Shown one piece after another: positions 1 through 64,000 of a stretch of DNA of 64,000 nucleotides (its first letter is position 1; each line of letters begins with the position of its first letter). Made by a program: the position numbers and the translations under genes. The notes beneath the pieces are model-generated. The model saw only the letters and a program-made list of their open reading frames with translations, was not told the origin of the DNA and did not search any database. This stretch comes from Calditrichota bacterium (GTDB lineage: Bacteria; CLD3): NCBI GenBank assembly GCA_008501735.1, contig QQUF01000007.1:43527-107526 (forward strand), written 5' to 3'.

Positions 1-200
1 TCTCAGAAGTTCAAATCGGCATTTTCTCAGATAGAATTAAGTATTTAACAGATCACTTAAAAACACACAAAAAAGACCACCATACAAGAAGAGGTCTTTT
101 TATTTTAATCGGTAAAAGAAGAAGACTCTTAGATTATTTGAAAGCTTCTGACATTAGTCGTTACAGAGCAGTAATTGCCAAACTCGGCATAAGAAAGTAA
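1..200 (+). CDS. rpsO: 30S ribosomal protein S15 (3' part)
   Basis: The window opens inside this gene; 65 C-terminal residues are readable in frame 3 and end at TAA 198-200. They carry the S15 signature of helices 2-4: [15 protein letters not shown], then a [12 protein letters not shown] segment and [11 protein letters not shown], ending [14 protein letters not shown]15 is a primary 16S rRNA-binding protein of the small subunit. It lies directly upstream of pnp, the widespread rpsO-pnp arrangement, with a 19-nt gap that contains the pnp ribosome binding site. The start lies outside the window. Identification is secure. Confidence 0.95.
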
Positions 201-219
201 TTTAGGAGAACTTTGATTT

Positions 220-2421
220 ATGATTACTCGCAAAGAAATTGAACTTGGCGGTAGAAAATTCTCTATCGAAATTGGAAAAGTCGCCAAACAAGCTGACGGA
301 ACTGCGTGGGTTCGGTATAACGATACAATTGCACTTGTTACTGTTGTTGCAGCACACGAAGCTAGACCTGACCAAGGGTTTTTTCCTCTTTCAGTAGATT
401 ATCGCGAAAAGTATTACTCTGCGGGTAAGATCCCTGGAGGTTACATTAAGAGAGAAGCAAGACCATCTGAGAAAGAAATCTTAAGTGCAAGACTTGTAGA
501 TAGACCAATAAGACCTCTGTTTCCAAGTAGTTTTATGAATGAAACTCAAGTAATGGTGCAAATCATTTCAAGCGACCAAGAAAACGATGCAGATGTTTTA
601 GCTGTTATCGGAGCAAGTGTCGCAATTTGTACTTCTGACATTCCTTTCGCTGGACCTTGTGCAGCTGTTAGAGTTGGAAGAATCGACAATGAATTGGTAA
701 TCAATCCAACTTTCAAGCAAGTCGAAGAAAGTGATTTAGAGCTTGTAATTGCAGGTTCAGCAGATTCAATTTTAATGGTTGAAGGTGCTGTAAAAGAACT
801 CACTGAAAGTGATATTCTTGAAGCAATAAAATTCGGGCATACTTACATTCAACAAATTGTTGAGTTGCAAAACGAAATTATCAGTGAAATTGGTAAAGAA
901 AAACGTGAACACGTTGAGCCAGAAGTTGACGAAGAACTCGTTGCAAAAATCACTGAACTAATCGGCGACCAACTTGTAGAAGCAGTCAGAATTACCGATA
1001 GACAAGATAGAAAAGCTAGATTCAAAGAAATCAATACAACAATAATTGAAGCCTTAGAAGAAGAATATCCTGAATGCGGAAAACTCGTTAAAACTATCGC
1101 TCACGACATCGAAAAAGTCGAAACTCGTAAGATGATGATTAACGAAAACGTAAGACTTGACGGAAGAAGTCCTGACGAAATTCGCGATATTACTTGCGAA
1201 GTCGGAATTTTACCAAGAGCTCACGGTTCAGGTTTATTCACAAGAGGTCAAACACAATCACTTGGAGTTTGTACTCTCGGAACTGGTGTTGACGCTCAAA
1301 GAATTGACAACCTCGAAGGCGATATTTCTAAAAGTTTTATGCTTCATTACAACTTCCCTCCTTTTTCAACAGGTGAAGTAAAAAGAGTTGGTTCTGTAAG
1401 CCGTCGTGAAATTGGTCACGGAAACTTAGCTGAAAGAGCTTTAACTCCTGTCATTCCAAATGAAGAAATTTTCCCATACACAATCAGACTTGTTTCTGAA
1501 GTTCTTGAATCAAACGGTTCAAGTTCAATGGCTTCTGTTTGTTCAAATTCAATGTCTTTAATGGACACTGGAGTTCCGATAAAAGCTCCTGTTGCAGGAA
1601 TTGCAATGGGCTTAATCAAGGAAGACGATAACATTGTTATCCTTTCTGACATTCTTGGAGATGAAGACCATCTTGGAGATATGGATTTTAAAGTTGCTGG
1701 AACTGCCGAAGGAATTACTGCCGTTCAAATGGATATTAAAATCAAAGGGATTTCCTTTGAAATTATGGAAGAAGCACTCGAAAGAGCTTTGCAAGGCAGA
1801 CTTCATATTTTAGAAATTATGAACAAAACAATTTCTTCACCAAGAAAAGAACTTAGCGAATACGCTCCAAGAATTGTATCTTTCCGAATTCCGCAAGATA
1901 CAATTGGTTCGGTAATTGGACCTGGTGGAAAAATGATTCGTGAAATTATCGAAACAACTGGTGCAAAAATTGACATTAGCGATGACGGAACTGTGATTGT
2001 TGCTTCTGTTGACGGAGCAGGTGGAGAACAAGCTGTTAACTTTATCAAAAAACTTGTTGAACAACCTGAACCCGGAAAAACTTACGAAGGAACTATTAAA
2101 AAAATCGTCGATTTTGGTGCTTTCGTTGAAATTCTTCCAGGTAAAGAAGGTCTTTTACACATTTCTGAAATTTCAAATGAAACCAGAGTTAATGATGTAA
2201 ATGATTTCTACAAAGTTGGCGATACAGTTAAAGTTAAACTTCTCAAAGTTGACCGAGGCAAATTCGTTTTGAGTGCAAGAGCTTTGCTTCCTGGTTACGT
2301 TGAAAAACCAAGCAGACCACAAAGAGATGGTGGAAGAAATTTCAGTCGTGATAACAGAGACAGGGATAATCGCGATAACAGAGATAAATTCCGTAAACCA
2401 CCTCGTAGAGATGACAATTAA
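220..2421 (+). CDS. pnp: Polyribonucleotide nucleotidyltransferase (PNPase)
   Basis: A 733-residue phosphorolytic 3'-5' exoribonuclease of RNA turnover, of usual family length. Order: RNase PH domain 1 (about 10-140), all-alpha linker (about 210-300), RNase PH domain 2 (about 320-540) with the metal-binding acidic stretch GDEDHLGDMDF near 480-490, KH domain with the GPGGKMIREI loop near 565, and S1 domain from about 618 (VDFGAFVEILPGKEGLLHISEI type). The last about 35 residues form a charged Arg/Asp/Asn-rich tail with repeated RDNRD units, probably disordered and RNA- or protein-binding. An AGGAGA Shine-Dalgarno 11-16 nt upstream supports the ATG at 220. It follows rpsO and heads a plus-strand run of housekeeping genes. 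Confidence 0.97.
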   Translation: MITRKEIELGGRKFSIEIGKVAKQADGTAWVRYNDTIALVTVVAAHEARPDQGFFPLSVDYREKYYSAGKIPGGYIKREARPSEKEILSARLVDRPIRPLFPSSFMNETQVMVQIISSDQENDADVLAVIGASVAICTSDIPFAGPCAAVRVGRIDNELVINPTFKQVEESDLELVIAGSADSILMVEGAVKELTESDILEAIKFGHTYIQQIVELQNEIISEIGKEKREHVEPEVDEELVAKITELIGDQLVEAVRITDRQDRKARFKEINTTIIEALEEEYPECGKLVKTIAHDIEKVETRKMMINENVRLDGRSPDEIRDITCEVGILPRAHGSGLFTRGQTQSLGVCTLGTGVDAQRIDNLEGDISKSFMLHYNFPPFSTGEVKRVGSVSRREIGHGNLAERALTPVIPNEEIFPYTIRLVSEVLESNGSSSMASVCSNSMSLMDTGVPIKAPVAGIAMGLIKEDDNIVILSDILGDEDHLGDMDFKVAGTAEGITAVQMDIKIKGISFEIMEEALERALQGRLHILEIMNKTISSPRKELSEYAPRIVSFRIPQDTIGSVIGPGGKMIREIIETTGAKIDISDDGTVIVASVDGAGGEQAVNFIKKLVEQPEPGKTYEGTIKKIVDFGAFVEILPGKEGLLHISEISNETRVNDVNDFYKVGDTVKVKLLKVDRGKFVLSARALLPGYVEKPSRPQRDGGRNFSRDNRDRDNRDNRDKFRKPPRRDDN

Positions 2422-2436
2422 TAAAAGGACTTTTAG

Positions 2437-3666
2437 TTGTCAAACTTTCAAAAATCTACACTTCCTAACGGAGTCAGAGTTTTAACTGAAAAAATGGCGA
2501 ATGTTCGCTCCGTTAGTTTAGGTGTTTGGGTAATGTCAGGTTCTCGTAATGAAACTCCTGAAAACAACGGAGTTAGTCACTTTGTCGAGCATATGGTTTT
2601 CAAAGGAACTGAAACGCGAAGTGCAAATGACATTGCTGAAAGTATCGAATCAGTAGGTGGGATTTTGAATGCTTTTACAAGTCGCGAAACAACTTGTTTT
2701 TATGCAAAAGTTATGGACCAACATCAGCCAATGGCTTTGGAGGTCCTTTCTGATTTAATTACTTCCCCAAAATTAGACATTAAAGATGTTCGTAAGGAAC
2801 GCAAAGTTGTTCTTGAAGAATTGAAAAATTCTGAAGACACTCCCGACGACATTATTCACGATCATTTTATTAAAAATGTTTTTTACCGCTCTCCTTTGGG
2901 ATTCCCAATTTTAGGACCTAAAAAAAATGTTCGCTCTTTTAGCCCTGAATCTGTACAAAGCTACTTAACATCAAATTACACTCCTGACAGAATCCTCGTT
3001 TCTGCTTCAGGTAATATTGACCACCAAAAAATTGTTGAAGATTCCGCAAAGTGGCTCGGAATATTAAAAGGGCAATTTCAAGGTACTGAAAACCAAATTG
3101 GAACTTTTAGAAAAGGCACTTTCACCAAAACAGCTGAAATTCAACAAGCACATATTTTAATGGGTGGAAGATGTTTCTCTTACGCTCACAAATATAGATT
3201 TCCCTTGCTTGTCTTAAACACAGTTTTAGGTGGTGGAATGAGCTCAAGACTTTTCAGAACAATTCGTGAAGACAAAGGTTTAGCTTACTCAATTTATTCA
3301 TATTTAGAAAAATTTGTCGATTCTGGGATCTATGGAATTTATGCAGGAACTGACAAAAACAAAGTTCAACAGTGCATAGACTTAATTTGGAAAGAGCTTA
3401 AAAAACTAACCAAAGAAAAAATATCTGATGCTGAACTTTCAAGAATAAAATCTCAGATAAAGGGTAGCTTAATGCTTTCCCTTGAAAGCACTTCCTCAAG
3501 AATGATGAAGTTAGCTCGAATGGAACTTTATTCAGGAAAATTTGAGACTTTAGACTCAACAATCAAAGCAATAGATTCTGTAACGGCAGAGCAAGTTATG
3601 GAAGTTGCAAATGAAATATTTACAGACAAAAATTTATCAATAACAATTATTAAACCTAAAAAATAG
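2437..3666 (+). CDS. M16 family zinc peptidase (processing-peptidase-like)
   Basis: A 409-residue single-subunit M16 metallopeptidase. The inverted zinc motif HFVEH is at residues 48-52, and the downstream acidic helix (RKVVLEELKNSEDTPDD) that supplies the third ligand and substrate contacts is present. The R/Y-containing C-terminal half (SSRLFRTIREDKGLAYSIYS) is typical of catalytically competent M16B members. It starts at TTG 2437; an AAAGGA 8 nt upstream supports this start and no ATG lies nearby in frame. It sits 15 nt after pnp, a conserved neighbourhood in many bacteria. The natural substrate cannot be told from sequence. No signal peptide is seen, so it is probably cytoplasmic. Confidence 0.92.
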   Translation: MSNFQKSTLPNGVRVLTEKMANVRSVSLGVWVMSGSRNETPENNGVSHFVEHMVFKGTETRSANDIAESIESVGGILNAFTSRETTCFYAKVMDQHQPMALEVLSDLITSPKLDIKDVRKERKVVLEELKNSEDTPDDIIHDHFIKNVFYRSPLGFPILGPKKNVRSFSPESVQSYLTSNYTPDRILVSASGNIDHQKIVEDSAKWLGILKGQFQGTENQIGTFRKGTFTKTAEIQQAHILMGGRCFSYAHKYRFPLLVLNTVLGGGMSSRLFRTIREDKGLAYSIYSYLEKFVDSGIYGIYAGTDKNKVQQCIDLIWKELKKLTKEKISDAELSRIKSQIKGSLMLSLESTSSRMMKLARMELYSGKFETLDSTIKAIDSVTAEQVMEVANEIFTDKNLSITIIKPKK

Positions 3667-3674
3667 GTACCAAA

Positions 3675-4790
3675 ATGTTAATCGGTTTACCCAAAGAAAT
3701 AAAAAATAATGAGAACCGTGTTGCATTAACTCCTGGTGGAGTTGAATTATTTAAGTCAAACGGACACGATGTTCTTGTAGAAAAGAATGCTGGAATTGGA
3801 AGCGGCTTTGAAGACGAAACTTACATAAATGCCGGAGCAACAATTGTTGAAACAGCAAGTGAAGTTTTTGAAAAAGCCGAAATGATTGTAAAAGTAAAAG
3901 AACCACAACCAAACGAAGTCAAAATGATTCGCCACGGACAAATTGTGTTTACTTACTTTCACTTTGCGGCAAGTAGGGAATTAACTGACGGAATTATGAA
4001 CACTGGTTGTATCGCTATTGCTTACGAGACTGTGAAATCTAAAGATGGGAAATTGCCTTTGCTCGAACCAATGAGTGAAATCGCTGGAAGAATGTCAATC
4101 CAAGAAGGTGCATTAAACTTAGAAAGTCGAATGGGTGGAAGAGGCGTTTTACTTTCTGGAGTCCCTGGTACTCAAAGAGGAAATGTAATGATTCTTGGTG
4201 GTGGAACTGTTGGAACAAACGCTGCCAAAATGGCTGCTGGACTCGGTGCAAACGTAACAATTTTCGATATAAATTTGGAAAGACTTCGTTACCTTGATGA
4301 CGTAATGCCTAAAAATGTAATGACAAGAATGTCAAGCCCTGCAAACATTAAAGAAGCACTCCCAACAACTGATTTGGTAATTGGGGCTGTTTTACTTCCA
4401 GGAGCAAAAGCACCAAATTTAATCACAAAAGATATGCTTAATTTGATGAGAAAAGGTTCAGTTGTTGTTGATGTTGCTGTTGACCAAGGTGGTTGCATCG
4501 AAACTTGTAAACCAACTACTCACGAAAATCCAACTTATGTAGTTAATGATGTAATTCATTATTGTGTTGCGAATATGCCAGGAGCAGTTCCTTACACTTC
4601 AACAATTGCTTTAACAAATGCAACCTTGAGTTATGCAATCCAAATCGCAAACAAAGGTTACAAAAAAGCACTTCTTGAAAACACAGACTTACTAAGTGGA
4701 TTGAGTGTTCACAAAGGCACTTTAACTTGTGCAGGAACTGCAAAAAGTTTTGATATGGATTATACTTCACCGATTGGAGTCCTTAGCTAA
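3675..4790 (+). CDS. ald: Alanine dehydrogenase
   Basis: Catalyses reversible NAD-dependent deamination of L-alanine to pyruvate and ammonia. Its 371 residues match the family length. The N-terminus MLIGLPKEIKNNENRVALTP is diagnostic of the alanine dehydrogenase/transhydrogenase family. The catalytic segment KVKEPQPNE (Lys near 75) and the His of HGQIVFTYFHFA (near 96) are present. The Rossmann motif GGGTVGTNAAKMAAG lies near 173-188, followed by DIN. It begins 8 nt after the M16 gene and is probably co-transcribed. An AT-only hairpin overlaps its stop codon (4788-4810). Confidence 0.95.
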   Translation: MLIGLPKEIKNNENRVALTPGGVELFKSNGHDVLVEKNAGIGSGFEDETYINAGATIVETASEVFEKAEMIVKVKEPQPNEVKMIRHGQIVFTYFHFAASRELTDGIMNTGCIAIAYETVKSKDGKLPLLEPMSEIAGRMSIQEGALNLESRMGGRGVLLSGVPGTQRGNVMILGGGTVGTNAAKMAAGLGANVTIFDINLERLRYLDDVMPKNVMTRMSSPANIKEALPTTDLVIGAVLLPGAKAPNLITKDMLNLMRKGSVVVDVAVDQGGCIETCKPTTHENPTYVVNDVIHYCVANMPGAVPYTSTIALTNATLSYAIQIANKGYKKALLENTDLLSGLSVHKGTLTCAGTAKSFDMDYTSPIGVLS

Positions 4791-4823
4791 AATTTCATTT
4801 TGAAATTTTAGAAAAATTCAACT

Positions 4824-5267
4824 GTGAAAAATATTCAGGTCAAAATTAAATTTCTTACTGAAAAAAAACTTTTTCCCAAATACCAAACGATTGGCTCTTC
4901 AGGAATGGACATTTATGCTTGTACTGAAAAGCCAATTGTTATTTCTGCAGGTGAAACGGCAAAGATTCCAACAGGTTTTGCTATGGCAATTCCAGAAGGT
5001 TACGAAGCTCAAATCCGTCCAAGAAGTGGACTTGCTGCAAAATTTAATATTGGTGTGATAAATTCACCTGGAACAATTGATGCAGATTATCGAGGTGAAG
5101 TTCAGATTCTACTGTCAAATTTTTCAAAAAATGAATTCACTGTGAACCCGAATGACAGAATTGCTCAAATGGTAATTCAAGAAGTTATTTTGGCAAATTG
5201 GCAAGAAACCGAGAAACTTCCTGACAGCCTCAGAAGTGAAGGCGGTTTTGGACACACAGGGATTTAA
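4824..5267 (+). CDS. dut: Deoxyuridine 5'-triphosphate nucleotidohydrolase (dUTPase)
   Basis: Hydrolyses dUTP to dUMP and pyrophosphate, keeping uracil out of DNA and feeding dTMP synthesis. At 147 residues it is a standard trimeric dUTPase with all five motifs: SSGMDIYAC (I), RPRSGLAAKF (II), GTIDADYRGEV with the catalytic Asp (III), DRIAQMV (IV) and the C-terminal arm RSEGGFGHTG (V). It starts at GTG 4824, 33 nt after ald. No good Shine-Dalgarno is visible, but the start fits motif I spacing. Confidence 0.95.
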   Translation: MKNIQVKIKFLTEKKLFPKYQTIGSSGMDIYACTEKPIVISAGETAKIPTGFAMAIPEGYEAQIRPRSGLAAKFNIGVINSPGTIDADYRGEVQILLSNFSKNEFTVNPNDRIAQMVIQEVILANWQETEKLPDSLRSEGGFGHTGI

Positions 5268-5340
5268 ATGTTAGCTTAATCACAAAATTTAATTTTCAAA
5301 TTGATTAGATTTTGAGCTACACAAAATAAACAAAGATACA

Positions 5341-6122
5341 ATGGGACAAATTCTTAACTACCACAAAGTAATGGATAATTTTGAATGGGGTTTAACGCGA
5401 GTTAATCTCAAGCAATTTGAAAATCATTGCAAATACTTGTCTGAGAATGGCTTCGAATCTTTAACTTTCGAAGAATTTTCTAAAAACAAAATTTCAAATG
5501 AAGACAAAAAATTTGCAATTACTTTTGATGACGGTTATGAAAGTGTTTACGAAAATGCTTTTCCAATTCTTAAAAAATATGGATTCAAAGCAACAGTGTT
5601 TGTAATTACAAACTTTATTAACAAAGAAAATTTGTGGGATGTAAATATTGGTTGGAAAAAATTCAAACACCTTAGCGAAAAACAAATTTTAGAATTAGAC
5701 GCAAGTGGTTGGGAAATTGCCTCTCATACTTGCAACCACAAATCTTTAAGTCATTTAAATGACAAAGATTTAAAAAGTGAACTACAAGACTCTAAACAAA
5801 GATTAGAATCTTTACTAAAAAAAAAATTCTGTCAATTGCATATCCTTTCGGCATTTTTGATAAAAAAGTTATTAAATTCGCTGAAGAATTGGGTTACAAA
5901 TACGGAACAGGTAATTATTCTTTTTTTGAAACCGAAAACCCAAAGATGCAAATTACAAGGTTTAATGTGTATTTAACTGATACATTAAATGATTTTGTTA
6001 ATAAATTAGAATCAAAGAAATTTGAACAGAGGAAACTTAGATTGATAAATTTTTGTGCAAATGGAACTGTTATTGTAAAACAATGGCGAGATTTTTTAGT
6101 TAGGAGAACTTTATGCCTTTAA
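5341..6122 (+). CDS. Polysaccharide deacetylase (NodB) family protein, frameshifted at an A10 tract
   Basis: The frame opened at ATG 5341 has the NodB-homology motifs TFDDGY (61-66, metal and base Asp) and HTCNH (129-133, His ligands). It loses homology after a run of ten A residues (5817-5826) and stops at 5976. Frame 3 picks up immediately after the run with ILSIAYPFGIFDKK, including the conserved YPFG motif, and continues to TAA 6120-6122, overlapping the next gene by 10 nt. One extra A, or a -1 slip, would give a protein of about 260 residues. The family removes N- or O-acetyl groups from envelope polysaccharides or peptidoglycan. No signal peptide is evident. The cause may be a sequencing error, a true mutation, or slippage on the A tract; I cannot tell which. 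Confidence 0.8.
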
Positions 6123-7951
6123 GCAAAGAAGAACTCGAAAAAATCCGTTTAGAGGTTCGACAAAACCTTGAATCTGAAGTTCGTGATGGAAAATTCAATC
6201 CTTTAGAAGGCACTGAGAAGAAAAAAGTTGTCATAAAAGACAGCGAAGCTATTAAAGATAAAGTCAAAGAGTCTATCGTTGACGAGGAGAAAAAAAGACT
6301 TCAACTTTTAGCTCAAGGAATGGTCGAATATACAAATCGAGACGGCGAAATTGACATCGTAAGCCCAGAAGTTGCCTACGCAAGAGATTCTGAAAGAGAA
6401 ATTTATGAAAGTGCACTTCGAAAAGAGACCCTTCAGAAACAAATTCCAATTTGGGTTGGAGTATTTTTACTTGTTGTTTTAGTTGGATTATATTTCCTTC
6501 CAAACCCTGAGCAATCAGAACCTAATTTGCTAAAAGTGGATTCAAATATTGAAGGAGCAACAGTTTATATTGACGGTCAAATTTCAGATTATACAACCCC
6601 TTGCTTAATCCAAAATATCGAAGTCGGAACTCACGCAATTAGTGTAAAAAAAGATGGCTTTTTTGTTGATGCTCCTTTTAAAGAAGTAACAATTGATACA
6701 ACAAAATTAATTTCTGTTTACTTTCAACTAAAAGCATCTACAGAATATGGTTACTTAGATATAAAAACAAATATTGATGGCGTAAATATTTTAATTGAAG
6801 ATGAATACATTGAGCAAAAGGCAAATGAAGGTCCAGTTAAAGTTGAAATCGGCTCTCGAAAAGTTGCCGTTGAACGTTCTGGATATACAGCATTTCCTTT
6901 TTTTCAATCAGTTGAAGTTCAAAAAGACCAAACTTCAAATGTTTATTTCAACCTTTCGAGAATTGAAGTAAAAAAAGCTGTTAGACGAGAATTGAGAATC
7001 ACTTCTAATGTTAAGGATAGCGAAATTTACTTAAATGGAGAACCCACAGGAAAATTTGCTGATTATACTTTTACAGACTTAGAAGCTGGTGTTTACTCTG
7101 TTTTCGTAAAAAAAGATGGCTTTGAAGAACCTAAACCCAAAAGTATTACTTTTAGTACGACAAGTGATAAGATTGTTGAATTTAACTTTGAACTTTCTGA
7201 AATTTACATTGGTGGAATTGAAGTTACAACTGAACCTGTTCAAGGTGAAATTATTATCGATGGCATTTCTAGAGGTTTTGGGCAATATAGAAAAACTCTA
7301 AATACAATTGGCGAAGTTGAAATTGCTTTTGGAAAAGTAGAAGGTTACTTAACTCCTAAACCTGAAAGAATTCTATTTGCTGGTGAAAATGAGCTTGTTA
7401 AAGTAAATGGTGTTTATGATCCTTTTATCAAAATAAGCGTTGCATTAGACCAGTCTAAAACCGTCCAAGAAAATGGTGCAAAGGTTGATGTTGGTTACTT
7501 TGATATTCAAAGTAACAATTTTACCGTTCAAGAGAATTCGGAAGGTGTAATTATACGGCGTTCAGATATTCAGAAATTTTATCATTGGGAACTTGGTTAC
7601 GATAAACTTGGAAGTCCAGCTATTCAACTATCGTTTGACCTACCAGAAAATTACGATTTCTCTAAAGGTTTCAAACTTTACCTTTGGGCTTATTCTTCAA
7701 ATGATAATTATCCTTTAACTTTTGTGAATAATTCAACAATGGCAATTTTTATCAATAACCGTTACATTCGCAAAAAATATGAGCCTAAATACAACGTTAG
7801 CAAAGACACAAGGCTTGGTTTTGATGAACTTGACATTAGCTCCTATGTAAAACCTGGTGAAAATAAATTAGTTTTACGTACAACAGAAGAAACAACAAAT
7901 TACTTACTCGTCAGAAGAATAGAATTATCCAATGAAACAAGCCAAAATTAA
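6113..7951 (+). CDS. PEGA-repeat membrane-anchored protein
   Basis: A 612-residue protein of unknown role. The N-terminus (about 1-108) is charged and coiled-coil-like. A single transmembrane helix follows near 110-128 (IPIWVGVFLLVVLVGLYFLP). Then come four PEGA-type beta repeats of about 70-100 residues, with cores such as NIEGATVYIDGQ, NIDGVNILIEDE, NVKDSEIYLNGE and PVQGEIIIDGI, each followed by a G.hxVxVxKxGF-like strand. The last about 140 residues resemble a beta-sandwich ending in IELSNETSQN. PEGA domains are usually found in envelope or S-layer-associated proteins; that location is inferred. It overlaps the deacetylase by 10 nt and purD by 20 nt, so translation is probably coupled. Confidence 0.8.
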   Translation: MPLSKEELEKIRLEVRQNLESEVRDGKFNPLEGTEKKKVVIKDSEAIKDKVKESIVDEEKKRLQLLAQGMVEYTNRDGEIDIVSPEVAYARDSEREIYESALRKETLQKQIPIWVGVFLLVVLVGLYFLPNPEQSEPNLLKVDSNIEGATVYIDGQISDYTTPCLIQNIEVGTHAISVKKDGFFVDAPFKEVTIDTTKLISVYFQLKASTEYGYLDIKTNIDGVNILIEDEYIEQKANEGPVKVEIGSRKVAVERSGYTAFPFFQSVEVQKDQTSNVYFNLSRIEVKKAVRRELRITSNVKDSEIYLNGEPTGKFADYTFTDLEAGVYSVFVKKDGFEEPKPKSITFSTTSDKIVEFNFELSEIYIGGIEVTTEPVQGEIIIDGISRGFGQYRKTLNTIGEVEIAFGKVEGYLTPKPERILFAGENELVKVNGVYDPFIKISVALDQSKTVQENGAKVDVGYFDIQSNNFTVQENSEGVIIRRSDIQKFYHWELGYDKLGSPAIQLSFDLPENYDFSKGFKLYLWAYSSNDNYPLTFVNNSTMAIFINNRYIRKKYEPKYNVSKDTRLGFDELDISSYVKPGENKLVLRTTEETTNYLLVRRIELSNETSQN

Positions 7952-9221
7952 TGTTCTTCTTATCGGCTCTGGAGGTCGTGAGCATTCTCTTGCTTTGTCA
8001 ATTTCCAAAAGCCCTAATTTACAAAAACTAATTTGTATTCCGGGGAATCCGGGAATTTCTGAAACCTGCGAATCAATTCAAGTTTCAATTTCTGACTTCG
8101 ACTCAATCAATGAAATTGTTGTCAGCAATTCCATTGATTTAATAATTGTTGGACCTGAACAACCTCTGGCAGAAGGTATTCAAGATTATTTCACTGAAAA
8201 GGGAATTTTGGTTTTCGGACCTTCTCAAAAAGCCGCCCAAATCGAAAGTTCAAAAGCATTTGCAAAAGATTTGATGAAAAAATACGGCATTCCAACAGCT
8301 GCTTATGAAATCTGTAATTCCTTTTCAGAATCCTTAGTTACACTCAAAAAATTCAATGAGCAAGTTGTTGTAAAAGTTTCAGGTTTAGCTGGTGGAAAAG
8401 GTGCAATCGTTTGCCAATCTCATACAGAAGCTAGACAAGCATTAAAAGACATTTTTACTGAAAAATCTTACGGTGAAGCAGGTAGTTCAGTTGTTTTGGA
8501 AGAATTTATGGAAGGTGAAGAAGTCTCACTTTTCGCTTTTTGCGATGGAAAAGATTATGTTTTGCTTTCTTCTGCCCAAGACCACAAAAGAATTTATGAA
8601 GGAGACAAAGGAGCAAACACTGGAGGAATGGGAGCTTATTCACCTGCTCCAATTGCTACAAAAGAACTCATTGAAGAAGCTAAAAATAAAATTATCTCAC
8701 CAACTCTTGAAGCACTAAACAAAGAAGGAATTCCTTACATTGGAGTTCTTTACGCAGGTTTAATGGTTACGAATGAAGGTGCGAAAGTTGTTGAATTTAA
8801 TTGCCGTTTGGGAGACCCTGAAACGCAAGTTGTTTTACCTTTGGTCAAATCCGACACTTTAGAACTAATGTTTCAATGTGCAAAAGGCGATGTCTCCAAT
8901 TACAAATTAGAACTCTCAGACAAATTTGCTTCGACAGTTGTTTTAGCTTCAAAAGGTTATCCTTTCTCTTATAGCAAAGGAAAAGAAATTAAGTTACACC
9001 CTAACTTTGAAAACTCTGATTCACAAATTCTTTTTCACGCTGGAACAAAATTAGAAAACGGAAAATTACTTACAAATGGCGGAAGAGTTTTAGCTTGCAC
9101 TGGAATTGGTAACTCTGTCAAAGAAAGTTTGGACTTAGCTTACGACTTAGTCGAGAAAGTTGAATTTGCAGGCAAAACTTTCCGTAAAGACATTGGGTGG
9201 CGAGCTTTAGCAAAAAGTTAA
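7932..9221 (+). CDS. purD: Phosphoribosylamine--glycine ligase (GARS)
   Basis: Second step of de novo purine synthesis: ATP-dependent ligation of glycine to phosphoribosylamine. It has 429 residues, normal for stand-alone PurD. Features include the N-terminal LLIGSGGREHSLA motif, PGNPGI, the IVGPEQPLAEGI segment, the ATP-grasp lysine region VVKVSGLAGGKGAIV, and the metal-binding EFNCRLGDPETQ. The start ATG 7932 lies within the end of the PEGA gene (20-nt overlap). It is the last gene of the plus-strand run and converges on mpg with a 2-nt gap. Confidence 0.96.
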   Translation: MKQAKINVLLIGSGGREHSLALSISKSPNLQKLICIPGNPGISETCESIQVSISDFDSINEIVVSNSIDLIIVGPEQPLAEGIQDYFTEKGILVFGPSQKAAQIESSKAFAKDLMKKYGIPTAAYEICNSFSESLVTLKKFNEQVVVKVSGLAGGKGAIVCQSHTEARQALKDIFTEKSYGEAGSSVVLEEFMEGEEVSLFAFCDGKDYVLLSSAQDHKRIYEGDKGANTGGMGAYSPAPIATKELIEEAKNKIISPTLEALNKEGIPYIGVLYAGLMVTNEGAKVVEFNCRLGDPETQVVLPLVKSDTLELMFQCAKGDVSNYKLELSDKFASTVVLASKGYPFSYSKGKEIKLHPNFENSDSQILFHAGTKLENGKLLTNGGRVLACTGIGNSVKESLDLAYDLVEKVEFAGKTFRKDIGWRALAKS

Positions 9222-9223
9222 TT

Positions 9224-9829
9224 TTACTTAGCTTTACTTGTCCATTTGTTGTTCTGGATTCTGAATCTCCAAGGAAGTTTGGCATCTTCTTCTGCGTAAT
9301 CAACTCCGACTCTTGAACTTCTCAAAATTTCATTTTTAGAAATTTCTACTCCTCTACTCTCAATCCAAATTTCATCTTTTTGCAAATCCAAACCGTTGTG
9401 TTCACGAAAATTTATTCCGAGAGCTTGAGATAAAATCCCTGGACCAGAAGTTAGATTTGTTTCTAATTTTGACTTACCTCTTCTTTCCAACATTTTTTCA
9501 ATTCCGTCAATTGGTTCAATTGCTCGAATCAAAACTGCGTGAGGAATTTCTTTCAGATTTGTAACAACATTAAAAAGCGAATAAATTCCGTAACAAAGGT
9601 AAACGTAGGAGAATCCTCCTTCTCCAAACATAATTTCTGTTCGTTTTGTTCTTCGATTACCAAAAGCGTGAGAGGCTTTGTCGGAAATTCCGTTGTAAGC
9701 CTCTGTTTCGACAATCATTCCTGAAGTCAAAATTCCGTCAATTTTTGTGCAGAGAACTTTACCTAAAAGTTGTTCACTAACTTCCAAAACATTTTCATTC
9801 AGGAAAAATGACTTCGGTAATTTGCTCAT
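9224..9829 (-). CDS. mpg: DNA-3-methyladenine glycosylase, AAG/MPG type
   Basis: Base excision repair glycosylase that removes alkylated purines such as 3-methyladenine. It has 201 residues, typical for the bacterial AAG family. It has the active-site segment IVETEAYNG with the catalytic Glu, HAFGNRRTKRTEIMFGEGGFSYVYLCYGIYSLFNVVT, the RAIEP motif, and the conserved TSGPGILSQALGI turn. It begins 6 nt after hemB on the same strand and is probably its operon partner. Confidence 0.93.
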   Translation of the reverse strand: MSKLPKSFFLNENVLEVSEQLLGKVLCTKIDGILTSGMIVETEAYNGISDKASHAFGNRRTKRTEIMFGEGGFSYVYLCYGIYSLFNVVTNLKEIPHAVLIRAIEPIDGIEKMLERRGKSKLETNLTSGPGILSQALGINFREHNGLDLQKDEIWIESRGVEISKNEILRSSRVGVDYAEEDAKLPWRFRIQNNKWTSKAK

Positions 9830-9835
9830 AAAAAA

Positions 9836-10828
<993 letters not shown>

Positions 10829-10984
10829 CTATTTTTTCCTTATTTTTCTTTTCAGAGTTTAATTTAAAAAGATACAAAAATTCTAAATTTTCCACTAACA
10901 CAACAAAATTAAAATTCTTCTAAACAAAAGAAATGAGAATGGCTATTTCTTAAAATGAAATTTTTCTAAAGGAGAAAAAAATAA

Positions 10985-11518
10985 ATGAAAAAGTTACTGG
11001 TTTACATCACGATGCTTACTTTCCTACTTTCAAGTTGTGCTTCTTCAACTGGAGTTATTAATTTTAACTCTGACGAAAGAGTAACTGCAAAAATCAAAAG
11101 ATTAAACATTGTTTCCAGAGATAGACCTTGTGAGATTTGGTTAAAAAATGGTCAAAAACACTTTGGCAAAAAACTCATCGTGAAAGCTGGCTCAACTACT
11201 TGGGAAGATTCTACTAAAGTAAAAAATTCAATTTTAACCACCGAGATTTCAAAAATTGAATTAGGTAAAAAAAGTAGGTCGAATTTTACTCTTAAATTTA
11301 TGCTCATTTCTGGATTGATTGCTGGTATTACTACTGCCAACAATGAACCTGCAAAACATTTTTCAAAAGTTCCAACAAACTTTCTTTTGGGGATTTTAGG
11401 ATTAGGAGTCGGAGCTTTTGTCGGAGTTCTTTTTGATTCGTTTGCAAATTCTGATAAAACTGAAACCTACACTTTCTCCTTTGAAGATTTTGAAGAACCA
11501 AATAAGATGCTAAAATGA
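10985..11518 (+). CDS. Small lipoprotein of unknown function, first of a tandem pair
   Basis: A 177-residue protein with a lipoprotein signal peptide: MKKLLVYITMLTFLLSSC, with the lipidated Cys at 18. The mature part has a beta-rich stretch (about 35-95) and then two glycine-rich hydrophobic segments (about 100-115 and 130-155) resembling a glycine-zipper hairpin. It is preceded by AAAGGAG about 10 nt before ATG. It overlaps the next gene by 4 nt (ATGA) and shares its architecture, so the two look like diverged duplicates. I do not recognise a family. Confidence 0.75.
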   Translation: MKKLLVYITMLTFLLSSCASSTGVINFNSDERVTAKIKRLNIVSRDRPCEIWLKNGQKHFGKKLIVKAGSTTWEDSTKVKNSILTTEISKIELGKKSRSNFTLKFMLISGLIAGITTANNEPAKHFSKVPTNFLLGILGLGVGAFVGVLFDSFANSDKTETYTFSFEDFEEPNKMLK

Positions 11519-12021
11519 AAAAGCTAATTGTTTCCTTAACAATTTTCAGTTTGCTCTTTACAAGTTGTGCGACAATTTCAAATGTAAAACCAAATCAAAA
11601 CAGCACAAAATTATTCAGCATAATTGAAGAAAATGCAAAAGACAGGCAAACAACAGTTGAACTCGTTAACGGTAAATTCTACCATACAACAAATTTATAT
11701 TTCAAAAACGAATCTCTGACTTTTGTTGAGATTGACTCAAACAAAATTGAGAAAGTGAAACTAGATGAAATTCATAGAATTGTAATTGAAAAGAAAGATA
11801 TTTCATCTTGGAATACTTTTGGTTATTGGATTTACTCAGGAGCAACTTTAGGTGGAGTTTTAGGTTTTATAGGAGTAAGTGGCGAAAACAGCCTTGTTCA
11901 GCCTTCTACCATTTTCGCATTTACAATGTTAGCTGGTTTGACAATTGGAGCTACTTTTGGCTTAATTCACGTTAGCATTCAAGACTCAAACAATAAAATT
12001 ATCTATAATTTCTCACATTAA
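11515..12021 (+). CDS. Small lipoprotein of unknown function, second of a tandem pair
   Basis: A 168-residue protein with lipobox signal MKKLIVSLTIFSLLFTSC (Cys 18). The mature part has the same plan as its upstream neighbour: a beta-rich domain containing VELVNGKFYHTTNLYFKNES, a short charged segment with ...LDEIHRIVIEKKD, then two Gly/Ala-rich hydrophobic helices (about 100-120 and 130-150). The similar phrases in the first protein (WLKNGQKHFGKKLIV and TTEISKIELGKK) support common descent. Both probably attach to the outer membrane. The function is unknown. Confidence 0.75.
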   Translation: MKKLIVSLTIFSLLFTSCATISNVKPNQNSTKLFSIIEENAKDRQTTVELVNGKFYHTTNLYFKNESLTFVEIDSNKIEKVKLDEIHRIVIEKKDISSWNTFGYWIYSGATLGGVLGFIGVSGENSLVQPSTIFAFTMLAGLTIGATFGLIHVSIQDSNNKIIYNFSH

Positions 12022-12030
12022 AATTCTAAC

Positions 12031-13797
12031 CTACTCTACTTTCAAATTGTATTGGAGTCTGTAAAGTTTGTAGTAGATATTTTTGTTTGCAAGAAGTTCT
12101 TGGTGATTTCCGATTTCACGGACTTTACCTTTGTGAAGCACCAAAATTTTGTCAGCTTCTTGAATTGTCGAAAGTCTATGAGCAACGATTATCGAAGTTC
12201 GATTTTGCATCAATTCGTGGACTGCGTCTTGAATTAAACTTTCAGTTTCAGTGTCAATGTTTGAAGTCGCTTCGTCAAGCACCAAAATTTTCGGGTCAAA
12301 AGCCAAAGCCCTTGCAAAAGAAATGAGCTGTTTTTGTCCTGTCGAAAGCAATGAACCTCTTTCTCGAAGTTGTGTCTTGTATCCGTCAGAAAGTTTTGAA
12401 ATGAAATCGTGAGCATTTGCTTTTTTGGCAACTTCAACAATTTGTGCTTCCGAAATTTCACTGTTCCCCAAACGAATGTTATTCAAAACACTTTCTGAAA
12501 AAAGAAAAACATCTTGTAAAACAAGGCTAATATTTTTTCTTAACTCCAAAACATCTAAATCTTTTAGTGAAACCCCATCAACAAAAATCTCACCCTTTTG
12601 AATGTCATAAAACCTACACAAAAGAGAAATAATTGTAGATTTTCCACTTCCTGTTGCTCCGACAAGTGCAAGGCTTTCTCCAGCTTCAACTTTAAACGAA
12701 ACATCTTTCAAAACCCAATCTTCACCTTCGTAAGCGAACCAAACATTTTTGAATTCGATTTCGCCTTGAAAATTTTCTTTGATAATCGGATTTGGGGAAT
12801 TTATGATTTTTGGTTCTGTGTCAAAAACTGTAAAAATTCTTTCACTCGAAGCCATTGCTCCTTGCAAAATATTGTATTTCTCTGAAAGGTCTCGAATTGG
12901 TCTGAAAATTACTTGAGTGTACTGAATGAATGCAACTAAAGTCCCGAAAGTCAAAGTTGATTCCAAATTCCTCACGCCACCAAACCAAATTATCATCGAA
13001 ATCGCAATTGAATTGATGAATTCAACACCTGGGAAAAATATTGCAAAATTAAAAATCGTCTTAACGTGAGAATCCAAAAGCTCATTGTTTTCTTTTACAA
13101 AATTTTCATAATTTCTTTCTTCACGATTGAAAAGCTGAACTACATTCATTCCACTGATGTTTTCTTGAAGCTGAGAATTAATTACAGCAGTTCTTAACTT
13201 TACTTCCCGAAATGCAAAACGCACTCGTTTTTTGAACAAAAAAGTAACATAAAAAAGAATTGGGAAAACTGTGAAGGTGATTAGAGCAAGTTTCCAGTCG
13301 AGGTAAAAAAGCATTCCAGTAATTATTGCAATCGAAAAAACATCTCCAAAAACAGTTACCAAACCAGAAGAGAAAAGTTCATTCAAGGCTTCAACATCAG
13401 AAGTAAGTCGCGTCATCACTCTTCCGACAGGATTTTTATCAAAATACTTAAGTGACAGATTCTGAACGTGTTTGAAGAGCTTCACTCTCAAATCGTACAT
13501 AATTTTCTGTCCCATCAGATTTGTAAAGTACGTTTGCCCAAATCTTGACACAAAAGTTACTGAGACGGCAATCAAGAAAAGTCCAGCAATCCAAGCTAAA
13601 CCTCCTAAATCACCATTTGCAATGTAATTGTCAATCGCTTCTTTAGTCAGAAACGGTCCAATGTTCTCCCCAACAGAAGTCAAACAAAGAAGAGGTAAAG
13701 CTATGTAAATATATTTTTTATGTGGTTTAATGAACTCGATTAATCGTTTCATTAATTTACTGTCGTAGGCTTTCCCTAAGACTTCTTCGTCTTGCAT
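12031..13797 (-). CDS. ABC exporter, fused permease and ATPase (MsbA/LmrA-like)
   Basis: A 588-residue half-transporter. The N-terminal six-helix type-IV exporter domain (about 20-310) includes the coupling segment SLKYFDKNPVGRVMTRLTSDV. The C-terminal ATPase carries Walker A GATGSGKST (near 377), Q-loop LVLQDVFLFS, signature LSTGQKQ, Walker B ILVLDEATS and switch His AHRLST. The fifth residue of the signature is Gln-Lys-Gln rather than GGQ, a common variant in this subfamily. It probably works as a homodimer or with a second half-transporter exporting a lipid or drug-like substrate; the substrate is not predictable. It stands alone on the minus strand and converges with the lipoprotein pair (9-nt gap). 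Confidence 0.92.
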   Translation of the reverse strand: MQDEEVLGKAYDSKLMKRLIEFIKPHKKYIYIALPLLCLTSVGENIGPFLTKEAIDNYIANGDLGGLAWIAGLFLIAVSVTFVSRFGQTYFTNLMGQKIMYDLRVKLFKHVQNLSLKYFDKNPVGRVMTRLTSDVEALNELFSSGLVTVFGDVFSIAIITGMLFYLDWKLALITFTVFPILFYVTFLFKKRVRFAFREVKLRTAVINSQLQENISGMNVVQLFNREERNYENFVKENNELLDSHVKTIFNFAIFFPGVEFINSIAISMIIWFGGVRNLESTLTFGTLVAFIQYTQVIFRPIRDLSEKYNILQGAMASSERIFTVFDTEPKIINSPNPIIKENFQGEIEFKNVWFAYEGEDWVLKDVSFKVEAGESLALVGATGSGKSTIISLLCRFYDIQKGEIFVDGVSLKDLDVLELRKNISLVLQDVFLFSESVLNNIRLGNSEISEAQIVEVAKKANAHDFISKLSDGYKTQLRERGSLLSTGQKQLISFARALAFDPKILVLDEATSNIDTETESLIQDAVHELMQNRTSIIVAHRLSTIQEADKILVLHKGKVREIGNHQELLANKNIYYKLYRLQYNLKVE

Positions 13798-14189
13798 TAA
13801 CTTTCTTTCGTGTTAAGTTTTTAGACAGACTGACGGATTTTGAACATAATTTTGAATATCCCCTTGAGCCAAACAAAACCATAAATCTATTATAATCAAT
13901 TATTTAGAAAATCAATTACTAATTTGGCACAAAGATTGAAGCTGAATATAGTGAATGTTCATTTAAAATTTAACCGAATTTGGTTACTAATTTAATGGCT
14001 TCAAAGTTCTTAGTCCCAACTTTGAAGCGTGGATTTTTCTCCTTGCACAAAATAGGAAATCGAGGAAATTCAAACTTAACAAAATGCTTCTCCCTCAACA
14101 AAGTTTTAATTCGATTTCCTATTTTATTTTTAAACCTTCCTCGAAATAAATAACCACCGAACAATTTCAAATCAATCGATGGTTATTTT
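13798..14189. other. Intergenic region with three consecutive inverted repeats
   Basis: A 392-nt gap between the start of the ABC exporter and the end of the BNR protein. It holds three hairpins in a row: 13998-14008/14018-14028 (11-bp perfect arms GCTTCAAAGTT, 9-nt loop), 14051-14063/14111-14123 (13-bp perfect arms AATAGGAAATCGA), and 14148-14160/14176-14188 (13-bp arms with one wobble). The last is followed by a T run on the plus strand and can also serve as a terminator for the minus-strand BNR gene. A 66-residue minus-strand reading frame here looks like a by-product of the repeats. Confidence 0.6.
13924..13940 (+). promoter_or_regulatory. Sigma-54-like promoter, TTGGCAC-N5-TTGAA
   Basis: The sequence TTGGCACAAAGATTGAA matches the -24 element exactly and keeps the required GG-N10-G spacing. 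The only core deviation is A in place of C in the -12 GC. The predicted start is near 13951. There is no protein gene downstream on this strand; the structured region described separately follows instead. The call rests on pattern match only. Confidence 0.35.
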
Positions 14190-14193
14190 TTAA
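13951..14193 (+). ncRNA. Candidate structured small RNA of about 240 nt
   Basis: The stretch from the predicted sigma-54-like start to the T run at 14184-14191 contains three stable inverted repeats in series and ends with a hairpin plus T tract, the layout of a rho-independent terminator on the plus strand. No convincing coding frame exists on this strand. This is an inference: the hairpins could equally be intergenic repeat units, and the terminal hairpin could act for the minus-strand BNR gene. Confidence 0.3.
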
Positions 14194-17100
14194 TCTTCTG
14201 TAAAAATTGTCGTTACAACAAAATAATTCTTCAAGTCCTTTTCTCGAACTTGCACCCTAAATTCATTTTTATAGGTTAAACCAACAAATTCCATTTCGGA
14301 AATTTCACTTGTCGGTGAACTGCTTTTGAAAATTTTGTAGCCTTCGGAAAGTTCAATAGGGTTCCAAGTTAAAACTGCTTCATTCCCAATAAAATTAATT
14401 GCAACATTCGGAACTAAGTTAGAAGCCCCAACGATTAACCTTACTGGAATAATTTTTGATGGAACTGTTAAAGAATTGCTATTTACGACCAATTCAGCAT
14501 TGTAAATTCCATCAGCTAAATCTTTAGTTTTGTAAAAAATTGAAACCAATTCTTCTTCACCACCTTTAACTTGACCTGACAAAGAATTAAGCTCTAACCA
14601 AGTGTAGCTTTGTCCAAAATTTCCAGAATTTGTTGTTCCTTGAGAAGTCGCTGTTCCAATTTCCCAATCTGTTGCTTTGTCGCTGTCAAAACCAAATTGG
14701 TTCCGTGCAATCGGGTCAGAGGAAGAAGTTGGATTTGGGATTAAAACATTTTGCTTCCAACCTAAATCTTGTGGAACTTGAGTAGTTGAAGAACCCCAAC
14801 GAACAAAATCAACTCCGTTACCGTTTGCATCTTTCAAAGTCGCAGAACCACTTGTCGTCAAACCCCACCAAATATTTGAATCCATAAAAATTGTCGTTGA
14901 AGTATTTGTTCCCGACTCCTCAGTTAGAGTAACAAAACTGTTTGGTTGTAAAATAAAATTTGGCAAAATATGGGTTGAGTTGTCAGTTGGTGAAGATTCA
15001 TTTTTACACTCCAAGACATAATTTGAAAGGTCAACAGGTGAATTAGTTCCGTTGTAAATTTCAATCCAATCCGTTCCAACTGAAATTTCATTCATCACTA
15101 ATTTTCCTTCATTTCCACCAGCAGAAACATTTTGTAAAGACAAATTGTATTTCAAGTTTCCAGCATCGGCAATTGGGTTTTCAATTTCTAACTTTGAACC
15201 AAATTTTTTGTTTACCAAAGTTGGGTTTGCAAAAGGAGTGTAAAAAGTTACAGATTTTAAGTCGAATTTAATTTCAGGTGGAATGTTTGTAATCGGTGAT
15301 TTCCAAAGACCACGTCCAAAAGTTCCTGCAAAAAGTGTGTTAGTAGCAGAATGAATTTCCAAATCTTGAACTACTACGTTTGGCAAATTATTTTGGTAAG
15401 TTTCCCAAGTTGTTCCAGCATCTGAAGAATGAAAAACTCCGATGTCTGTTCCAACGTAAACATTGTTCGTTGAATTTGGGTCGATTGCAATGCAATTGTG
15501 TGGAACGTTTGGTAAAAGCCCTGAAATATTTTGCCAAGAATTTCCACCGTTTGTTGTCTTAAAAACTTTGTTTCCTGACGAATAACCTGAAAAAGTAACG
15601 TAAGCAGTGTTTGGGTCTGTTGGGTCAACTTTTACATTTGTAACAGAAGCACTTGAAGTTGGTAAACCTGAATTTAGACTTGAGAATGAGCTTCCACCGT
15701 CAACTGACTTCCAAACTCCATTTGGTGTTGAAATGTAAATTACATTTGTGTTAGCTTCACAAACGCTGATTTCACGAATGTCTGTTGCTCCGTTAACATT
15801 TGAAGCAAGTTGAGTCCAATTTGTTCCTTGATTTGTAGATTTATAAAAGTCTTCTGTTCCTGAATAAATCGTATTCGGGTTTACAGGGTCAATTACAATT
15901 GGAGTTACCCAAGCACCATTTCCAGAAATTGGTCCTCCAATACTAATGAAAGTATTTCCACTGTTTGTTGAACGAAACATATTTCCGTAATAATATTCTG
16001 CGTAACAAGTTGTTCCATTCGAGTAATCAATTGCACAATCCATTCCGTCACCACCAAGAACATTGTCCCAACTCGAATTTAAAAGTCTGTTTGTTCCGTT
16101 GTCTTGTGAACCACCAAGAACGAAACCAGGATTTAAAGCAGAAACAGCAATTTTATAAAATTGCATAATATTCATTCCGCCGTTACTCAAATCTATCCAA
16201 CCTGTTCCTGAATTTATTGAGACAAAAAGTCCGCCATCATTTGCGGCATAAACTGTATTCGGGTCGTTTGGGTGAAAAGCAAAATGATGTTGGTCTGCAT
16301 GAACATAAGGAATTCCTGTTCCACTGTACCAATGAGAAATTTTTGTCCAATTCGTCCCACCGTTGTTAGTTCGGTAAAGATTCACACCGCCAACAAAAGC
16401 TTGATTCTCATCATTTGGGTTTACTTCTAAAACCAAATCATACCAACCTTGTCCGTCGCTTCCTGAGCCGTCCCAAGAAAGTAAATTCGGCGAAGAGCCG
16501 TGAACTTGATTCCAAGTCGAACCCGAATCTATAGATTTGTAAATTCCTGCAAGTCCAGAGGAACTGTTCACGAAAAGTGAGTAAATTGTCGAAGGATTTG
16601 ACTGTGCAACTGCAATTGCAATTCTGCTCGAAGCACTTGGCAAACCGCCAGCAAGCAATGACCAAGAAACTCCACTGTTTGAAGATTTGTAAATTCCATT
16701 TCCTTCTCTTGCTGCGTACCATTCATTAGAATTTGAAAGATTCACTTCAAGGTCTCTAAAATTTCCTGTTGCAACTTGTGTCCAACTTCCTGCTCCGTCA
16801 ATTGAGCGATAAATTCCTTGATTCGTCGCAGCGACTAAAGTGTTTGCGTTTGTTGGGTCAATTAAAACTTTTTGAACTCTTCTTGTTTGTGCAACATTCC
16901 AATCCAAACCTGTTGTATTCCAAGTGTTTCCGCCATCAGTTGACTTTAAAATTCCGATGCTGTAAGTGTCGTTTGCGTCTGCATCTCCTGTTCCGATGTA
17001 CATTGTATTCGTGTCACTTGGTGCAATTTCAATCCAGCTAATTCCGAGTGAAGGCAAATTGTCTGTAAGTGTAAACCAAGTTGTTCCACCATTTTCAGAC

Positions 17101-17549
17101 TTCCAAAGTCCGCCTGCAGGAGCTCCAACCCAAACCGAACTTGGGTTTTGTGAGTTAATTGTAACACAATTCAACCTTCCTGCTCCACCACTGTTGACAA
17201 GTTCAGGTCCAAGAACTTCCCAATTTGAAGTACTGACTTGGTTTTGAGATTTTGAACCAAAATTCATTTCAACTTCTTTTGTCGCTTCCCAAGTTGCTCC
17301 CGAAGGCATAAAACCGCTTGGAAAAACTCTTGGTTCCGCAAACCATTCGTAGCGTTTAAATTGTTTCCAACCAGAGCCTTTTGTGATGGTTTTGTTTTGC
17401 CAATAACTATCAAATTCTCTTTGAACTTCATAAAAATTGATTGGTTTTGATTTGTCAATATTTTGCATCCAAGGTTGTGCAAAAGAAGAACCGACAAGTG
17501 AAAAAGAAAGGACAGAAAGTGAGATTAAGAAACTTTTGGTATGTTTCAT
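14190..17549 (-). CDS. Large secreted BNR/VPS10-type beta-propeller protein with lamin-tail domain
   Basis: A 1119-residue protein with signal peptide MKHTKSFLISLSVLSFSLVGSSFAQ. Residues about 110-770 contain many BNR/Asp-box repeats of the S-x-D-x-G-x-T-W kind (SENGGTTW, STDGGNTWN, SIDGAGSWT, TTNGGNSWQ, SSDAGTTW), expected to fold as two or more seven-bladed propellers, as in xyloglucanase-like and sortilin-like proteins. A lamin-tail domain (MNEISVGTDWIEIYNGTNSPVDLSNY) follows at about 830-940, then a C-terminal beta-sandwich/Fn3-like part. It lacks the sorting domain seen on three other secreted proteins here. GAGG lies 6-9 nt upstream of the ATG. It is divergent from the kinase-activator gene at 17895. 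Catalytic activity cannot be inferred. Confidence 0.8.
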   Translation of the reverse strand: MKHTKSFLISLSVLSFSLVGSSFAQPWMQNIDKSKPINFYEVQREFDSYWQNKTITKGSGWKQFKRYEWFAEPRVFPSGFMPSGATWEATKEVEMNFGSKSQNQVSTSNWEVLGPELVNSGGAGRLNCVTINSQNPSSVWVGAPAGGLWKSENGGTTWFTLTDNLPSLGISWIEIAPSDTNTMYIGTGDADANDTYSIGILKSTDGGNTWNTTGLDWNVAQTRRVQKVLIDPTNANTLVAATNQGIYRSIDGAGSWTQVATGNFRDLEVNLSNSNEWYAAREGNGIYKSSNSGVSWSLLAGGLPSASSRIAIAVAQSNPSTIYSLFVNSSSGLAGIYKSIDSGSTWNQVHGSSPNLLSWDGSGSDGQGWYDLVLEVNPNDENQAFVGGVNLYRTNNGGTNWTKISHWYSGTGIPYVHADQHHFAFHPNDPNTVYAANDGGLFVSINSGTGWIDLSNGGMNIMQFYKIAVSALNPGFVLGGSQDNGTNRLLNSSWDNVLGGDGMDCAIDYSNGTTCYAEYYYGNMFRSTNSGNTFISIGGPISGNGAWVTPIVIDPVNPNTIYSGTEDFYKSTNQGTNWTQLASNVNGATDIREISVCEANTNVIYISTPNGVWKSVDGGSSFSSLNSGLPTSSASVTNVKVDPTDPNTAYVTFSGYSSGNKVFKTTNGGNSWQNISGLLPNVPHNCIAIDPNSTNNVYVGTDIGVFHSSDAGTTWETYQNNLPNVVVQDLEIHSATNTLFAGTFGRGLWKSPITNIPPEIKFDLKSVTFYTPFANPTLVNKKFGSKLEIENPIADAGNLKYNLSLQNVSAGGNEGKLVMNEISVGTDWIEIYNGTNSPVDLSNYVLECKNESSPTDNSTHILPNFILQPNSFVTLTEESGTNTSTTIFMDSNIWWGLTTSGSATLKDANGNGVDFVRWGSSTTQVPQDLGWKQNVLIPNPTSSSDPIARNQFGFDSDKATDWEIGTATSQGTTNSGNFGQSYTWLELNSLSGQVKGGEEELVSIFYKTKDLADGIYNAELVVNSNSLTVPSKIIPVRLIVGASNLVPNVAINFIGNEAVLTWNPIELSEGYKIFKSSSPTSEISEMEFVGLTYKNEFRVQVREKDLKNYFVVTTIFTED

Positions 17550-17687
17550 TGATTTCCTCTAAAGTGGTTAAGGTTAAAAGAGTGAGTTTTGAGTTTTGAT
17601 TAATTTCCTACAAAGTCTTAAAATACAACAAAATCCGTTTGTAAAATATTCAAAAAAATTGTTTTTTGTCAATGTTACCTTCTGTCG

Positions 17688-17795
17688 GAATCACAGATTT
17701 ACAAAAGATTACACAGATTTTGTTTAGTGCAAAGAGTTAAAGATTGAACCAAAGCTAACCCGTGTTTATCCCGAAATCCATCAAATCCGTGATTC
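17688..17795. repeat. Imperfect intergenic inverted repeat (GAATCACAGATTT type)
   Basis: Arm GAATCACAGATTT (17688-17700) is the near-perfect reverse complement of AAATCCGTGATTC (17783-17795), with one mismatch in 13. A direct echo ACACAGATTT (17711-17720) lies inside. The sequence resembles the dispersed ATCACAGATTACACAGATT-type intergenic palindromes seen in many bacteria; that comparison is from memory. Confidence 0.45.
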
Positions 17796-17853
17796 TAATT
17801 TCCTCAAAATTACTCCAAAAAGATGTAACACTTTCTAAATTTCGGCACTATCT

Positions 17854-17867
17854 TAACAACGTTGTTA
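17854..17867. promoter_or_regulatory. Perfect 14-bp palindrome upstream of the kinase-activator gene
   Basis: TAACAACGTTGTTA is a perfect dyad centred 35 nt before the ATG at 17895. Its position near the transcription start fits an operator, possibly for autoregulation by the Fis-type HTH of the gene it precedes. That assignment is inferred; only the palindrome is seen. Confidence 0.4.
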
Positions 17868-17894
17868 CCATAGTAACGTAGGAAGTGTAGTAAA

Positions 17895-20800
17895 ATGTCA
17901 AAAAATAGATTTGAAAAAATTCATTTAATCGCTCAAGGTGTTTCGGGTAAAGTCCACAAAGCATTTGACAATGATTCCAAAAAGATTGTCGCACTTAAGT
18001 CTTTCCCTGATTTTCTGAATGACTCAGTAAGCATCACTGAAAGTATTCAGAATGAGTTTGGAATTCTCAAAGATTTGCATTCCGAATACTTTGTGGAAGT
18101 TCACGAAATTGCTCAAGATTCTAAGAATTTGTCACAAATTGTTTTGGAATTTATTGATGGTTCGCCACTAAAAGTTGCTTTCAATCTGGATAAAGCCTTA
18201 GAAACGAAACAAGTTTTTGTGCAAATTTTAAATGCTTTAGTTGAACTTGAGAAAGTTGGAATCATTCACGGAGATTTGAAGTCCGATAACATTTTAATTC
18301 AGAACCACAAAGTAAAAATTATAGATTTCGGTTTTGCACAGACTTTAGGCGGAAGAATTGACTCAAATTCTGTAAGCGGTACTTTGGAATACACTGCTCC
18401 TGAAAAATTTACTGGAGAAAACATCAGTTCGAAAGTTGATATTTATTCAATTGGAGTTTTATTTTACGAAATACTCACAGGGACAAACCCTTTCGCAGAT
18501 TCCTCTGTTGAAGCAATTATTGAAAAACATTTGAACCTTACTCCTAAACAAATGACGGAAATTAATTCTGAAATTGACTCTTTTTGGGAAAATGTAATTT
18601 TTGAAATGCTTGAAAAAGAACCTGCAAGCAGACCAAAAGCGGAAGAAATTTTACAAAAATATTTTCAAGATGTAAAATTGGAAAGTGTTGGAAATTTGGT
18701 TAAGCAATTTGAAAAAATTGAAGACGTTTTTGAGAAACGTGAAAAATTATTAGAACTTTTTGAACAAGTAAAAAATGACGAAAACTCAGAAGGTTTTGCA
18801 AACGTTACTTTTAACCTAAGCAAAGTTTACCAAAAATTAGGTAACTACGAAAATGCAATTGAGTTTGCGAAAAAAGCTTTGAAAGTTTCAGATGAAAAAA
18901 CAAAAATTGAACTTCTTTGTTTAATTGGAGTTTGTTTTTGGGCTTTGGAGAAACTTGAAAATTCAAATGATTACTTACTTCTTGCACGAAAAACTTCAGT
19001 CGAATCAACCCAAAACAAAAGTTATTTTCTCGGTTTAATTGAAAAAAACCTTGGGAATCTTTACTGCAAATTTTTAGACTTCAACAAAGCTTTTGAACAT
19101 TATAACACTGCTTTAGCAATTTTCATTAATGAAAAAAATACTGTTGAGCGTTACAATGTTTTGGGAAATCTTGGGCGACTCTGCTCAGAGATTTTTGATT
19201 TTGAAAAGGCACTTAGCTACTTAAATCAAATCAAAGACTACTTTGAGAAAATTGAAGATTTACGTCAACTTAGCACGACTCTTCTTAATATCGCAGTAAT
19301 TAACACTCAACTTTTGAAACTTGGAAATGCAAAAAATACTCTCGAATACGCTTTGCAACTTCATCAGAAACACGGCTTTCGCGAAGAGTCAACAAGAGAT
19401 TGGCTGATTCTTGGTTATGTTTGTGGTGAAATCGGCGAATTTGGAGTAGCAATAAAATATTTACAAAATGCACTTGAAGAGTACAAAGAACTTGACGACC
19501 AAGCAGGAATTCAAACTGCAAAACTTTACCTTTCACAAGTCTTCCAAAAAATTGGAGATTTTGAAGCCTCATCAGAAATTGCACTTTCGGAAACTGAATT
19601 TTTTAGAAAGGATTTGGAATTAGAATTTTTGCAAGAGGAAATAAAATTTAGCGATATTTTTAACTTAGAAAAAGTTGAAAAAGGAATTTCAGAAGCTCAA
19701 AGTGCTAATTTTAAAAATTTGGAAATTGATTTCAAGATTTTAAGAAGTGAACATTTTTTTCAAATTGAAGAATTTGAAACCGCCAAAGAATCCCTTCACG
19801 AGCTAATTAAAGAGACTTTGAGAATCAGTTACATAAGTGGAATGATTCGAGCTTCGTTTTTACTTTGTCGAATTTTGGAAAGTGAGGAACTTTGGAATGA
19901 GGCTTACAAAGTCCTCGAAAGAGTCATAAAAATCGTTACCAAAGAAGAATACTTTTTTACCGATATGCTTTTTTACCACTTCGGGAAAATTCAAAAAAAG
20001 ATTTTTTACCCTGACGCTGATTACTACTTAATCGAATCTGGAAAGGAATTTGAAAGAGTAAATTCTTTAATTCACGCTCAAAATCGTAAAGAAATTCACC
20101 GAGAAAGCCGTAGGGAAATTTTCAAAATTGAAGAAATTATTTCTGGTCCTAAAAACGAAAAAAGACGTGAATTTAGAAGAACAGAAGACGAGTATTACTA
20201 CCATTTCGGTTTACTAATGGAAATTAACAAAAGTATAAATTCTGAATTAGACCCGAAACGCGTGATGAAATTGATTATGGAAAAAGCGATTCTAATTACT
20301 GATGCTGACAAAGGTTTCATAATGATTCGTAACGCCGAAACTAATGAACTTGAATTTGTGGAATCTTACGGTTTTGAGGACGAAATTTTAAGTCTCAAAA
20401 AAGGTTCTGCACTAAGTACGACAATCACTTTAGACGTTTACAAAACTGGTCAAGCTTACCTAAAAAATCACGTGATTGGAACTGACAACTTCATTCAAGG
20501 TCAGAGTATCAAAAGGCTACAAATTCAATCAATTCTTTGTGTTCCGCTCAAAAATAAACGCTCAGAAGTCTTTGGTGTTCTTTACGTTCACAGCCAAACG
20601 ATGGGCAAGAAAGTCTCGGAAGTTAAGAAAAATATTTTGGTTGCGATGGCTGACCAAGTTTCGATTGCGATTGAAAATTCAAGGGATTACCAAAATTTAA
20701 AAGAAGAAGTTGAACTCCTAAAAACAGAATCAAAATTTACAGCTTTTGGAAATCTCATTGGGCAAAGTCCGAAAATGAAAAAGATTTTTTACATCATCGA

Positions 20801-21680
20801 CAAGGTTTCAAAAGGCGATTCAAACATTTTCATTAACGGTGAAAGTGGAACAGGAAAAGAAGTCGTTGCAAGAGTTTTACACCAAAAAGGTGATAGAAAA
20901 GACAAACCTTTCATCGCTGTTGATTGTGGAGCTTTGCCCGAAAATCTTTTAGAGTCTGAACTCTTTGGGCACAAAAAAGGAGCTTTTACGGGAGCTTACG
21001 AAGAACGAAAAGGTGTTTTTGAAGAAGCCGAAGGAGGAGTCATTTTCCTTGATGAAATCACAAACACAACTTTGGCTTTTCAGGCAAGACTTCTTAGAGT
21101 TTTGCAAGAAAGAGAAGTCCGAAGGCTTGGCGAAAATACTCCTCGCAAAGTGAATGTTAGAGTCATTGCGGCGACAAATAGAAATGTTAAAGAAATGGTG
21201 AAGAATGGAGAATTTAGAGAAGATTTGTTTTACAGGCTCTTTGTAGTTCCAATCGAAATTCCGCCTTTAAGAGAACGTGTCGAAGACATTCCACTTTTAG
21301 TTCAGCATTTTTTGACAAAATTCAACACTTCAAACGGAACACAAAAAACAATTACCAAAGAAGCTGTTACGGAATTACAAACTTTTCAATGGAACGGAAA
21401 TGTTAGACAGTTAGAAAATATTGTCGAGCAGATGGCGATTTTTTCAGAGGAGAAAATTACTACCAAAGATTTGCCGGAATTAATACGAGGAACAAAAACA
21501 AGAGTTGAAGCAGAAAGTTTTGCCGAAGACGGAAACCTAATTACTTTGGCAGAAGCACAAAGAAGGCACATCAGTTTTGCACTTTCCAAAGCAGAAGGCA
21601 AAATGACTTTAGCAGCAAAATTACTTGGAGTTAACCGCTCTACTCTTTACAAAAAAATGGAAATTCTTGGACTTAGGTAA
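17895..21680 (+). CDS. Ser/Thr kinase-TPR-GAF-sigma54 activator fusion protein
   Basis: A 1261-residue one-piece signalling protein with no membrane segment. It begins with a Hanks-type kinase domain (about 7-260): Gly loop QGVSGKV, ATP Lys in IVALKSF, catalytic loop HGDLKSDN near 125 (HGD in place of HRD, catalytic Asp kept), DFG and APE. TPR repeats follow at about 300-560, then a linker and a GAF domain (about 776-930). A sigma-54 AAA+ domain follows (about 952-1190) with Walker A GESGTGKE, an intact GAFTGA loop near 1029, and FLDEI. It ends in a Fis-type HTH (TLAAKLLGVNRSTLYKKM). The intact GAFTGA predicts real contact with sigma-54. Targets are unknown; the divergent BNR gene is a candidate. 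Confidence 0.9.
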   Translation: MSKNRFEKIHLIAQGVSGKVHKAFDNDSKKIVALKSFPDFLNDSVSITESIQNEFGILKDLHSEYFVEVHEIAQDSKNLSQIVLEFIDGSPLKVAFNLDKALETKQVFVQILNALVELEKVGIIHGDLKSDNILIQNHKVKIIDFGFAQTLGGRIDSNSVSGTLEYTAPEKFTGENISSKVDIYSIGVLFYEILTGTNPFADSSVEAIIEKHLNLTPKQMTEINSEIDSFWENVIFEMLEKEPASRPKAEEILQKYFQDVKLESVGNLVKQFEKIEDVFEKREKLLELFEQVKNDENSEGFANVTFNLSKVYQKLGNYENAIEFAKKALKVSDEKTKIELLCLIGVCFWALEKLENSNDYLLLARKTSVESTQNKSYFLGLIEKNLGNLYCKFLDFNKAFEHYNTALAIFINEKNTVERYNVLGNLGRLCSEIFDFEKALSYLNQIKDYFEKIEDLRQLSTTLLNIAVINTQLLKLGNAKNTLEYALQLHQKHGFREESTRDWLILGYVCGEIGEFGVAIKYLQNALEEYKELDDQAGIQTAKLYLSQVFQKIGDFEASSEIALSETEFFRKDLELEFLQEEIKFSDIFNLEKVEKGISEAQSANFKNLEIDFKILRSEHFFQIEEFETAKESLHELIKETLRISYISGMIRASFLLCRILESEELWNEAYKVLERVIKIVTKEEYFFTDMLFYHFGKIQKKIFYPDADYYLIESGKEFERVNSLIHAQNRKEIHRESRREIFKIEEIISGPKNEKRREFRRTEDEYYYHFGLLMEINKSINSELDPKRVMKLIMEKAILITDADKGFIMIRNAETNELEFVESYGFEDEILSLKKGSALSTTITLDVYKTGQAYLKNHVIGTDNFIQGQSIKRLQIQSILCVPLKNKRSEVFGVLYVHSQTMGKKVSEVKKNILVAMADQVSIAIENSRDYQNLKEEVELLKTESKFTAFGNLIGQSPKMKKIFYIIDKVSKGDSNIFINGESGTGKEVVARVLHQKGDRKDKPFIAVDCGALPENLLESELFGHKKGAFTGAYEERKGVFEEAEGGVIFLDEITNTTLAFQARLLRVLQEREVRRLGENTPRKVNVRVIAATNRNVKEMVKNGEFREDLFYRLFVVPIEIPPLRERVEDIPLLVQHFLTKFNTSNGTQKTITKEAVTELQTFQWNGNVRQLENIVEQMAIFSEEKITTKDLPELIRGTKTRVEAESFAEDGNLITLAEAQRRHISFALSKAEGKMTLAAKLLGVNRSTLYKKMEILGLR

Positions 21681-21687
21681 GAATTAG

Positions 21688-22914
21688 TTATTGAGCATTT
21701 TTGAGGATTGTTTTTGCCATAACCATTGGAACACTAATGCATTTTTTTTCCATATAAGTTAGGACTTTATCGAAAAGTTCTTTCGTGTTCTCGTCAAGTT
21801 CTTCGATTTCTTTTGCAAAAACTGTGTTGACAGCTGTTGATTTGATTTCTTTGATTTTTTGCGGAACTTCACGCATTGCGATTTCAATTTTGCGATTTTC
21901 GTAAACTTTATCAAATTCTTTTAAATTTTTCGCAACGATTTTTTCACAAGTTTCGAGTTCTTCTTTACGTTCAAGCATATTGCTTTTTGCAATATTTTTC
22001 AAGTCTTTAATGTCAATGTAATGGACATCGAATTCTTCTAAAACTGAACTTTCAACATCACCCGGAACAGCCAAGTCAATGATTACTTTTTTACTTGAAG
22101 AGTTTTTTACCAAGTTTGAGTAAATCTCTTTTGAAATTATTGGCTCGGAAGAGCCTGTACAAGTCAAAATCACATCAAAATTTTCTGTGTAATTCTTGAG
22201 TTCGCTAAGTCTATGAGCTTTCCCATTAAGCTTCTCGGCAAGTGATTCTGCTTTTTCCAAAGTTCTGTTAAAAACAGAGAAGTTATCGAAGCAATGTTTT
22301 TGTAAATATTTTGCCATCAAATTATTTGTTTCACCAGCTCCAATTATCAAAAATTTTGAGTCATTTTTTAGACCTAAACTTTTGAGTTGTCTGAAAGCCA
22401 AAGAAACAATTGAGACAGGTTTTTGTGCGATACAAGTTTGAGAAAAGACTTCTTTGGAAGTTTTGACGGCAGCTTTCATCACAAAACGTAAAGTTTCACC
22501 GATGAGTCCATTTTCGTCAAACAAATTGTAGGCTTTGCGAAGTTGCCCGAAAATCTCTTTTTCTCCAATTACAAGCGATTCTAATGAGGAAGCGACTCTA
22601 AAAAAATGTTCAACAGCTCTTTTATTTTCAAAAATATCTGCATTGTGAACGGCAAAACTAATTTCTTCTTCATTCCAACTTGAGTTGAAATTTCTAAAAA
22701 ATTGTTTTAGGAAATTGACGTTTAATTCTTTCCAAGTTGCGAAATAAAATTCGATTCTATTACAAGTTGCAAGGTAAAATATCTCGTCAATTTTAGAAGA
22801 TATTTTGAGACTTGAAATTTGCTCAACTCTGTCAGATTCTTCAATTACGAACCTTCCAAGGTCTTTTAGGTCAATGTTTTTGTGGGAAAGAGAAATTACT
22901 TTGAAATTTTTCAA
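21688..22914 (-). CDS. hemA: Glutamyl-tRNA reductase
   Basis: Reduces glutamyl-tRNA to glutamate-1-semialdehyde, the first committed step of C5-pathway tetrapyrrole synthesis. It has 408 residues, normal length. The catalytic Cys is C51 in LATCNRIEFYF. The family signature HFFRVASSLESLVIGEKEIFGQLRKAY is present, the NADPH domain has FLIIGAGETNNL, and a dimerisation helix closes the protein. It starts at TTG 22914 with no strong Shine-Dalgarno. It converges on the kinase-activator gene (7-nt gap). Only hemB of the other pathway genes is in the window. Confidence 0.95.
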   Translation of the reverse strand: MKNFKVISLSHKNIDLKDLGRFVIEESDRVEQISSLKISSKIDEIFYLATCNRIEFYFATWKELNVNFLKQFFRNFNSSWNEEEISFAVHNADIFENKRAVEHFFRVASSLESLVIGEKEIFGQLRKAYNLFDENGLIGETLRFVMKAAVKTSKEVFSQTCIAQKPVSIVSLAFRQLKSLGLKNDSKFLIIGAGETNNLMAKYLQKHCFDNFSVFNRTLEKAESLAEKLNGKAHRLSELKNYTENFDVILTCTGSSEPIISKEIYSNLVKNSSSKKVIIDLAVPGDVESSVLEEFDVHYIDIKDLKNIAKSNMLERKEELETCEKIVAKNLKEFDKVYENRKIEIAMREVPQKIKEIKSTAVNTVFAKEIEELDENTKELFDKVLTYMEKKCISVPMVMAKTILKNAQ

Positions 22915-23099
22915 TTTTAATTTACTCAGTAAGAATTAATACTATTACTTGAATCGCTCTGCAAAGAAAAGAAATTTTGTCATTTTCAATGTCATAAAAC
23001 AGTCAAAATTAAGCCTAAAAATATCACAAATGAATATTTCTAATTGCTTAACTTAATGTGAAAAAGTATTTTCAAAAGTCGTTAAAACTTAGGATTTTT

Positions 23100-23513
23100 T
23101 TGAATTTAGATAAAATTAAAATTGTCTTTTTTGATGGAGTTTGTAATCTTTGCAACTCTTCTGTTGATTTAATCATTAGGAAAAATGAAAAAGAGAATCT
23201 TTACTTTGCATCATTACAGTCAGATTTTGCAAAAGTTTTTTTTGAAAAAATGAATTTTAAAAGTGAAGATTTGAAATCAATAATTTTTTACTCAGAAGGA
23301 AATTTCTACAACAACTCTACAGCAGTTTTGAAAATCTGCAAAGAACTAAGCGGAATCTGTTTTTTCTTTTCATTTTTTGAATTTTTGCCAGAAGGTTTAA
23401 GAGATTTTTTTTACAAAGTAATTGCCAAAAGACGTTACAAGTTTTTCGGCAAACAAGAAACTTGTAGAATTCCTACTAAGAGTGAAAAAAGTAGATTTTT
23501 AAAACAACTCTGA
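23100..23513 (+). CDS. DCC-family thiol-disulfide oxidoreductase-like protein (DUF393)
   Basis: The core begins IVFFDGVCNLCNSSVDLIIR, carrying the defining DGVC-x-x-C motif, followed by YFASLQSDFAK and a hydrophobic middle; this is the DCC family of putative thiol oxidoreductases. The frame is open from GTG 23058 (151 residues), but the TTG at 23100 is preceded by AGGA at a good distance and gives 137 residues, the usual family length, so I prefer it. It overlaps the convergent transporter gene by 15 nt at the 3' end. The substrate is unknown. Confidence 0.8.
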   Translation: MNLDKIKIVFFDGVCNLCNSSVDLIIRKNEKENLYFASLQSDFAKVFFEKMNFKSEDLKSIIFYSEGNFYNNSTAVLKICKELSGICFFFSFFEFLPEGLRDFFYKVIAKRRYKFFGKQETCRIPTKSEKSRFLKQL

Positions 23514-24812
23514 AAGTTTCGCTTCTTTAGCTTTTTCCACGTCAACGAAAGCCAACAAAATCAAACCGACAATAAAAAAGACAATCAAAGAAATTATCGA
23601 AAGTCTTGCACTACCTGTAAATTGAGAAATTAAAGCAAAAACTAAAGGTCCCCAAATCGCAGAAAATTTGTTGAAAACAGAGTAAAACCCATAAAATTCG
23701 GCTGATGCTTTTTGCGGAATCATTGAACCGTAAAAGGAACGACTTAGCGACTGTGAACCTCCCATACAAATTCCAACAATTACTCCAAGTGCAAAATATT
23801 CTTCGGCTGTCGTCATAAAATATGCATACACAACAACACCAGACCACAAAACAAGTGTAATCATCAAAGCAAATTTAGTCTTAATTTTTCCTGCAATTTT
23901 CCCAAAAAGCAATGCTCCACCAATCGAAACAAACTGAATTATCAAAAGAGTAACCATCAAAACTGTTGTGTCAAGCCCTAATTCTTGTTTGCCATAAATT
24001 GTTGCCATACTAATTACAGTTTGGATCCCGTCGTTGTAAATCATAAAAGCAATTAAGTAAAGTAAAAGGTGTTTGAAGTGCTTTACTTTTTTTGTTGTTA
24101 ACCAAACTCTTTTGAAGCCAATTATTGAAAATGCGATGAACTTTGGTTTGTCTTTTAATTCTTTGGGCAATTGTTCAGCTGTCTTTTCTTCTTTAAGGTA
24201 TTTAAAAGTGAAAATCGAAAATCCTGCCCACCAAATTGCAGACATTGCCATTGCAATTCTTGCTGCTTCTCCTGCAGAAATCCCAATACTTTCGTTCATT
24301 GAAATTAAGCCCAAAGAAATTGCAAATTGAATTCCGCCGCCAATGTAGCCATAAGCAAAACCTTTCCCAGAAACCCAATCCATTTTATCTTCAGATGCAA
24401 TTTGTGGCAGAAAGGAATCGTAAAAAATATTTCCCCCTACAAAACCAATTTGAGAAAGAACAAATAAAATAATTGTTAGCCAAACATCACCCGATTCACA
24501 AAAATAAAGCAAGGTTGCAAACAAACTTCCTCCGTAACAAAAAGCAACCAAAAATTTCTTTTTCAATCCTGAAAAATCTGCAATTGCTCCAAGAAATGGT
24601 GCAAAGAGAAAAACAAAAAAAGCTGAGAAGCTAATCATATACCCCCAAAGTGAAGTCGCTGAAAGCATTGTTCCTCCGATTTGAAAACCTTCCTCCGGAA
24701 CAATCGCAGCAGCAAAATAAGCCGGTAAAACTGCAACAACAGTTGTTGTTACGTAAGCAGAATTTGCCCAATCGTACATTGCCCAGCCGAAGATTTGTTT
24801 TTTGTCATTCAT
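23499..24812 (-). CDS. MFS transporter, UMF1/Atg22-like family
   Basis: About 437 residues and roughly 12 hydrophobic helices. The N-terminus FGWAMYDWANSAYVTTTVVAVLPAYFA is diagnostic of the UMF1 family (related to yeast vacuolar Atg22, implicated in amino-acid efflux). Further conserved parts are the helix-2 region FLFAPFLGAIADFSGLKKKFL and GGSQSLSRSFYGSMIPQKASAEFYGFYSV near 350-380. The frame is open from a TTG at 24824, but ATG 24812 leaves the usual short N-terminus (MNDKKQIFGWAMYDW) and is preferred. The transported substrate is not known. Confidence 0.9.
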   Translation of the reverse strand: MNDKKQIFGWAMYDWANSAYVTTTVVAVLPAYFAAAIVPEEGFQIGGTMLSATSLWGYMISFSAFFVFLFAPFLGAIADFSGLKKKFLVAFCYGGSLFATLLYFCESGDVWLTIILFVLSQIGFVGGNIFYDSFLPQIASEDKMDWVSGKGFAYGYIGGGIQFAISLGLISMNESIGISAGEAARIAMAMSAIWWAGFSIFTFKYLKEEKTAEQLPKELKDKPKFIAFSIIGFKRVWLTTKKVKHFKHLLLYLIAFMIYNDGIQTVISMATIYGKQELGLDTTVLMVTLLIIQFVSIGGALLFGKIAGKIKTKFALMITLVLWSGVVVYAYFMTTAEEYFALGVIVGICMGGSQSLSRSFYGSMIPQKASAEFYGFYSVFNKFSAIWGPLVFALISQFTGSARLSIISLIVFFIVGLILLAFVDVEKAKEAKLSELF

Positions 24813-24972
24813 TCGATTTTCCAATTTTAGAATTTTTCATTTTGAAATTTTTACGCTTTTTCGTGTCTTCCGCACTAAACGAAGAGTTTGTTTTACGGGT
24901 AAAAAATTCAAACTCAATTCAAAAGTAGAGTTTACTTCTCAAAATTAAAAATTAAATTTTATTTAGTTTGCT

Positions 24973-25773
24973 TTGGTAAAAAATTTTAAAAGATATTTTC
25001 GGCTTTACAAAAGTTTTGTAAGCAATTGCGTTTCACGGGAGATGGAATTTCGGACAAACTTTTACTTGATGCTTTTTCTGGATATTTTTTGGTATTCGGT
25101 TCACGTAATCGGGATAAAAGTTTTGTTCAACAACATTGACACTCTTGGCGGTTTAACCGAAAATGAAATGCTTTTCTTTGTCGCAAATATGTTTGTAATT
25201 GATGCTTTTGAAATGTGCGTTTTTAATTCAAATTGTTGGATGTTGCCAGACTTAATTCGCAAAGGGACTTTTGATTTTTACCTAATTCGCCCAATTTCGT
25301 CAATCTTCCTAAGTTGTTTTAGGTATTTTAGTTTGGGAAGTTTTGGAAATCTGATTGTTTCAATTGCATTTTTGGTTTACACTTTTCTAAACTTGAGTAT
25401 TGAGTTTTCAGCTCTAACCTTTTTCATTTACTTACTTTTTCTGGCAAATGGAATCGCAGTTAGATTCTCACTAAAGTTCATTTTCATTTTACCAGCTTTC
25501 ATAATTATTGACGCTCAACCTTTGCAAGAAATCCGAATGAGTGCAGAGAAATTTTTGGAAAATCCCGATGTGATTTACAAAGGTTTTTTGCGAAGAATTT
25601 TACTTTACGTAATTCCTTACATTTTAATCGTGTCTTTCCCTGTAAAATCTTTTATTCGTTCGGTTGGATTATTTGAAGGTTTTATGAGTTTAGTCGTTGG
25701 AGTTTCTTCTGTTCTCGTATTCGTTTTTCTTTGGAATAGAGTTTTAAAATTTTACACAAGTGCAAGTAGTTAG
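24973..25773 (+). CDS. ABC-2 family permease (PF06182/DUF990-like)
   Basis: A 266-residue integral membrane protein with about six helices. Its sequence style (SREMEFRTNFYLMLFLDIFWYS near the N-terminus, then GTFDFYLIRPISSIFLSCFRY) matches the ABC-2 permease family in which GxxDxxLxxPxxxxF is the conserved cytoplasmic segment. The start at TTG 24973 has no clear Shine-Dalgarno; a start slightly downstream is possible. Such permeases usually lie beside a second permease and an ATPase, but neither is adjacent here, so its partner must be encoded elsewhere. Confidence 0.75.
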   Translation: MVKNFKRYFRLYKSFVSNCVSREMEFRTNFYLMLFLDIFWYSVHVIGIKVLFNNIDTLGGLTENEMLFFVANMFVIDAFEMCVFNSNCWMLPDLIRKGTFDFYLIRPISSIFLSCFRYFSLGSFGNLIVSIAFLVYTFLNLSIEFSALTFFIYLLFLANGIAVRFSLKFIFILPAFIIIDAQPLQEIRMSAEKFLENPDVIYKGFLRRILLYVIPYILIVSFPVKSFIRSVGLFEGFMSLVVGVSSVLVFVFLWNRVLKFYTSASS

Positions 25774-25825
25774 TAAAAATTAAGAATTCGTAGCTACTTA
25801 GTTTTAACCTAAAGAAAGAACAAAA

Positions 25826-26848
25826 ATGAAATTAAAACTAATATTTATTTTAAGCATACTTTTCTTCCAAAATTTATTCGCCCAAGATTCGACCGAAATT
25901 AAAATTATGGAATTGAGCCGACAAGGGCTTCACGAAATGTCATTAGATGACTTTGAAAAAGCCAAAGAAACGTTTGCAAAAATAATCGAAATCGATTCGA
26001 CAAGCCCAAACGGATATTTATTTTTGGCAACTGTTTACCACAACTTAATGGCAGACTTCAGAAGTTTAAAATTTATGAATGAGTTTTACGCCAATATTGA
26101 CAAAGCAATTTTAATGGCTCAAAAAAGAATTGATAATAGCAAAGATTTGGCAAGAAGTTACCAATACCTTGGAGCTTCTTATGGGTTTAAAGGTTTGCGA
26201 GATGCTTCTTTGAACAATTTCCTTTCTGCTTTCAGTAATGGGTTAAATGGATTAAATGCTCTTGAAGACGCTTTAGAAATTAACAGTGAAATTTATGATT
26301 CCTATTATGGAATTGGAGTTTACCATTATTGGCGAGCAAAAAAGGCAGGGCTTTTTAAGTATTTGATTTTCTTTGGCGACTCACGCGAACAAGGAATTGA
26401 GGAAATCAAATTGACACGTGATAAAGGTGAACTTTGTGGTGCTGTTTCAGCTGAGGCTTTAATTAGGATTTACCAAGCTGAAAAAGATTACAAAAATTTC
26501 TTCAAAATAGTTGATGAGGTTTTACTCAAATATCCAAAAGACATTTACGCAAGATGGTATTTGGCTGAAACTTATATAATTCTCGGTAATTGGGAAAAAG
26601 CCCTTGAAACTTACAAAGAAGTAGAAAAATTGATATATAAAAATGGGAAAGACTATTATGGAGTTGAGGCTGAAATCGAAATTTGGTACTACTTTGCGCT
26701 TTGCCACAAAAACTTAGGAAATCCAAAATTAGCAAAAGAATTTGCTGAAAAAGTCGTTGCAATTCCTAAAATCAAATATGATAAAAGAATTTTCCAAAAA
26801 GATTTTGTGAGTCTTAGCAAAGAAATTTTATTGGGTTTGAAGATGTGA
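25826..26848 (+). CDS. Periplasmic TPR-repeat protein, function unknown
   Basis: A 340-residue protein with signal peptide MKLKLIFILSILFFQNLFAQ. The mature part is helical, with TPR-like units: LHEMSLDDFEKAKETFAKII (about 35-55), a middle segment SYQYLGASYGFKGLRDASL, and a clear pair near 235-300 (ARWYLAETYIILGNWEKALE and YYFALCHKNLGNPKLAKEFA). No enzyme motif is seen. It lies 52 nt after the ABC-2 permease and 56 nt before the histidine kinase ATG, so it may share transcription with them. It probably acts as a protein-protein interaction scaffold in the periplasm (inferred). Confidence 0.75.
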   Translation: MKLKLIFILSILFFQNLFAQDSTEIKIMELSRQGLHEMSLDDFEKAKETFAKIIEIDSTSPNGYLFLATVYHNLMADFRSLKFMNEFYANIDKAILMAQKRIDNSKDLARSYQYLGASYGFKGLRDASLNNFLSAFSNGLNGLNALEDALEINSEIYDSYYGIGVYHYWRAKKAGLFKYLIFFGDSREQGIEEIKLTRDKGELCGAVSAEALIRIYQAEKDYKNFFKIVDEVLLKYPKDIYARWYLAETYIILGNWEKALETYKEVEKLIYKNGKDYYGVEAEIEIWYYFALCHKNLGNPKLAKEFAEKVVAIPKIKYDKRIFQKDFVSLSKEILLGLKM

Positions 26849-26904
26849 TTCCATTAAATTATGTTTTAAACTAAATATTCTCTACCTAATTTTTGTTAAA
26901 ATTT

Positions 26905-29214
26905 ATGCCTACTAAATGGTACACAGGTCTAAGGACTGAACTTAGTTTAATCTTAAGTGGTCTTGTTGCTCTTACGATTTTCATTGTCCTAATGATTGAT
27001 TTTCACATAACTGGACAAGATATTGAGAAAGATTTAGGAAATCAATTAATTAGAATTGCAAGAACTTCTGCAATCTCTATTGATGGAGACAAACACGAAT
27101 TCCTTGCCAAGACAAAAGACGTAAACTCCACTGAATTCATTGAAATTCGAGACTACCTAAGAGAAGTCAAAGAAGCAAATTATTTAAACACAGAAATTTA
27201 TACTCTCATTGAAACAGAAAATCCTGATTCATTAATGTTCCTCGTAATGACAAATGATGAAAGCTTCCTTGGGTCAAAATACCAAGCGGAAGAAAAAATT
27301 CACAAAAATGTTTTTAAAAGCCAAAAGTCAGAGCGAAGCAAACTTTACACAGATGAACACGGAGAATGGATTTCTGCCACTGCTTCAATTACAAATTCAA
27401 AAGGAGAAATGGTTGGAATTTTACAAATTGACTACTCGGTTGATACTTACCACCAAGAATTAGTTCAAAGAATATTAAAAACTGCTACTTATTCGATTTC
27501 AACTTTAATTCTTGCAATTTTTGTTGGAATCCTTTTGAGTAAAAGAATTATTGCACCAATTTCTGAAATCCAATTACACGCACAAAAAGTCGCAAAAGGA
27601 AATTTCGACTTACCTCCATTGCATACAAATCGAGGCGATGAAATTTCAGAATTAGCCGAAAGTTTCAACAAAATGAAGGACGATTTGGTTGAGTTTCGCC
27701 AAAATCTTTTGAAACAAAAAGATGAAATAGCAAAACAATCTTACCTTTTAAATAGCGTCTTTTCTGCTTCAAAAGAATATGGGATTTTGGCTTTAGATTC
27801 AAAAGATAAAATCATTTTATGCAACGACGCATTTTCCCTAATTTCAGGTTATTCAAATCAGAATCTACTTTCAAAGCCATTTTTTGAACTTTTTGAAAAC
27901 AGAGAAGAATTTGAAAAGATTCTTTTTGAAGCTAAACAAAACATAAACTTCGACACTGAATTTCCATTCAAAAAAATTAATGGTGAAGAAATAACCTTGC
28001 TACTTGCATTCGCTCCAACTCCTCGAATGGATATTAGCACGGAAGCAAGATTAATTGTGATTGTCCAAAACATCTCAAAACAAAAAGAAATGGAACTCGA
28101 AATCCAAAGATATACTGACGAACTCGAAGAACTCGTCAAAGAAAGAACAGCAAAATTATTTGAATCTGAATCCAAAATTCGCTCAATCATTGAAAATGCT
28201 TCTGATGCCATTTTCACATTTTACCCAATTTCAGGTGAGATTTTAGTCAATAATGGTAAGCTGAATGAGTTTGCAAAAAAAGATAACATCGAAAATTTTT
28301 ACACTGTTCTTGACAAAGAGACTTCAGAAAAAATCCGCTCACTTGCTTTAAATAAGTTAATTGACAACGAAAAAAGCTTCATTGAGGAAATAAATTTTAT
28401 TAACGACGATAAATCACTAACAGCAGTAAGACTAAGTGGAAGAGTTACAAAAACAACAGATTCAAAATCAGAAGAAAGTTCAGTGGTCGAATGTGTTGGT
28501 ATTGATATTTCAAAAGAAAAACAAATTGAGAAACTCAAGGAAGATTTATCTGGAATGATTGTACACGATTTAAGAAGTCCGCTCACAGCAATCAAAGGTG
28601 GATTTGATTTGTTAAAAGTTATGTATGCTTCCGATGAAAAAATTTCAAAAATTACCAAAACAGGCACTTTCGCTGTTCAAAAACTCATCTCAATGATGGA
28701 CGATTTACTTTACATCACAAAGTACGAAAGCGGTAAAATTGAACTTGAGAAGAAAGAAATTTCACTCAATGAATTAATGAAAGAATGTGTAAATCTTCAC
28801 AAACCAATTGCAGAACGTGAGAAAAAATTTGTGGAATTAACTCCACTTGAGACGGAAGTAAAAATCCTTGCAGACTCAAACAAAGTTTTTAGAGTTTTTG
28901 CAAATCTCATTAGTAACGCAATAAAATTCTCACCAACCGATTCAACAGTTATCGTTTCTGCTGAACTTGCAGATGAAAAAGTCAAGCTTAAAATCCAAGA
29001 CAAAGGTGAAGGAATTCCAGAGCACTACATCGACAAAGTTTTTGACAAATTCACTCAAGTTAAATCTCGGAAATTAGGTAGAAGTATGGGAACAGGTTTG
29101 GGGCTAACTTTTTGCAAAATGGTAATGGAAGCCCACGAAGAAGAAATTTGGGTTGAAAGTACACTTGGAAAAGGCTCTACTTTCATTTTTACTCTTCCAA
29201 CAACTAACGCTTAA
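26905..29214 (+). CDS. Membrane-bound PAS sensor histidine kinase
   Basis: About 769 residues from ATG 26905; the frame is open four codons further to a TTG at 26893. Order: transmembrane helix near 13-37, extracytoplasmic sensor region (about 40-190), second helix near 195-215, HAMP (RIIAPISEIQLHAQKVAKG), two PAS domains (about 275-410 and 430-530) joined by a coiled coil, HisKA with the phosphorylated His in VHDLRSPLTAI (about 554), and an HATPase with N box NLISNAIKFSP, G1 DKGEGIP and G2 GTGLGL. There is no receiver domain and no response regulator next to it, so it is an orphan kinase. The signal sensed is unknown. Confidence 0.92.
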   Translation: MPTKWYTGLRTELSLILSGLVALTIFIVLMIDFHITGQDIEKDLGNQLIRIARTSAISIDGDKHEFLAKTKDVNSTEFIEIRDYLREVKEANYLNTEIYTLIETENPDSLMFLVMTNDESFLGSKYQAEEKIHKNVFKSQKSERSKLYTDEHGEWISATASITNSKGEMVGILQIDYSVDTYHQELVQRILKTATYSISTLILAIFVGILLSKRIIAPISEIQLHAQKVAKGNFDLPPLHTNRGDEISELAESFNKMKDDLVEFRQNLLKQKDEIAKQSYLLNSVFSASKEYGILALDSKDKIILCNDAFSLISGYSNQNLLSKPFFELFENREEFEKILFEAKQNINFDTEFPFKKINGEEITLLLAFAPTPRMDISTEARLIVIVQNISKQKEMELEIQRYTDELEELVKERTAKLFESESKIRSIIENASDAIFTFYPISGEILVNNGKLNEFAKKDNIENFYTVLDKETSEKIRSLALNKLIDNEKSFIEEINFINDDKSLTAVRLSGRVTKTTDSKSEESSVVECVGIDISKEKQIEKLKEDLSGMIVHDLRSPLTAIKGGFDLLKVMYASDEKISKITKTGTFAVQKLISMMDDLLYITKYESGKIELEKKEISLNELMKECVNLHKPIAEREKKFVELTPLETEVKILADSNKVFRVFANLISNAIKFSPTDSTVIVSAELADEKVKLKIQDKGEGIPEHYIDKVFDKFTQVKSRKLGRSMGTGLGLTFCKMVMEAHEEEIWVESTLGKGSTFIFTLPTTNA

Positions 29215-29309
29215 TTCATTTCAACTCCAATTCCCAAAAACTTAACATTTTCACCTCACACATTTTTGTAATTGATTTTTAATGAATAAAACCTGAAGAA
29301 TTTCTACGC

Positions 29310-29340
29310 CAAAACGAAATGAGCGTTTTGAGCGTTTTTT
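29310..29340 (+). terminator. Rho-independent terminator after the histidine kinase gene
   Basis: Stem CAAAACG (29310-29316) pairs perfectly with CGTTTTG (29324-29330), with a 7-nt loop; a GCGTTTTTTT tail follows. It lies 95 nt after the kinase stop and just before the carotenoid promoter. Confidence 0.6.
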
Positions 29341-29342
29341 TC

Positions 29343-29371
29343 TTGACAATCAAAAAAATTAGTGATATTTT
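29343..29371 (+). promoter_or_regulatory. Sigma-70-like promoter of the carotenoid operon
   Basis: A perfect TTGACA (29343-29348), a 17-nt spacer and TATTTT (29366-29371) lie 31 nt upstream of the first carotenoid gene ATG at 29402. The trailing TTTTG also resembles the Bacteroidota -7 element. It is the best-looking promoter in the window. Confidence 0.6.
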
Positions 29372-29401
29372 GAGTAAAAATTTGAGACAAATTCTATCCA
29401 A

Positions 29402-30076
29402 ATGAACTCTGAATATTTAATTTTTAATTTGATTGTGTTAAGCATTCCAATGATTTTTAGCTTTGAAAAACAAGTTTATTTTTACCAATATTGGACAAAA
29501 GTGTTCACTGCTTCTGCTTTAATTGCTGTTCCATTTTTGATTTGGGACTCGCTTGTAACACACAAACATTGGTGGTTTAATGAAGAATTCACATCGGCTT
29601 TCAGAATCTTTGAACTTCCGATTGGAGAAATTTTATTTTTCTTTAGCATTCCATTTGCCTGTCTTTTCATTTGGGAAGTTTTGGACACCTTTCACAAAAA
29701 TAAAATTAAAGAAAATTTAAAGCCAATAAACATCATTTTGCTTTTCAGTTCGCCTTTTGGAATTTGGATTTTTTTACAAGAAAAAGAATACACAGGTTTA
29801 GTTCTAATCTCACTTTCAATAGTTTCAATAATTGATTTAACAACTAATTCTAAAATTTTTCAACAAACTAAAACTTACCTTTTCCTTTCTTTTGTAATTC
29901 TAGGAAATCTAATTTTTAATGGTTATTTAACTTCTCGTCCAGTTGTTCTTTACGATGAGGAATTCCAACTTGGATTCAGAATTTTTACAATTCCAATCGA
30001 AGATTTTGGTTATGGCTTTGCACTTCTATTGCTGAATGTCATTCTTTTTGAAAAATTAAAGAAAGCAAAAGTATGA
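29402..30076 (+). CDS. Lycopene cyclase, fused CrtYc-CrtYd type
   Basis: A 224-residue membrane protein with two tandem lycopene-cyclase domains of about 100 residues. The first has the WDSLVTHKHWWFNEEFT segment followed by LPIGEILFFFSIPFACLFIWE. The second has RPVVLYDEEFQLGFRIFTIPIEDFGYGFALLLLNVILFE. These Asp/Glu-bearing repeats are characteristic of the heterodimeric or fused cyclases of actinobacteria, archaea and Bacteroidota. It would form beta-ionone rings from lycopene psi ends. With cruF and crtD in the same operon, one-end cyclisation to gamma-carotene is likely. First gene of the operon; it overlaps crtD by 4 nt. Confidence 0.85.
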   Translation: MNSEYLIFNLIVLSIPMIFSFEKQVYFYQYWTKVFTASALIAVPFLIWDSLVTHKHWWFNEEFTSAFRIFELPIGEILFFFSIPFACLFIWEVLDTFHKNKIKENLKPINIILLFSSPFGIWIFLQEKEYTGLVLISLSIVSIIDLTTNSKIFQQTKTYLFLSFVILGNLIFNGYLTSRPVVLYDEEFQLGFRIFTIPIEDFGYGFALLLLNVILFEKLKKAKV

Positions 30077-31563
30077 GCCAAACAGTAAACGTTGTCGGAG
30101 GTGGTTTAGGTGGACTTTCTACTGCAATTCGATTAAGAAATGCAGGTCTTAAAGTTAATCTTTTTGAAAAGAACTCCACTCTTGGTGGTAAAATGCAAGA
30201 AGTAAAATCTCAAGGTTACAGATTCGATACTGGACCTTCTTTGCTTACAATGCCATTTGTAATTGAAGATTTATTTAGTTCTGTTGGCGAAAAGATGAAT
30301 GACTTTTTACAAATTGAACCGATAAATCCAATTTGTAAATATTTTTGGGAAGACGGAAGAACTTTGAATGCCTTTTCAGAAATAACTCAAATGCAAAAAG
30401 AAATTGCCAATTTTTCAAAAACAGACTCCCAGAATTATCCAAAATTTTTAGACTACTCGAAAAGAATTTATGACTTAACAGCCGAGATTTTTCTCTTTCA
30501 GCCAATCCACGAAATTGGAAAAGTTTTGAAGATGAAAAACCTGTCAACACTTTTCAAGTTGCCACAAATTGACCCATTTAGAACAATGCACGAAAGTATT
30601 GCCAAGAATTTTGAAAACGAAAAAATCATTCAAATTTTCGACCGTTACGCAACTTACAACGGTTCAAATCCATTCAAAGCTCCAGCAACTTTGAATATAA
30701 TTCCTTTCGTTGAATACTGTCTTGGCGGATTTTACATTCGTGGTGGAATGTACAGGCTTGTTGATTCCTTAAAAGAAATTGCCGAGAAAATTGGTGTAAA
30801 AATAATCCTTAATTCAAATGTCGAAAAAATAAGCCAAGAAAACAAAATCGCACAAGGAATTATAGTAAACGGTGAATTTGTAAAATCGGATTTTGTAGTT
30901 TGTAACTCTGACGTTGTCGTTTCGTACAACGAATTAATCGAAGGCTTTGAGCCGAAAAAAGAGAAACTGAACAAGCTCGAACCTTCACTTTCGGGAATGG
31001 TTTTTCTTTGGGGAGTAAACAAAAAAACTGAGAAACTTTCTCACCACAACATCATTTTTTCAAACGACTACAAACAAGAATTCAAAGACATTTTTGATAC
31101 CAAAACAGTCTCAGAAGACCCAACAGTTTACGTTTCAGTTACAAGCAAAACTGACTCAAATCACGCTTCAAAAGATTGTGAAAACTTATTTGTTTTAATA
31201 AATGCACCTTACTTAACAGCTTCACAAGATTGGCAAAGAAATACAAAAACTCTTAGAAAAGCGACTTTACAAAAACTTAAAAGTGTTGGAATTGATATTT
31301 CAGAAAACATTGAATTTGAAAAAACTTTCTCACCAAAAGACTTATTTAATCTTTACAAAAGCAATAAGGGAAGTATTTACGGAATCTCTTCAAATGACAG
31401 AAATTCGGCTTTCAAAAGACCGCCAAACCGTAGCAGAGAATTAGAAAACCTTTACTTTGTTGGAGGTTCTTCTCACCCTGGCGGAGGAATTCCTCTTGTT
31501 TTACTTTCAGGAAAAATTGTCTCGGAATTGATTTTAGAAAAACAAAAATTAGGATTTAAATAG
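30073..31563 (+). CDS. crtD: Carotenoid 3,4-desaturase (CrtD-like)
   Basis: A 496-residue CrtI-superfamily FAD enzyme: dinucleotide motif VVGGGLGGL (7-15), GPSLLTMP near 56, and C-terminal FAD signature NLYFVGGSSHPGGGIPLVLLSG. The central segment RYATYNGSNPFKAPATLNII is the mark of 1-hydroxycarotenoid 3,4-desaturases rather than of phytoene desaturases, which have an SPFSAPS...IPYLE version, as in the next gene. It would desaturate C3'-C4' next to the hydroxyl installed by CruF. The ATG lies in the ATGA overlap with the cyclase gene. The alternative is a second phytoene/lycopene desaturase. Confidence 0.85.
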   Translation: MSQTVNVVGGGLGGLSTAIRLRNAGLKVNLFEKNSTLGGKMQEVKSQGYRFDTGPSLLTMPFVIEDLFSSVGEKMNDFLQIEPINPICKYFWEDGRTLNAFSEITQMQKEIANFSKTDSQNYPKFLDYSKRIYDLTAEIFLFQPIHEIGKVLKMKNLSTLFKLPQIDPFRTMHESIAKNFENEKIIQIFDRYATYNGSNPFKAPATLNIIPFVEYCLGGFYIRGGMYRLVDSLKEIAEKIGVKIILNSNVEKISQENKIAQGIIVNGEFVKSDFVVCNSDVVVSYNELIEGFEPKKEKLNKLEPSLSGMVFLWGVNKKTEKLSHHNIIFSNDYKQEFKDIFDTKTVSEDPTVYVSVTSKTDSNHASKDCENLFVLINAPYLTASQDWQRNTKTLRKATLQKLKSVGIDISENIEFEKTFSPKDLFNLYKSNKGSIYGISSNDRNSAFKRPPNRSRELENLYFVGGSSHPGGGIPLVLLSGKIVSELILEKQKLGFK

Positions 31564-33093
31564 ATGAAAAAAGCAATTGTTGTCGGTTCAGGTTTTGGCG
31601 GACTTGCTATCGCAATTAGACTTCAAGCAAAAGGTTACGATGTAACTATTTTTGAAAAAAATGAAATGATTGGCGGACACGCTTACCAATTCAAAGAAAA
31701 TGGTTACACATTCGATATGGGACCTTCTTTGATTACAGCTCCAAACATAATTAACAAGTTATTTGAAACTGCAAATCGGAAAATGGAAGACTACTTAGAA
31801 CTAATCGAACTTGACCCATTTTATCGGATTTATTTTCACGACGGTTCAGTCATTGATTATTCTGGTTATGCCGAAGAGATGAAAACTCAAATGACTAAAT
31901 TCAATGAACAAGACGCTGAAAAATACGACGAATTTATGGAGTACGTAAAGGCACTTTATAAAGTTGTAATCGAAGACGGTTTGGGCTCAATGCCATTTGA
32001 CTTGCAAACAATGATAAAATTTATGCCTGCTGCTATGAAGCTCAATGCTCTTTTTCCTGCATACACAAATGTTGCAAGATTTTTCAAAGACCCAAGACAT
32101 AGATTCCTTTTTTCATTTCATCCTCTTTTTATTGGTGGAAGTCCGTTTTCTGCTCCCTCGGTTTATTTGATGATTCCTTACTTGGAAAAAGTTGGTGGAG
32201 TTTCATTCACAAATGGCGGAATGTACAGCGTTGTGAAAGCCTTTGAAAAAGTGTTTTTAGAACTTGGTGGAACTATAAAAACAAACTCCGAAGTTGAAAA
32301 AATTTTAGTAGAAGACAAAAAAGCTTACGGAATTCGCTCAAATGAAAAATTTTACCCTGCTGACTTAGTTGTTTCTAATGCTCACTTTGCACACACTTAC
32401 TTAGACTTGGTAGAAAAGAAAGACCGCAAGAAATGGACAGATAAAAAAGTAAAAAACTTGGATTACTCAATGAGTTCTTTTTTGCTTTACATCGGAGTTA
32501 AAAAACAATACCCACAACTTTTACATCACACTTTAATTCTTTCGGAACGCTATAAAGAACTTGTGAAAGACATTTTTAGCCGTAAAGTTTTGGCAGAAGA
32601 TTTCTCAATGTACTTACACGTTCCAACAAGAACCGACTCAAGTATGGCTCCTGAAGGTTGCGAAAGTATGTACGTTTTAATTCCTGTTCCAAACTTAGAA
32701 GGGCAAACAGATTGGAAAACTGAAAAATTAAAATTTGCAAATAAAATCCTGAAATTCCTTGAAGAAGATTTTGGACTTGACGGACTTCGTGAAAACATTG
32801 AAGTTCTAAAACTTTACACACCTGAAGATTTTAAAACGCAAAGAAATAATTATATCGGAAGTGCTTGGGGAGTTGAACCGAAGCTAACCCAAACAGCAAG
32901 TTTTAGACCTCACAACAAAAGTGAAGATGTTTCAAATCTTTATTTAGTTGGAGCAAGTACACATCCTGGAGCTGGAGTTCCTGGAGTTCTTTTAACCGCT
33001 GAAGCCACTGAAAAGACAATTTTAGAGGATTTCGGAACATTCGGATACGAAAAAAACGAAAGGCAAAAAGTTGAAATTTTGGCAAACTACTGA
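31564..33093 (+). CDS. crtI: Phytoene desaturase
   Basis: A 509-residue FAD-dependent desaturase converting phytoene to lycopene. It has an N-terminal GSGFGGL (8-14) and FEKNEMIGGHAYQFKENGYTFDMGPSLIT, the membrane/substrate region HPLFIGGSPFSAPSVYLMIP, and the bacterial phytoene dehydrogenase signature NLYLVGASTHPGAGVPGVLLTAE. It starts directly after the crtD stop and overlaps crtB by 23 nt. It is clearly paralogous to the preceding crtD. Confidence 0.94.
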   Translation: MKKAIVVGSGFGGLAIAIRLQAKGYDVTIFEKNEMIGGHAYQFKENGYTFDMGPSLITAPNIINKLFETANRKMEDYLELIELDPFYRIYFHDGSVIDYSGYAEEMKTQMTKFNEQDAEKYDEFMEYVKALYKVVIEDGLGSMPFDLQTMIKFMPAAMKLNALFPAYTNVARFFKDPRHRFLFSFHPLFIGGSPFSAPSVYLMIPYLEKVGGVSFTNGGMYSVVKAFEKVFLELGGTIKTNSEVEKILVEDKKAYGIRSNEKFYPADLVVSNAHFAHTYLDLVEKKDRKKWTDKKVKNLDYSMSSFLLYIGVKKQYPQLLHHTLILSERYKELVKDIFSRKVLAEDFSMYLHVPTRTDSSMAPEGCESMYVLIPVPNLEGQTDWKTEKLKFANKILKFLEEDFGLDGLRENIEVLKLYTPEDFKTQRNNYIGSAWGVEPKLTQTASFRPHNKSEDVSNLYLVGASTHPGAGVPGVLLTAEATEKTILEDFGTFGYEKNERQKVEILANY

Positions 33094-34018
33094 AAATCTA
33101 CCTTCATTTGAATACGCAAAAGCTACAACACAAAGATTTGCGAAAAGCTTTTATTTTTCAGCAAGTATTCTTCCTGAAAGCAGAAGATGGGCGACTTATG
33201 CAATTTATGGATTTTGCAGATACGCAGATAATTTGATTGACAATCCTCGCAACCGTACTAACGAAGAACTTTTGAATGAAGTTGATAATTTTGCAAGGGA
33301 ATTAGAAATTGCCTACAGAACTGCTGAGTCAGAACACCCTGTAATTTCAGCTTTTATTCAAGCCGCAAATATTTACAAAATCCCTAAAAAATATCCTTTA
33401 GAATTGCTCGAAGGTGTAAAAATGGATTTGACAATTTCTCGTTATGAGACTTTTGATGACCTTTACATTTTTTGTTACAGAGTTGCGGCTGTTGTTGGAT
33501 TAATGATGACTCACGTTCTTGGTTTCAAAGATTCGAGTGCTTTTTACTACGCTGAGAAACTTGGAATTGGAATGCAATTGACGAATATTTTAAGAGACAT
33601 TCAAGAAGACAAAGAACTCGGAAGAATTTATTTACCACTTGAAGAAATGGCAATATTTGGTGTAACAGAAAGAGAAATTTTTGGTGAAGAAATGACTGAA
33701 AAACTACTTTCATTAATGAAATTCCAAGCTAAAAGAGCTCATAATTATTATCAAGAATCCGAACCAGGGATTCCGATGTTAGAAAAAAATTCACAGTATG
33801 CGATTTACTCTGCAAGTAAAATTTATCGTGGGATTTTAACAAAAATTAAAGAAAGAAATTTCAATCCATTTTTGGGAAGAGTTTTCGTTTCTAAAGGCAA
33901 AAAATTAAGTATTTTAGCACAAGAAATCATTAGAACAAGGTTTTTTGAATCAACAGAATCTTGGACTCCAAAACCAAATCTTAAATTAACAAAAGATGTT
34001 CTCGTTAAAAGCGAATGA
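33071..34018 (+). CDS. crtB: Phytoene synthase
   Basis: Condenses two geranylgeranyl diphosphates to phytoene, the entry step of the operon's pathway. It has 315 residues. Both Asp-rich motifs are intact: DNLID (53-57) and NILRDIQED (near 171-179). The family motif YCYRVAAVVGLM is represented by FCYRVAAVVGLM. It starts at TTG 33071 inside the end of crtI; an AAAGG 7 nt upstream supports this codon. The last codons form an ATGA overlap with the acyltransferase. A GGPP synthase gene (crtE) is not in the window. Confidence 0.94.
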   Translation: MKFWQTTENLPSFEYAKATTQRFAKSFYFSASILPESRRWATYAIYGFCRYADNLIDNPRNRTNEELLNEVDNFARELEIAYRTAESEHPVISAFIQAANIYKIPKKYPLELLEGVKMDLTISRYETFDDLYIFCYRVAAVVGLMMTHVLGFKDSSAFYYAEKLGIGMQLTNILRDIQEDKELGRIYLPLEEMAIFGVTEREIFGEEMTEKLLSLMKFQAKRAHNYYQESEPGIPMLEKNSQYAIYSASKIYRGILTKIKERNFNPFLGRVFVSKGKKLSILAQEIIRTRFFESTESWTPKPNLKLTKDVLVKSE

Positions 34019-34704
34019 TAAAAGCACAAAAAATTATTTGGGCTGAAAAGTTGTTTCAGTTTTATATGCTTAGACTTTTGAAAAAAAGTTTTTACTCATT
34101 TTATACTTTCGGAGAAATCCCAAAGCCTAAAAATAATTTACCAACAATTTTGTTGCCGAACCACAGCACTTGGTGGGACGGCTTTTTTATTTATTTGTTA
34201 AATCATTGTTTTTTCAAAAGAACAACTTATTTAATGATGTTAGAAGAGCATCTTTCAAAACATAAATTTTTCTCAAAAATTGGTGTTTTCAGTATAAACC
34301 CTAACAACTCTAAAAGTACAATTAAGACACTAAATTACACTGCTGAATTACTAAAAAATCAGAAAAATGGAGTCCCTCAAATTTGTATTTTTCCACAAGG
34401 TGAACTTTTAGCTTGGGGAACAAGACCTTTGCAAGTCAAAAAAGGAATTGAAGTCATTCTAAAAAAATACCAAGGCGATGTAAACTTAGTTTTAGTTGGA
34501 ATAAAAGTCGAAAGTATTCGTGAACAGTTACCAGAAGTATTTTTCAATTTTAGTGACTCAAGCACTGTAAATTACGAAAATTTTAATTTCACTGATTTCA
34601 CAAACAAACTTGAAAATCAGCTTGAAAAACTCAACCATAAAATTATTTATGAACGAGAAACTGCTAAACCTTTTTACAGTGGCAAAAAATCTTTAGGCAA
34701 TTAA
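34015..34704 (+). CDS. PlsC-like acyltransferase of the carotenoid operon (CruD-like role)
   Basis: A 229-residue lysophospholipid-acyltransferase-fold protein. Motif I is NHSTWWD (catalytic H50, D55), motif III is CIFPQGELLAWG, and motif II lies around KHKFFSKIGVFSI. Its place between crtB and a glycosyltransferase with 4-nt and 0-nt joints points to acylation of a carotenoid glycoside, as done by CruD in green sulfur bacteria. That assignment is from context. An alternative is a glycerolipid acyltransferase. Confidence 0.75.
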   Translation: MIKAQKIIWAEKLFQFYMLRLLKKSFYSFYTFGEIPKPKNNLPTILLPNHSTWWDGFFIYLLNHCFFKRTTYLMMLEEHLSKHKFFSKIGVFSINPNNSKSTIKTLNYTAELLKNQKNGVPQICIFPQGELLAWGTRPLQVKKGIEVILKKYQGDVNLVLVGIKVESIREQLPEVFFNFSDSSTVNYENFNFTDFTNKLENQLEKLNHKIIYERETAKPFYSGKKSLGN

Positions 34705-35838
34705 ATGGAAATTTCTGGAATTGAAATTTATGCTTTAATTTTGATGTTGATGTTTGGAGGTCTGTTTTTCACGGCTTTATTTAACGTGATTTTTCCACCT
34801 TCCTTAAAAAATGCAAAGGAACCTAAAGATTTTCCTTTTATCTCAGTTTTAATTCCTGCTCGGAACGAAGAACAAAACATTAAAACTTGCCTCGAAAGTT
34901 TAGCCAAGCAAAATTATCCTAACTTTGAAATTTTAGTTTTGGACGACAATTCAACGGACAAAACTAAAACCGTAGTTGAAAATTTTACTTTCAATGAACC
35001 GAAAGTAAAATTAATCAACGGAAAAGAGCTTCCTTTGGGTTGGTTGGGTAAAAATTGGGCTTGTCAGCAACTTGGCGAAAAAGCAAAAGGTGAAATTCTA
35101 ATCTTCACTGATGCAGACACAAAACATTCACCAAATGCAGTTTTACAGACCATTGGTTGGATTGAAAAATTGGACTTAGGAGTTCTTTCAACTTTCCCAC
35201 AACAAATCACAAAAACATTTTGGGAAAAACTAATCGTTCCTGTAATTGATGTTTTCGTTTACGGAATGCTTCCAATGTGGCTGACTTACTACTCAAAATC
35301 TCCACTTTTTGCAGCTGCAAATGGACAATGGATTGCGATTAAACGTGGCTCTTACACTAAAATCGGAGAACATCAATCTGTAAGAAACAAAATTGTAGAA
35401 GACGTTGAACTAAGCAGAATCGCAAAAACAAAAGGAATAAAAACTTTACTTACTTCTGGGACAGATTCAATTTTTTGTAGAATGTACAAATCTAAAGAAG
35501 AAATTTGGGAAGGATTTAGTAAAAACCTTTTTGGAATTACAGGCTCAAATTCTTTTGTTTTTTGGTTCTTAATTTTACTTTTGCTTAATGCCTGTATTTT
35601 ACCTTTTTTATTGTTTCCATTTTCAGGTTTGTTTTTGATTTTAATCTTCTTAAATATTGTGTTTAGAGCTTTAATTGCACTAAAATTCAAACATTCCTTT
35701 TTTGAAAGTGTGATTTTACACCCATTTGGAATTTTAGCAATTTCAGTGATTGGAATAAACTCATTTTTCAAAACTAAATTTGGTAAAGTGAGTTGGAAAG
35801 GTAGAAGTATTGATTTAAAACTTGAGGATAAAAATTGA
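34705..35838 (+). CDS. Family 2 glycosyltransferase (CruC-like carotenoid glycosyltransferase)
   Basis: A 377-residue GT2 enzyme with an N-terminal membrane helix (about 8-30), GT-A domain with VLIPARNEEQN, LDDNSTDKT (D80-D81), the DXD motif in FTDADT (near 136), and VEDVELSRIAK (near 231). Two C-terminal helices lie at about 285-320, with another near 335-355. GT2 enzymes of this shape glycosylate 1'-hydroxy carotenoids in Chlorobi (CruC) and other groups. The role is inferred from the operon: it abuts the acyltransferase stop and overlaps cruF. The sugar donor is unknown. Confidence 0.78.
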   Translation: MEISGIEIYALILMLMFGGLFFTALFNVIFPPSLKNAKEPKDFPFISVLIPARNEEQNIKTCLESLAKQNYPNFEILVLDDNSTDKTKTVVENFTFNEPKVKLINGKELPLGWLGKNWACQQLGEKAKGEILIFTDADTKHSPNAVLQTIGWIEKLDLGVLSTFPQQITKTFWEKLIVPVIDVFVYGMLPMWLTYYSKSPLFAAANGQWIAIKRGSYTKIGEHQSVRNKIVEDVELSRIAKTKGIKTLLTSGTDSIFCRMYKSKEEIWEGFSKNLFGITGSNSFVFWFLILLLLNACILPFLLFPFSGLFLILIFLNIVFRALIALKFKHSFFESVILHPFGILAISVIGINSFFKTKFGKVSWKGRSIDLKLEDKN

Positions 35839-36488
35839 AAAAAGAGAAAATCAAAATTATTCTTCTCTACTTTTTCCTCATTACAGGTGGTTTATGGCAA
35901 ATCTTGGGATTCTTTACGGAAACGATGAAAATCTTAGCTTCTCCGATAATTATTATAATTTCTGTTCTTTGTTTTTGGGAAAGTTTAGAATTTCAAAATT
36001 CAAAATCTAAATTTATAAATTGGTCAGTTTTGGTGGTTACGCTTAGTTTTCTGGTGGAATTTGTTGGTGTTAAAAGTGGACTAATTTTTGGTATTTACAA
36101 TTATGGAGATGTTCTCAAACCACAAATTTCAAATGTTCCGATTGCGATTGGATTTGCTTGGCTTTTAATGCTACTTTCGTCAATTTCTGTATGGCAAAAG
36201 CTCAATGAGAAATTAAAAATTAAGAATATGTTTTTAATTTCAATTTTCGTTTCTGTTTTAATGGTAATTTTTGATTTTTTTATGGAACCTGCGGCGATAA
36301 AACTTAACTATTGGACTTGGGAAGCTGTTTCAGTTCCGTTTCAAAATTATTTAGCTTGGTTTCTAATTAGCTATTTTTTCCTGATTTTAGGTTTCTATTT
36401 TAAAATTTTTGAAAAAGAACAACCAAGATTTGTTTTCCATACTTTCTTTGCACAACTCATTTACTTTGGAATGGTAATTTTAAAATAG
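35835..36488 (+). CDS. cruF: Carotenoid 1,2-hydratase, CruF family
   Basis: A 217-residue, about seven-helix membrane protein of the CruF/bisanhydrobacterioruberin hydratase family. The diagnostic parts are LVEFVGVKSGLIFGIYNYGDVLKPQ and NVPIAIGFAWLLM, then a third block ending DFFMEPAAIKLNYWTW. It adds water across the 1',2' double bond of the psi end of gamma-carotene-like substrates, creating the hydroxyl that CrtD and the glycosyltransferase need. It starts at TTG 35835 with GAGG 7 nt upstream, overlapping the glycosyltransferase stop by 4 nt. Confidence 0.88.
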   Translation: MKKEKIKIILLYFFLITGGLWQILGFFTETMKILASPIIIIISVLCFWESLEFQNSKSKFINWSVLVVTLSFLVEFVGVKSGLIFGIYNYGDVLKPQISNVPIAIGFAWLLMLLSSISVWQKLNEKLKIKNMFLISIFVSVLMVIFDFFMEPAAIKLNYWTWEAVSVPFQNYLAWFLISYFFLILGFYFKIFEKEQPRFVFHTFFAQLIYFGMVILK

Positions 36489-36489
36489 A

Positions 36490-37194
36490 ATGAAACCTGA
36501 AATTCAAAATTCTTCAAAAGGGCTTTTCTTTGCACTAATAATTTTAGCTTCTTGGATAGGCTCACTAATATTCTTATTGAATTTGAATCTTGAAAATTTC
36601 ACCTTTGTAATTTCAGTTGGTATCCTTTTACAAACTTTTCTTTACACAGGTATTTTCATTACTGCTCACGACTCAATGCACCGAACAGTTTTTCCCAAAA
36701 ACCTAAAAATTAATAATTTAATCGGTTCAATCTCTTTAACTTTTTATGCTTTATTTTCATTTAAGTCCTTGAGGGAAAAACATTGGGAACACCATAGAAA
36801 TCCTGTTTCGGGAAATGACCCTGATTTTCACGACGGCAAAAATGATAGTTTCTTTACTTGGTACTGGAAATTCTTTACAACTTACATTTCTTGGAAACAG
36901 ATTTTGGGAATGGCGATAATTTTCAATATCTTTGAACACTTAATTAAAATTGACTTTTGGAATTTAATTCTCTTTTGGATTTTACCTTCAATCCTTAGCA
37001 CATTTCAGTTGTTTTACTTCGGAACTTTTTTGCCTCATCGGAAACTTGTAAAGCCTTTCAAAGACTCTCACAATGCAAGAAGTAATGACTACTCTACTCT
37101 TTGGTCTTTTCTCACTTGTTATCATTTCGGCTACCATTGGGAACATCACGAGTTCCCGAATATTCCTTGGTGGCACTTGCCCAAAATGAGATGA
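36490..37194 (+). CDS. crtW: Beta-carotene ketolase, CrtW type
   Basis: A 234-residue membrane di-iron oxygenase that introduces the 4-keto group on the beta ring. The histidine boxes are HDSMH (60-64), HWEHH (98-102) and the C-terminal HFGYHWEHHEFPNIPWWHLP. TAHDSMHRTVFP and FGTFLPHRK are typical of CrtW rather than CrtZ or desaturases. It starts 1 nt after cruF and closes the operon; a terminator hairpin follows 15 nt later. No crtZ-like 3-hydroxylase is present in the cluster. Confidence 0.88.
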   Translation: MKPEIQNSSKGLFFALIILASWIGSLIFLLNLNLENFTFVISVGILLQTFLYTGIFITAHDSMHRTVFPKNLKINNLIGSISLTFYALFSFKSLREKHWEHHRNPVSGNDPDFHDGKNDSFFTWYWKFFTTYISWKQILGMAIIFNIFEHLIKIDFWNLILFWILPSILSTFQLFYFGTFLPHRKLVKPFKDSHNARSNDYSTLWSFLTCYHFGYHWEHHEFPNIPWWHLPKMR

Positions 37195-37208
37195 AATTTT
37201 AAACAAAA

Positions 37209-37241
37209 AAATCCGCCTAAGAAAAATATCTCGGCGGATTT
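37209..37241 (+). terminator. Rho-independent terminator of the carotenoid operon
   Basis: AAATCCGCC (37209-37217) pairs perfectly with GGCGGATTT (37233-37241) around a 15-nt loop, 15 nt after the crtW stop. A-rich and T-containing flanks on the two sides allow it to act in both directions. Confidence 0.75.
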
Positions 37242-37259
37242 AAATAAAAATTATTTCAG

Positions 37260-37389
37260 TAGACTTCTTGCATAACTGAATTTTCCAAGTTTGTCATTCT
37301 AAACGAATGTGAAGAATCTTAATCAACGTCTTTTAAAAGATTCTTCACTCCGTTCAGAATGACAGAATTGTAGTTATGCAAGAAGTCTA
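37260..37389. repeat. MITE-like long hairpin with 18-bp terminal inverted repeats
   Basis: A 130-bp element whose ends are perfect 18-bp inverted repeats: TAGACTTCTTGCATAACT at 37260-37277 and its reverse complement at 37372-37389. Inside, TGTCATTCT...GTGAAGAATCTT (about 37291-37320) pairs with AAGATTCTTCAC...AGAATGACA (about 37337-37365), leaving a short loop. The GTCATTCTGAACGAAGTGAAGAATCT-like core is a sequence I recall as widespread in bacterial intergenic repeats. It has no coding capacity and ends 6 nt before the GH13 stop codon. The right arm may double as part of that gene's terminator. Confidence 0.75.
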
Positions 37390-37395
37390 GTTTTT

Positions 37396-40300
37396 TTACT
37401 TAATCAAAAGCATTTTCTGAGATTTAACATCACCATTTGAAGTTTCGAGTTTGTAAAAATAAACTCCACTTGAAACTTGTTTTCCAAGCTCGTTTGTTCC
37501 ATTCCAATGTGTAGAAAAGTTTCCTGCTTTTCTTTGCTCATTGACCAAAGTTTTGACTTTTTGTCCAAGAACATTGTAAACATTCAATTTCACAAATGAA
37601 TTTTCAGAAATTGTAAAATTAATTTGTGTCGAAGGATTAAAAGGATTTGGGAAGTTTTGGCTCAAATCAAATTCTAAAGGGATAACGTTATTTTCTGTTT
37701 CTTCAATGTCTGTCCAAATTTTATTTGAAACAAAAATTCTTGCACTTGAAGCAGGAATGAAGTAATTGTCAATATTTGTTCCACTTGTTTGAACTTGTGT
37801 GTCAGTAATGTATTCGTACCAAGTTCCCGGAAAAGTTGCTTGAAAATCAATTGTGTGGTCTTGATTTGAAAGATTTGCAACAATAACAAAATCACCGTTA
37901 GTTCCGCCACTTCTTCTGTAAATGATAATATTTTCATTTTGTAATTGGTCAGTGGTAAAAAGATTGTTAGAGCGTAAAGCATCGTAATTATTTCTCAACC
38001 ACAACATTCTTTTGAAAAAAGTGTGCAAATCAGAACCAACAGGCTCATTCAATTTGTTCCAATGAAGTGGATTTGGATCAATTGTGCGTTCTGTATCTTC
38101 ACCAAATTCTTGTCCGTGATACATCATCGGAATTCCCGCAGAAGTAAAAAGAACTGCTGCACCGAGTTTCGATTTTTTAATCGCATTTTGCAAATTGATG
38201 TTTGGATTCGTTTGAGCTTCAAAAATTACTCTTTGTTCGTCGTGGCTTTCTGTATAATTCACAACCATTGAAGCATCAGTAAAGCCGTCTCCTTGGAAAT
38301 GAATTCCTTGAGCAGTTTTTGCCAAATTCGGATAAGTTCCTCCTTCAAAAGAACCCTCTCGCAAATTTGCTTTCATTTGGTCGTGAAAAGTGTCGTGCCA
38401 AGTTGATTGAGCTTCAGTATTTAAAATCAAGTTTGTTTCTTGTGGCAAATGCTCACAGATTTGGTAAGCAGTTGAGTCAAAATCAAAAATTTGTTTTGTG
38501 AAGTAGCTTACACCAAAAGTATCGTAACCACTCCAGCCAATAAACTGTGTTGCATCGTAACGGAATCCGTCAAAATGATATTCTTGCAACCAGTGTTTCA
38601 TCACTCGAACTGACATATCTTTCGTTGCTTGATTGTCGTGGTCTAAATCTGGAAATCCCCAAGGATTTCCAAGAGGTGAAACGTAAGGATTATCACTAAC
38701 ATTATCCCAAATTTGATTAATCGGGGAAGAACCGTCAACGTGATTCAAAACGATGTCCGCAAGAATTGCAATTCCTCGTTGATGTGCTTCATCAACTAAC
38801 ATTTTCAAATCATTTGGAGTTCCATAAACCGACTCAGGAGCTAAGTAAAACGCAGGATTGTATCCCCAAGAAATTGCTCCTGGAAATTCGTAGTGTGGTA
38901 AAAATTCGATTGCATTAATTCCCAAATCTTGCAAATAGTCAAGTTTAGCAATTACTCCTGCAAAGTCTTTAGTTGAAGAAAAATCTCCTATGTGAAGTTC
39001 GTAAATATTTAAATCTCTTAAAGCTGGTCTTTGATAATTTTGGTCGTTCCAAACAAAAGGAGTTGCTCCCATTTCGAAGACAGTTTTTGCATCTGCAAAA
39101 TTTCCTGTTTCATTTCCTTGAGCATTTTTCCACTCAACATCAAAAGAAAAAGGGTCCGCTACATTTTTCGTTCCATTAATTCTGTATTGGTATTGGTAAG
39201 TTCCATTCGCTAAAGTTTCGGTTTTCCACCAAATTGATTGAGTTGAATCGTAATTCATTAAACCAGCTGTTGCGTCCCAATTGTTGAAAGAACCGATTAC
39301 TGAATTAAAAGCTGTGTTTGGAGCGAAAAGTGAAAAAGTTGCAGTTCCGTTTCCATTGTCAGTTACACCTTGTTCTACACTCGGAGCTGTTCCGTAAGTA
39401 ATTGCAGGAACTTTCCAAACAGTCATTGCGTCAAAAGTTACTCTATTAACAGAGTTCCAAGCCGCTGCGACAATTGTGCTTTTTCCAATTGGTAAGGTCG
39501 AAGTATCCCAAGAATAAGTGTAAGGACTTGAACCAGTTAAAGTTGTTTTTAAACTACCATTCACCCAAAATTGAACCTGAGTTTGGTTTGAAGCTGTAAT
39601 ATTTATATTTTGGCTAAGTGAATCAACAACATCATTTTCATCTAAATTTGTAATTTCTACAACTGCATCGCCAGATTTCGGAGCTAAGTTAATTGGAATG
39701 TGGTAATCTTGGTAATTATTATTATCCCAAGTTCCGTCAGTCCAATTAATTGCAAAGTCAACGACTTTTACAACTTGATTTGGCAATTTAAATGGTTTTA
39801 AGGTTGCGTGGTAATCTCCATTTGGTTGTAAGAAAAGTTGAGTTTGGACAGCAATTCCTTGAACTGTTGAATTCGGTGGAATGTAAGGCGGAAAAACTCC
39901 TGAATCAGAAAATCCATTTACTCCCCAATGAATCACACCACCTTGAGTTGCATTTTTAATCACAACTGTAAGAGTGTCATTTGGGTCAGGATTTGAAGGA
40001 AACCATTCAACATTTGGATAAAAACCACCTGTTATAGCAATATGCCAATCAGCAGGAGGATTTACACTTGTGTCGTGAGCCCAGTTTGTTCCTGTAGTTG
40101 TTGGAGTTCCGTCATTAAAAACGAAATCGAGTACGTTAAAAGTAGCATCTGTTTGGATTTGAGTTTCCCAAACACTTCCATTCAAAGTCATTGGACTTCT
40201 AACAGCTGCATTTTGGAAATTAACAGAACCTGTGGGCCAAGTTGAAGTTGGCGGAAGAGTAAACCCATTAATTCCCCAATGTAAAACCATTTCAGAAGCA

Positions 40301-40452
40301 TTGTTTGGCATTTCATTATTTTGCGTAGGGTCGAATTGGATTGTTACTAAATCACCAGGAGATGGAGTTGAAGGTATAATTGTTACTCCAGCCTGTGCGA
40401 ATAAATTTTGCGAGATTAGAATTAAGGAAATTAAGGTTATTAATTTTTTCAT
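37396..40452 (-). CDS. Secreted multidomain GH13 alpha-amylase-family enzyme with T9SS sorting domain
   Basis: A 1018-residue protein with signal peptide MKKLITLISLILISQNLFAQ. Next are two starch-binding-like beta domains (about 20-265), an Ig-like domain (about 270-350), and a CBM48-like module (SLFAPNTAFNSVIGSFNNWDA, about 370-450). The GH13 barrel follows (about 475-880): region I DIVLNHV (near 565), nucleophile Asp in GFRYDATQ (near 631), acid Glu in LNTEAQS (near 678) and ESHDEQ (near 736). The all-beta C domain is followed by a sorting domain from QNFPNPFNP to KMLLIK. The catalytic triad looks complete; the architecture resembles branching or maltooligosyl enzymes. It probably acts on alpha-glucans at the cell surface. 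Confidence 0.9.
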   Translation of the reverse strand: MKKLITLISLILISQNLFAQAGVTIIPSTPSPGDLVTIQFDPTQNNEMPNNASEMVLHWGINGFTLPPTSTWPTGSVNFQNAAVRSPMTLNGSVWETQIQTDATFNVLDFVFNDGTPTTTGTNWAHDTSVNPPADWHIAITGGFYPNVEWFPSNPDPNDTLTVVIKNATQGGVIHWGVNGFSDSGVFPPYIPPNSTVQGIAVQTQLFLQPNGDYHATLKPFKLPNQVVKVVDFAINWTDGTWDNNNYQDYHIPINLAPKSGDAVVEITNLDENDVVDSLSQNINITASNQTQVQFWVNGSLKTTLTGSSPYTYSWDTSTLPIGKSTIVAAAWNSVNRVTFDAMTVWKVPAITYGTAPSVEQGVTDNGNGTATFSLFAPNTAFNSVIGSFNNWDATAGLMNYDSTQSIWWKTETLANGTYQYQYRINGTKNVADPFSFDVEWKNAQGNETGNFADAKTVFEMGATPFVWNDQNYQRPALRDLNIYELHIGDFSSTKDFAGVIAKLDYLQDLGINAIEFLPHYEFPGAISWGYNPAFYLAPESVYGTPNDLKMLVDEAHQRGIAILADIVLNHVDGSSPINQIWDNVSDNPYVSPLGNPWGFPDLDHDNQATKDMSVRVMKHWLQEYHFDGFRYDATQFIGWSGYDTFGVSYFTKQIFDFDSTAYQICEHLPQETNLILNTEAQSTWHDTFHDQMKANLREGSFEGGTYPNLAKTAQGIHFQGDGFTDASMVVNYTESHDEQRVIFEAQTNPNINLQNAIKKSKLGAAVLFTSAGIPMMYHGQEFGEDTERTIDPNPLHWNKLNEPVGSDLHTFFKRMLWLRNNYDALRSNNLFTTDQLQNENIIIYRRSGGTNGDFVIVANLSNQDHTIDFQATFPGTWYEYITDTQVQTSGTNIDNYFIPASSARIFVSNKIWTDIEETENNVIPLEFDLSQNFPNPFNPSTQINFTISENSFVKLNVYNVLGQKVKTLVNEQRKAGNFSTHWNGTNELGKQVSSGVYFYKLETSNGDVKSQKMLLIK

Positions 40453-40465
40453 CGAAAAGCCTTTG

Positions 40466-41071
40466 TTAATTTAAAAAATTGCTTTGAGTTTTGTCTGTTT
40501 CAAACTTCACTTTACTGTAAATTTCTTCTAAAGAAATTTCTACATTTAAGTTGTGTATTTTCAGAATATCTTTCATCTCCTTAAACTCTTCAAGTTCCCA
40601 ATTACTCTTCTCATTCTTGAAATAATATTCAACGTGAATTTCTTTCTGTGAAATCAAAATGTAGTGTTTAAAAGATTCAAGAGTTCTGTAAAGTTCAAAC
40701 TTTTTTCCTCTTTCAAAAGCCTCTATTGAATCAGAAAGCACTTCGACAATTAAAATGGGATTTGTAATTGTATCATTTCGATTTTTATAAAATTCAGGTT
40801 CACCACAAAAAATACTCACATCAGGATAAGTGAAAAGTCCGTTTTTTTCAATTTGAACTTTTAAATCTGCACCTGTTACAATGCAAGGTTTTCCTTTAAA
40901 AGCATTCATTAATGCGAAAGAAGTGTAAGAAGCGATAATATTGTGGTTCAAAGTAGCACCTGACATCGCAAAAATTTCACCGTTATAAAGTTGGTGCTTT
41001 GTGTCAGCTTGGTCTTCAAATTCCAAGTATTCTTCGATAGTGTAAAACTGCTTTATCTCTTTGGTTTGCAT
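40466..41071 (-). CDS. Uma2 family protein (DUF820, PD-(D/E)XK fold)
   Basis: A 201-residue protein with the Uma2 pattern: YTIEEYLEFEDQADTKHQLYNGEIFAMSG at the N-terminus, then a nuclease-like core FTYPDVSIFCGE...NPILIVEVLSDSIEAFERGKKFELYRTLESFKHYILIS. The Asp of YPD and the Glu of VEVLS fit the PD-(D/E)XK catalytic pair. Members are abundant in Cyanobacteria and Bacteroidota, often in many copies, and their role is unresolved. It lies 13 nt upstream of the GH13 gene on the same strand; I see no functional link. Confidence 0.85.
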   Translation of the reverse strand: MQTKEIKQFYTIEEYLEFEDQADTKHQLYNGEIFAMSGATLNHNIIASYTSFALMNAFKGKPCIVTGADLKVQIEKNGLFTYPDVSIFCGEPEFYKNRNDTITNPILIVEVLSDSIEAFERGKKFELYRTLESFKHYILISQKEIHVEYYFKNEKSNWELEEFKEMKDILKIHNLNVEISLEEIYSKVKFETDKTQSNFLN

Positions 41072-41229
41072 TCAATCATCTCTTGTTAGAAAATAGATAA
41101 AACAAAATAATACTTTTGGGTTTAGAATTGCAATAAGCAAAAAGGAGGTTGAAAAATTTAAAAAATCCATAATCTTTTTTTAAAATTTGACTATGGCTTT
41201 TTTCATAAAAAAAAAAGTTTTGGATTTTA

Positions 41230-41365
41230 TTTAACGTGAGTTCGAGAAAAAACTTCAATAAAAATTAAGCGTTACAACGGCAGGAAGCCGTAGCACTGCA
41301 ATTTTTAAAACAATTTTAAACTTCCTTGCTTCTACTGAACATTTTTCTCGAACTCATATGTTAAA
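41230..41365. repeat. MITE-like inverted-repeat element, 136 bp
   Basis: Left end TTTAAC-G-TGAGTTCGAGAAAAA (41230-41251) pairs with right end TTTTTCTCGAACTCA-TAT-GTTAAA (41342-41365). That gives 15 bp perfect (41237-41251 with 41342-41356) plus 6 bp beyond a 1/3-nt indel. The interior contains a small hairpin ACGGC-AGGAA-GCCGT near 41276-41291. It is non-coding. Confidence 0.65.
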
Positions 41366-41395
41366 GAAATCCTAAAATCTAGATTTTAGGATTTC
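41366..41395 (-). terminator. 30-bp perfect palindrome, probable terminator of the YWTD-protein gene
   Basis: From G41366 to C41395 the sequence is a perfect dyad with arm GAAATCCTAAAATCT and no spacer, centred on TCTAGA. It lies 57 nt after the stop codon of the minus-strand gene at 41453. It abuts the inverted-repeat element on its left. There is no long T run, so termination is inferred. Confidence 0.5.
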
Positions 41396-41452
41396 AAGAT
41401 TTTTCTTTTAAAATAAAAAAATCACGGGTTAAAAACTGCTTTTGAACTCACA

Positions 41453-42937
41453 TTATTTGAGAAGTAGCATTTTCTTAGTTTGGGTAAAATCTCCATTTCC
41501 TGTTTTGAGTTGGTAGAAATATATTCCACTTGAAACTCTATTGCCAGATTCATCAGTTCCATCCCAAGAAACTTTGTAAGTCCCCTGAGCTTTTCTTTTC
41601 TTTACAAGTTCTCTTACTAATTGCCCTTGCAAGTTAAATATTGATATAGTGACAAAACTTTTCTTAGGAATTTGGTAAGTAATTTCTGTTTCAGGGTTAA
41701 AAGGGTTAGGAAAGTTTTGGCCTAATTTGAGATTTTGGATTGTAAATTCTTCTTGAGATTCGACAGTGATTAGAATTTCGTTGTGAGACTCTTTTTCTCC
41801 ATTAAAACTAACATCTACCAGTTTGTAGAAATAGGTCTCACCTAAAATTACATTTTCATCTGTAAAGCTATAAATTTTACCTTGAGCAGAAGTTCCAAGA
41901 CCTTTAAGTTCTGTGTTGGTTTTAAAAGATGAAATCAATTTGAAATCTTCTTCTTTTTCTGATTTTCTGTAAACTTCAAAACCTGCATTTTCTACTTCAC
42001 TTTGTGTTTCCCAATTTAAAGCAACATTGCCTTCCGAAACAAATGCTCTAAAATCTAATATTTCTACTGGAAGTGGGTTGTCGGAAATTCCTAATGCAAT
42101 ACTATAAGGATTACTTAACCCTGTCAAAATAGTCTCTGTATTTGAACCATCTAAATCTGATTTAAATATATTTCCAGTGTTAAAAGGATCAGGCCAATAC
42201 ATTTTAGAATTTCCTAAATCCAAATGAAGATCAGGTGTTGCTGAAAAAGCAGTAACTATTACTTCCACATTGGACCCGTCCAAATTGGCTCTACGAATTG
42301 AACCTGTAGCAGCAGTATCAATTCCCCAATATATTTTTGAAGCTGCTAAATCCAGTTTTATCGCCCTTGGAATTAATATCCCATTTATGATTGTTTGAAC
42401 ATTAGAACCATCTAAATTAGCTCTTTGCATCATTCCTCCTCCCATTGAGTCAATATAAATTCCAAAATATATTTTGGAATTTATCAAGTCCAAAGCAATT
42501 CCACCTAAAAAAGAATTAACAGTTGAAAATGTTACAATATCTTCAACATTTGACCCATCTAAATTTGACTTCTGAATTTTCATTGTCCCGCTTTCTGTCC
42601 AATAAATTTTAGAATTTTCTAAATCAAGTGTGAGCCATCTTGGTTGATTTAAACCTGTAACTAAATCTTCAACATTTGAGCCATCTAAATCTGAACGTTG
42701 TATTTTAGAGCTACCTAAGTCAATCCAATACATTTTAGAATTTGTTAAATCAAGTGATAGTGCAATAGGATTAGATAATCCAGATGAGATTAAATCTTCA
42801 ACTTCTGAGCCATTTATATTTGCTCTGCGAATTTTATCTGAACCGAGTTCTGTCCAATACATTTTTTGTCCAAATGAACTTGTTACAAAAATTATGCACA
42901 AAACAAGTGCCATAAAATTTTTAGATTTGAATTTCAT
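41453..42937 (-). CDS. Secreted six-bladed YWTD beta-propeller protein with T9SS sorting domain
   Basis: A 494-residue protein with signal peptide (MKFKSKNFMALVLCIIFVTSSFGQ). Residues about 25-285 hold six LDL-receptor class B-like repeats of about 43 residues with the pattern K-h-YW-x(2)-G...I-x-R-(A/S)-(N/D)-L-D-G-S-N-V-E-x-(I/L)-h, exactly the number needed for one closed YWTD propeller. An Fn3-like domain (about 290-385) follows, then a C-terminal sorting domain from LGQNFPNPFNPETEI to KKMLLLK. Such propellers usually bind proteins or carbohydrates; no catalytic site is expected. AAAGGA upstream of ATG 42937 supports the start. Confidence 0.85.
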   Translation of the reverse strand: MKFKSKNFMALVLCIIFVTSSFGQKMYWTELGSDKIRRANINGSEVEDLISSGLSNPIALSLDLTNSKMYWIDLGSSKIQRSDLDGSNVEDLVTGLNQPRWLTLDLENSKIYWTESGTMKIQKSNLDGSNVEDIVTFSTVNSFLGGIALDLINSKIYFGIYIDSMGGGMMQRANLDGSNVQTIINGILIPRAIKLDLAASKIYWGIDTAATGSIRRANLDGSNVEVIVTAFSATPDLHLDLGNSKMYWPDPFNTGNIFKSDLDGSNTETILTGLSNPYSIALGISDNPLPVEILDFRAFVSEGNVALNWETQSEVENAGFEVYRKSEKEEDFKLISSFKTNTELKGLGTSAQGKIYSFTDENVILGETYFYKLVDVSFNGEKESHNEILITVESQEEFTIQNLKLGQNFPNPFNPETEITYQIPKKSFVTISIFNLQGQLVRELVKKRKAQGTYKVSWDGTDESGNRVSSGIYFYQLKTGNGDFTQTKKMLLLK

Positions 42938-43004
42938 AGTCTTTTTCCTTTAAATTAATTTTATTAATACTAACCTCACCTTAAGATTAGAAAACTTTAT
43001 AATC

Positions 43005-44102
43005 CTACTTTCTAACATCTAATTTTTTGATTTGCTCGGCTAAAATATCTGAAAAAATATCATTTCCATTTTTTGAGAAATGTCCTTCGTCAGTGAAATG
43101 GTCAGGAAACCATTCAGTCCTAATCATATCAATTACAACTCTTGTTTTGACCTCATTATCAAATTGGTTTAGCATAATTTCATTAAGATGAAGCATTTTC
43201 TCGGGGACTGAATTATCAACAATCAAAGGAGTACTAAAGCGTGAATCAATGTCAGAAGTATATTCATCGTAATTTAAAACGTGTGGAACGAAAATTGGAA
43301 CCGCTCCAAGTTGTAAAGTCAAGTTCTTCAATGTCTCCAAATTTCTACCATAAATTTTATCAAAAGACTTGTCATCTTCACTTGTCGGCTTTTGTCTTTC
43401 CTTCAAAAACAGTTTTGAATAATCGACTTCATAATTTTCGTTAAGTAATGAACCAAGATAAACGATTCCTGATTTGGATAAAATCGCATCTTGAACGTTT
43501 TGTTTATCAACTGAGAATCCAAAATTTTGGAATTGTTCCATTCCGTGCCCGAAATAATCTTCACGTGAATCCTTGCGGTGATAATTGGCTAAATCACTCC
43601 AACCAACGTAAAAAATTACAACATCTGGTTTGAATTCTGGAACTAACAAAGACATTTGAATAATATTTTCAACAGTTGTGTAGCCTTTAACCCCGTAATT
43701 CATTAATGAATAATTGTTTCCAAGTTTTCTTTGAAGCATAAAAGACCAAGTTTCTTGATCAGAAACATTTGGGCAAAAAGTAGTCGAACCTCCAACACAA
43801 GCAATTTTAATTGAATTTTCTTCAACTGCAGGTGCTCCAACCCAACGAGTTTTTTCAGGTGTTGTTGAAATTGTCAGTCCATTTTTTTCAAATCTTTTGT
43901 TTGGTAGAAGTTCACCAACTAAATAAGGGTGTTGCTTGTAAAGCCCATCAACTTTTTTCTCTTCCTCCCAAAGCCATTGTTCTTTAGACATAAAATGAAC
44001 ACAATGTCCAATAAGTTCCATAACCAAAATGATAAAAACAATAGCTCCCAAATTGTTAAAAAGTATTCCAATTTTGGAAGGCTTAGCTTTAGCGTAATTC
44101 AT
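43005..44102 (-). CDS. Membrane-anchored SGNH/GDSL hydrolase-like protein
   Basis: A 365-residue protein with an N-terminal signal-anchor helix (about 12-35). Block I has Ser in VGGSTTFCP (S106 nucleophile). Block II is probably MNYGVKGYTTVEN (oxyanion Gly). Block III reads YVGWSDLANY, where the usual Asn of G-x-N-D is Ser. Block V is FTDEGHFSKNG with the catalytic Asp/His pair. Related proteins are esterases or acetyl transfer/removal enzymes acting on surface polysaccharides. The Ser at the block III Asn position may weaken the oxyanion hole. CGGAG lies upstream of ATG 44102. Confidence 0.75.
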   Translation of the reverse strand: MNYAKAKPSKIGILFNNLGAIVFIILVMELIGHCVHFMSKEQWLWEEEKKVDGLYKQHPYLVGELLPNKRFEKNGLTISTTPEKTRWVGAPAVEENSIKIACVGGSTTFCPNVSDQETWSFMLQRKLGNNYSLMNYGVKGYTTVENIIQMSLLVPEFKPDVVIFYVGWSDLANYHRKDSREDYFGHGMEQFQNFGFSVDKQNVQDAILSKSGIVYLGSLLNENYEVDYSKLFLKERQKPTSEDDKSFDKIYGRNLETLKNLTLQLGAVPIFVPHVLNYDEYTSDIDSRFSTPLIVDNSVPEKMLHLNEIMLNQFDNEVKTRVVIDMIRTEWFPDHFTDEGHFSKNGNDIFSDILAEQIKKLDVRK

Positions 44103-44279
44103 TAAAATCTCCGTTAAAAGTTGGCAAACATTGAAATCAAGTTAAAGAAAATAAAAATTTTCTCAAAATTATTAGTTTTGTAAAATTAAATTGGGGTTTT
44201 ACGAAATATTAATACTATTTTTTCCCACTTTTACAAAACTTAATTTTTGCGATATTTTCAATAAAAAATTGTCAGAGCT

Positions 44280-47200
44280 TTGAAAAAACTGTACTTACTC
44301 ATACTTTTTTTATTACCAATTTTTGCATTTGCACAAGAAAAATATTCCTTCACACCAACTAAGAAAGAAGAAATTTTCACAAAAATTTCTTCAAACACAA
44401 TTTTCTTGAGTAATGAAAATGTAATTTCAAATTCTGAAACTGTGCTCCTAAACCAAGACACTTTAAAAAACAAAATTGACTACTCTCTTGACTCAAAACG
44501 TGGAAAAGTTCGTCTCGTTTTACTTCCGAATCCAACCGACACTTTAAGAATTTCTTACCGAATCTTACCTTTTTCATTTGAAGAAGCATTTTACAAAAGG
44601 AAGAAAATTGTCCTTGAATCAGCAGACTCAACAGGAAGTTTTGTAAAAATCAAAAGAAAAACATCTGTCTTCGACTTACTTGATGTAGAAGAATCAAACC
44701 TTCAAAAAAGTGGTAGTATTTTCAGAAGTTTTGAAGTTGGCTCAAACAAAAATTTGACTTTGAATTCAGGTTTAAGACTCCAAGTCAGTGGTAAAATTAC
44801 TCCAAACGTTGACGTTGTTGCAGTTTTATCTGACGAAAACACTCCGATTCAACCAGAAGGGAACACTCAAAATCTCGAAGAAGTTGACAAAATTTTCATC
44901 GACATTCGAGGTCCAAATTTCGGTGCAACTGTTGGGGACTACGAAATCAATTTAGAAGGAACCGAATTTGCAAATTATTCAAGAATTGCAAAAGGTGGAA
45001 AAATTGATGGAAGTATTAGGCGAGAAGAATTTTACGTTGCAGCTTCAACTGGAAAATCAAATTTCACAACTTACGAATTTCTCGGTCAAGACGGAAATCA
45101 AGGACCTTATGAATTGGTTGGCAAAAATGGCGAAACTTTAATCACAATTCCAGCAGGAAGTGAAAGAGTTTACCTTGACGGAGAACGCCTAACAAGAGGA
45201 GAAACAAACGATTACGTAATTGATTACAATGTTGGAGAAGTTACTTTTACAAAAAATAAACTCATCACTTCTGACTCAAGAATCATCGTTGATTTTGAGT
45301 ACACAGCAGAAAATTTTAACAGAACAATTCTTGTCGGTTCAGCCAAAAGCGAACTCATCAAAGATAAATTAAAAATCCAAACAACTCTCATTCGTGAAGC
45401 CGACGACAAAAACTCTCCGATTGCAGGCGAATATTCTGAAGACGTTAAAAATTCACTTAGCCAAATTGGCGACGAGCTTAGCAAAAATTTCGTTCTTTCT
45501 GTTACTGAAAATCTTGGAATCGGAAGCTATACTGAAAAGCAATCTTTAGTTCAAATTGACACATTAAATTTCACTGATTCACTTTTTACTTACTACGAAT
45601 TTAGTGCAGAAAAAATTGGAGATTACGAAGTCAATTTTTACCAACCAACTGATGGAATCGGCTTTTACGAACAGGATTCAACTGAAACAGGTGAAATTTT
45701 TTATAAATTCTTATTCGGAGAAATCGGAACTTGGGATATTCAGCGAACAAGTTACGCAGTTCCTTCGGGTGAAAATTTAGCTGACGTTTTAGTTGAAATT
45801 CAGCCTTTCCAAAATTTGACTGTCAGCGGCGAAGTCTCTTTCAGTGAATTTGACCAAAATCTTTATTCCTCAAAAGACGACAACGACAATATTGGAGCAG
45901 CTTACAATTTTAAAAGTGAACTAAAAAATATTCAGTTGGGAGATTTTGGTTCTTTTGGAGTCAATGGAAAGTTTCGTTTAAAACAAAAAAAATTCGTAGA
46001 AATCGACAGAGTTGGCGAAGTTGAATTTAACAGACGTTATAACATTGAGTCGAATTTGAACGAAGAAGAGGAGTTAAAAGAAGGGCAAATATTTTACTTT
46101 CCACGCAAAGACACAAAACTAACTTTTGGAGTCGGGCAAACAAAATTGGGCGAAAAGTTTGAATCCTCAAGAAAAGAATTCGGTCTAAAAACATTTAGGA
46201 AACAAGGTTTTCAAATTGACCTGAACGTTGACAAAGTCGATTCAAAAAACTCTTCTGAAACCAATGAAAGCCAAACCGATTGGATTCGTGAACAAGGAAA
46301 AATTTCCTACATTTTTTCAAAAGTTACTTATGGTTTACGCTTTGATTTTGAGGAATTTGAAACTAAAAATGTAACTAATGACACGACTTTAGAATCTGGT
46401 GAAAGATTTTTTCAAACTGGTCCTGACATTTCTTACAGTGGAATTTTTGGAAGTGAAGGAAGAGCTTCTTTGCTTTACCGAGAAGATTTTAACATTGTTA
46501 ACGAAAAGTTTGTCAAAGAAAGTGAGTCAGTAACTTTTAGAAATATTTTCGATTTTACAAAATTCAAGTCTTGGGATTTGAGTTCGGATTTTACTTACCG
46601 CAAAAAAGACTTTTCGACACAGTTTGAGAATGAATTTAACTTTGACACCAAAACATTTTTAGCCGATTTGAACTTGAATCAAAAAGGTTTTGGAAATGGA
46701 ATTACTTCGGATTGGCACTACACTGTTAGCGACGAACAAACTCGTGAAGTCGTTGAAGAGTTCATTCCTGACGAAAATGGAAATTATGTTTTTCGGGATT
46801 CTACTTTTGAGTTAATTACCGATTTTGATTTTGGAGACAGACAGCGTTTTAGACGAGAATTAAAACCTGTTGGTAGTTTTATCCCAATTATCAAGATTTC
46901 AGCAAGTACAAGAATTCGGACAAAGTTCAAAAATTTGCTCAAGGATTTAGGACTTAACCCAAATTGGTTTTTCAGGAATTTAGGAACTGAAACAAGGCTA
47001 CAAGTTTCAGAAGAAACTCAATCAAGACAACGTTTGGACATTTATTTTTTAAATTTGAAAGTTTACCAAGACCAAACAAAAACCATCAACGGTTTTATGC
47101 GTTGGACTCAAGATTTTATCTTTTTTGAGGACACGAGAACTCAGAATTTAAGAATTAGATTTGACTCAGAAAAGTCTGTTAACAACCAACTTTCTTTGGA

Positions 47201-47735
47201 CAAACAAAAAAGAAGGAAACAAAGCTACTCTCTGATTCACAGAGGAAAAATTAACAAAAAATATGTTTTAAATTCCTTTTTGACACGAAGTTTTGACAAA
47301 AGAATTTATACAAACTCCACAAGGGAAAACACGAACTTGACACTAAATTCTGCTGAATTTGGCTTGTCTTACTTTTGGAATACGAATCTTACTTTGGGAC
47401 ACGAATTTTCCACTTCTTTTAATTTTAACGAAGACGAAATTAAGGAAGAAGCTAAAATTTTTGGATTCAAGCCAAACTTACAGTATTCCTTCAAGCAAAA
47501 AGGTAGATTCTCAACTGACTTTACTTACACTAAAATTTTTCTCAAAACGATAAACACTGCTGTTCCTTTTGCACTAACGAGAGGTTTACAAGAGGGAAAT
47601 TCTTTTGACTGGAACTTCCGATTTGATTACAGAATTAGCGAACACGTTACAACTTCAATAAACTACACTGGAAAAAAACACTCTAACGAAGACGTAAACC
47701 ATTTAGGAAGAGCCGAAATTAGAGCCTTTTTCTAA
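44280..47735 (+). CDS. Large outer-membrane beta-barrel-like protein, unknown function
   Basis: A 1151-residue protein starting at TTG 44280 with signal peptide KKLYLLILFLLPIFAFAQ. The N-terminal about 330 residues form beta domains, including a conserved-looking stretch LTLNSGLRLQVSGKITPNVDVV and NTPIQPEGNTQ...VDKIFIDIRGPNFGATVGDYEI. The rest is a long series of amphipathic strands (alternating hydrophobic/aromatic with charged residues) and ends in Phe-Phe, as outer-membrane barrels do. I recall similar long proteins in Ignavibacteria and relatives but no assigned function. It is followed 137 nt later by an Omp85 protein, suggesting a shared surface role. Confidence 0.7.
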   Translation: MKKLYLLILFLLPIFAFAQEKYSFTPTKKEEIFTKISSNTIFLSNENVISNSETVLLNQDTLKNKIDYSLDSKRGKVRLVLLPNPTDTLRISYRILPFSFEEAFYKRKKIVLESADSTGSFVKIKRKTSVFDLLDVEESNLQKSGSIFRSFEVGSNKNLTLNSGLRLQVSGKITPNVDVVAVLSDENTPIQPEGNTQNLEEVDKIFIDIRGPNFGATVGDYEINLEGTEFANYSRIAKGGKIDGSIRREEFYVAASTGKSNFTTYEFLGQDGNQGPYELVGKNGETLITIPAGSERVYLDGERLTRGETNDYVIDYNVGEVTFTKNKLITSDSRIIVDFEYTAENFNRTILVGSAKSELIKDKLKIQTTLIREADDKNSPIAGEYSEDVKNSLSQIGDELSKNFVLSVTENLGIGSYTEKQSLVQIDTLNFTDSLFTYYEFSAEKIGDYEVNFYQPTDGIGFYEQDSTETGEIFYKFLFGEIGTWDIQRTSYAVPSGENLADVLVEIQPFQNLTVSGEVSFSEFDQNLYSSKDDNDNIGAAYNFKSELKNIQLGDFGSFGVNGKFRLKQKKFVEIDRVGEVEFNRRYNIESNLNEEEELKEGQIFYFPRKDTKLTFGVGQTKLGEKFESSRKEFGLKTFRKQGFQIDLNVDKVDSKNSSETNESQTDWIREQGKISYIFSKVTYGLRFDFEEFETKNVTNDTTLESGERFFQTGPDISYSGIFGSEGRASLLYREDFNIVNEKFVKESESVTFRNIFDFTKFKSWDLSSDFTYRKKDFSTQFENEFNFDTKTFLADLNLNQKGFGNGITSDWHYTVSDEQTREVVEEFIPDENGNYVFRDSTFELITDFDFGDRQRFRRELKPVGSFIPIIKISASTRIRTKFKNLLKDLGLNPNWFFRNLGTETRLQVSEETQSRQRLDIYFLNLKVYQDQTKTINGFMRWTQDFIFFEDTRTQNLRIRFDSEKSVNNQLSLDKQKRRKQSYSLIHRGKINKKYVLNSFLTRSFDKRIYTNSTRENTNLTLNSAEFGLSYFWNTNLTLGHEFSTSFNFNEDEIKEEAKIFGFKPNLQYSFKQKGRFSTDFTYTKIFLKTINTAVPFALTRGLQEGNSFDWNFRFDYRISEHVTTSINYTGKKHSNEDVNHLGRAEIRAFF

Positions 47736-47763
47736 TGAATAATACTGACGAAATTTTTGTTTT

Positions 47764-47788
47764 GGAGACGCTCCGCCGTGCAGTCTCT
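47764..47788. repeat. Small GC-richer hairpin (GGAGAC...GTCTCT type)
   Basis: GGAGAC (47764-47769) and GTCTCT (47783-47788) can pair around a GC-rich loop, within an AT-rich gap; TTTTTTTT follows at 47795-47802. It looks like a degraded dispersed repeat of the GAGACG...CGTCTC kind and could terminate the upstream barrel gene. Confidence 0.4.
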
Positions 47789-47872
47789 ACGCAATTTTTT
47801 TTAAGAAATGGTAAATTTTAAAAATATCTGAACTATTGTAACGAACTATGACCTAACTGAATTTTTAAATTT

Positions 47873-49621
47873 ATGAAATTACTTTTTTTAACATTTTTTA
47901 CGCTTTTACTTTTTTTTCAAAATGCCTTTTCTGAACAGGAATCCACTGAAATTGAGATTTTTGGGAATGAATTTCTTTCTAAAAATACAATCCTTAAAGA
48001 AATGAAAATTTTGAAAAAAAACCAAATTTCAATGCAAGATTTGGAATTTGGTTTTAAAGATTTAATCAATTTTTACAGGAACGAAGGTTATTATTTTGCT
48101 GAAATTGATTCAGTAGTTTTTAGTGAAAACCAAAGCCGAATCAAAGTTTTTATTACAGAAGGAAATCAACTTAAGTTGAGAACTTTGAATTTCAGTGGAA
48201 ATAAATTTATTGAAACTGAAAACATTGAAAAAGAGATTTTCTTGAAACAAGGAAAGACCTTTCGAGAAGCTGAACTTTTGGACGCAATTCAAGCGATTTT
48301 GGACGTTTACAGTGAAAATGGTTTTCCTTTTGTTCAAGTGAAAGTTAGCAATTTTGAAATTGAGTTTTTAAAAAAAAACGATTCAATTGACGTAAAATTA
48401 AAAATTGACGAAGAGAGTTTTGTCAAAATCGAAAAGTTTAGAGTTCAAGGTAACAAAAACACACAAAAAGATTTTATCCTCAGAGAAACAAGAATCAAAT
48501 TAAACGAAGAATTTAAAGAATCAAGAATCGAAAAAGCACAAAGAAGACTTCAACAAACAGGACTTTTTGACTCTGTAACAAAGCCAAGCCTTTTCGTTAC
48601 AAGAGAAAAAGAAACAGGAATTTTGTTTGAGGTTCAAGAAGGTAAAAACAATAATATTGACGGAATTTTAGGTTACTTAACTGACGAAAATGGCGACAGT
48701 TATTTTACAGGACTTTTGGATTTGTCTTTTAGGAATCTGTTTGGAAGAGGTAAAAAACTTGAAGCACGAATCGAAAAAAGAGACAAAGAAACTCAAGAAT
48801 TTGAAATCTCTTACTTTGAGCCTTGGGTTTTTGGGACACCTTTAGGAATCGGTGGAAATTTTAGACAGTTGGTTCAAGATTCAATTTACACAGAATTTGC
48901 TTACGGATTAAATTTAAAACTTCCTTTGACAGAGGTTGTTTCAGTTAGCGGATTGGCAGAACGTGAAGAAATCACACCGACTTTTACAGGAACGCAAAAC
49001 CCATTTTTTGTGAATCCTTCAAACTCTTGGAATTTACTTGGGAAATTAGTTTACGAAAAAATTGACTTTCCTTTGAACCCGAGGAAAGGATTTAGTTATG
49101 AAACAACTTTTGGTTTCAACTTTAAGACTAACACACAACTTTTGGCTGATACTTCTGGAATTGAAGCTCCAATTATCGAAGAAAAAACAACTGTAAAAAC
49201 GTTAGGAATGAAACTTTCGATATTTTTGCCAACTCTGCGGAAACAAGTTTTGGCGATGAAGTTTACAGGCAAACGAGTAACCTCAAACGAAAAAGAAATT
49301 TCGGTTACAGATTTAGTTCGTTTTGGTGGAACGAAGACTTTAAGAGGTTATTTGGAAAATCAATTCCTTGGCGACAATGTCGCTTGGGCTAACATTGAAT
49401 ACAGGTTTTTACAAGGAAGGAAATCTAGGGTTTTTGCATTTTATGATTTTGGGTTTTACACAAAAAATAAGACTAATAAAAATTTTAATTTCTTGGATAG
49501 CTTTGGTTTTGGACTAAAAATTGAAACTCGTGTTGGAATAATTGGAATTGAGTACGCAATAGGCAAAGACGATAATTTTAATAATGGAAAACTTCACCTT
49601 GGAATCATTAATGAGTTCTAA
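47873..49621 (+). CDS. Omp85/BamA-superfamily outer-membrane protein with POTRA domains
   Basis: A 582-residue protein with signal peptide MKLLFLTFFTLLLFFQNAFS. About three POTRA domains lie at 25-270: GNEFLSKNTILKEM, LNFSGNKFIETENIEKEIFLKQGKTF and FRVQGNKNTQKDFILRETRIK starts. A 16-strand barrel (about 270-582) carries the L6-loop signature RFGGTKTLRGY and a C-terminal strand ending in Phe. Three POTRAs and moderate size fit a TamA-like or accessory Omp85 rather than the main BamA, which has five POTRAs. It may insert or export the barrel-like protein encoded just upstream; that link is inferred from position only. Confidence 0.85.
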   Translation: MKLLFLTFFTLLLFFQNAFSEQESTEIEIFGNEFLSKNTILKEMKILKKNQISMQDLEFGFKDLINFYRNEGYYFAEIDSVVFSENQSRIKVFITEGNQLKLRTLNFSGNKFIETENIEKEIFLKQGKTFREAELLDAIQAILDVYSENGFPFVQVKVSNFEIEFLKKNDSIDVKLKIDEESFVKIEKFRVQGNKNTQKDFILRETRIKLNEEFKESRIEKAQRRLQQTGLFDSVTKPSLFVTREKETGILFEVQEGKNNNIDGILGYLTDENGDSYFTGLLDLSFRNLFGRGKKLEARIEKRDKETQEFEISYFEPWVFGTPLGIGGNFRQLVQDSIYTEFAYGLNLKLPLTEVVSVSGLAEREEITPTFTGTQNPFFVNPSNSWNLLGKLVYEKIDFPLNPRKGFSYETTFGFNFKTNTQLLADTSGIEAPIIEEKTTVKTLGMKLSIFLPTLRKQVLAMKFTGKRVTSNEKEISVTDLVRFGGTKTLRGYLENQFLGDNVAWANIEYRFLQGRKSRVFAFYDFGFYTKNKTNKNFNFLDSFGFGLKIETRVGIIGIEYAIGKDDNFNNGKLHLGIINEF

Positions 49622-49742
49622 ATTTGCTCCTTCATTACTTAACAGTAATTCGTTTTAAAAGTTGTGGACATCTTAATAATTTTCAAATATATTCTCCTAC
49701 CCTAATTCAACTATTTTAAACCCCAATTTTTATGTTTGTCTA

Positions 49743-52700
49743 ATGGAAAATTTTCTCCAAAATGATTACAGCCTTGAACAACTTAAAAGATTGGCTTTCT
49801 TTGATGAGTTAACTGGTGTTTATAACCGAAGATATTTCAAAGAAAGATTTGCAGAAGAATCTCAAAGAGCAAAAAGATACTCTCGCTCTCTTTCAATAAT
49901 GATGATTGATATTGACCTTTTTAAAGCAATTAACGATACATTTGGACATTTGGTCGGAGATGAAATTATTAAAAAGGTCGCAGAAGTTCTTAAAGAAGCT
50001 GTGAGAGATACTGACATTGTATTCCGTTATGCTGGAGATGAATTTATCGTATTGCTACCTGAATCTTCAAAAGAAGGTGCAATGGGAGTTGGCGAAAGAA
50101 TGGTTACTTTAGCAAAAGAAAGTAAATTGCACAGTAACGGCAAAACTGTTACATTTGGATTATCAGTTGGAGTTGCAAATTACTTAGAAGATACAAATAA
50201 TATTGATGAAATTTTACATTTAGCAGACGTTGCACTTTATAATGCAAAAAGTGCAGGTCGTGGAAGAGTTTCTGGTAAAGTTATAAAAAATAATGCTGAA
50301 ACCGACCCAACCAAAAGCAATGTAATTGGCAGAGAAAAAGAACTTAAAACTATCACTAAAATTTTTGAACAAGTAACAAAGTCAAATGGGCAAACTGTAA
50401 TTTTAAAATCAGAAGTTGGAATGGGAAGAACAACTTTTCTATTTGATTTTAAAGAAAGTTTAAAGAATAGATATGATTTTACTGTTATGCGAGGACAAAG
50501 TTATAAAGAAAACATTCCTGTTTCTTACCAACCAATTCGAGAAGCATTAAACAAATTTGTTGAAGCCTACGAGTCATTATTTTTTGAAGTTGTTGAAAAA
50601 CTTTCTATTGAACAAAGAGCAGAAATTGCAAGACTTTTACCAAATTTGCGAAATGAATTATTAAAGTCCGAAAGTGTTGACATCTCTAACTCAGATGAAT
50701 ACAAATTATACAATTCGGTTTACAATTTGATTAAAGGTTTGTCTGAAATTAACAATGTGATTTTTGTAATTGAAGACATTCAGTGGGTTGATGATACAAC
50801 TTTGAATTTAATTTCTTACTTAGTTCGGAATCTTAACGACAAACGAGTTTTGATTTGCATTACGGGTACTAATTCTGATAAAATTAATGATTTCACAATT
50901 GGACTCTCAAAACGAAATACTCACGTAAGTTTTATCAATTTATTGCCTTTAACAAAAGAAAATACAAAAAAATACCTAATAAGAACTTTTGAAAACCAGA
51001 CAATTGAACCAAAATTAATTGAAAGGTTTTATGCACTTACTAGTGGAGTTCCTGTTTTTGTAAAAGAACTTGCATCTTATTTTTTAACTCACCCTGACAA
51101 AGATTTAAATTCTTTAATTTCGCTTGATGACGTTCCCTTGACTATCAAAGAAATTGTCTTCAATCAGCTTTCAACCTTAGAAAAGGATTTGGTCAACATA
51201 CTTGAAATTATGGCGATTATTGGAAAAGAAACTTCATTTGAAATGATTTCGGAAGTTTCAGAAATTGAAGAAAATTATCTATTTGACCACTTAGAATCAC
51301 TGATAAAACTTGATTTAATTGTAGAAAATGTTCGAGGCAAAGAAGAATATTTTTCATTCAAAAATCTAATGATTCGAGACGTTATTTACCAAAGAAGTGT
51401 GAGACTAAAAAGAAAAAAATATCATTTTAAGATTGCTAATGTTATTGAAAAATTGAATTATCGTTCTTTGGAAAAATATTATGAAGAACTTGTAATTCAC
51501 TACTACTCTGCAAAAGTTTGGGACAGAACTTGTGAGTATGCTTTAAAAGCAGCAAAAAAATCCCGTGAAATTTATTCAAATGAAATCTCACTAAAATTTT
51601 TAGAAATAGCAAAAGAAACAATTGAAATTAGAATTGAAGATGAGCCTAATTACTCTACTCTTTTAATCAAACTCTTTGACGTTGTCTCAGAACACGAGAA
51701 AGTTTTAAATATTTTAGGGAATCTTAATGCCCAAAAAAACGATTTAGATCAAATGATGGAAATCGCTAAGAAACTTGATGACAGAGCCAAAATTTCAGAT
51801 GTCTATCTCAAACTCTCAAACTACTACTTGAATAAAGGTGAACTTGACAAACCTGGAATTCTTGCAAGTATGGGCTTAAAAACTAAACAAGAATTGGGTG
51901 ATAAAAAAGGTGAGGCAATTGCACTAAGAATTCTTGGGAATATTTGTTATCGACAAAGACTTGAACCTTCAGCTTTAAAATATTATGAGCTTTCTTTACA
52001 AATTGCAAAAGAACTTAACGATGAAAAACTTATTTCGGCGGCAATTGGCAATATTGGTAATATTCATATAGAAAATAATGATTTTGAAAAATCTCAAAAA
52101 TGCTATATAGATTCCTACGAATTGAATAAAAAATTAAATGACAAAGTCGGAATGATTATTGTTTTACAGAATTTAAGTATGCTTGAACTTGATTTAGGTA
52201 ATCTTGAAAAAGCTCTTTCTTTAAGTAATGAATCCTTAAAGTTAAGTCGTGAACTTGGAAAATTAAAAGCAGAATCAGACACACTTTCACTCTTGGCTCA
52301 AATTTATTTAGCAATTGGAGATTTTGCAAATTCATTGAGTTACTTAGAAAAAGCTTTGACTATTTCAAAAGAAATTGGAAATTTTGTAAATGAATTCTCT
52401 CAAAACTTAATTTTTGTTTCAATTTTTATAGCACAAGAGAAGTATTTTGAAGCTGAAAAAATCTTAGAGAACTTTGATGGGTTTGCAATTTCAAACGAAT
52501 CGCAAATTTTGATTTTTAATCTAAAACTATCTTGGATAGAATTATTTTTTGAGCAAAAAAAGTATGAGCAATCTTTAGATATTGTGCAAGTTTTGCTTCA
52601 AGACCGTAAATTCACAATTAACAATTCACAGCAAACTATTCTATATTATTACTTAGCAAAATTACACTACTTCTTAGAAAAAAAAGAAGAAGCAAAAGAA

Positions 52701-52961
52701 GCCTCAAAAAAGTTGCTTGAGAAGTTATCAAAAACCATTCGATTTAATAATATTGACGAACTATTTTTTATTCATAAACTTTACCAAAATTCAAATGACG
52801 AAAATGAAAGAGAATTAGCCTTAAAATATTTAGCAATTTCAAACAAAATTGTAAACGAGACTGCTGAAAAAATTTATTCTAAAGAGTTGAAAAAGCTTTT
52901 CTTTAAAAAGAAAATCAATTCTGATATTTTGCGAGAATTCGAAAAAAAATCTAAAAGTTAG
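49743..52961 (+). CDS. GGDEF-ATPase-TPR signalling protein
   Basis: A 1072-residue soluble protein. The GGDEF domain is at about 14-185: MIDIDLFKAINDTFGH, active-site AGDEF (97-101) and an intact product-inhibition I-site RDTD (88-91) exactly five residues before it, so c-di-GMP synthesis is plausible. An AAA/STAND-type NTPase follows (about 195-560) beginning VIGREKELKTI. Its Walker A reads SEVGMGRT (223-230), with Ser for the first Gly and Arg for the Lys, while Walker B FVIEDIQWVDD is intact. About ten TPR-like units cover 600-1000. TPR sensing may control c-di-GMP output. It resembles the ATPase-TPR part of the kinase-activator at 59472. Confidence 0.88.
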   Translation: MENFLQNDYSLEQLKRLAFFDELTGVYNRRYFKERFAEESQRAKRYSRSLSIMMIDIDLFKAINDTFGHLVGDEIIKKVAEVLKEAVRDTDIVFRYAGDEFIVLLPESSKEGAMGVGERMVTLAKESKLHSNGKTVTFGLSVGVANYLEDTNNIDEILHLADVALYNAKSAGRGRVSGKVIKNNAETDPTKSNVIGREKELKTITKIFEQVTKSNGQTVILKSEVGMGRTTFLFDFKESLKNRYDFTVMRGQSYKENIPVSYQPIREALNKFVEAYESLFFEVVEKLSIEQRAEIARLLPNLRNELLKSESVDISNSDEYKLYNSVYNLIKGLSEINNVIFVIEDIQWVDDTTLNLISYLVRNLNDKRVLICITGTNSDKINDFTIGLSKRNTHVSFINLLPLTKENTKKYLIRTFENQTIEPKLIERFYALTSGVPVFVKELASYFLTHPDKDLNSLISLDDVPLTIKEIVFNQLSTLEKDLVNILEIMAIIGKETSFEMISEVSEIEENYLFDHLESLIKLDLIVENVRGKEEYFSFKNLMIRDVIYQRSVRLKRKKYHFKIANVIEKLNYRSLEKYYEELVIHYYSAKVWDRTCEYALKAAKKSREIYSNEISLKFLEIAKETIEIRIEDEPNYSTLLIKLFDVVSEHEKVLNILGNLNAQKNDLDQMMEIAKKLDDRAKISDVYLKLSNYYLNKGELDKPGILASMGLKTKQELGDKKGEAIALRILGNICYRQRLEPSALKYYELSLQIAKELNDEKLISAAIGNIGNIHIENNDFEKSQKCYIDSYELNKKLNDKVGMIIVLQNLSMLELDLGNLEKALSLSNESLKLSRELGKLKAESDTLSLLAQIYLAIGDFANSLSYLEKALTISKEIGNFVNEFSQNLIFVSIFIAQEKYFEAEKILENFDGFAISNESQILIFNLKLSWIELFFEQKKYEQSLDIVQVLLQDRKFTINNSQQTILYYYLAKLHYFLEKKEEAKEASKKLLEKLSKTIRFNNIDELFFIHKLYQNSNDENERELALKYLAISNKIVNETAEKIYSKELKKLFFKKKINSDILREFEKKSKS

Positions 52962-52974
52962 TCAAAGGCAAAAC

Positions 52975-55170
52975 TTGCAAAAAATTCTTCTCATAACTCC
53001 ACCACTTACACAACTTAACACTCCTTATCCAGCAACAGCTTACCTTAAAGGTTTCCTTAAATCAATAGATTACAACATTTTTCAAGCAGATTTGGGAATT
53101 GAATTGATCTTAAAAGTTTTCTCAAAAGAAGGCTTAATTAAAGTCTTTTTAGAAAGTGAAAGATACACTCAAAACTTCACCTCTTCACAGAAAAGAATGT
53201 TTAGGTTGAAGGACTCCTACATTGCAACTGTGGACTCTGTAATAAAGTTTTTACAAGGTAAAGATTCAACTCTTTCTAATAGAATTTGTTTCGGTGATTT
53301 TCTCCCCGAAGGAGCAAGGTTTGAGAATCTCGAAGAAGTGGATTGGGCTTTCGGAAACTTAGGAATTACTGATAAAGCTAAATACTTTGCAACTCTTTAC
53401 TTAGAAGATTTAGCAGATTTCATTCGCGAAACTATTTCGCCATTTTTTGAATTTAGTCGTTATGCAGAAAAGATTGCACTTTCGGCAACATCTTTTGAAC
53501 CTTTAGAAACTGCTTTAAATTCTAAAATTAACCTCATTGATAAATTTTTGATTTCTTTACTCAAAAGTAAAATTGCAGAATCAAAACCAACTGTAATTGG
53601 TTTCTCAGTTCCTTTTCCGGGAAATCTTTATGGAGCTTTAGTTTGTGCAAAATTTGTAAAAGAAAACTATCCCGAAATCAAAACCGTTTTTGGAGGAGGT
53701 TACGCAAACACCGAACTTCGTGAAATTTCTGAGCCAAAATTTTTCAATTATTTCGATTTCTTGACACTTGACGATGGTGAAAGACCCTTTCAAAATTTGT
53801 TAGAGTTTCTTGAAAACAAACGACCCAAAACAATGCTAAAAAGAACTTTTTGTTTAGAAAATAGTGAAGTGAAATTTTATGATGGAAGTTTAGACTCAGA
53901 AGTTGCTCATTCAGAAATTGGGACTCCAGACTACTCTAACCTACAACTTGATTCTTACATTTCAATTTTTGAAATCCTAAATCCGATGCACAGACTTTGG
54001 AGTGACGGAAGATGGAACAAACTAACAATATCACACGGGTGTTATTGGAAAAAGTGTTCTTTTTGCGATGTAAATTTGGATTACATAGGACGTTATGAAA
54101 ACACAACTTCAAAAATTTTAGTGGACAGAATAGAATCTTTGGTGGAAAACACTGGACAAACAGGATTTCATTTTGTAGATGAAGCTGCTTCTCCTAATGC
54201 CTTAAAAGAACTTGCTTTGGAGATTTTGAAACGAAATATTTCAATTTCTTGGTGGACTAACATTCGTTTTGAAAAAGCATTCTCAAAAGACCTTTGCAAA
54301 TTATTAGCTGCTTCAGGTTGTATCGCAGTATCAGGTGGTTTGGAAGTCGCTTCAGATAGACTTCTGAAACTAATTGAAAAAGGTGTAACTGTTGAACAAG
54401 TCGCTAATGTTACAGCTGCATTTACAGAAGCAAGAATTATGGTTCACGCTTATTTGATGTACGGCTTTCCAACACAGACTGAACAAGAAACTATTGATTC
54501 ATTAGAACGAGTCAGACAACTTTTTGAGGCAGGAATTGTTCATTCAGCTTATTGGCATAGATTTTCACTTACTGCTCATAGCCCAATCGGTAAAAACCCA
54601 GAAAAATATCAAGTAAAAATTACTGGTCCTAAAAAAGGGAAATTCGCTTGGAACGATTTAACCCACAATGACCCAAATGGATGTAGCCACGAAAAATTTT
54701 CGCAAGGTTTATCAAAGGCACTTTACAATTTTATGAATGGTCTCGGTTTTGAAGAAAATTTACAAACTTGGTTTGAATTCAAAATTCCTAAGCCAAAAGT
54801 AAATTTAAACTTAATTGAAAACTCTATTTCAAGTGCAGAAAGTCAACCTAATCATAATAAATTGCTGATTGTTTGGTTAGGAAGTTTACCTGAAATCGAA
54901 TTTTATACTGTTAAGAATTCTAAAAGAACTTTTGAAAAAGGGAAATTAACTTTTGCTCAAAACACAACGACATTTGAGTTAAAGTTTAGTAAAGAAGTTT
55001 CCATTTGGCTTTATGAGTTATTAAAAAAGATACAACCAAGTTCAGCTAATAAAATTTATTTTAAAGTTTTAAAAGATACTTTTCCAAGTACAACTAATTT
55101 TGTATTTGATAATTTTTTAGAATCAGATTCTTGGTTTACTTTAAAATCAAATGGTCTTCTTTTAATATAG
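52975..55170 (+). CDS. B12-binding-domain radical SAM protein
   Basis: A 731-residue protein. The N-terminal half has a cobalamin-binding-like Rossmann part (IGFSVPFPGNLYGALVCAKFVKENYP, then VFGGGYANTE). The radical SAM core starts near 350, with cluster cysteines C356-YWKK-C361-SF-C364, a CX4CX2C spacing rather than the canonical CX3CX2C. The SAM-binding region GCIAVSGGLEVASDRLLKLIEKG and barrel element MVHAYLMYGFPTQTEQETIDSL follow. It starts at TTG 52975 with AAAGG 6 nt upstream, 13 nt after the GGDEF protein, so it is probably co-transcribed. Substrate and reaction are unknown; family members do methylations, methylthiolations and rearrangements. Confidence 0.85.
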   Translation: MQKILLITPPLTQLNTPYPATAYLKGFLKSIDYNIFQADLGIELILKVFSKEGLIKVFLESERYTQNFTSSQKRMFRLKDSYIATVDSVIKFLQGKDSTLSNRICFGDFLPEGARFENLEEVDWAFGNLGITDKAKYFATLYLEDLADFIRETISPFFEFSRYAEKIALSATSFEPLETALNSKINLIDKFLISLLKSKIAESKPTVIGFSVPFPGNLYGALVCAKFVKENYPEIKTVFGGGYANTELREISEPKFFNYFDFLTLDDGERPFQNLLEFLENKRPKTMLKRTFCLENSEVKFYDGSLDSEVAHSEIGTPDYSNLQLDSYISIFEILNPMHRLWSDGRWNKLTISHGCYWKKCSFCDVNLDYIGRYENTTSKILVDRIESLVENTGQTGFHFVDEAASPNALKELALEILKRNISISWWTNIRFEKAFSKDLCKLLAASGCIAVSGGLEVASDRLLKLIEKGVTVEQVANVTAAFTEARIMVHAYLMYGFPTQTEQETIDSLERVRQLFEAGIVHSAYWHRFSLTAHSPIGKNPEKYQVKITGPKKGKFAWNDLTHNDPNGCSHEKFSQGLSKALYNFMNGLGFEENLQTWFEFKIPKPKVNLNLIENSISSAESQPNHNKLLIVWLGSLPEIEFYTVKNSKRTFEKGKLTFAQNTTTFELKFSKEVSIWLYELLKKIQPSSANKIYFKVLKDTFPSTTNFVFDNFLESDSWFTLKSNGLLLI

Positions 55171-55172
55171 AA

Positions 55173-55202
55173 AAAGCCTGACAAAATTAATTATCAGACT
55201 TT
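55173..55202 (+). terminator. Weak hairpin after the radical SAM gene
   Basis: AAAGCCTGA (55173-55181) pairs with TCAGACTTT (55194-55202) with one C-A mismatch, 2 nt after the stop. It lacks a T run but sits where a terminator is expected, between a plus-strand gene and a minus-strand small gene. Confidence 0.45.
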
Positions 55203-55263
55203 AATTAGTAAGAGAGAAAAATTTATTTTAACAAAAACTTTTTAATATAGAATTGGTAAGAGT

Positions 55264-55392
55264 TCAAAAAATTAATGTCTTTATTGAATTAAGAATAAAA
55301 ATTGCAAAAGCTGAGCCTGCTAAAAATTGGATTACTACTTTTTGCAATTCTTCACTTTTAGTTTGTTTAGGTTCGTCTAAGTTGTATCGCAT
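55264..55392 (-). CDS. Predicted 42-residue small membrane protein
   Basis: An ATG at 55392 (minus strand) opens a 42-codon frame ending TGA at 55264-55266. The product has a charged N-terminus (MRYNLDEPKQTKSEELQK) and one hydrophobic helix (VVIQFLAGSAFAIFILNSI), a type common among small bacterial inner-membrane proteins. GAGG lies 6 nt before the ATG, stronger than for many genes here. It lies downstream of the FG-GAP gene, beyond a 12-bp terminator hairpin, so it may have its own promoter or depend on read-through. The function is unknown. Confidence 0.5.
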   Translation of the reverse strand: MRYNLDEPKQTKSEELQKVVIQFLAGSAFAIFILNSIKTLIF

Positions 55393-55426
55393 TTTTTACC
55401 TCAAATAATTAAAATGAAAATTTAAA

Positions 55427-55457
55427 CTGAGAATCTCACTTGAAATGAGATTCTCAG
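55427..55457 (-). terminator. Strong hairpin terminator of the FG-GAP protein gene
   Basis: CTGAGAATCTCA (55427-55438) and TGAGATTCTCAG (55446-55457) form a perfect 12-bp stem with a 7-nt loop. It lies 53 nt after the minus-strand stop, with an AT-rich TTTAAATTTTCATTTT downstream on that strand and an A7 tract on the other flank. Confidence 0.75.
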
Positions 55458-55510
55458 AAAAAAAGCTCCATCGAATGGCTTTCATTACATCCAATGGAAT
55501 TAAGGGGAAA

Positions 55511-58500
55511 TTATTTCAACAAAATCATTTTGTTAGTTTTTGTGAAATTTCCTGCAGAAATCTTGTAGAAGTAAACTCCACTTGAAACTTGTTTTCCTTC
55601 TTTGTTAGTTCCGTCCCAATCAACACTGTAAGAACCTTGGTGTTGAAAATCATTTTTAAGCTCTTTCACAAACTCACCCAAAATATTGTAAATCTTAAGA
55701 CTTACTTTTGTGTCTTTAGCGAGTTGGTAAGAGATTGTTGTTGTCGGGTTAAAAGGATTTGGGAAATTCTGAGCTAACTCGTAACGCTTAACTTCTTGAG
55801 TTTGAAATTCAAAAAGAACACTTTGAGACATTTCGTTGTGGCTTGTTTCAAGTCCGTTAGTTTCTACGTCAGAAATTAAGTAAGTATAAAGTTCACCATT
55901 TTGTAATTCTGAGTCGTCAGTGAAAGAGTAAAAAGTTTCTACGGAAGTGTTTCCTTGTCCTAATAGTTCAGTATGAGTTTTGTAAGAGCCAATTTTTACA
56001 TAGTCTGTAGATTCAGTTTTTCTGTAAAGATTAAATCCTTCGTTGTCTTTTTCAGAGCCTGTTGCCCAGCTAAGATTTATAGAATTTTCAATTTGACGAG
56101 CTTGGAATGAATCCAATTCAACAGCTAAAGAAGCATCTACAAAACCAATTGTAATCTCAAAAGACTTAGCTTCATTGATTGAATTTGTCTTTGAAGGACC
56201 TGAAGGACTTGAAAGAAATGCAAGTGGCAAAAGAGCGTTTAAAGTATTTCCAAATGGATCAAAAGTTGTTGAAAGGCTTGACCAAGTTGTAACTTCGGGT
56301 TCACGAATATGCACTATTGCATTGCTTGGACTATCTAATACGTCTAATAAAAGTGAAATATCTAATAGAAGATGAGGTGGATTTGATGGAGGTGTAGCAA
56401 AGTCCATACTTAAACCCCAAAATTGCTCTATAGGAGAAAATCCAGTTTGTAAAGTTCCTGTTGGTGTTTCTAAGATAGACTGAAGATTAACTGTTCCAGA
56501 AGTATTTATTCCTGAAAAAGTCATATCTACTCCTGTATCCTGATTGTTTTCATTAAAACTTACTGTTCCGTCACCAGAAACTGTTTGTGAAATTTCTCCG
56601 CTACCAAAAGCATTTGTAGAATATATGTATGCTGAGCCTGAACCTTCTCCTCCGTCATCATTTCCATAAGCACCAACAATTGAATTGTATTCGCCCATAC
56701 AAACAGAAATACCGAATGCATCTCCACCAGCGGCATCATCAGCAGTAATAATTTTTGTTTCAGACCAAGTTGCTCCACTTCTTGCAAAGATGTAAGCTGA
56801 ACCGTTAAAGTTATAAGGAGAAGTTTGTTTAGCCGCTCCGACAATCGCATAATCACCTCTAATAGAAACTGAATTACCAAATAGTCCCTTGTAACCTATA
56901 TCACTTGCAGTTAATTTGGTTTGTTGAGACCAGGAAGTTCCATTTCTATTAAAAATATAAGCTGCTCCTGCTCTATAAGTTGCTCCTGCTCCGTGAAGCT
57001 CAGTTCCAACAATTGCATAATCACCGGAAATTGAAACTGTCCTGCCTAAAAAGTCAGAGGAACCTAAATCACTTGGAGTAAACTTTGCTTGTTCAGTCCA
57101 AGAAGTTCCACTTCTTACAAAAATATAAGCTGCGCCTGAACTACTTGCAATGTCATCATCACCGTCAGCTCCAATAATTACATAATCACCATCAATGGAA
57201 ACTGATTTTCCAAAATAATCATAGCTATCACCATCGCTTGCACTTAGAATCGCTTGTTCAGTCCATGAAGTTCCATTTCTAAAAAAGATGTATGAAAATC
57301 CTCTATCTGTGTCAGAAATCGTATTATCAGCTTTACGTGCTCCAACGATTGCATAATCTCCATCAATTGAAACTGTCGAACCAAATTCATCCCCATATCC
57401 TGCGTCACTTGCAACGAGTTTTGCCTGTTCAGTCCAAGAAGTTCCATTTCTGACAAAAATGTAAGCTGAACCTGAGTTACTTCCATCGTCATCATTTTTG
57501 TAAGCTCCAACAATTGCATAATCTCCACTTATAGAAACTGCCCAACCAAAACGATCATCTGAAGCAGCATCACTTGCTGTCAGTTTTGCCTGTTGAACCC
57601 AAGAACTTCCATCATGATAATAAATGTAAGCAGCACCTGCATTACTTCCACCTTCGTCTTCATAGTAAGCTCCAACAATTGCGTAATCGCCATCAATTGA
57701 AACAGATTTACCAAAAGTGTCACCTGCTTCTGCATCTAAAGCAACAATCTTTTCATCACTTGCTTGGTAAGAATTAAATGAACGTGTATAAGGATTTTCT
57801 CCGCCATCAGAAGCATAAAAATAAGCAGAGCCTGAGTTACTTCCTGCATAATCATTTCCTAAAGCTCCGACAATTGCATAATCTGCACTGAGGGAAACCG
57901 AATTACCGAATTTATCGCCTGCTACTGCAGAATCTACAGTCAATTTTACCTGTTGCGTCCAAGAAGTACCACTTCTATTAAAAATATAAGCTGAACCTGA
58001 ATTTAATCCGTCGTCGTCATCAAGATATGACCCTACAATTGCATTATTGCCATTTATTGAAACAGAAAAACCAAATTGGTCATGTGCTTGAGCATCATTA
58101 TGAACTAATTTTTCTTGTTCAGTCCAAGAAGTACCACTTCTATTAAAAATATAAGCTGAACCAGAATTAATTGCTGTATCATCGTCTTGGTTTGCTCCAA
58201 TAATAACATAATCTCCATTTATAGAAATCGCCACTCCAAAGTTGGAACCTGCCGCAGCGTCCGAAGCAAGGAGTTTCGCTTGTTGAGTCCATGAAGTTCC
58301 ATTTCTATTAAAAATATAAGCTGAGCCTGAAGAAAATCCAGCGTCACTATTTTCAAAAGCTCCTACAGCTGCATAATTTCCACTTATGGAAACTGCCCAA
58401 CCAAATTGGTCACCTGCATCGGCATCATTAGCAGTTAGTTTCGTTTGCTGTGTCCACGAAGTTCCGCTTCTGACAAAAATGTAAGCAGAACCTGAGTTAG

Positions 58501-59020
58501 TTCCGTTATCATCATTTTGGTCATCTCCAATTATTGCATAATCTCCATTTATAGAAACTGATATTCCAAAATTGTCTAAAGTGGTTCCATCATTATTAGT
58601 TAGTTTCGCTTGTTGTGTCCACGAAGTTCCGCTTCTGACAAAAATGTAAGCAGAACCTGAGTTACTTACGCCATCATAATTTTGGTTAGCTCCAACTACT
58701 GCGTAATCTCCACTTATGGAAACTGATGTTCCAAAATTGTCTAAAGTGGATGCATCATTAGCAGTTAACTTCGCTTGTTGTGTCCACGAAGTTCCACTTC
58801 TCACAAAAATGTAGGCAGAGCCAGAGTTACTTCCATTATCATCATTTTGGTCAGCTCCAACGATTGCATAGTCTCCATCAATTGAAACTGACGTACCAAA
58901 TTCATCATCAGCTCCAGCATCAGCGGCAACAATTCTTTCTTCATATTCTGCAAAGCAGTTTGTAAAAATACCAAAGCTTAGTGCTAAGGTCGGGATAAGA
59001 GTCTTTGTGAAATTTTTCAT
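55511..59020 (-). CDS. Secreted double seven-bladed FG-GAP propeller protein with T9SS sorting domain
   Basis: The frame is open to 59062, but the ATG at 59020 starts a clean signal peptide (MKNFTKTLIPTLALSFGIFTNCFA) and has AGGA upstream, so about 1169 residues are expected. Fourteen tandem repeats of about 55 residues follow, with core FG-x-SVSI-x-GDYAIVGA...GSAYIF-x-R-x-GTSW-x-QQAKL. A longer, different linker after the seventh repeats the N-terminal phrase (ERIVAADAGADDEFG versus EKIVALDAEAGDTFG), giving two seven-bladed integrin-alpha-like propellers. Asp-rich loops suggest calcium binding. A low-complexity beta region, an Fn3-like part and a sorting domain (LAQNFPNPFNPTTTI to NKMILLK) complete it. 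Probably a surface adhesin (inferred). Confidence 0.85.
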   Translation of the reverse strand: MKNFTKTLIPTLALSFGIFTNCFAEYEERIVAADAGADDEFGTSVSIDGDYAIVGADQNDDNGSNSGSAYIFVRSGTSWTQQAKLTANDASTLDNFGTSVSISGDYAVVGANQNYDGVSNSGSAYIFVRSGTSWTQQAKLTNNDGTTLDNFGISVSINGDYAIIGDDQNDDNGTNSGSAYIFVRSGTSWTQQTKLTANDADAGDQFGWAVSISGNYAAVGAFENSDAGFSSGSAYIFNRNGTSWTQQAKLLASDAAAGSNFGVAISINGDYVIIGANQDDDTAINSGSAYIFNRSGTSWTEQEKLVHNDAQAHDQFGFSVSINGNNAIVGSYLDDDDGLNSGSAYIFNRSGTSWTQQVKLTVDSAVAGDKFGNSVSLSADYAIVGALGNDYAGSNSGSAYFYASDGGENPYTRSFNSYQASDEKIVALDAEAGDTFGKSVSIDGDYAIVGAYYEDEGGSNAGAAYIYYHDGSSWVQQAKLTASDAASDDRFGWAVSISGDYAIVGAYKNDDDGSNSGSAYIFVRNGTSWTEQAKLVASDAGYGDEFGSTVSIDGDYAIVGARKADNTISDTDRGFSYIFFRNGTSWTEQAILSASDGDSYDYFGKSVSIDGDYVIIGADGDDDIASSSGAAYIFVRSGTSWTEQAKFTPSDLGSSDFLGRTVSISGDYAIVGTELHGAGATYRAGAAYIFNRNGTSWSQQTKLTASDIGYKGLFGNSVSIRGDYAIVGAAKQTSPYNFNGSAYIFARSGATWSETKIITADDAAGGDAFGISVCMGEYNSIVGAYGNDDGGEGSGSAYIYSTNAFGSGEISQTVSGDGTVSFNENNQDTGVDMTFSGINTSGTVNLQSILETPTGTLQTGFSPIEQFWGLSMDFATPPSNPPHLLLDISLLLDVLDSPSNAIVHIREPEVTTWSSLSTTFDPFGNTLNALLPLAFLSSPSGPSKTNSINEAKSFEITIGFVDASLAVELDSFQARQIENSINLSWATGSEKDNEGFNLYRKTESTDYVKIGSYKTHTELLGQGNTSVETFYSFTDDSELQNGELYTYLISDVETNGLETSHNEMSQSVLFEFQTQEVKRYELAQNFPNPFNPTTTISYQLAKDTKVSLKIYNILGEFVKELKNDFQHQGSYSVDWDGTNKEGKQVSSGVYFYKISAGNFTKTNKMILLK

Positions 59021-59067
59021 TTTTGAAATCCTACTAATTAGATTTTTATCTTTTTTCTGCATTTATA

Positions 59068-59084
59068 GTCAAATATAATGCCAG
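59068..59084 (-). promoter_or_regulatory. Sigma-54-like promoter of the FG-GAP protein gene
   Basis: On the minus strand the sequence reads CTGGCATTATATTTGAC: exact TGGCA -24 core, GG-N10-G spacing kept, and -12 element TTGA instead of TTGC. The predicted start is near 59057, giving a 37-nt leader before ATG 59020. The same bases contain TATATTTG, which fits the Bacteroidota housekeeping -7 element, so a sigma-70-type reading is also possible. Confidence 0.4.
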
Positions 59085-59138
59085 AATGGCAAGTAGCTAA
59101 TAAACAACATCTTACCGAATTTTGCATAAATTCTCTTT

Positions 59139-59246
59139 TTTAGGCATTTCACCTAAATATTATTTGATTCGTCACCTTAAGTATTTATTTATCATAGAAT
59201 AAGGAGTATTTTAGGCGAATTGCCTAATTTAGGCAGTTCGCCTAAA
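59139..59246. promoter_or_regulatory. Three palindromic sites TTTAGGC-N5-GCCTAAA, likely activator binding sites
   Basis: Site 1 59139-59157 (TTTAGGC-ATTTC-ACCTAAA, one mismatch), site 2 59211-59227 (TTAGGC-GAATT-GCCTAA), site 3 59228-59246 (TTTAGGC-AGTTC-GCCTAAA, perfect 7-bp arms). Centres of sites 2 and 3 are 18 bp apart, and site 1 is 71 bp from site 2. Sites 1 and 3 also share the following AATATT-x-TTTGA, so they are about 30-bp direct repeats. Relative to the predicted FG-GAP start they sit at about -91, -162 and -180. They are bracketed by the FG-GAP gene and the kinase-activator gene. Confidence 0.6.
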
Positions 59247-59471
59247 TATTTTTTGAAAAAAATTTGTAATTGTTTTTTTATAGAAAATTTTTAGTAATTG
59301 AAACCCAGTTTGCATAACACTTGATTTCATTTAAAATGTGCTCGATAAGAACACCCCTCTTAATTTCTTCTACTAAATAAATTGATAATTTAAAATTTAT
59401 AAATTTCTGCGGGAATAGGTTTCTCTATATAAAACTATCAAATATGAATCGACAGGAGCAAATTTAAATTT
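59247..59471. other. Remaining intergenic sequence downstream of the kinase-activator gene
   Basis: The gap 59021-59471 is 451 nt in all. Beyond the promoter and palindromes, this AT-rich part shows no gene. A 12-bp palindrome AAATTTAAATTT at 59460-59471 abuts the stop codon of the kinase-activator gene. I see no strong terminator, so transcription of that gene could run into the FG-GAP gene. Confidence 0.5.
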
Positions 59472-62400
59472 TCAATGAATTTTAATGTTGTGTTTTTTGA
59501 GTAATCGATCAAGACGTTTGTTGTCTATTCCTAACTCTTTGTATGTCTTTTGAAGGTGATTGTTGTTGCGCTTTAGACTTTCAAGAATCATTTGCTTCTC
59601 TACAAAACTAAGTCTCTCGTTAAGTTTAGTAAACTTATCCAAACTACTTGGAATTTCGGATTCAAATGTCGTTTCCTTTTCAACGACATTTACTTTTCGA
59701 GGAATTTGAAATTCAAAATCTGATGCTTTTAAAGGCGATTTATCTTTGGATTTCAAAATTGCTTTGGCTAAGGAGTTCTCAAGTTCTCGAATATTCCCGC
59801 TCCAATTCCTCTCACAAAGTAGATTCAAGGCTTCACTTGTAAACCCTGTTATATTTTTGTTGGTTTTAGCTTTTAGTTGATTCAGCAAATGGTGAGCAAG
59901 AAGTGGAATGTCTTCTTTTCTTTGACCTAAACTCGGAACTTTGATTTTTAAAACATCTAATCTGTGAAAAAGGTCTTCCCTGAAATTACCTTTATTTACT
60001 TCTTCTTTCAAATCTCTGTGAGTCGCTATAATAATTCTAATGTCAACTTTTATAGTTTCCTTTCCACCAACTCTTGTAATTTCTCTTTGTTGGATTACTC
60101 GAAGAAGTTTTGCTTGAATATCCAAACTTAGTTCTGCTACTTCATCTAGGAATAGCGTTCCTGAATTGGCTTTTTCAAATTTTCCGATTTTAGTGGAAAT
60201 TGCTCCTGAAAAAGCTCCTTTCTCATGCCCGAAAAATTCGCTTTCAGCTAACTCCTTTGGAATTGCAGAGCAGTTCACCGCAACAAAGGGTTTGTTTTTT
60301 CTTGATGAAAATTGATGTAATGCATTGGCAACAAGCTCTTTACCAGTTCCTGTTTCGCCGTAAATATAAACAGTAAAGTCAACTTTTGAGGCTTCTTCAA
60401 TTTGTTTATAAACTTCCTGCATCTTAGCACTGTTGCCTACGAAGAGTCCTAGATTTTGAATATTTGATTCAACTTTCATTTGCTTTGCTTCATTTTGTCT
60501 TGCTAAAACAGGAGACAAAATTTTTGCAAACGTATTTACTTTTTCAAGGTCAGTTTCTTCAAAAAAGCCTTTTTCAATTTTAGTTCTGTCTAAATAAAGA
60601 GCACCTATAATTTTTTCGTCAACTTTGAGAGGAACAGCAATAACTGACAGAAATATCTTGCTCATTACACTTTGATTTTCTTTTAGATCAGGTATTTCTA
60701 GGACATTTTTTAATAGTATTGGTTCGTTTCCTAAAATAGCTTTTTGGAGAACAGTTTTTGAAAAGTCAATCTCCTCTTCTTTAAGGTTTGGTGAGATTGC
60801 ACAAACTTCGAAGTCACCTTTATTTTCAAGAATAATTTGACAACCGTTTGAATTGGTTTCTTTTTCCAAAAACCTTAACAGTTCTTCAAAAACTGTATCG
60901 GGATTCATCCAATTTGTTAATGATGAAATAATTTCAGGATAGATTTCTGTTGAGCGGAATTTAAGGTTTTTTAATTCTTCTATATTTTTTTTAAACTGAA
61001 ACATTGGTTTGGAATCATAAAGTTTCTCAAAACTTTCTATTGTTTCATTTGTTAGTTTTTGAAAGTCAAATTCCGAATCCAATAAAAGTGTTTGTTTGTA
61101 TTTTGACGCAATTTTACAAATTTCAAAATCGGTAGAAGTAATTGCAATTTTTGCTTTGTACTTTTCTTTTAATTCAAATAATTTTTTAAATGCTTTCTTT
61201 TTATCATAAAGTTCAAAATCTATTTTTAGCTTGTAAAGGTTTAAGAAATACTGAATAACAGGAATAGTTTTATCAATATATTGGAAAGCTTCATTGCAAG
61301 ATTTTTCAGCATTTAAAAAATCTTTTAAAGCAAAATAAGCCTTAGTCTTTGATAAAGAAATTTTTGAAAATTTATCTACCATTTTTAATTTCTTCATAAT
61401 CGGAAGTGCTTTATCCGCTAATTCAATGGCTTTTTTATTTTGATTACTCTCAACCAACATTAAACAATAATTTGAATAAAGATAGGTCAGGTTAATGTCA
61501 TTATTAGTTTGGTTTTCACAAATTTTAATTTGCTCAAGGTAATATTTTTCACTTTGACCATAATCTCCGATTGCATTGTAAATAATTGCTAATAGTATTG
61601 AAGCTTCTGTGAATATTTCTTCATCATTAATTTTTATCGCTAATTTTAAATTTTGTCTTAAAGACTCAATGGCTTCTAAATATTTTCCATTAATATAAAA
61701 CGCTGTTCCAATACCTGCATTTGCTCTTAAATATCCTTTGGGGAAACCAATAATTTCAGATAATTTTTTTCCTTCAGTATAACATTTTACACCTGATTTA
61801 AAATTTCCTTCTTTGATATAATAAGTTCCAAATTTTGTATAAAACATTATCAAATCAAAATTATTACCAAGGCTAGTTAGTAAATCCACACTTTTCATAA
61901 AATATGTTTCAGCTTTTTTGCTACTTTCTCTTAAAGAGTAAATTTCACCCAATAAAACATAAGCACCTGACAATATTTCTTTTGCATCCATTTTTTTTCC
62001 AATTTGTAATGCTTTTTCGATTGTTGAAATTGCAATATCAAATTTTCCTTTTGATTTGAAATTCTCCCCTAACTTAGTATAGACCAACCCAATTTTATTT
62101 TTTAGATTTAACTTCTCATAAATTTCTAATGCTTGGTTTAAATTTTTCTCTGACTCTTTATAATTTTTTTCAGCCAAATAAACTGCACTTAAACTTTCGA
62201 ACAATTCAGCTTTTAATATGTCTGATTCTTGAGATAGATTTATTGCTTTTTGATAGAGTTGAATTGTAAAATCCAAATCTCTTCCTAAGAAGTTCTGTGC
62301 AAATGCTAACTCTTTGTAAACTTTAGTTTTAATAGCTCTGTCACGATTACTTTCAACCAATTTGTATGCTTTAAGGAAATAAGTTTCCATTTTAAGTAAA

Positions 62401-64000
62401 ACTTGTTGGGACTTTGCAATTTCTCCAACTTTAAGGCAAAACTCCAATGCTTTTTTCTTCGCATTAGCTTCAAAATAATGATTAGCAAGTTCTTCCAAAA
62501 CTTCCGATTCTTCATAATTATTTTCCAAAAAAACAGCTATTTTTCTGTGCAATGTTTTTTTGGTAGATTGTTTGATAGTATTTGAAATACTTGCTCGAAT
62601 TGCATCATTGAGGAATTCAAAAATATCTTCCTCAGACTTTTCTAATATACCTTCCGAAAGCACACTAGTAAGTTTACTTTCTACTTCATTTACTTCTAAA
62701 GAAAGAACTCCGGCAACTACTTTGCTTGTAAAATGCTTACCTAAAAGTGAACCAACTTCCAAAAGTTTGATTAAATTTTTCGGAAGAAAATTAAGACGTT
62801 CTCCGACAACACTTTGAATTGACTTCGGAAGTTTGAACTCCGAAAAAGATTCTTCTCCTAATTCCCAACTACCTTCACTTTTATTAAGTTTTTTAGTCTC
62901 TAAAAGATGGTACATCAATTCTTGAATAAAAAGAACATTACCACCTGTTCTCTTTAAAATCTCAACACAAAATCTTGTGTTAACAGGATCAATTTTGCCA
63001 AACATTTTTGTCAAAAATTCTCGAACTTCTTCTAATGTGAATTTCTCAATAGTTAAGACTTCAACTTTCGAGAACTCAGAATTAAAAGTTTTATGGAAAT
63101 CTGATATATCGTTTTCTTCACCTCTGATTGCCCCTGCAACTAAAATTGTTTTGTCTGAACAACTTCTTATCAAGTAACCTAAAAATTTAAGGCTCTCTTC
63201 ATCAATCAATTCCAAATTATCAAAAAAGAATACAAGAGTTGTGTTTTCTTTCTGAATATTTTGAAGAAATGTTACAAAAGATTCAAAAAGTCGCAACTCC
63301 GAATCAATTCCTTCAATAGGCGGAATTTCAGGTAATTTTTCAAAAAACAATTCTTTTTCAATTTGTGGTAAAATCTTTACTAAATCTCTTCCGAAAATTC
63401 CGATTTTCTCTGCTTTTTCTTTAGACGAAAGATTATGTAAGTTTTCAAGGGCTTTGGAAAGAATAATTTGTAAAGTCTCAAAAGAGTTTGAGTTTTGTCT
63501 GCACTTTGTATCAAAAACTATTGTTGAGTTTTGAGGTAAGCCAAGTCGAAACTCCTTCCATAATTTCGTCTTTCCTACTCCTTGCTCTCCGCAAATTAAA
63601 ATTGTTTTTAGTTTTCCATGTGATGCCTCTGAAAAGATTTTGTTTAATTCAGTAAACTCTTTTCTTCTTCCTACAAATCCTGGGGTTAATAGAAAATTTC
63701 CAATAGTTTCCAAATCTTCCACTTCCCCTTTTTTTAAAATAGTATTTAAGATTTTGGAGACTTCTTGGGCAGATTGGAATCTGTCATCCGGATTTTTTTT
63801 GAGAAGTTTAGAAATTACAGTGTTCAAAACTTCCGGTAAATCGGGAAAAAACTGTTTTGGTGAAATTAGCGGCGTTCTGATGTGAGCAAGTGCTATTTCT
63901 GCCAAAGAATCTCCTTCAAAAGGAACTTTTCCACAAACCAGTTGGTAAAAAAGAACTCCAAGTGAGTAAAGGTCGCTTCTGTGGTCAATCTTTGCTGAAT
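59472..64000 (-). CDS. Ser/Thr kinase-ATPase-TPR-GAF-sigma54 activator fusion (N-terminus outside window)
   Basis: The frame runs through the window edge: codons above 63905 read ...DHRSDLYSLGVLFYQLVCG, the C-lobe of a Hanks kinase, so the apparent TTG start at 63905 is internal. More than 1500 residues are seen. Order: kinase C-lobe (64000 to about 63750); AAA/STAND ATPase with GFVGRRKEF, intact Walker A GEQGVGKT (about 63570) and Walker B FFFDNLELID; many TPRs (about 62500-61100); GAF (about 60950-60500); sigma-54 AAA+ domain with GETGTGKE (about 60350), GAFSGA (Ser variant of GAFTGA) and FLDEV; and a divergent C-terminal HTH (LQKTYKELGIDNKRLDRLLKK). It probably activates nearby sigma-54 promoters, including that of the FG-GAP gene (inferred). 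Confidence 0.88.
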   Translation of the reverse strand, partial: SAKIDHRSDLYSLGVLFYQLVCGKVPFEGDSLAEIALAHIRTPLISPKQFFPDLPEVLNTVISKLLKKNPDDRFQSAQEVSKILNTILKKGEVEDLETIGNFLLTPGFVGRRKEFTELNKIFSEASHGKLKTILICGEQGVGKTKLWKEFRLGLPQNSTIVFDTKCRQNSNSFETLQIILSKALENLHNLSSKEKAEKIGIFGRDLVKILPQIEKELFFEKLPEIPPIEGIDSELRLFESFVTFLQNIQKENTTLVFFFDNLELIDEESLKFLGYLIRSCSDKTILVAGAIRGEENDISDFHKTFNSEFSKVEVLTIEKFTLEEVREFLTKMFGKIDPVNTRFCVEILKRTGGNVLFIQELMYHLLETKKLNKSEGSWELGEESFSEFKLPKSIQSVVGERLNFLPKNLIKLLEVGSLLGKHFTSKVVAGVLSLEVNEVESKLTSVLSEGILEKSEEDIFEFLNDAIRASISNTIKQSTKKTLHRKIAVFLENNYEESEVLEELANHYFEANAKKKALEFCLKVGEIAKSQQVLLKMETYFLKAYKLVESNRDRAIKTKVYKELAFAQNFLGRDLDFTIQLYQKAINLSQESDILKAELFESLSAVYLAEKNYKESEKNLNQALEIYEKLNLKNKIGLVYTKLGENFKSKGKFDIAISTIEKALQIGKKMDAKEILSGAYVLLGEIYSLRESSKKAETYFMKSVDLLTSLGNNFDLIMFYTKFGTYYIKEGNFKSGVKCYTEGKKLSEIIGFPKGYLRANAGIGTAFYINGKYLEAIESLRQNLKLAIKINDEEIFTEASILLAIIYNAIGDYGQSEKYYLEQIKICENQTNNDINLTYLYSNYCLMLVESNQNKKAIELADKALPIMKKLKMVDKFSKISLSKTKAYFALKDFLNAEKSCNEAFQYIDKTIPVIQYFLNLYKLKIDFELYDKKKAFKKLFELKEKYKAKIAITSTDFEICKIASKYKQTLLLDSEFDFQKLTNETIESFEKLYDSKPMFQFKKNIEELKNLKFRSTEIYPEIISSLTNWMNPDTVFEELLRFLEKETNSNGCQIILENKGDFEVCAISPNLKEEEIDFSKTVLQKAILGNEPILLKNVLEIPDLKENQSVMSKIFLSVIAVPLKVDEKIIGALYLDRTKIEKGFFEETDLEKVNTFAKILSPVLARQNEAKQMKVESNIQNLGLFVGNSAKMQEVYKQIEEASKVDFTVYIYGETGTGKELVANALHQFSSRKNKPFVAVNCSAIPKELAESEFFGHEKGAFSGAISTKIGKFEKANSGTLFLDEVAELSLDIQAKLLRVIQQREITRVGGKETIKVDIRIIIATHRDLKEEVNKGNFREDLFHRLDVLKIKVPSLGQRKEDIPLLAHHLLNQLKAKTNKNITGFTSEALNLLCERNWSGNIRELENSLAKAILKSKDKSPLKASDFEFQIPRKVNVVEKETTFESEIPSSLDKFTKLNERLSFVEKQMILESLKRNNNHLQKTYKELGIDNKRLDRLLKKHNIKIH

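Follow-up and report, generated by a model that had tools for sequence, protein, structure and literature searches.

Regulator, promoter region and propeller gene at the end of a contig

The window analysed here, a stretch of 64,000 nucleotides from a Calditrichota bacterium, ends in two minus-strand genes separated by a 451-nt intergenic region. The upstream gene encodes a sigma-54 activator (hereafter R) and the downstream gene an FG-GAP propeller protein with a T9SS tail, while the region between them holds three palindromic putative operators and a predicted -24/-12 promoter, as follows.

59472..63998, minus strand: R, sigma-54 activator gene, 5′ end lost at the contig end (Pfam, motifs)
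~63992-63765, minus strand: R kinase C-lobe, fragment residues 3-78 (Pfam)
~63677-63162, minus strand: R AAA_16/STAND (Pfam)
~62321-61509, minus strand: R TPR (Pfam)
~60902-60516, minus strand: R GAF (Pfam)
~60440-59943, minus strand: R sigma-54 AAA+ (Pfam; GAFSGA)
~59615-59475, minus strand: R C-terminal Fis-type HTH (alignment with paralogs)
59228..59246, no strand: putative operator farthest from the promoter, TTTAGGCAGTTCGCCTAAA, exact TTTAGGC-N5-GCCTAAA
59210..59228, no strand: middle putative operator, TTTAGGCGAATTGCCTAAT, one mismatch
59139..59157, no strand: promoter-nearest putative operator, TTTAGGCATTTCACCTAAA, one mismatch, centre ~66 nt upstream of the -24 GG
59069..59083, minus strand: predicted sigma-54 -24/-12 promoter TGGCATTATATTTGA, TGGCAT-N5-TTGA, transcript start predicted at ~59058-59057
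59029..59032, minus strand: Shine-Dalgarno AGGA, 8 nt ahead of the ATG at 59020 (sequence)
55511..59020, minus strand: FG-GAP beta-propeller protein, 1169 aa, 14 FG-GAP_2 repeats (Pfam, NCBIfam)
59020-58949, minus strand: predicted signal peptide of the propeller protein (inspection and paralogs)
~55765-55523, minus strand: T9SS type A sorting tail of the propeller protein (TIGR04183)

The domain set given for R in the first-pass annotation was borne out, with Pkinase, AAA_16, TPR, GAF and Sigma54_activat recognized by Pfam and the C-terminal HTH placed by alignment with paralogs, one of which (C24:25511) matches the Fis-type profile PF02954. The activator domain scores 245 bits against PF00158 and retains both Walker A (GETGTGKE) and GAFSGA, and R falls below the NCBIfam equivalog cut-offs for NorR (364.5 versus 476) and NifA (345.6 versus 529). 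Because the window stops at the contig end, the 5′ end of the gene is missing and only the C-lobe of the kinase is present. Complete paralogs have the whole kinase domain, including the G-loop, the lysine and HRDLKPxN, with DFD replacing DFG, and catalysis by the kinases of this family is therefore uncertain. At window position 64000 the assembly breaks inside R at a 127-nt exact repeat: its terminal 127 nt recur unchanged as the first 127 nt of contig C13, and that contig itself opens inside such a regulator gene, the pattern expected where an assembler breaks at a repeat. Ends that fall within regulator genes of this kind occur on at least six contigs. The genome has a single copy of RpoN (PF04552, 8e-56). 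One gene away from the cassette lies a 1072-aa GGDEF-AAA_16-TPR protein (49743-52961, plus strand) with a STAND/TPR sensor of the type seen in R; its paralog at C57:41006-44170 is likewise one gene from a kinase-sigma54-type gene.

The target had been described as an FG-GAP protein with a T9SS tail, and both the 14 FG-GAP_2 repeats and the tail (TIGR04183, 39.4 bits against a cut-off of 23) were recovered. With a signal peptide, a sorting domain and the T9SS translocon protein SprA present in the genome, the propeller protein is predicted to be T9SS type A cargo. Its longest ORF begins at 59062, upstream of the predicted transcript start at ~59058; the signal peptides of paralogous proteins, which share MKxFTKTLxPTLALSFGIFTNCFA, and the AGGA at 59032-59029 make the ATG at 59020, and not 59062, the likely start codon. 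From the moderate AlphaFold model (pLDDT 72, pTM 0.45; best match integrin-alpha propellers) we relied only on the all-beta, integrin-alpha-like propeller repeats.

Three TTTAGGC-N5-GCCTAAA palindromes had been reported at 59139-59246. Their positions hold, with one site exact and two carrying one mismatch each. Allowing up to one mismatch, the 4.14-Mb assembly contains exactly three copies, all in this region, and a blind search of the intergenic region for a palindrome repeated three times returned the same three sites, with a score attained by none of 150 dinucleotide shuffles (z = 4.9). The -24/-12 element assigned to the minus strand in the first pass was located at 59083-59069 with the exact GG-N10-G spacing and was matched in 0 of 300 shuffles of the region; the next base is A rather than C, as in most sister cassettes. 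The predicted start of the transcript near 59057 and the ATG at 59020 agree with the earlier reading of a 37-nt leader.

An expanded family of cassettes

The first reading treated this locus as a self-contained single module. It is instead one among about a dozen paralogous cassettes in this genome, with one more in a sister genus; in each, a giant Ser/Thr kinase-STAND-TPR-GAF-sigma54-HTH regulator is accompanied by a promoter region and by genes for secreted proteins, most of them T9SS-sorted. Around 20 proteins in the genome have a PF00158 domain within an open frame of more than 1,000 aa, and a subset of them sits in T9SS-propeller cassettes on contigs C1, C5, C10, C13, C24, C38, C43, C47 and C50. 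The usual order, on one strand, is regulator, intergenic region and then one to several T9SS genes of either the FG-GAP or the YWTD/LDL-receptor class B type (PF00058); the exceptions are C50 and C1a, where the only nearby regulator sits downstream of the target. More distant relatives of the regulator (C48, C55) likewise precede large secreted proteins. Among five complete regulators, the kinase (60–79% identical, mean 68%) and the sigma-54 domain (mean 58%) are the most conserved parts, and the TPR block (25%) and HTH (36%) rank among the least conserved, a pattern to be expected from diversification of input and output around a fixed core.

Five tandem FG-GAP T9SS genes (G000:C38:684-14590) each have their own -24/-12 element and GTAC-type operator set, and the last two promoter regions are near-identical, pointing to recent tandem expansion. 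A 314-aa protein that retains no more than the sigma-54 domain and HTH (G000:C1:5401-6345), either a remnant of the regulator or a short form of it, is encoded downstream of T9SS genes, and the operator of these genes matches the HTH group to which it belongs. The regulator frame at G000:C47:16157-19714 stops within the HTH recognition helix (..TSRRRFANFN*) and is possibly a frameshifted or decayed copy.

Cassette promoter regions usually have two or three copies of a palindrome specific to the locus, which were read first by eye and then by the blind search with 150 shuffles per region.

Window: TTTAGGC-N5-GCCTAAA, beats all 150 shuffles
C1a: TGTAAGG-N4-CCTTACA
C5: TGTTACAAATTGTAACA
C24a: TGTAACAATTNGTTNCA
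C50: TGACACAATTTGTGTCA
C47a: AATAGTC-N5-GACTATT
C13: TGGCTCT-N5-AGAGCCA
C10: TGTATGA-N5-TCGNACAG-like, attained by 2/150 shuffles
C38b: AAAACGTNACGTTT-like, attained by 1/150 shuffles
C38a: TGTAC-N8-GTACA, recognized by eye

Seven of 15 cassette regions outscored every shuffle in the blind search and two more (C38b, C10) stood at 1 and 2 of 150, while none of 16 control intergenic regions, which were those at hand and not a random genome sample, fell below 5/150. The search was not significant in the other six regions (C24b, C38a, C47b, C48, C55 and the sister-genus region), and no clear operator triplet was found in C24b or C48. The C24b region (G000:C24:30569-30871) contains a 64-nt perfect inverted repeat with GGGTCTAGAGTGAACCC in both arms that may be an operator pair, a terminator or both. 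Genome-wide searches with up to one mismatch placed the C5 operator at exactly three sites, all at C5, and the C47a operator at its home locus only; the C1a operator has exact copies only at home, plus a single one-mismatch site elsewhere. The promoter element itself is shared: TGGCAY-N5-TTG[AGT] is present in 14 of the 15 cassette regions and in 0 of 16 controls (~0.01 expected), a count that includes the widening of the last position to T after C47a had been seen and that is 11 with A or G alone. For the nine cassettes called blindly, the promoter-proximal operator has its centre ~65–90 nt upstream of the -24.

Outside this genome, the layout is retained in the sister genus and the operator sequence is not. 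One genome of the same family encodes a single close regulator, 44% identical across 847 residues, and behind it come genes for a lipoprotein-like product, an outer-membrane-type product and a T9SS protein. The promoter region of this cassette contains TTGGCACATTACTTGA, together with three TGCCTTNCNACAAGGCA-like sites picked out by eye that the blind test did not find significant; the TTTAGGC operator is absent from that genome. The matches listed for the class's other family included no comparable cassette, and a related-locus scan of genome contigs with the regulator returned only two distant sigma-54 proteins. Matches to TTAGGC-N5-GCCTAA in more distant genomes occurred singly or scattered, one near ATP-synthase genes and another next to genes of respiratory type, and were taken as chance. 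A second kinase-sigma54 protein of 1261 aa, encoded in the window (17895-21680, plus strand; C1:61421-65206), has a C-terminal end very similar to one in the sister genus (G001:C41) and, unlike the expanded cassette family, has apparently been kept vertically as a single gene.

HTH–operator covariation and alternative explanations

Operator similarity follows the HTH of the regulator. Across the nine loci called automatically, identity over the last 48 residues correlates with operator similarity (Mantel r = 0.51, p = 0.001–0.002; leave-one-out p 0.001–0.031; partial r given the sigma-54 domain, 0.53), whereas identity of the sigma-54 domain in the same nine regulators does not (r = 0.00, p = 0.49). 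With hand-called sites included (11 loci), the HTH correlation is r = 0.42 (p = 0.004), and the STAND, TPR, GAF and sigma-54 blocks do not track the operators (p 0.14–0.70). These statistics are post hoc and cover 9–11 loci. Pairings are also visible by group: HTHs with QV/QI-N/H-R (C5, C24a, C50) go with ACAA..TTGT-type cores, and KRLDRLLKKH HTHs (window, C47a) with TAGNC-N5-GNCTA. An 11-residue recognition-helix segment as the sole predictor was set aside (substitution-weighted r = 0.14, p = 0.15), the signal needing the whole HTH. In the C38 array, alignment of the promoters of the five T9SS genes (two near-identical) leaves only the GTAC-type palindromes and the -24/-12 conserved, the rest having diverged. 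This footprint and the HTH covariation favour R as the protein that would bind the palindromes.

The sites could instead be occupied by a repressor or activator unrelated to R, such as a dimer that responds to metal or stress, with the sigma-54 neighbour playing no part there. TTAGGC-type palindromes presumably resemble operators of several dimeric regulators, and a binding protein cannot be named from sites alone; yet every cassette has a different palindrome beside its own regulator, operator similarity tracks the HTH of that regulator and none of its other domains, and a separate regulator would be needed at each locus, with none lying between R and target in the mapped regions. We regard this explanation as unlikely. 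Still less probable is that the HTH–operator match is a by-product of duplication of whole regulator-promoter-target units, the palindromes being co-inherited with no need for binding by R. The cassettes are indeed paralogous and some promoter-proximal regions align across loci (C24a/C5, C1a/C38a), but within these regulators the sigma-54, STAND and TPR domains fail to track operator similarity, the C38 copies kept their palindromes while the flanks diverged, and the C24a/C5 alignment spans promoter and leader, not operators. It is scarcely credible that the palindromes serve the mRNA of the upstream regulator as hairpins or terminators: they are inverted repeats downstream of the R stop codon, and the C24b repeat is terminator-like, but two to three repeats of one short-armed 17–19-bp palindrome, 65–240 nt upstream of the -24/-12 and absent elsewhere in the genome, do not form a terminator pattern.

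With R as the binder, the repeated cassettes, the HTH covariation and the conserved C38 sites indicate that R very probably activates its neighbouring gene through the palindromes. The first-pass proposal that the adjacent activator binds these sites and fires the propeller gene thus gains strong comparative support from cassettes, covariation and paralogous footprints; its labels of a kinase-driven switch, given the DFD motif in related kinases, and of an adhesin are conjectural.

Proposed mechanism and relation to known systems

We propose that R is a giant cytosolic protein with a PknK-like front (Hanks kinase, STAND ATPase, TPR sensor) and a NorR/NifA-like back (GAF, sigma-54 AAA+, Fis-type HTH). 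R would bind its three private palindromes, whose centres lie 66 to 155 nt ahead of the -24, and, on a trigger acting through its TPR/GAF/kinase part, would remodel RNA polymerase-sigma54 at the TGGCAT-N5-TTGA promoter, turning on the downstream gene for the secreted, T9SS-sorted FG-GAP protein. Sister cassettes would do the same with other palindromes, diverged HTHs and different T9SS propeller genes, of the FG-GAP or the YWTD/LDL-receptor type, and each would form an insulated input-to-surface-protein switch. Judged from sequence comparison, this reading of the window as one cassette of an expanded family, with R switching its neighbour via private operators, is in our view highly probable.

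How duplicated transcription factors avoid cross-talk is an open question for which distant comparisons are usually needed. A single genome with about a dozen paralogous activator–operator pairs of apparently differing specificity, each beside its putative target, offers an HTH–operator code that can be read directly. Similar switches can probably work in parallel without cross-talk thanks to their private operators. We lean, with less assurance, towards an orthogonal family that arose by duplication, in which the kinase/sigma-54 AAA+ core was copied around a dozen times while TPR and HTH diversified alongside private operator triplets, giving each T9SS propeller set an independent input. The cassettes suggest how a bacterium could control its secreted propeller repertoire one at a time and, as a natural set of apparently orthogonal activator–operator pairs, they are candidate orthogonal sigma-54 parts. 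Searches of the open-access literature found no account of this architecture or of activators of this type governing T9SS genes, which is weak evidence for novelty.

Sigma-54 often controls the cell exterior (PMC3162934). Activators of the NorR/NifA type share with R the GAF, AAA+ (GAFTGA) and Fis-type HTH domains, and with the cassette the several palindromic upstream sites before a -24/-12 promoter of an adjacent gene; R differs in its ~1000 extra N-terminal residues (Hanks kinase, STAND ATPase, TPR array), its many paralogs with their own operators and its T9SS propeller targets. PknK-like Hanks kinases (kinase-STAND-TPR) and MalT-type STAND regulators resemble R in following a kinase with AAA_16 and TPR, presumed to be ligand-gated, but act on a separate regulator or carry a LuxR-type HTH, whereas in R these parts share one polypeptide with an entire sigma-54 activator. 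Bacteroides polysaccharide utilisation loci likewise have many paralogous local regulators, each for an adjacent cell-surface gene set; there, the regulators are hybrid two-component or ECF-sigma/anti-sigma systems working with SusC/SusD, whereas the cassettes, in which no SusC/SusD was noticed, pair a sigma-54 activator with targets that have T9SS sorting tails.
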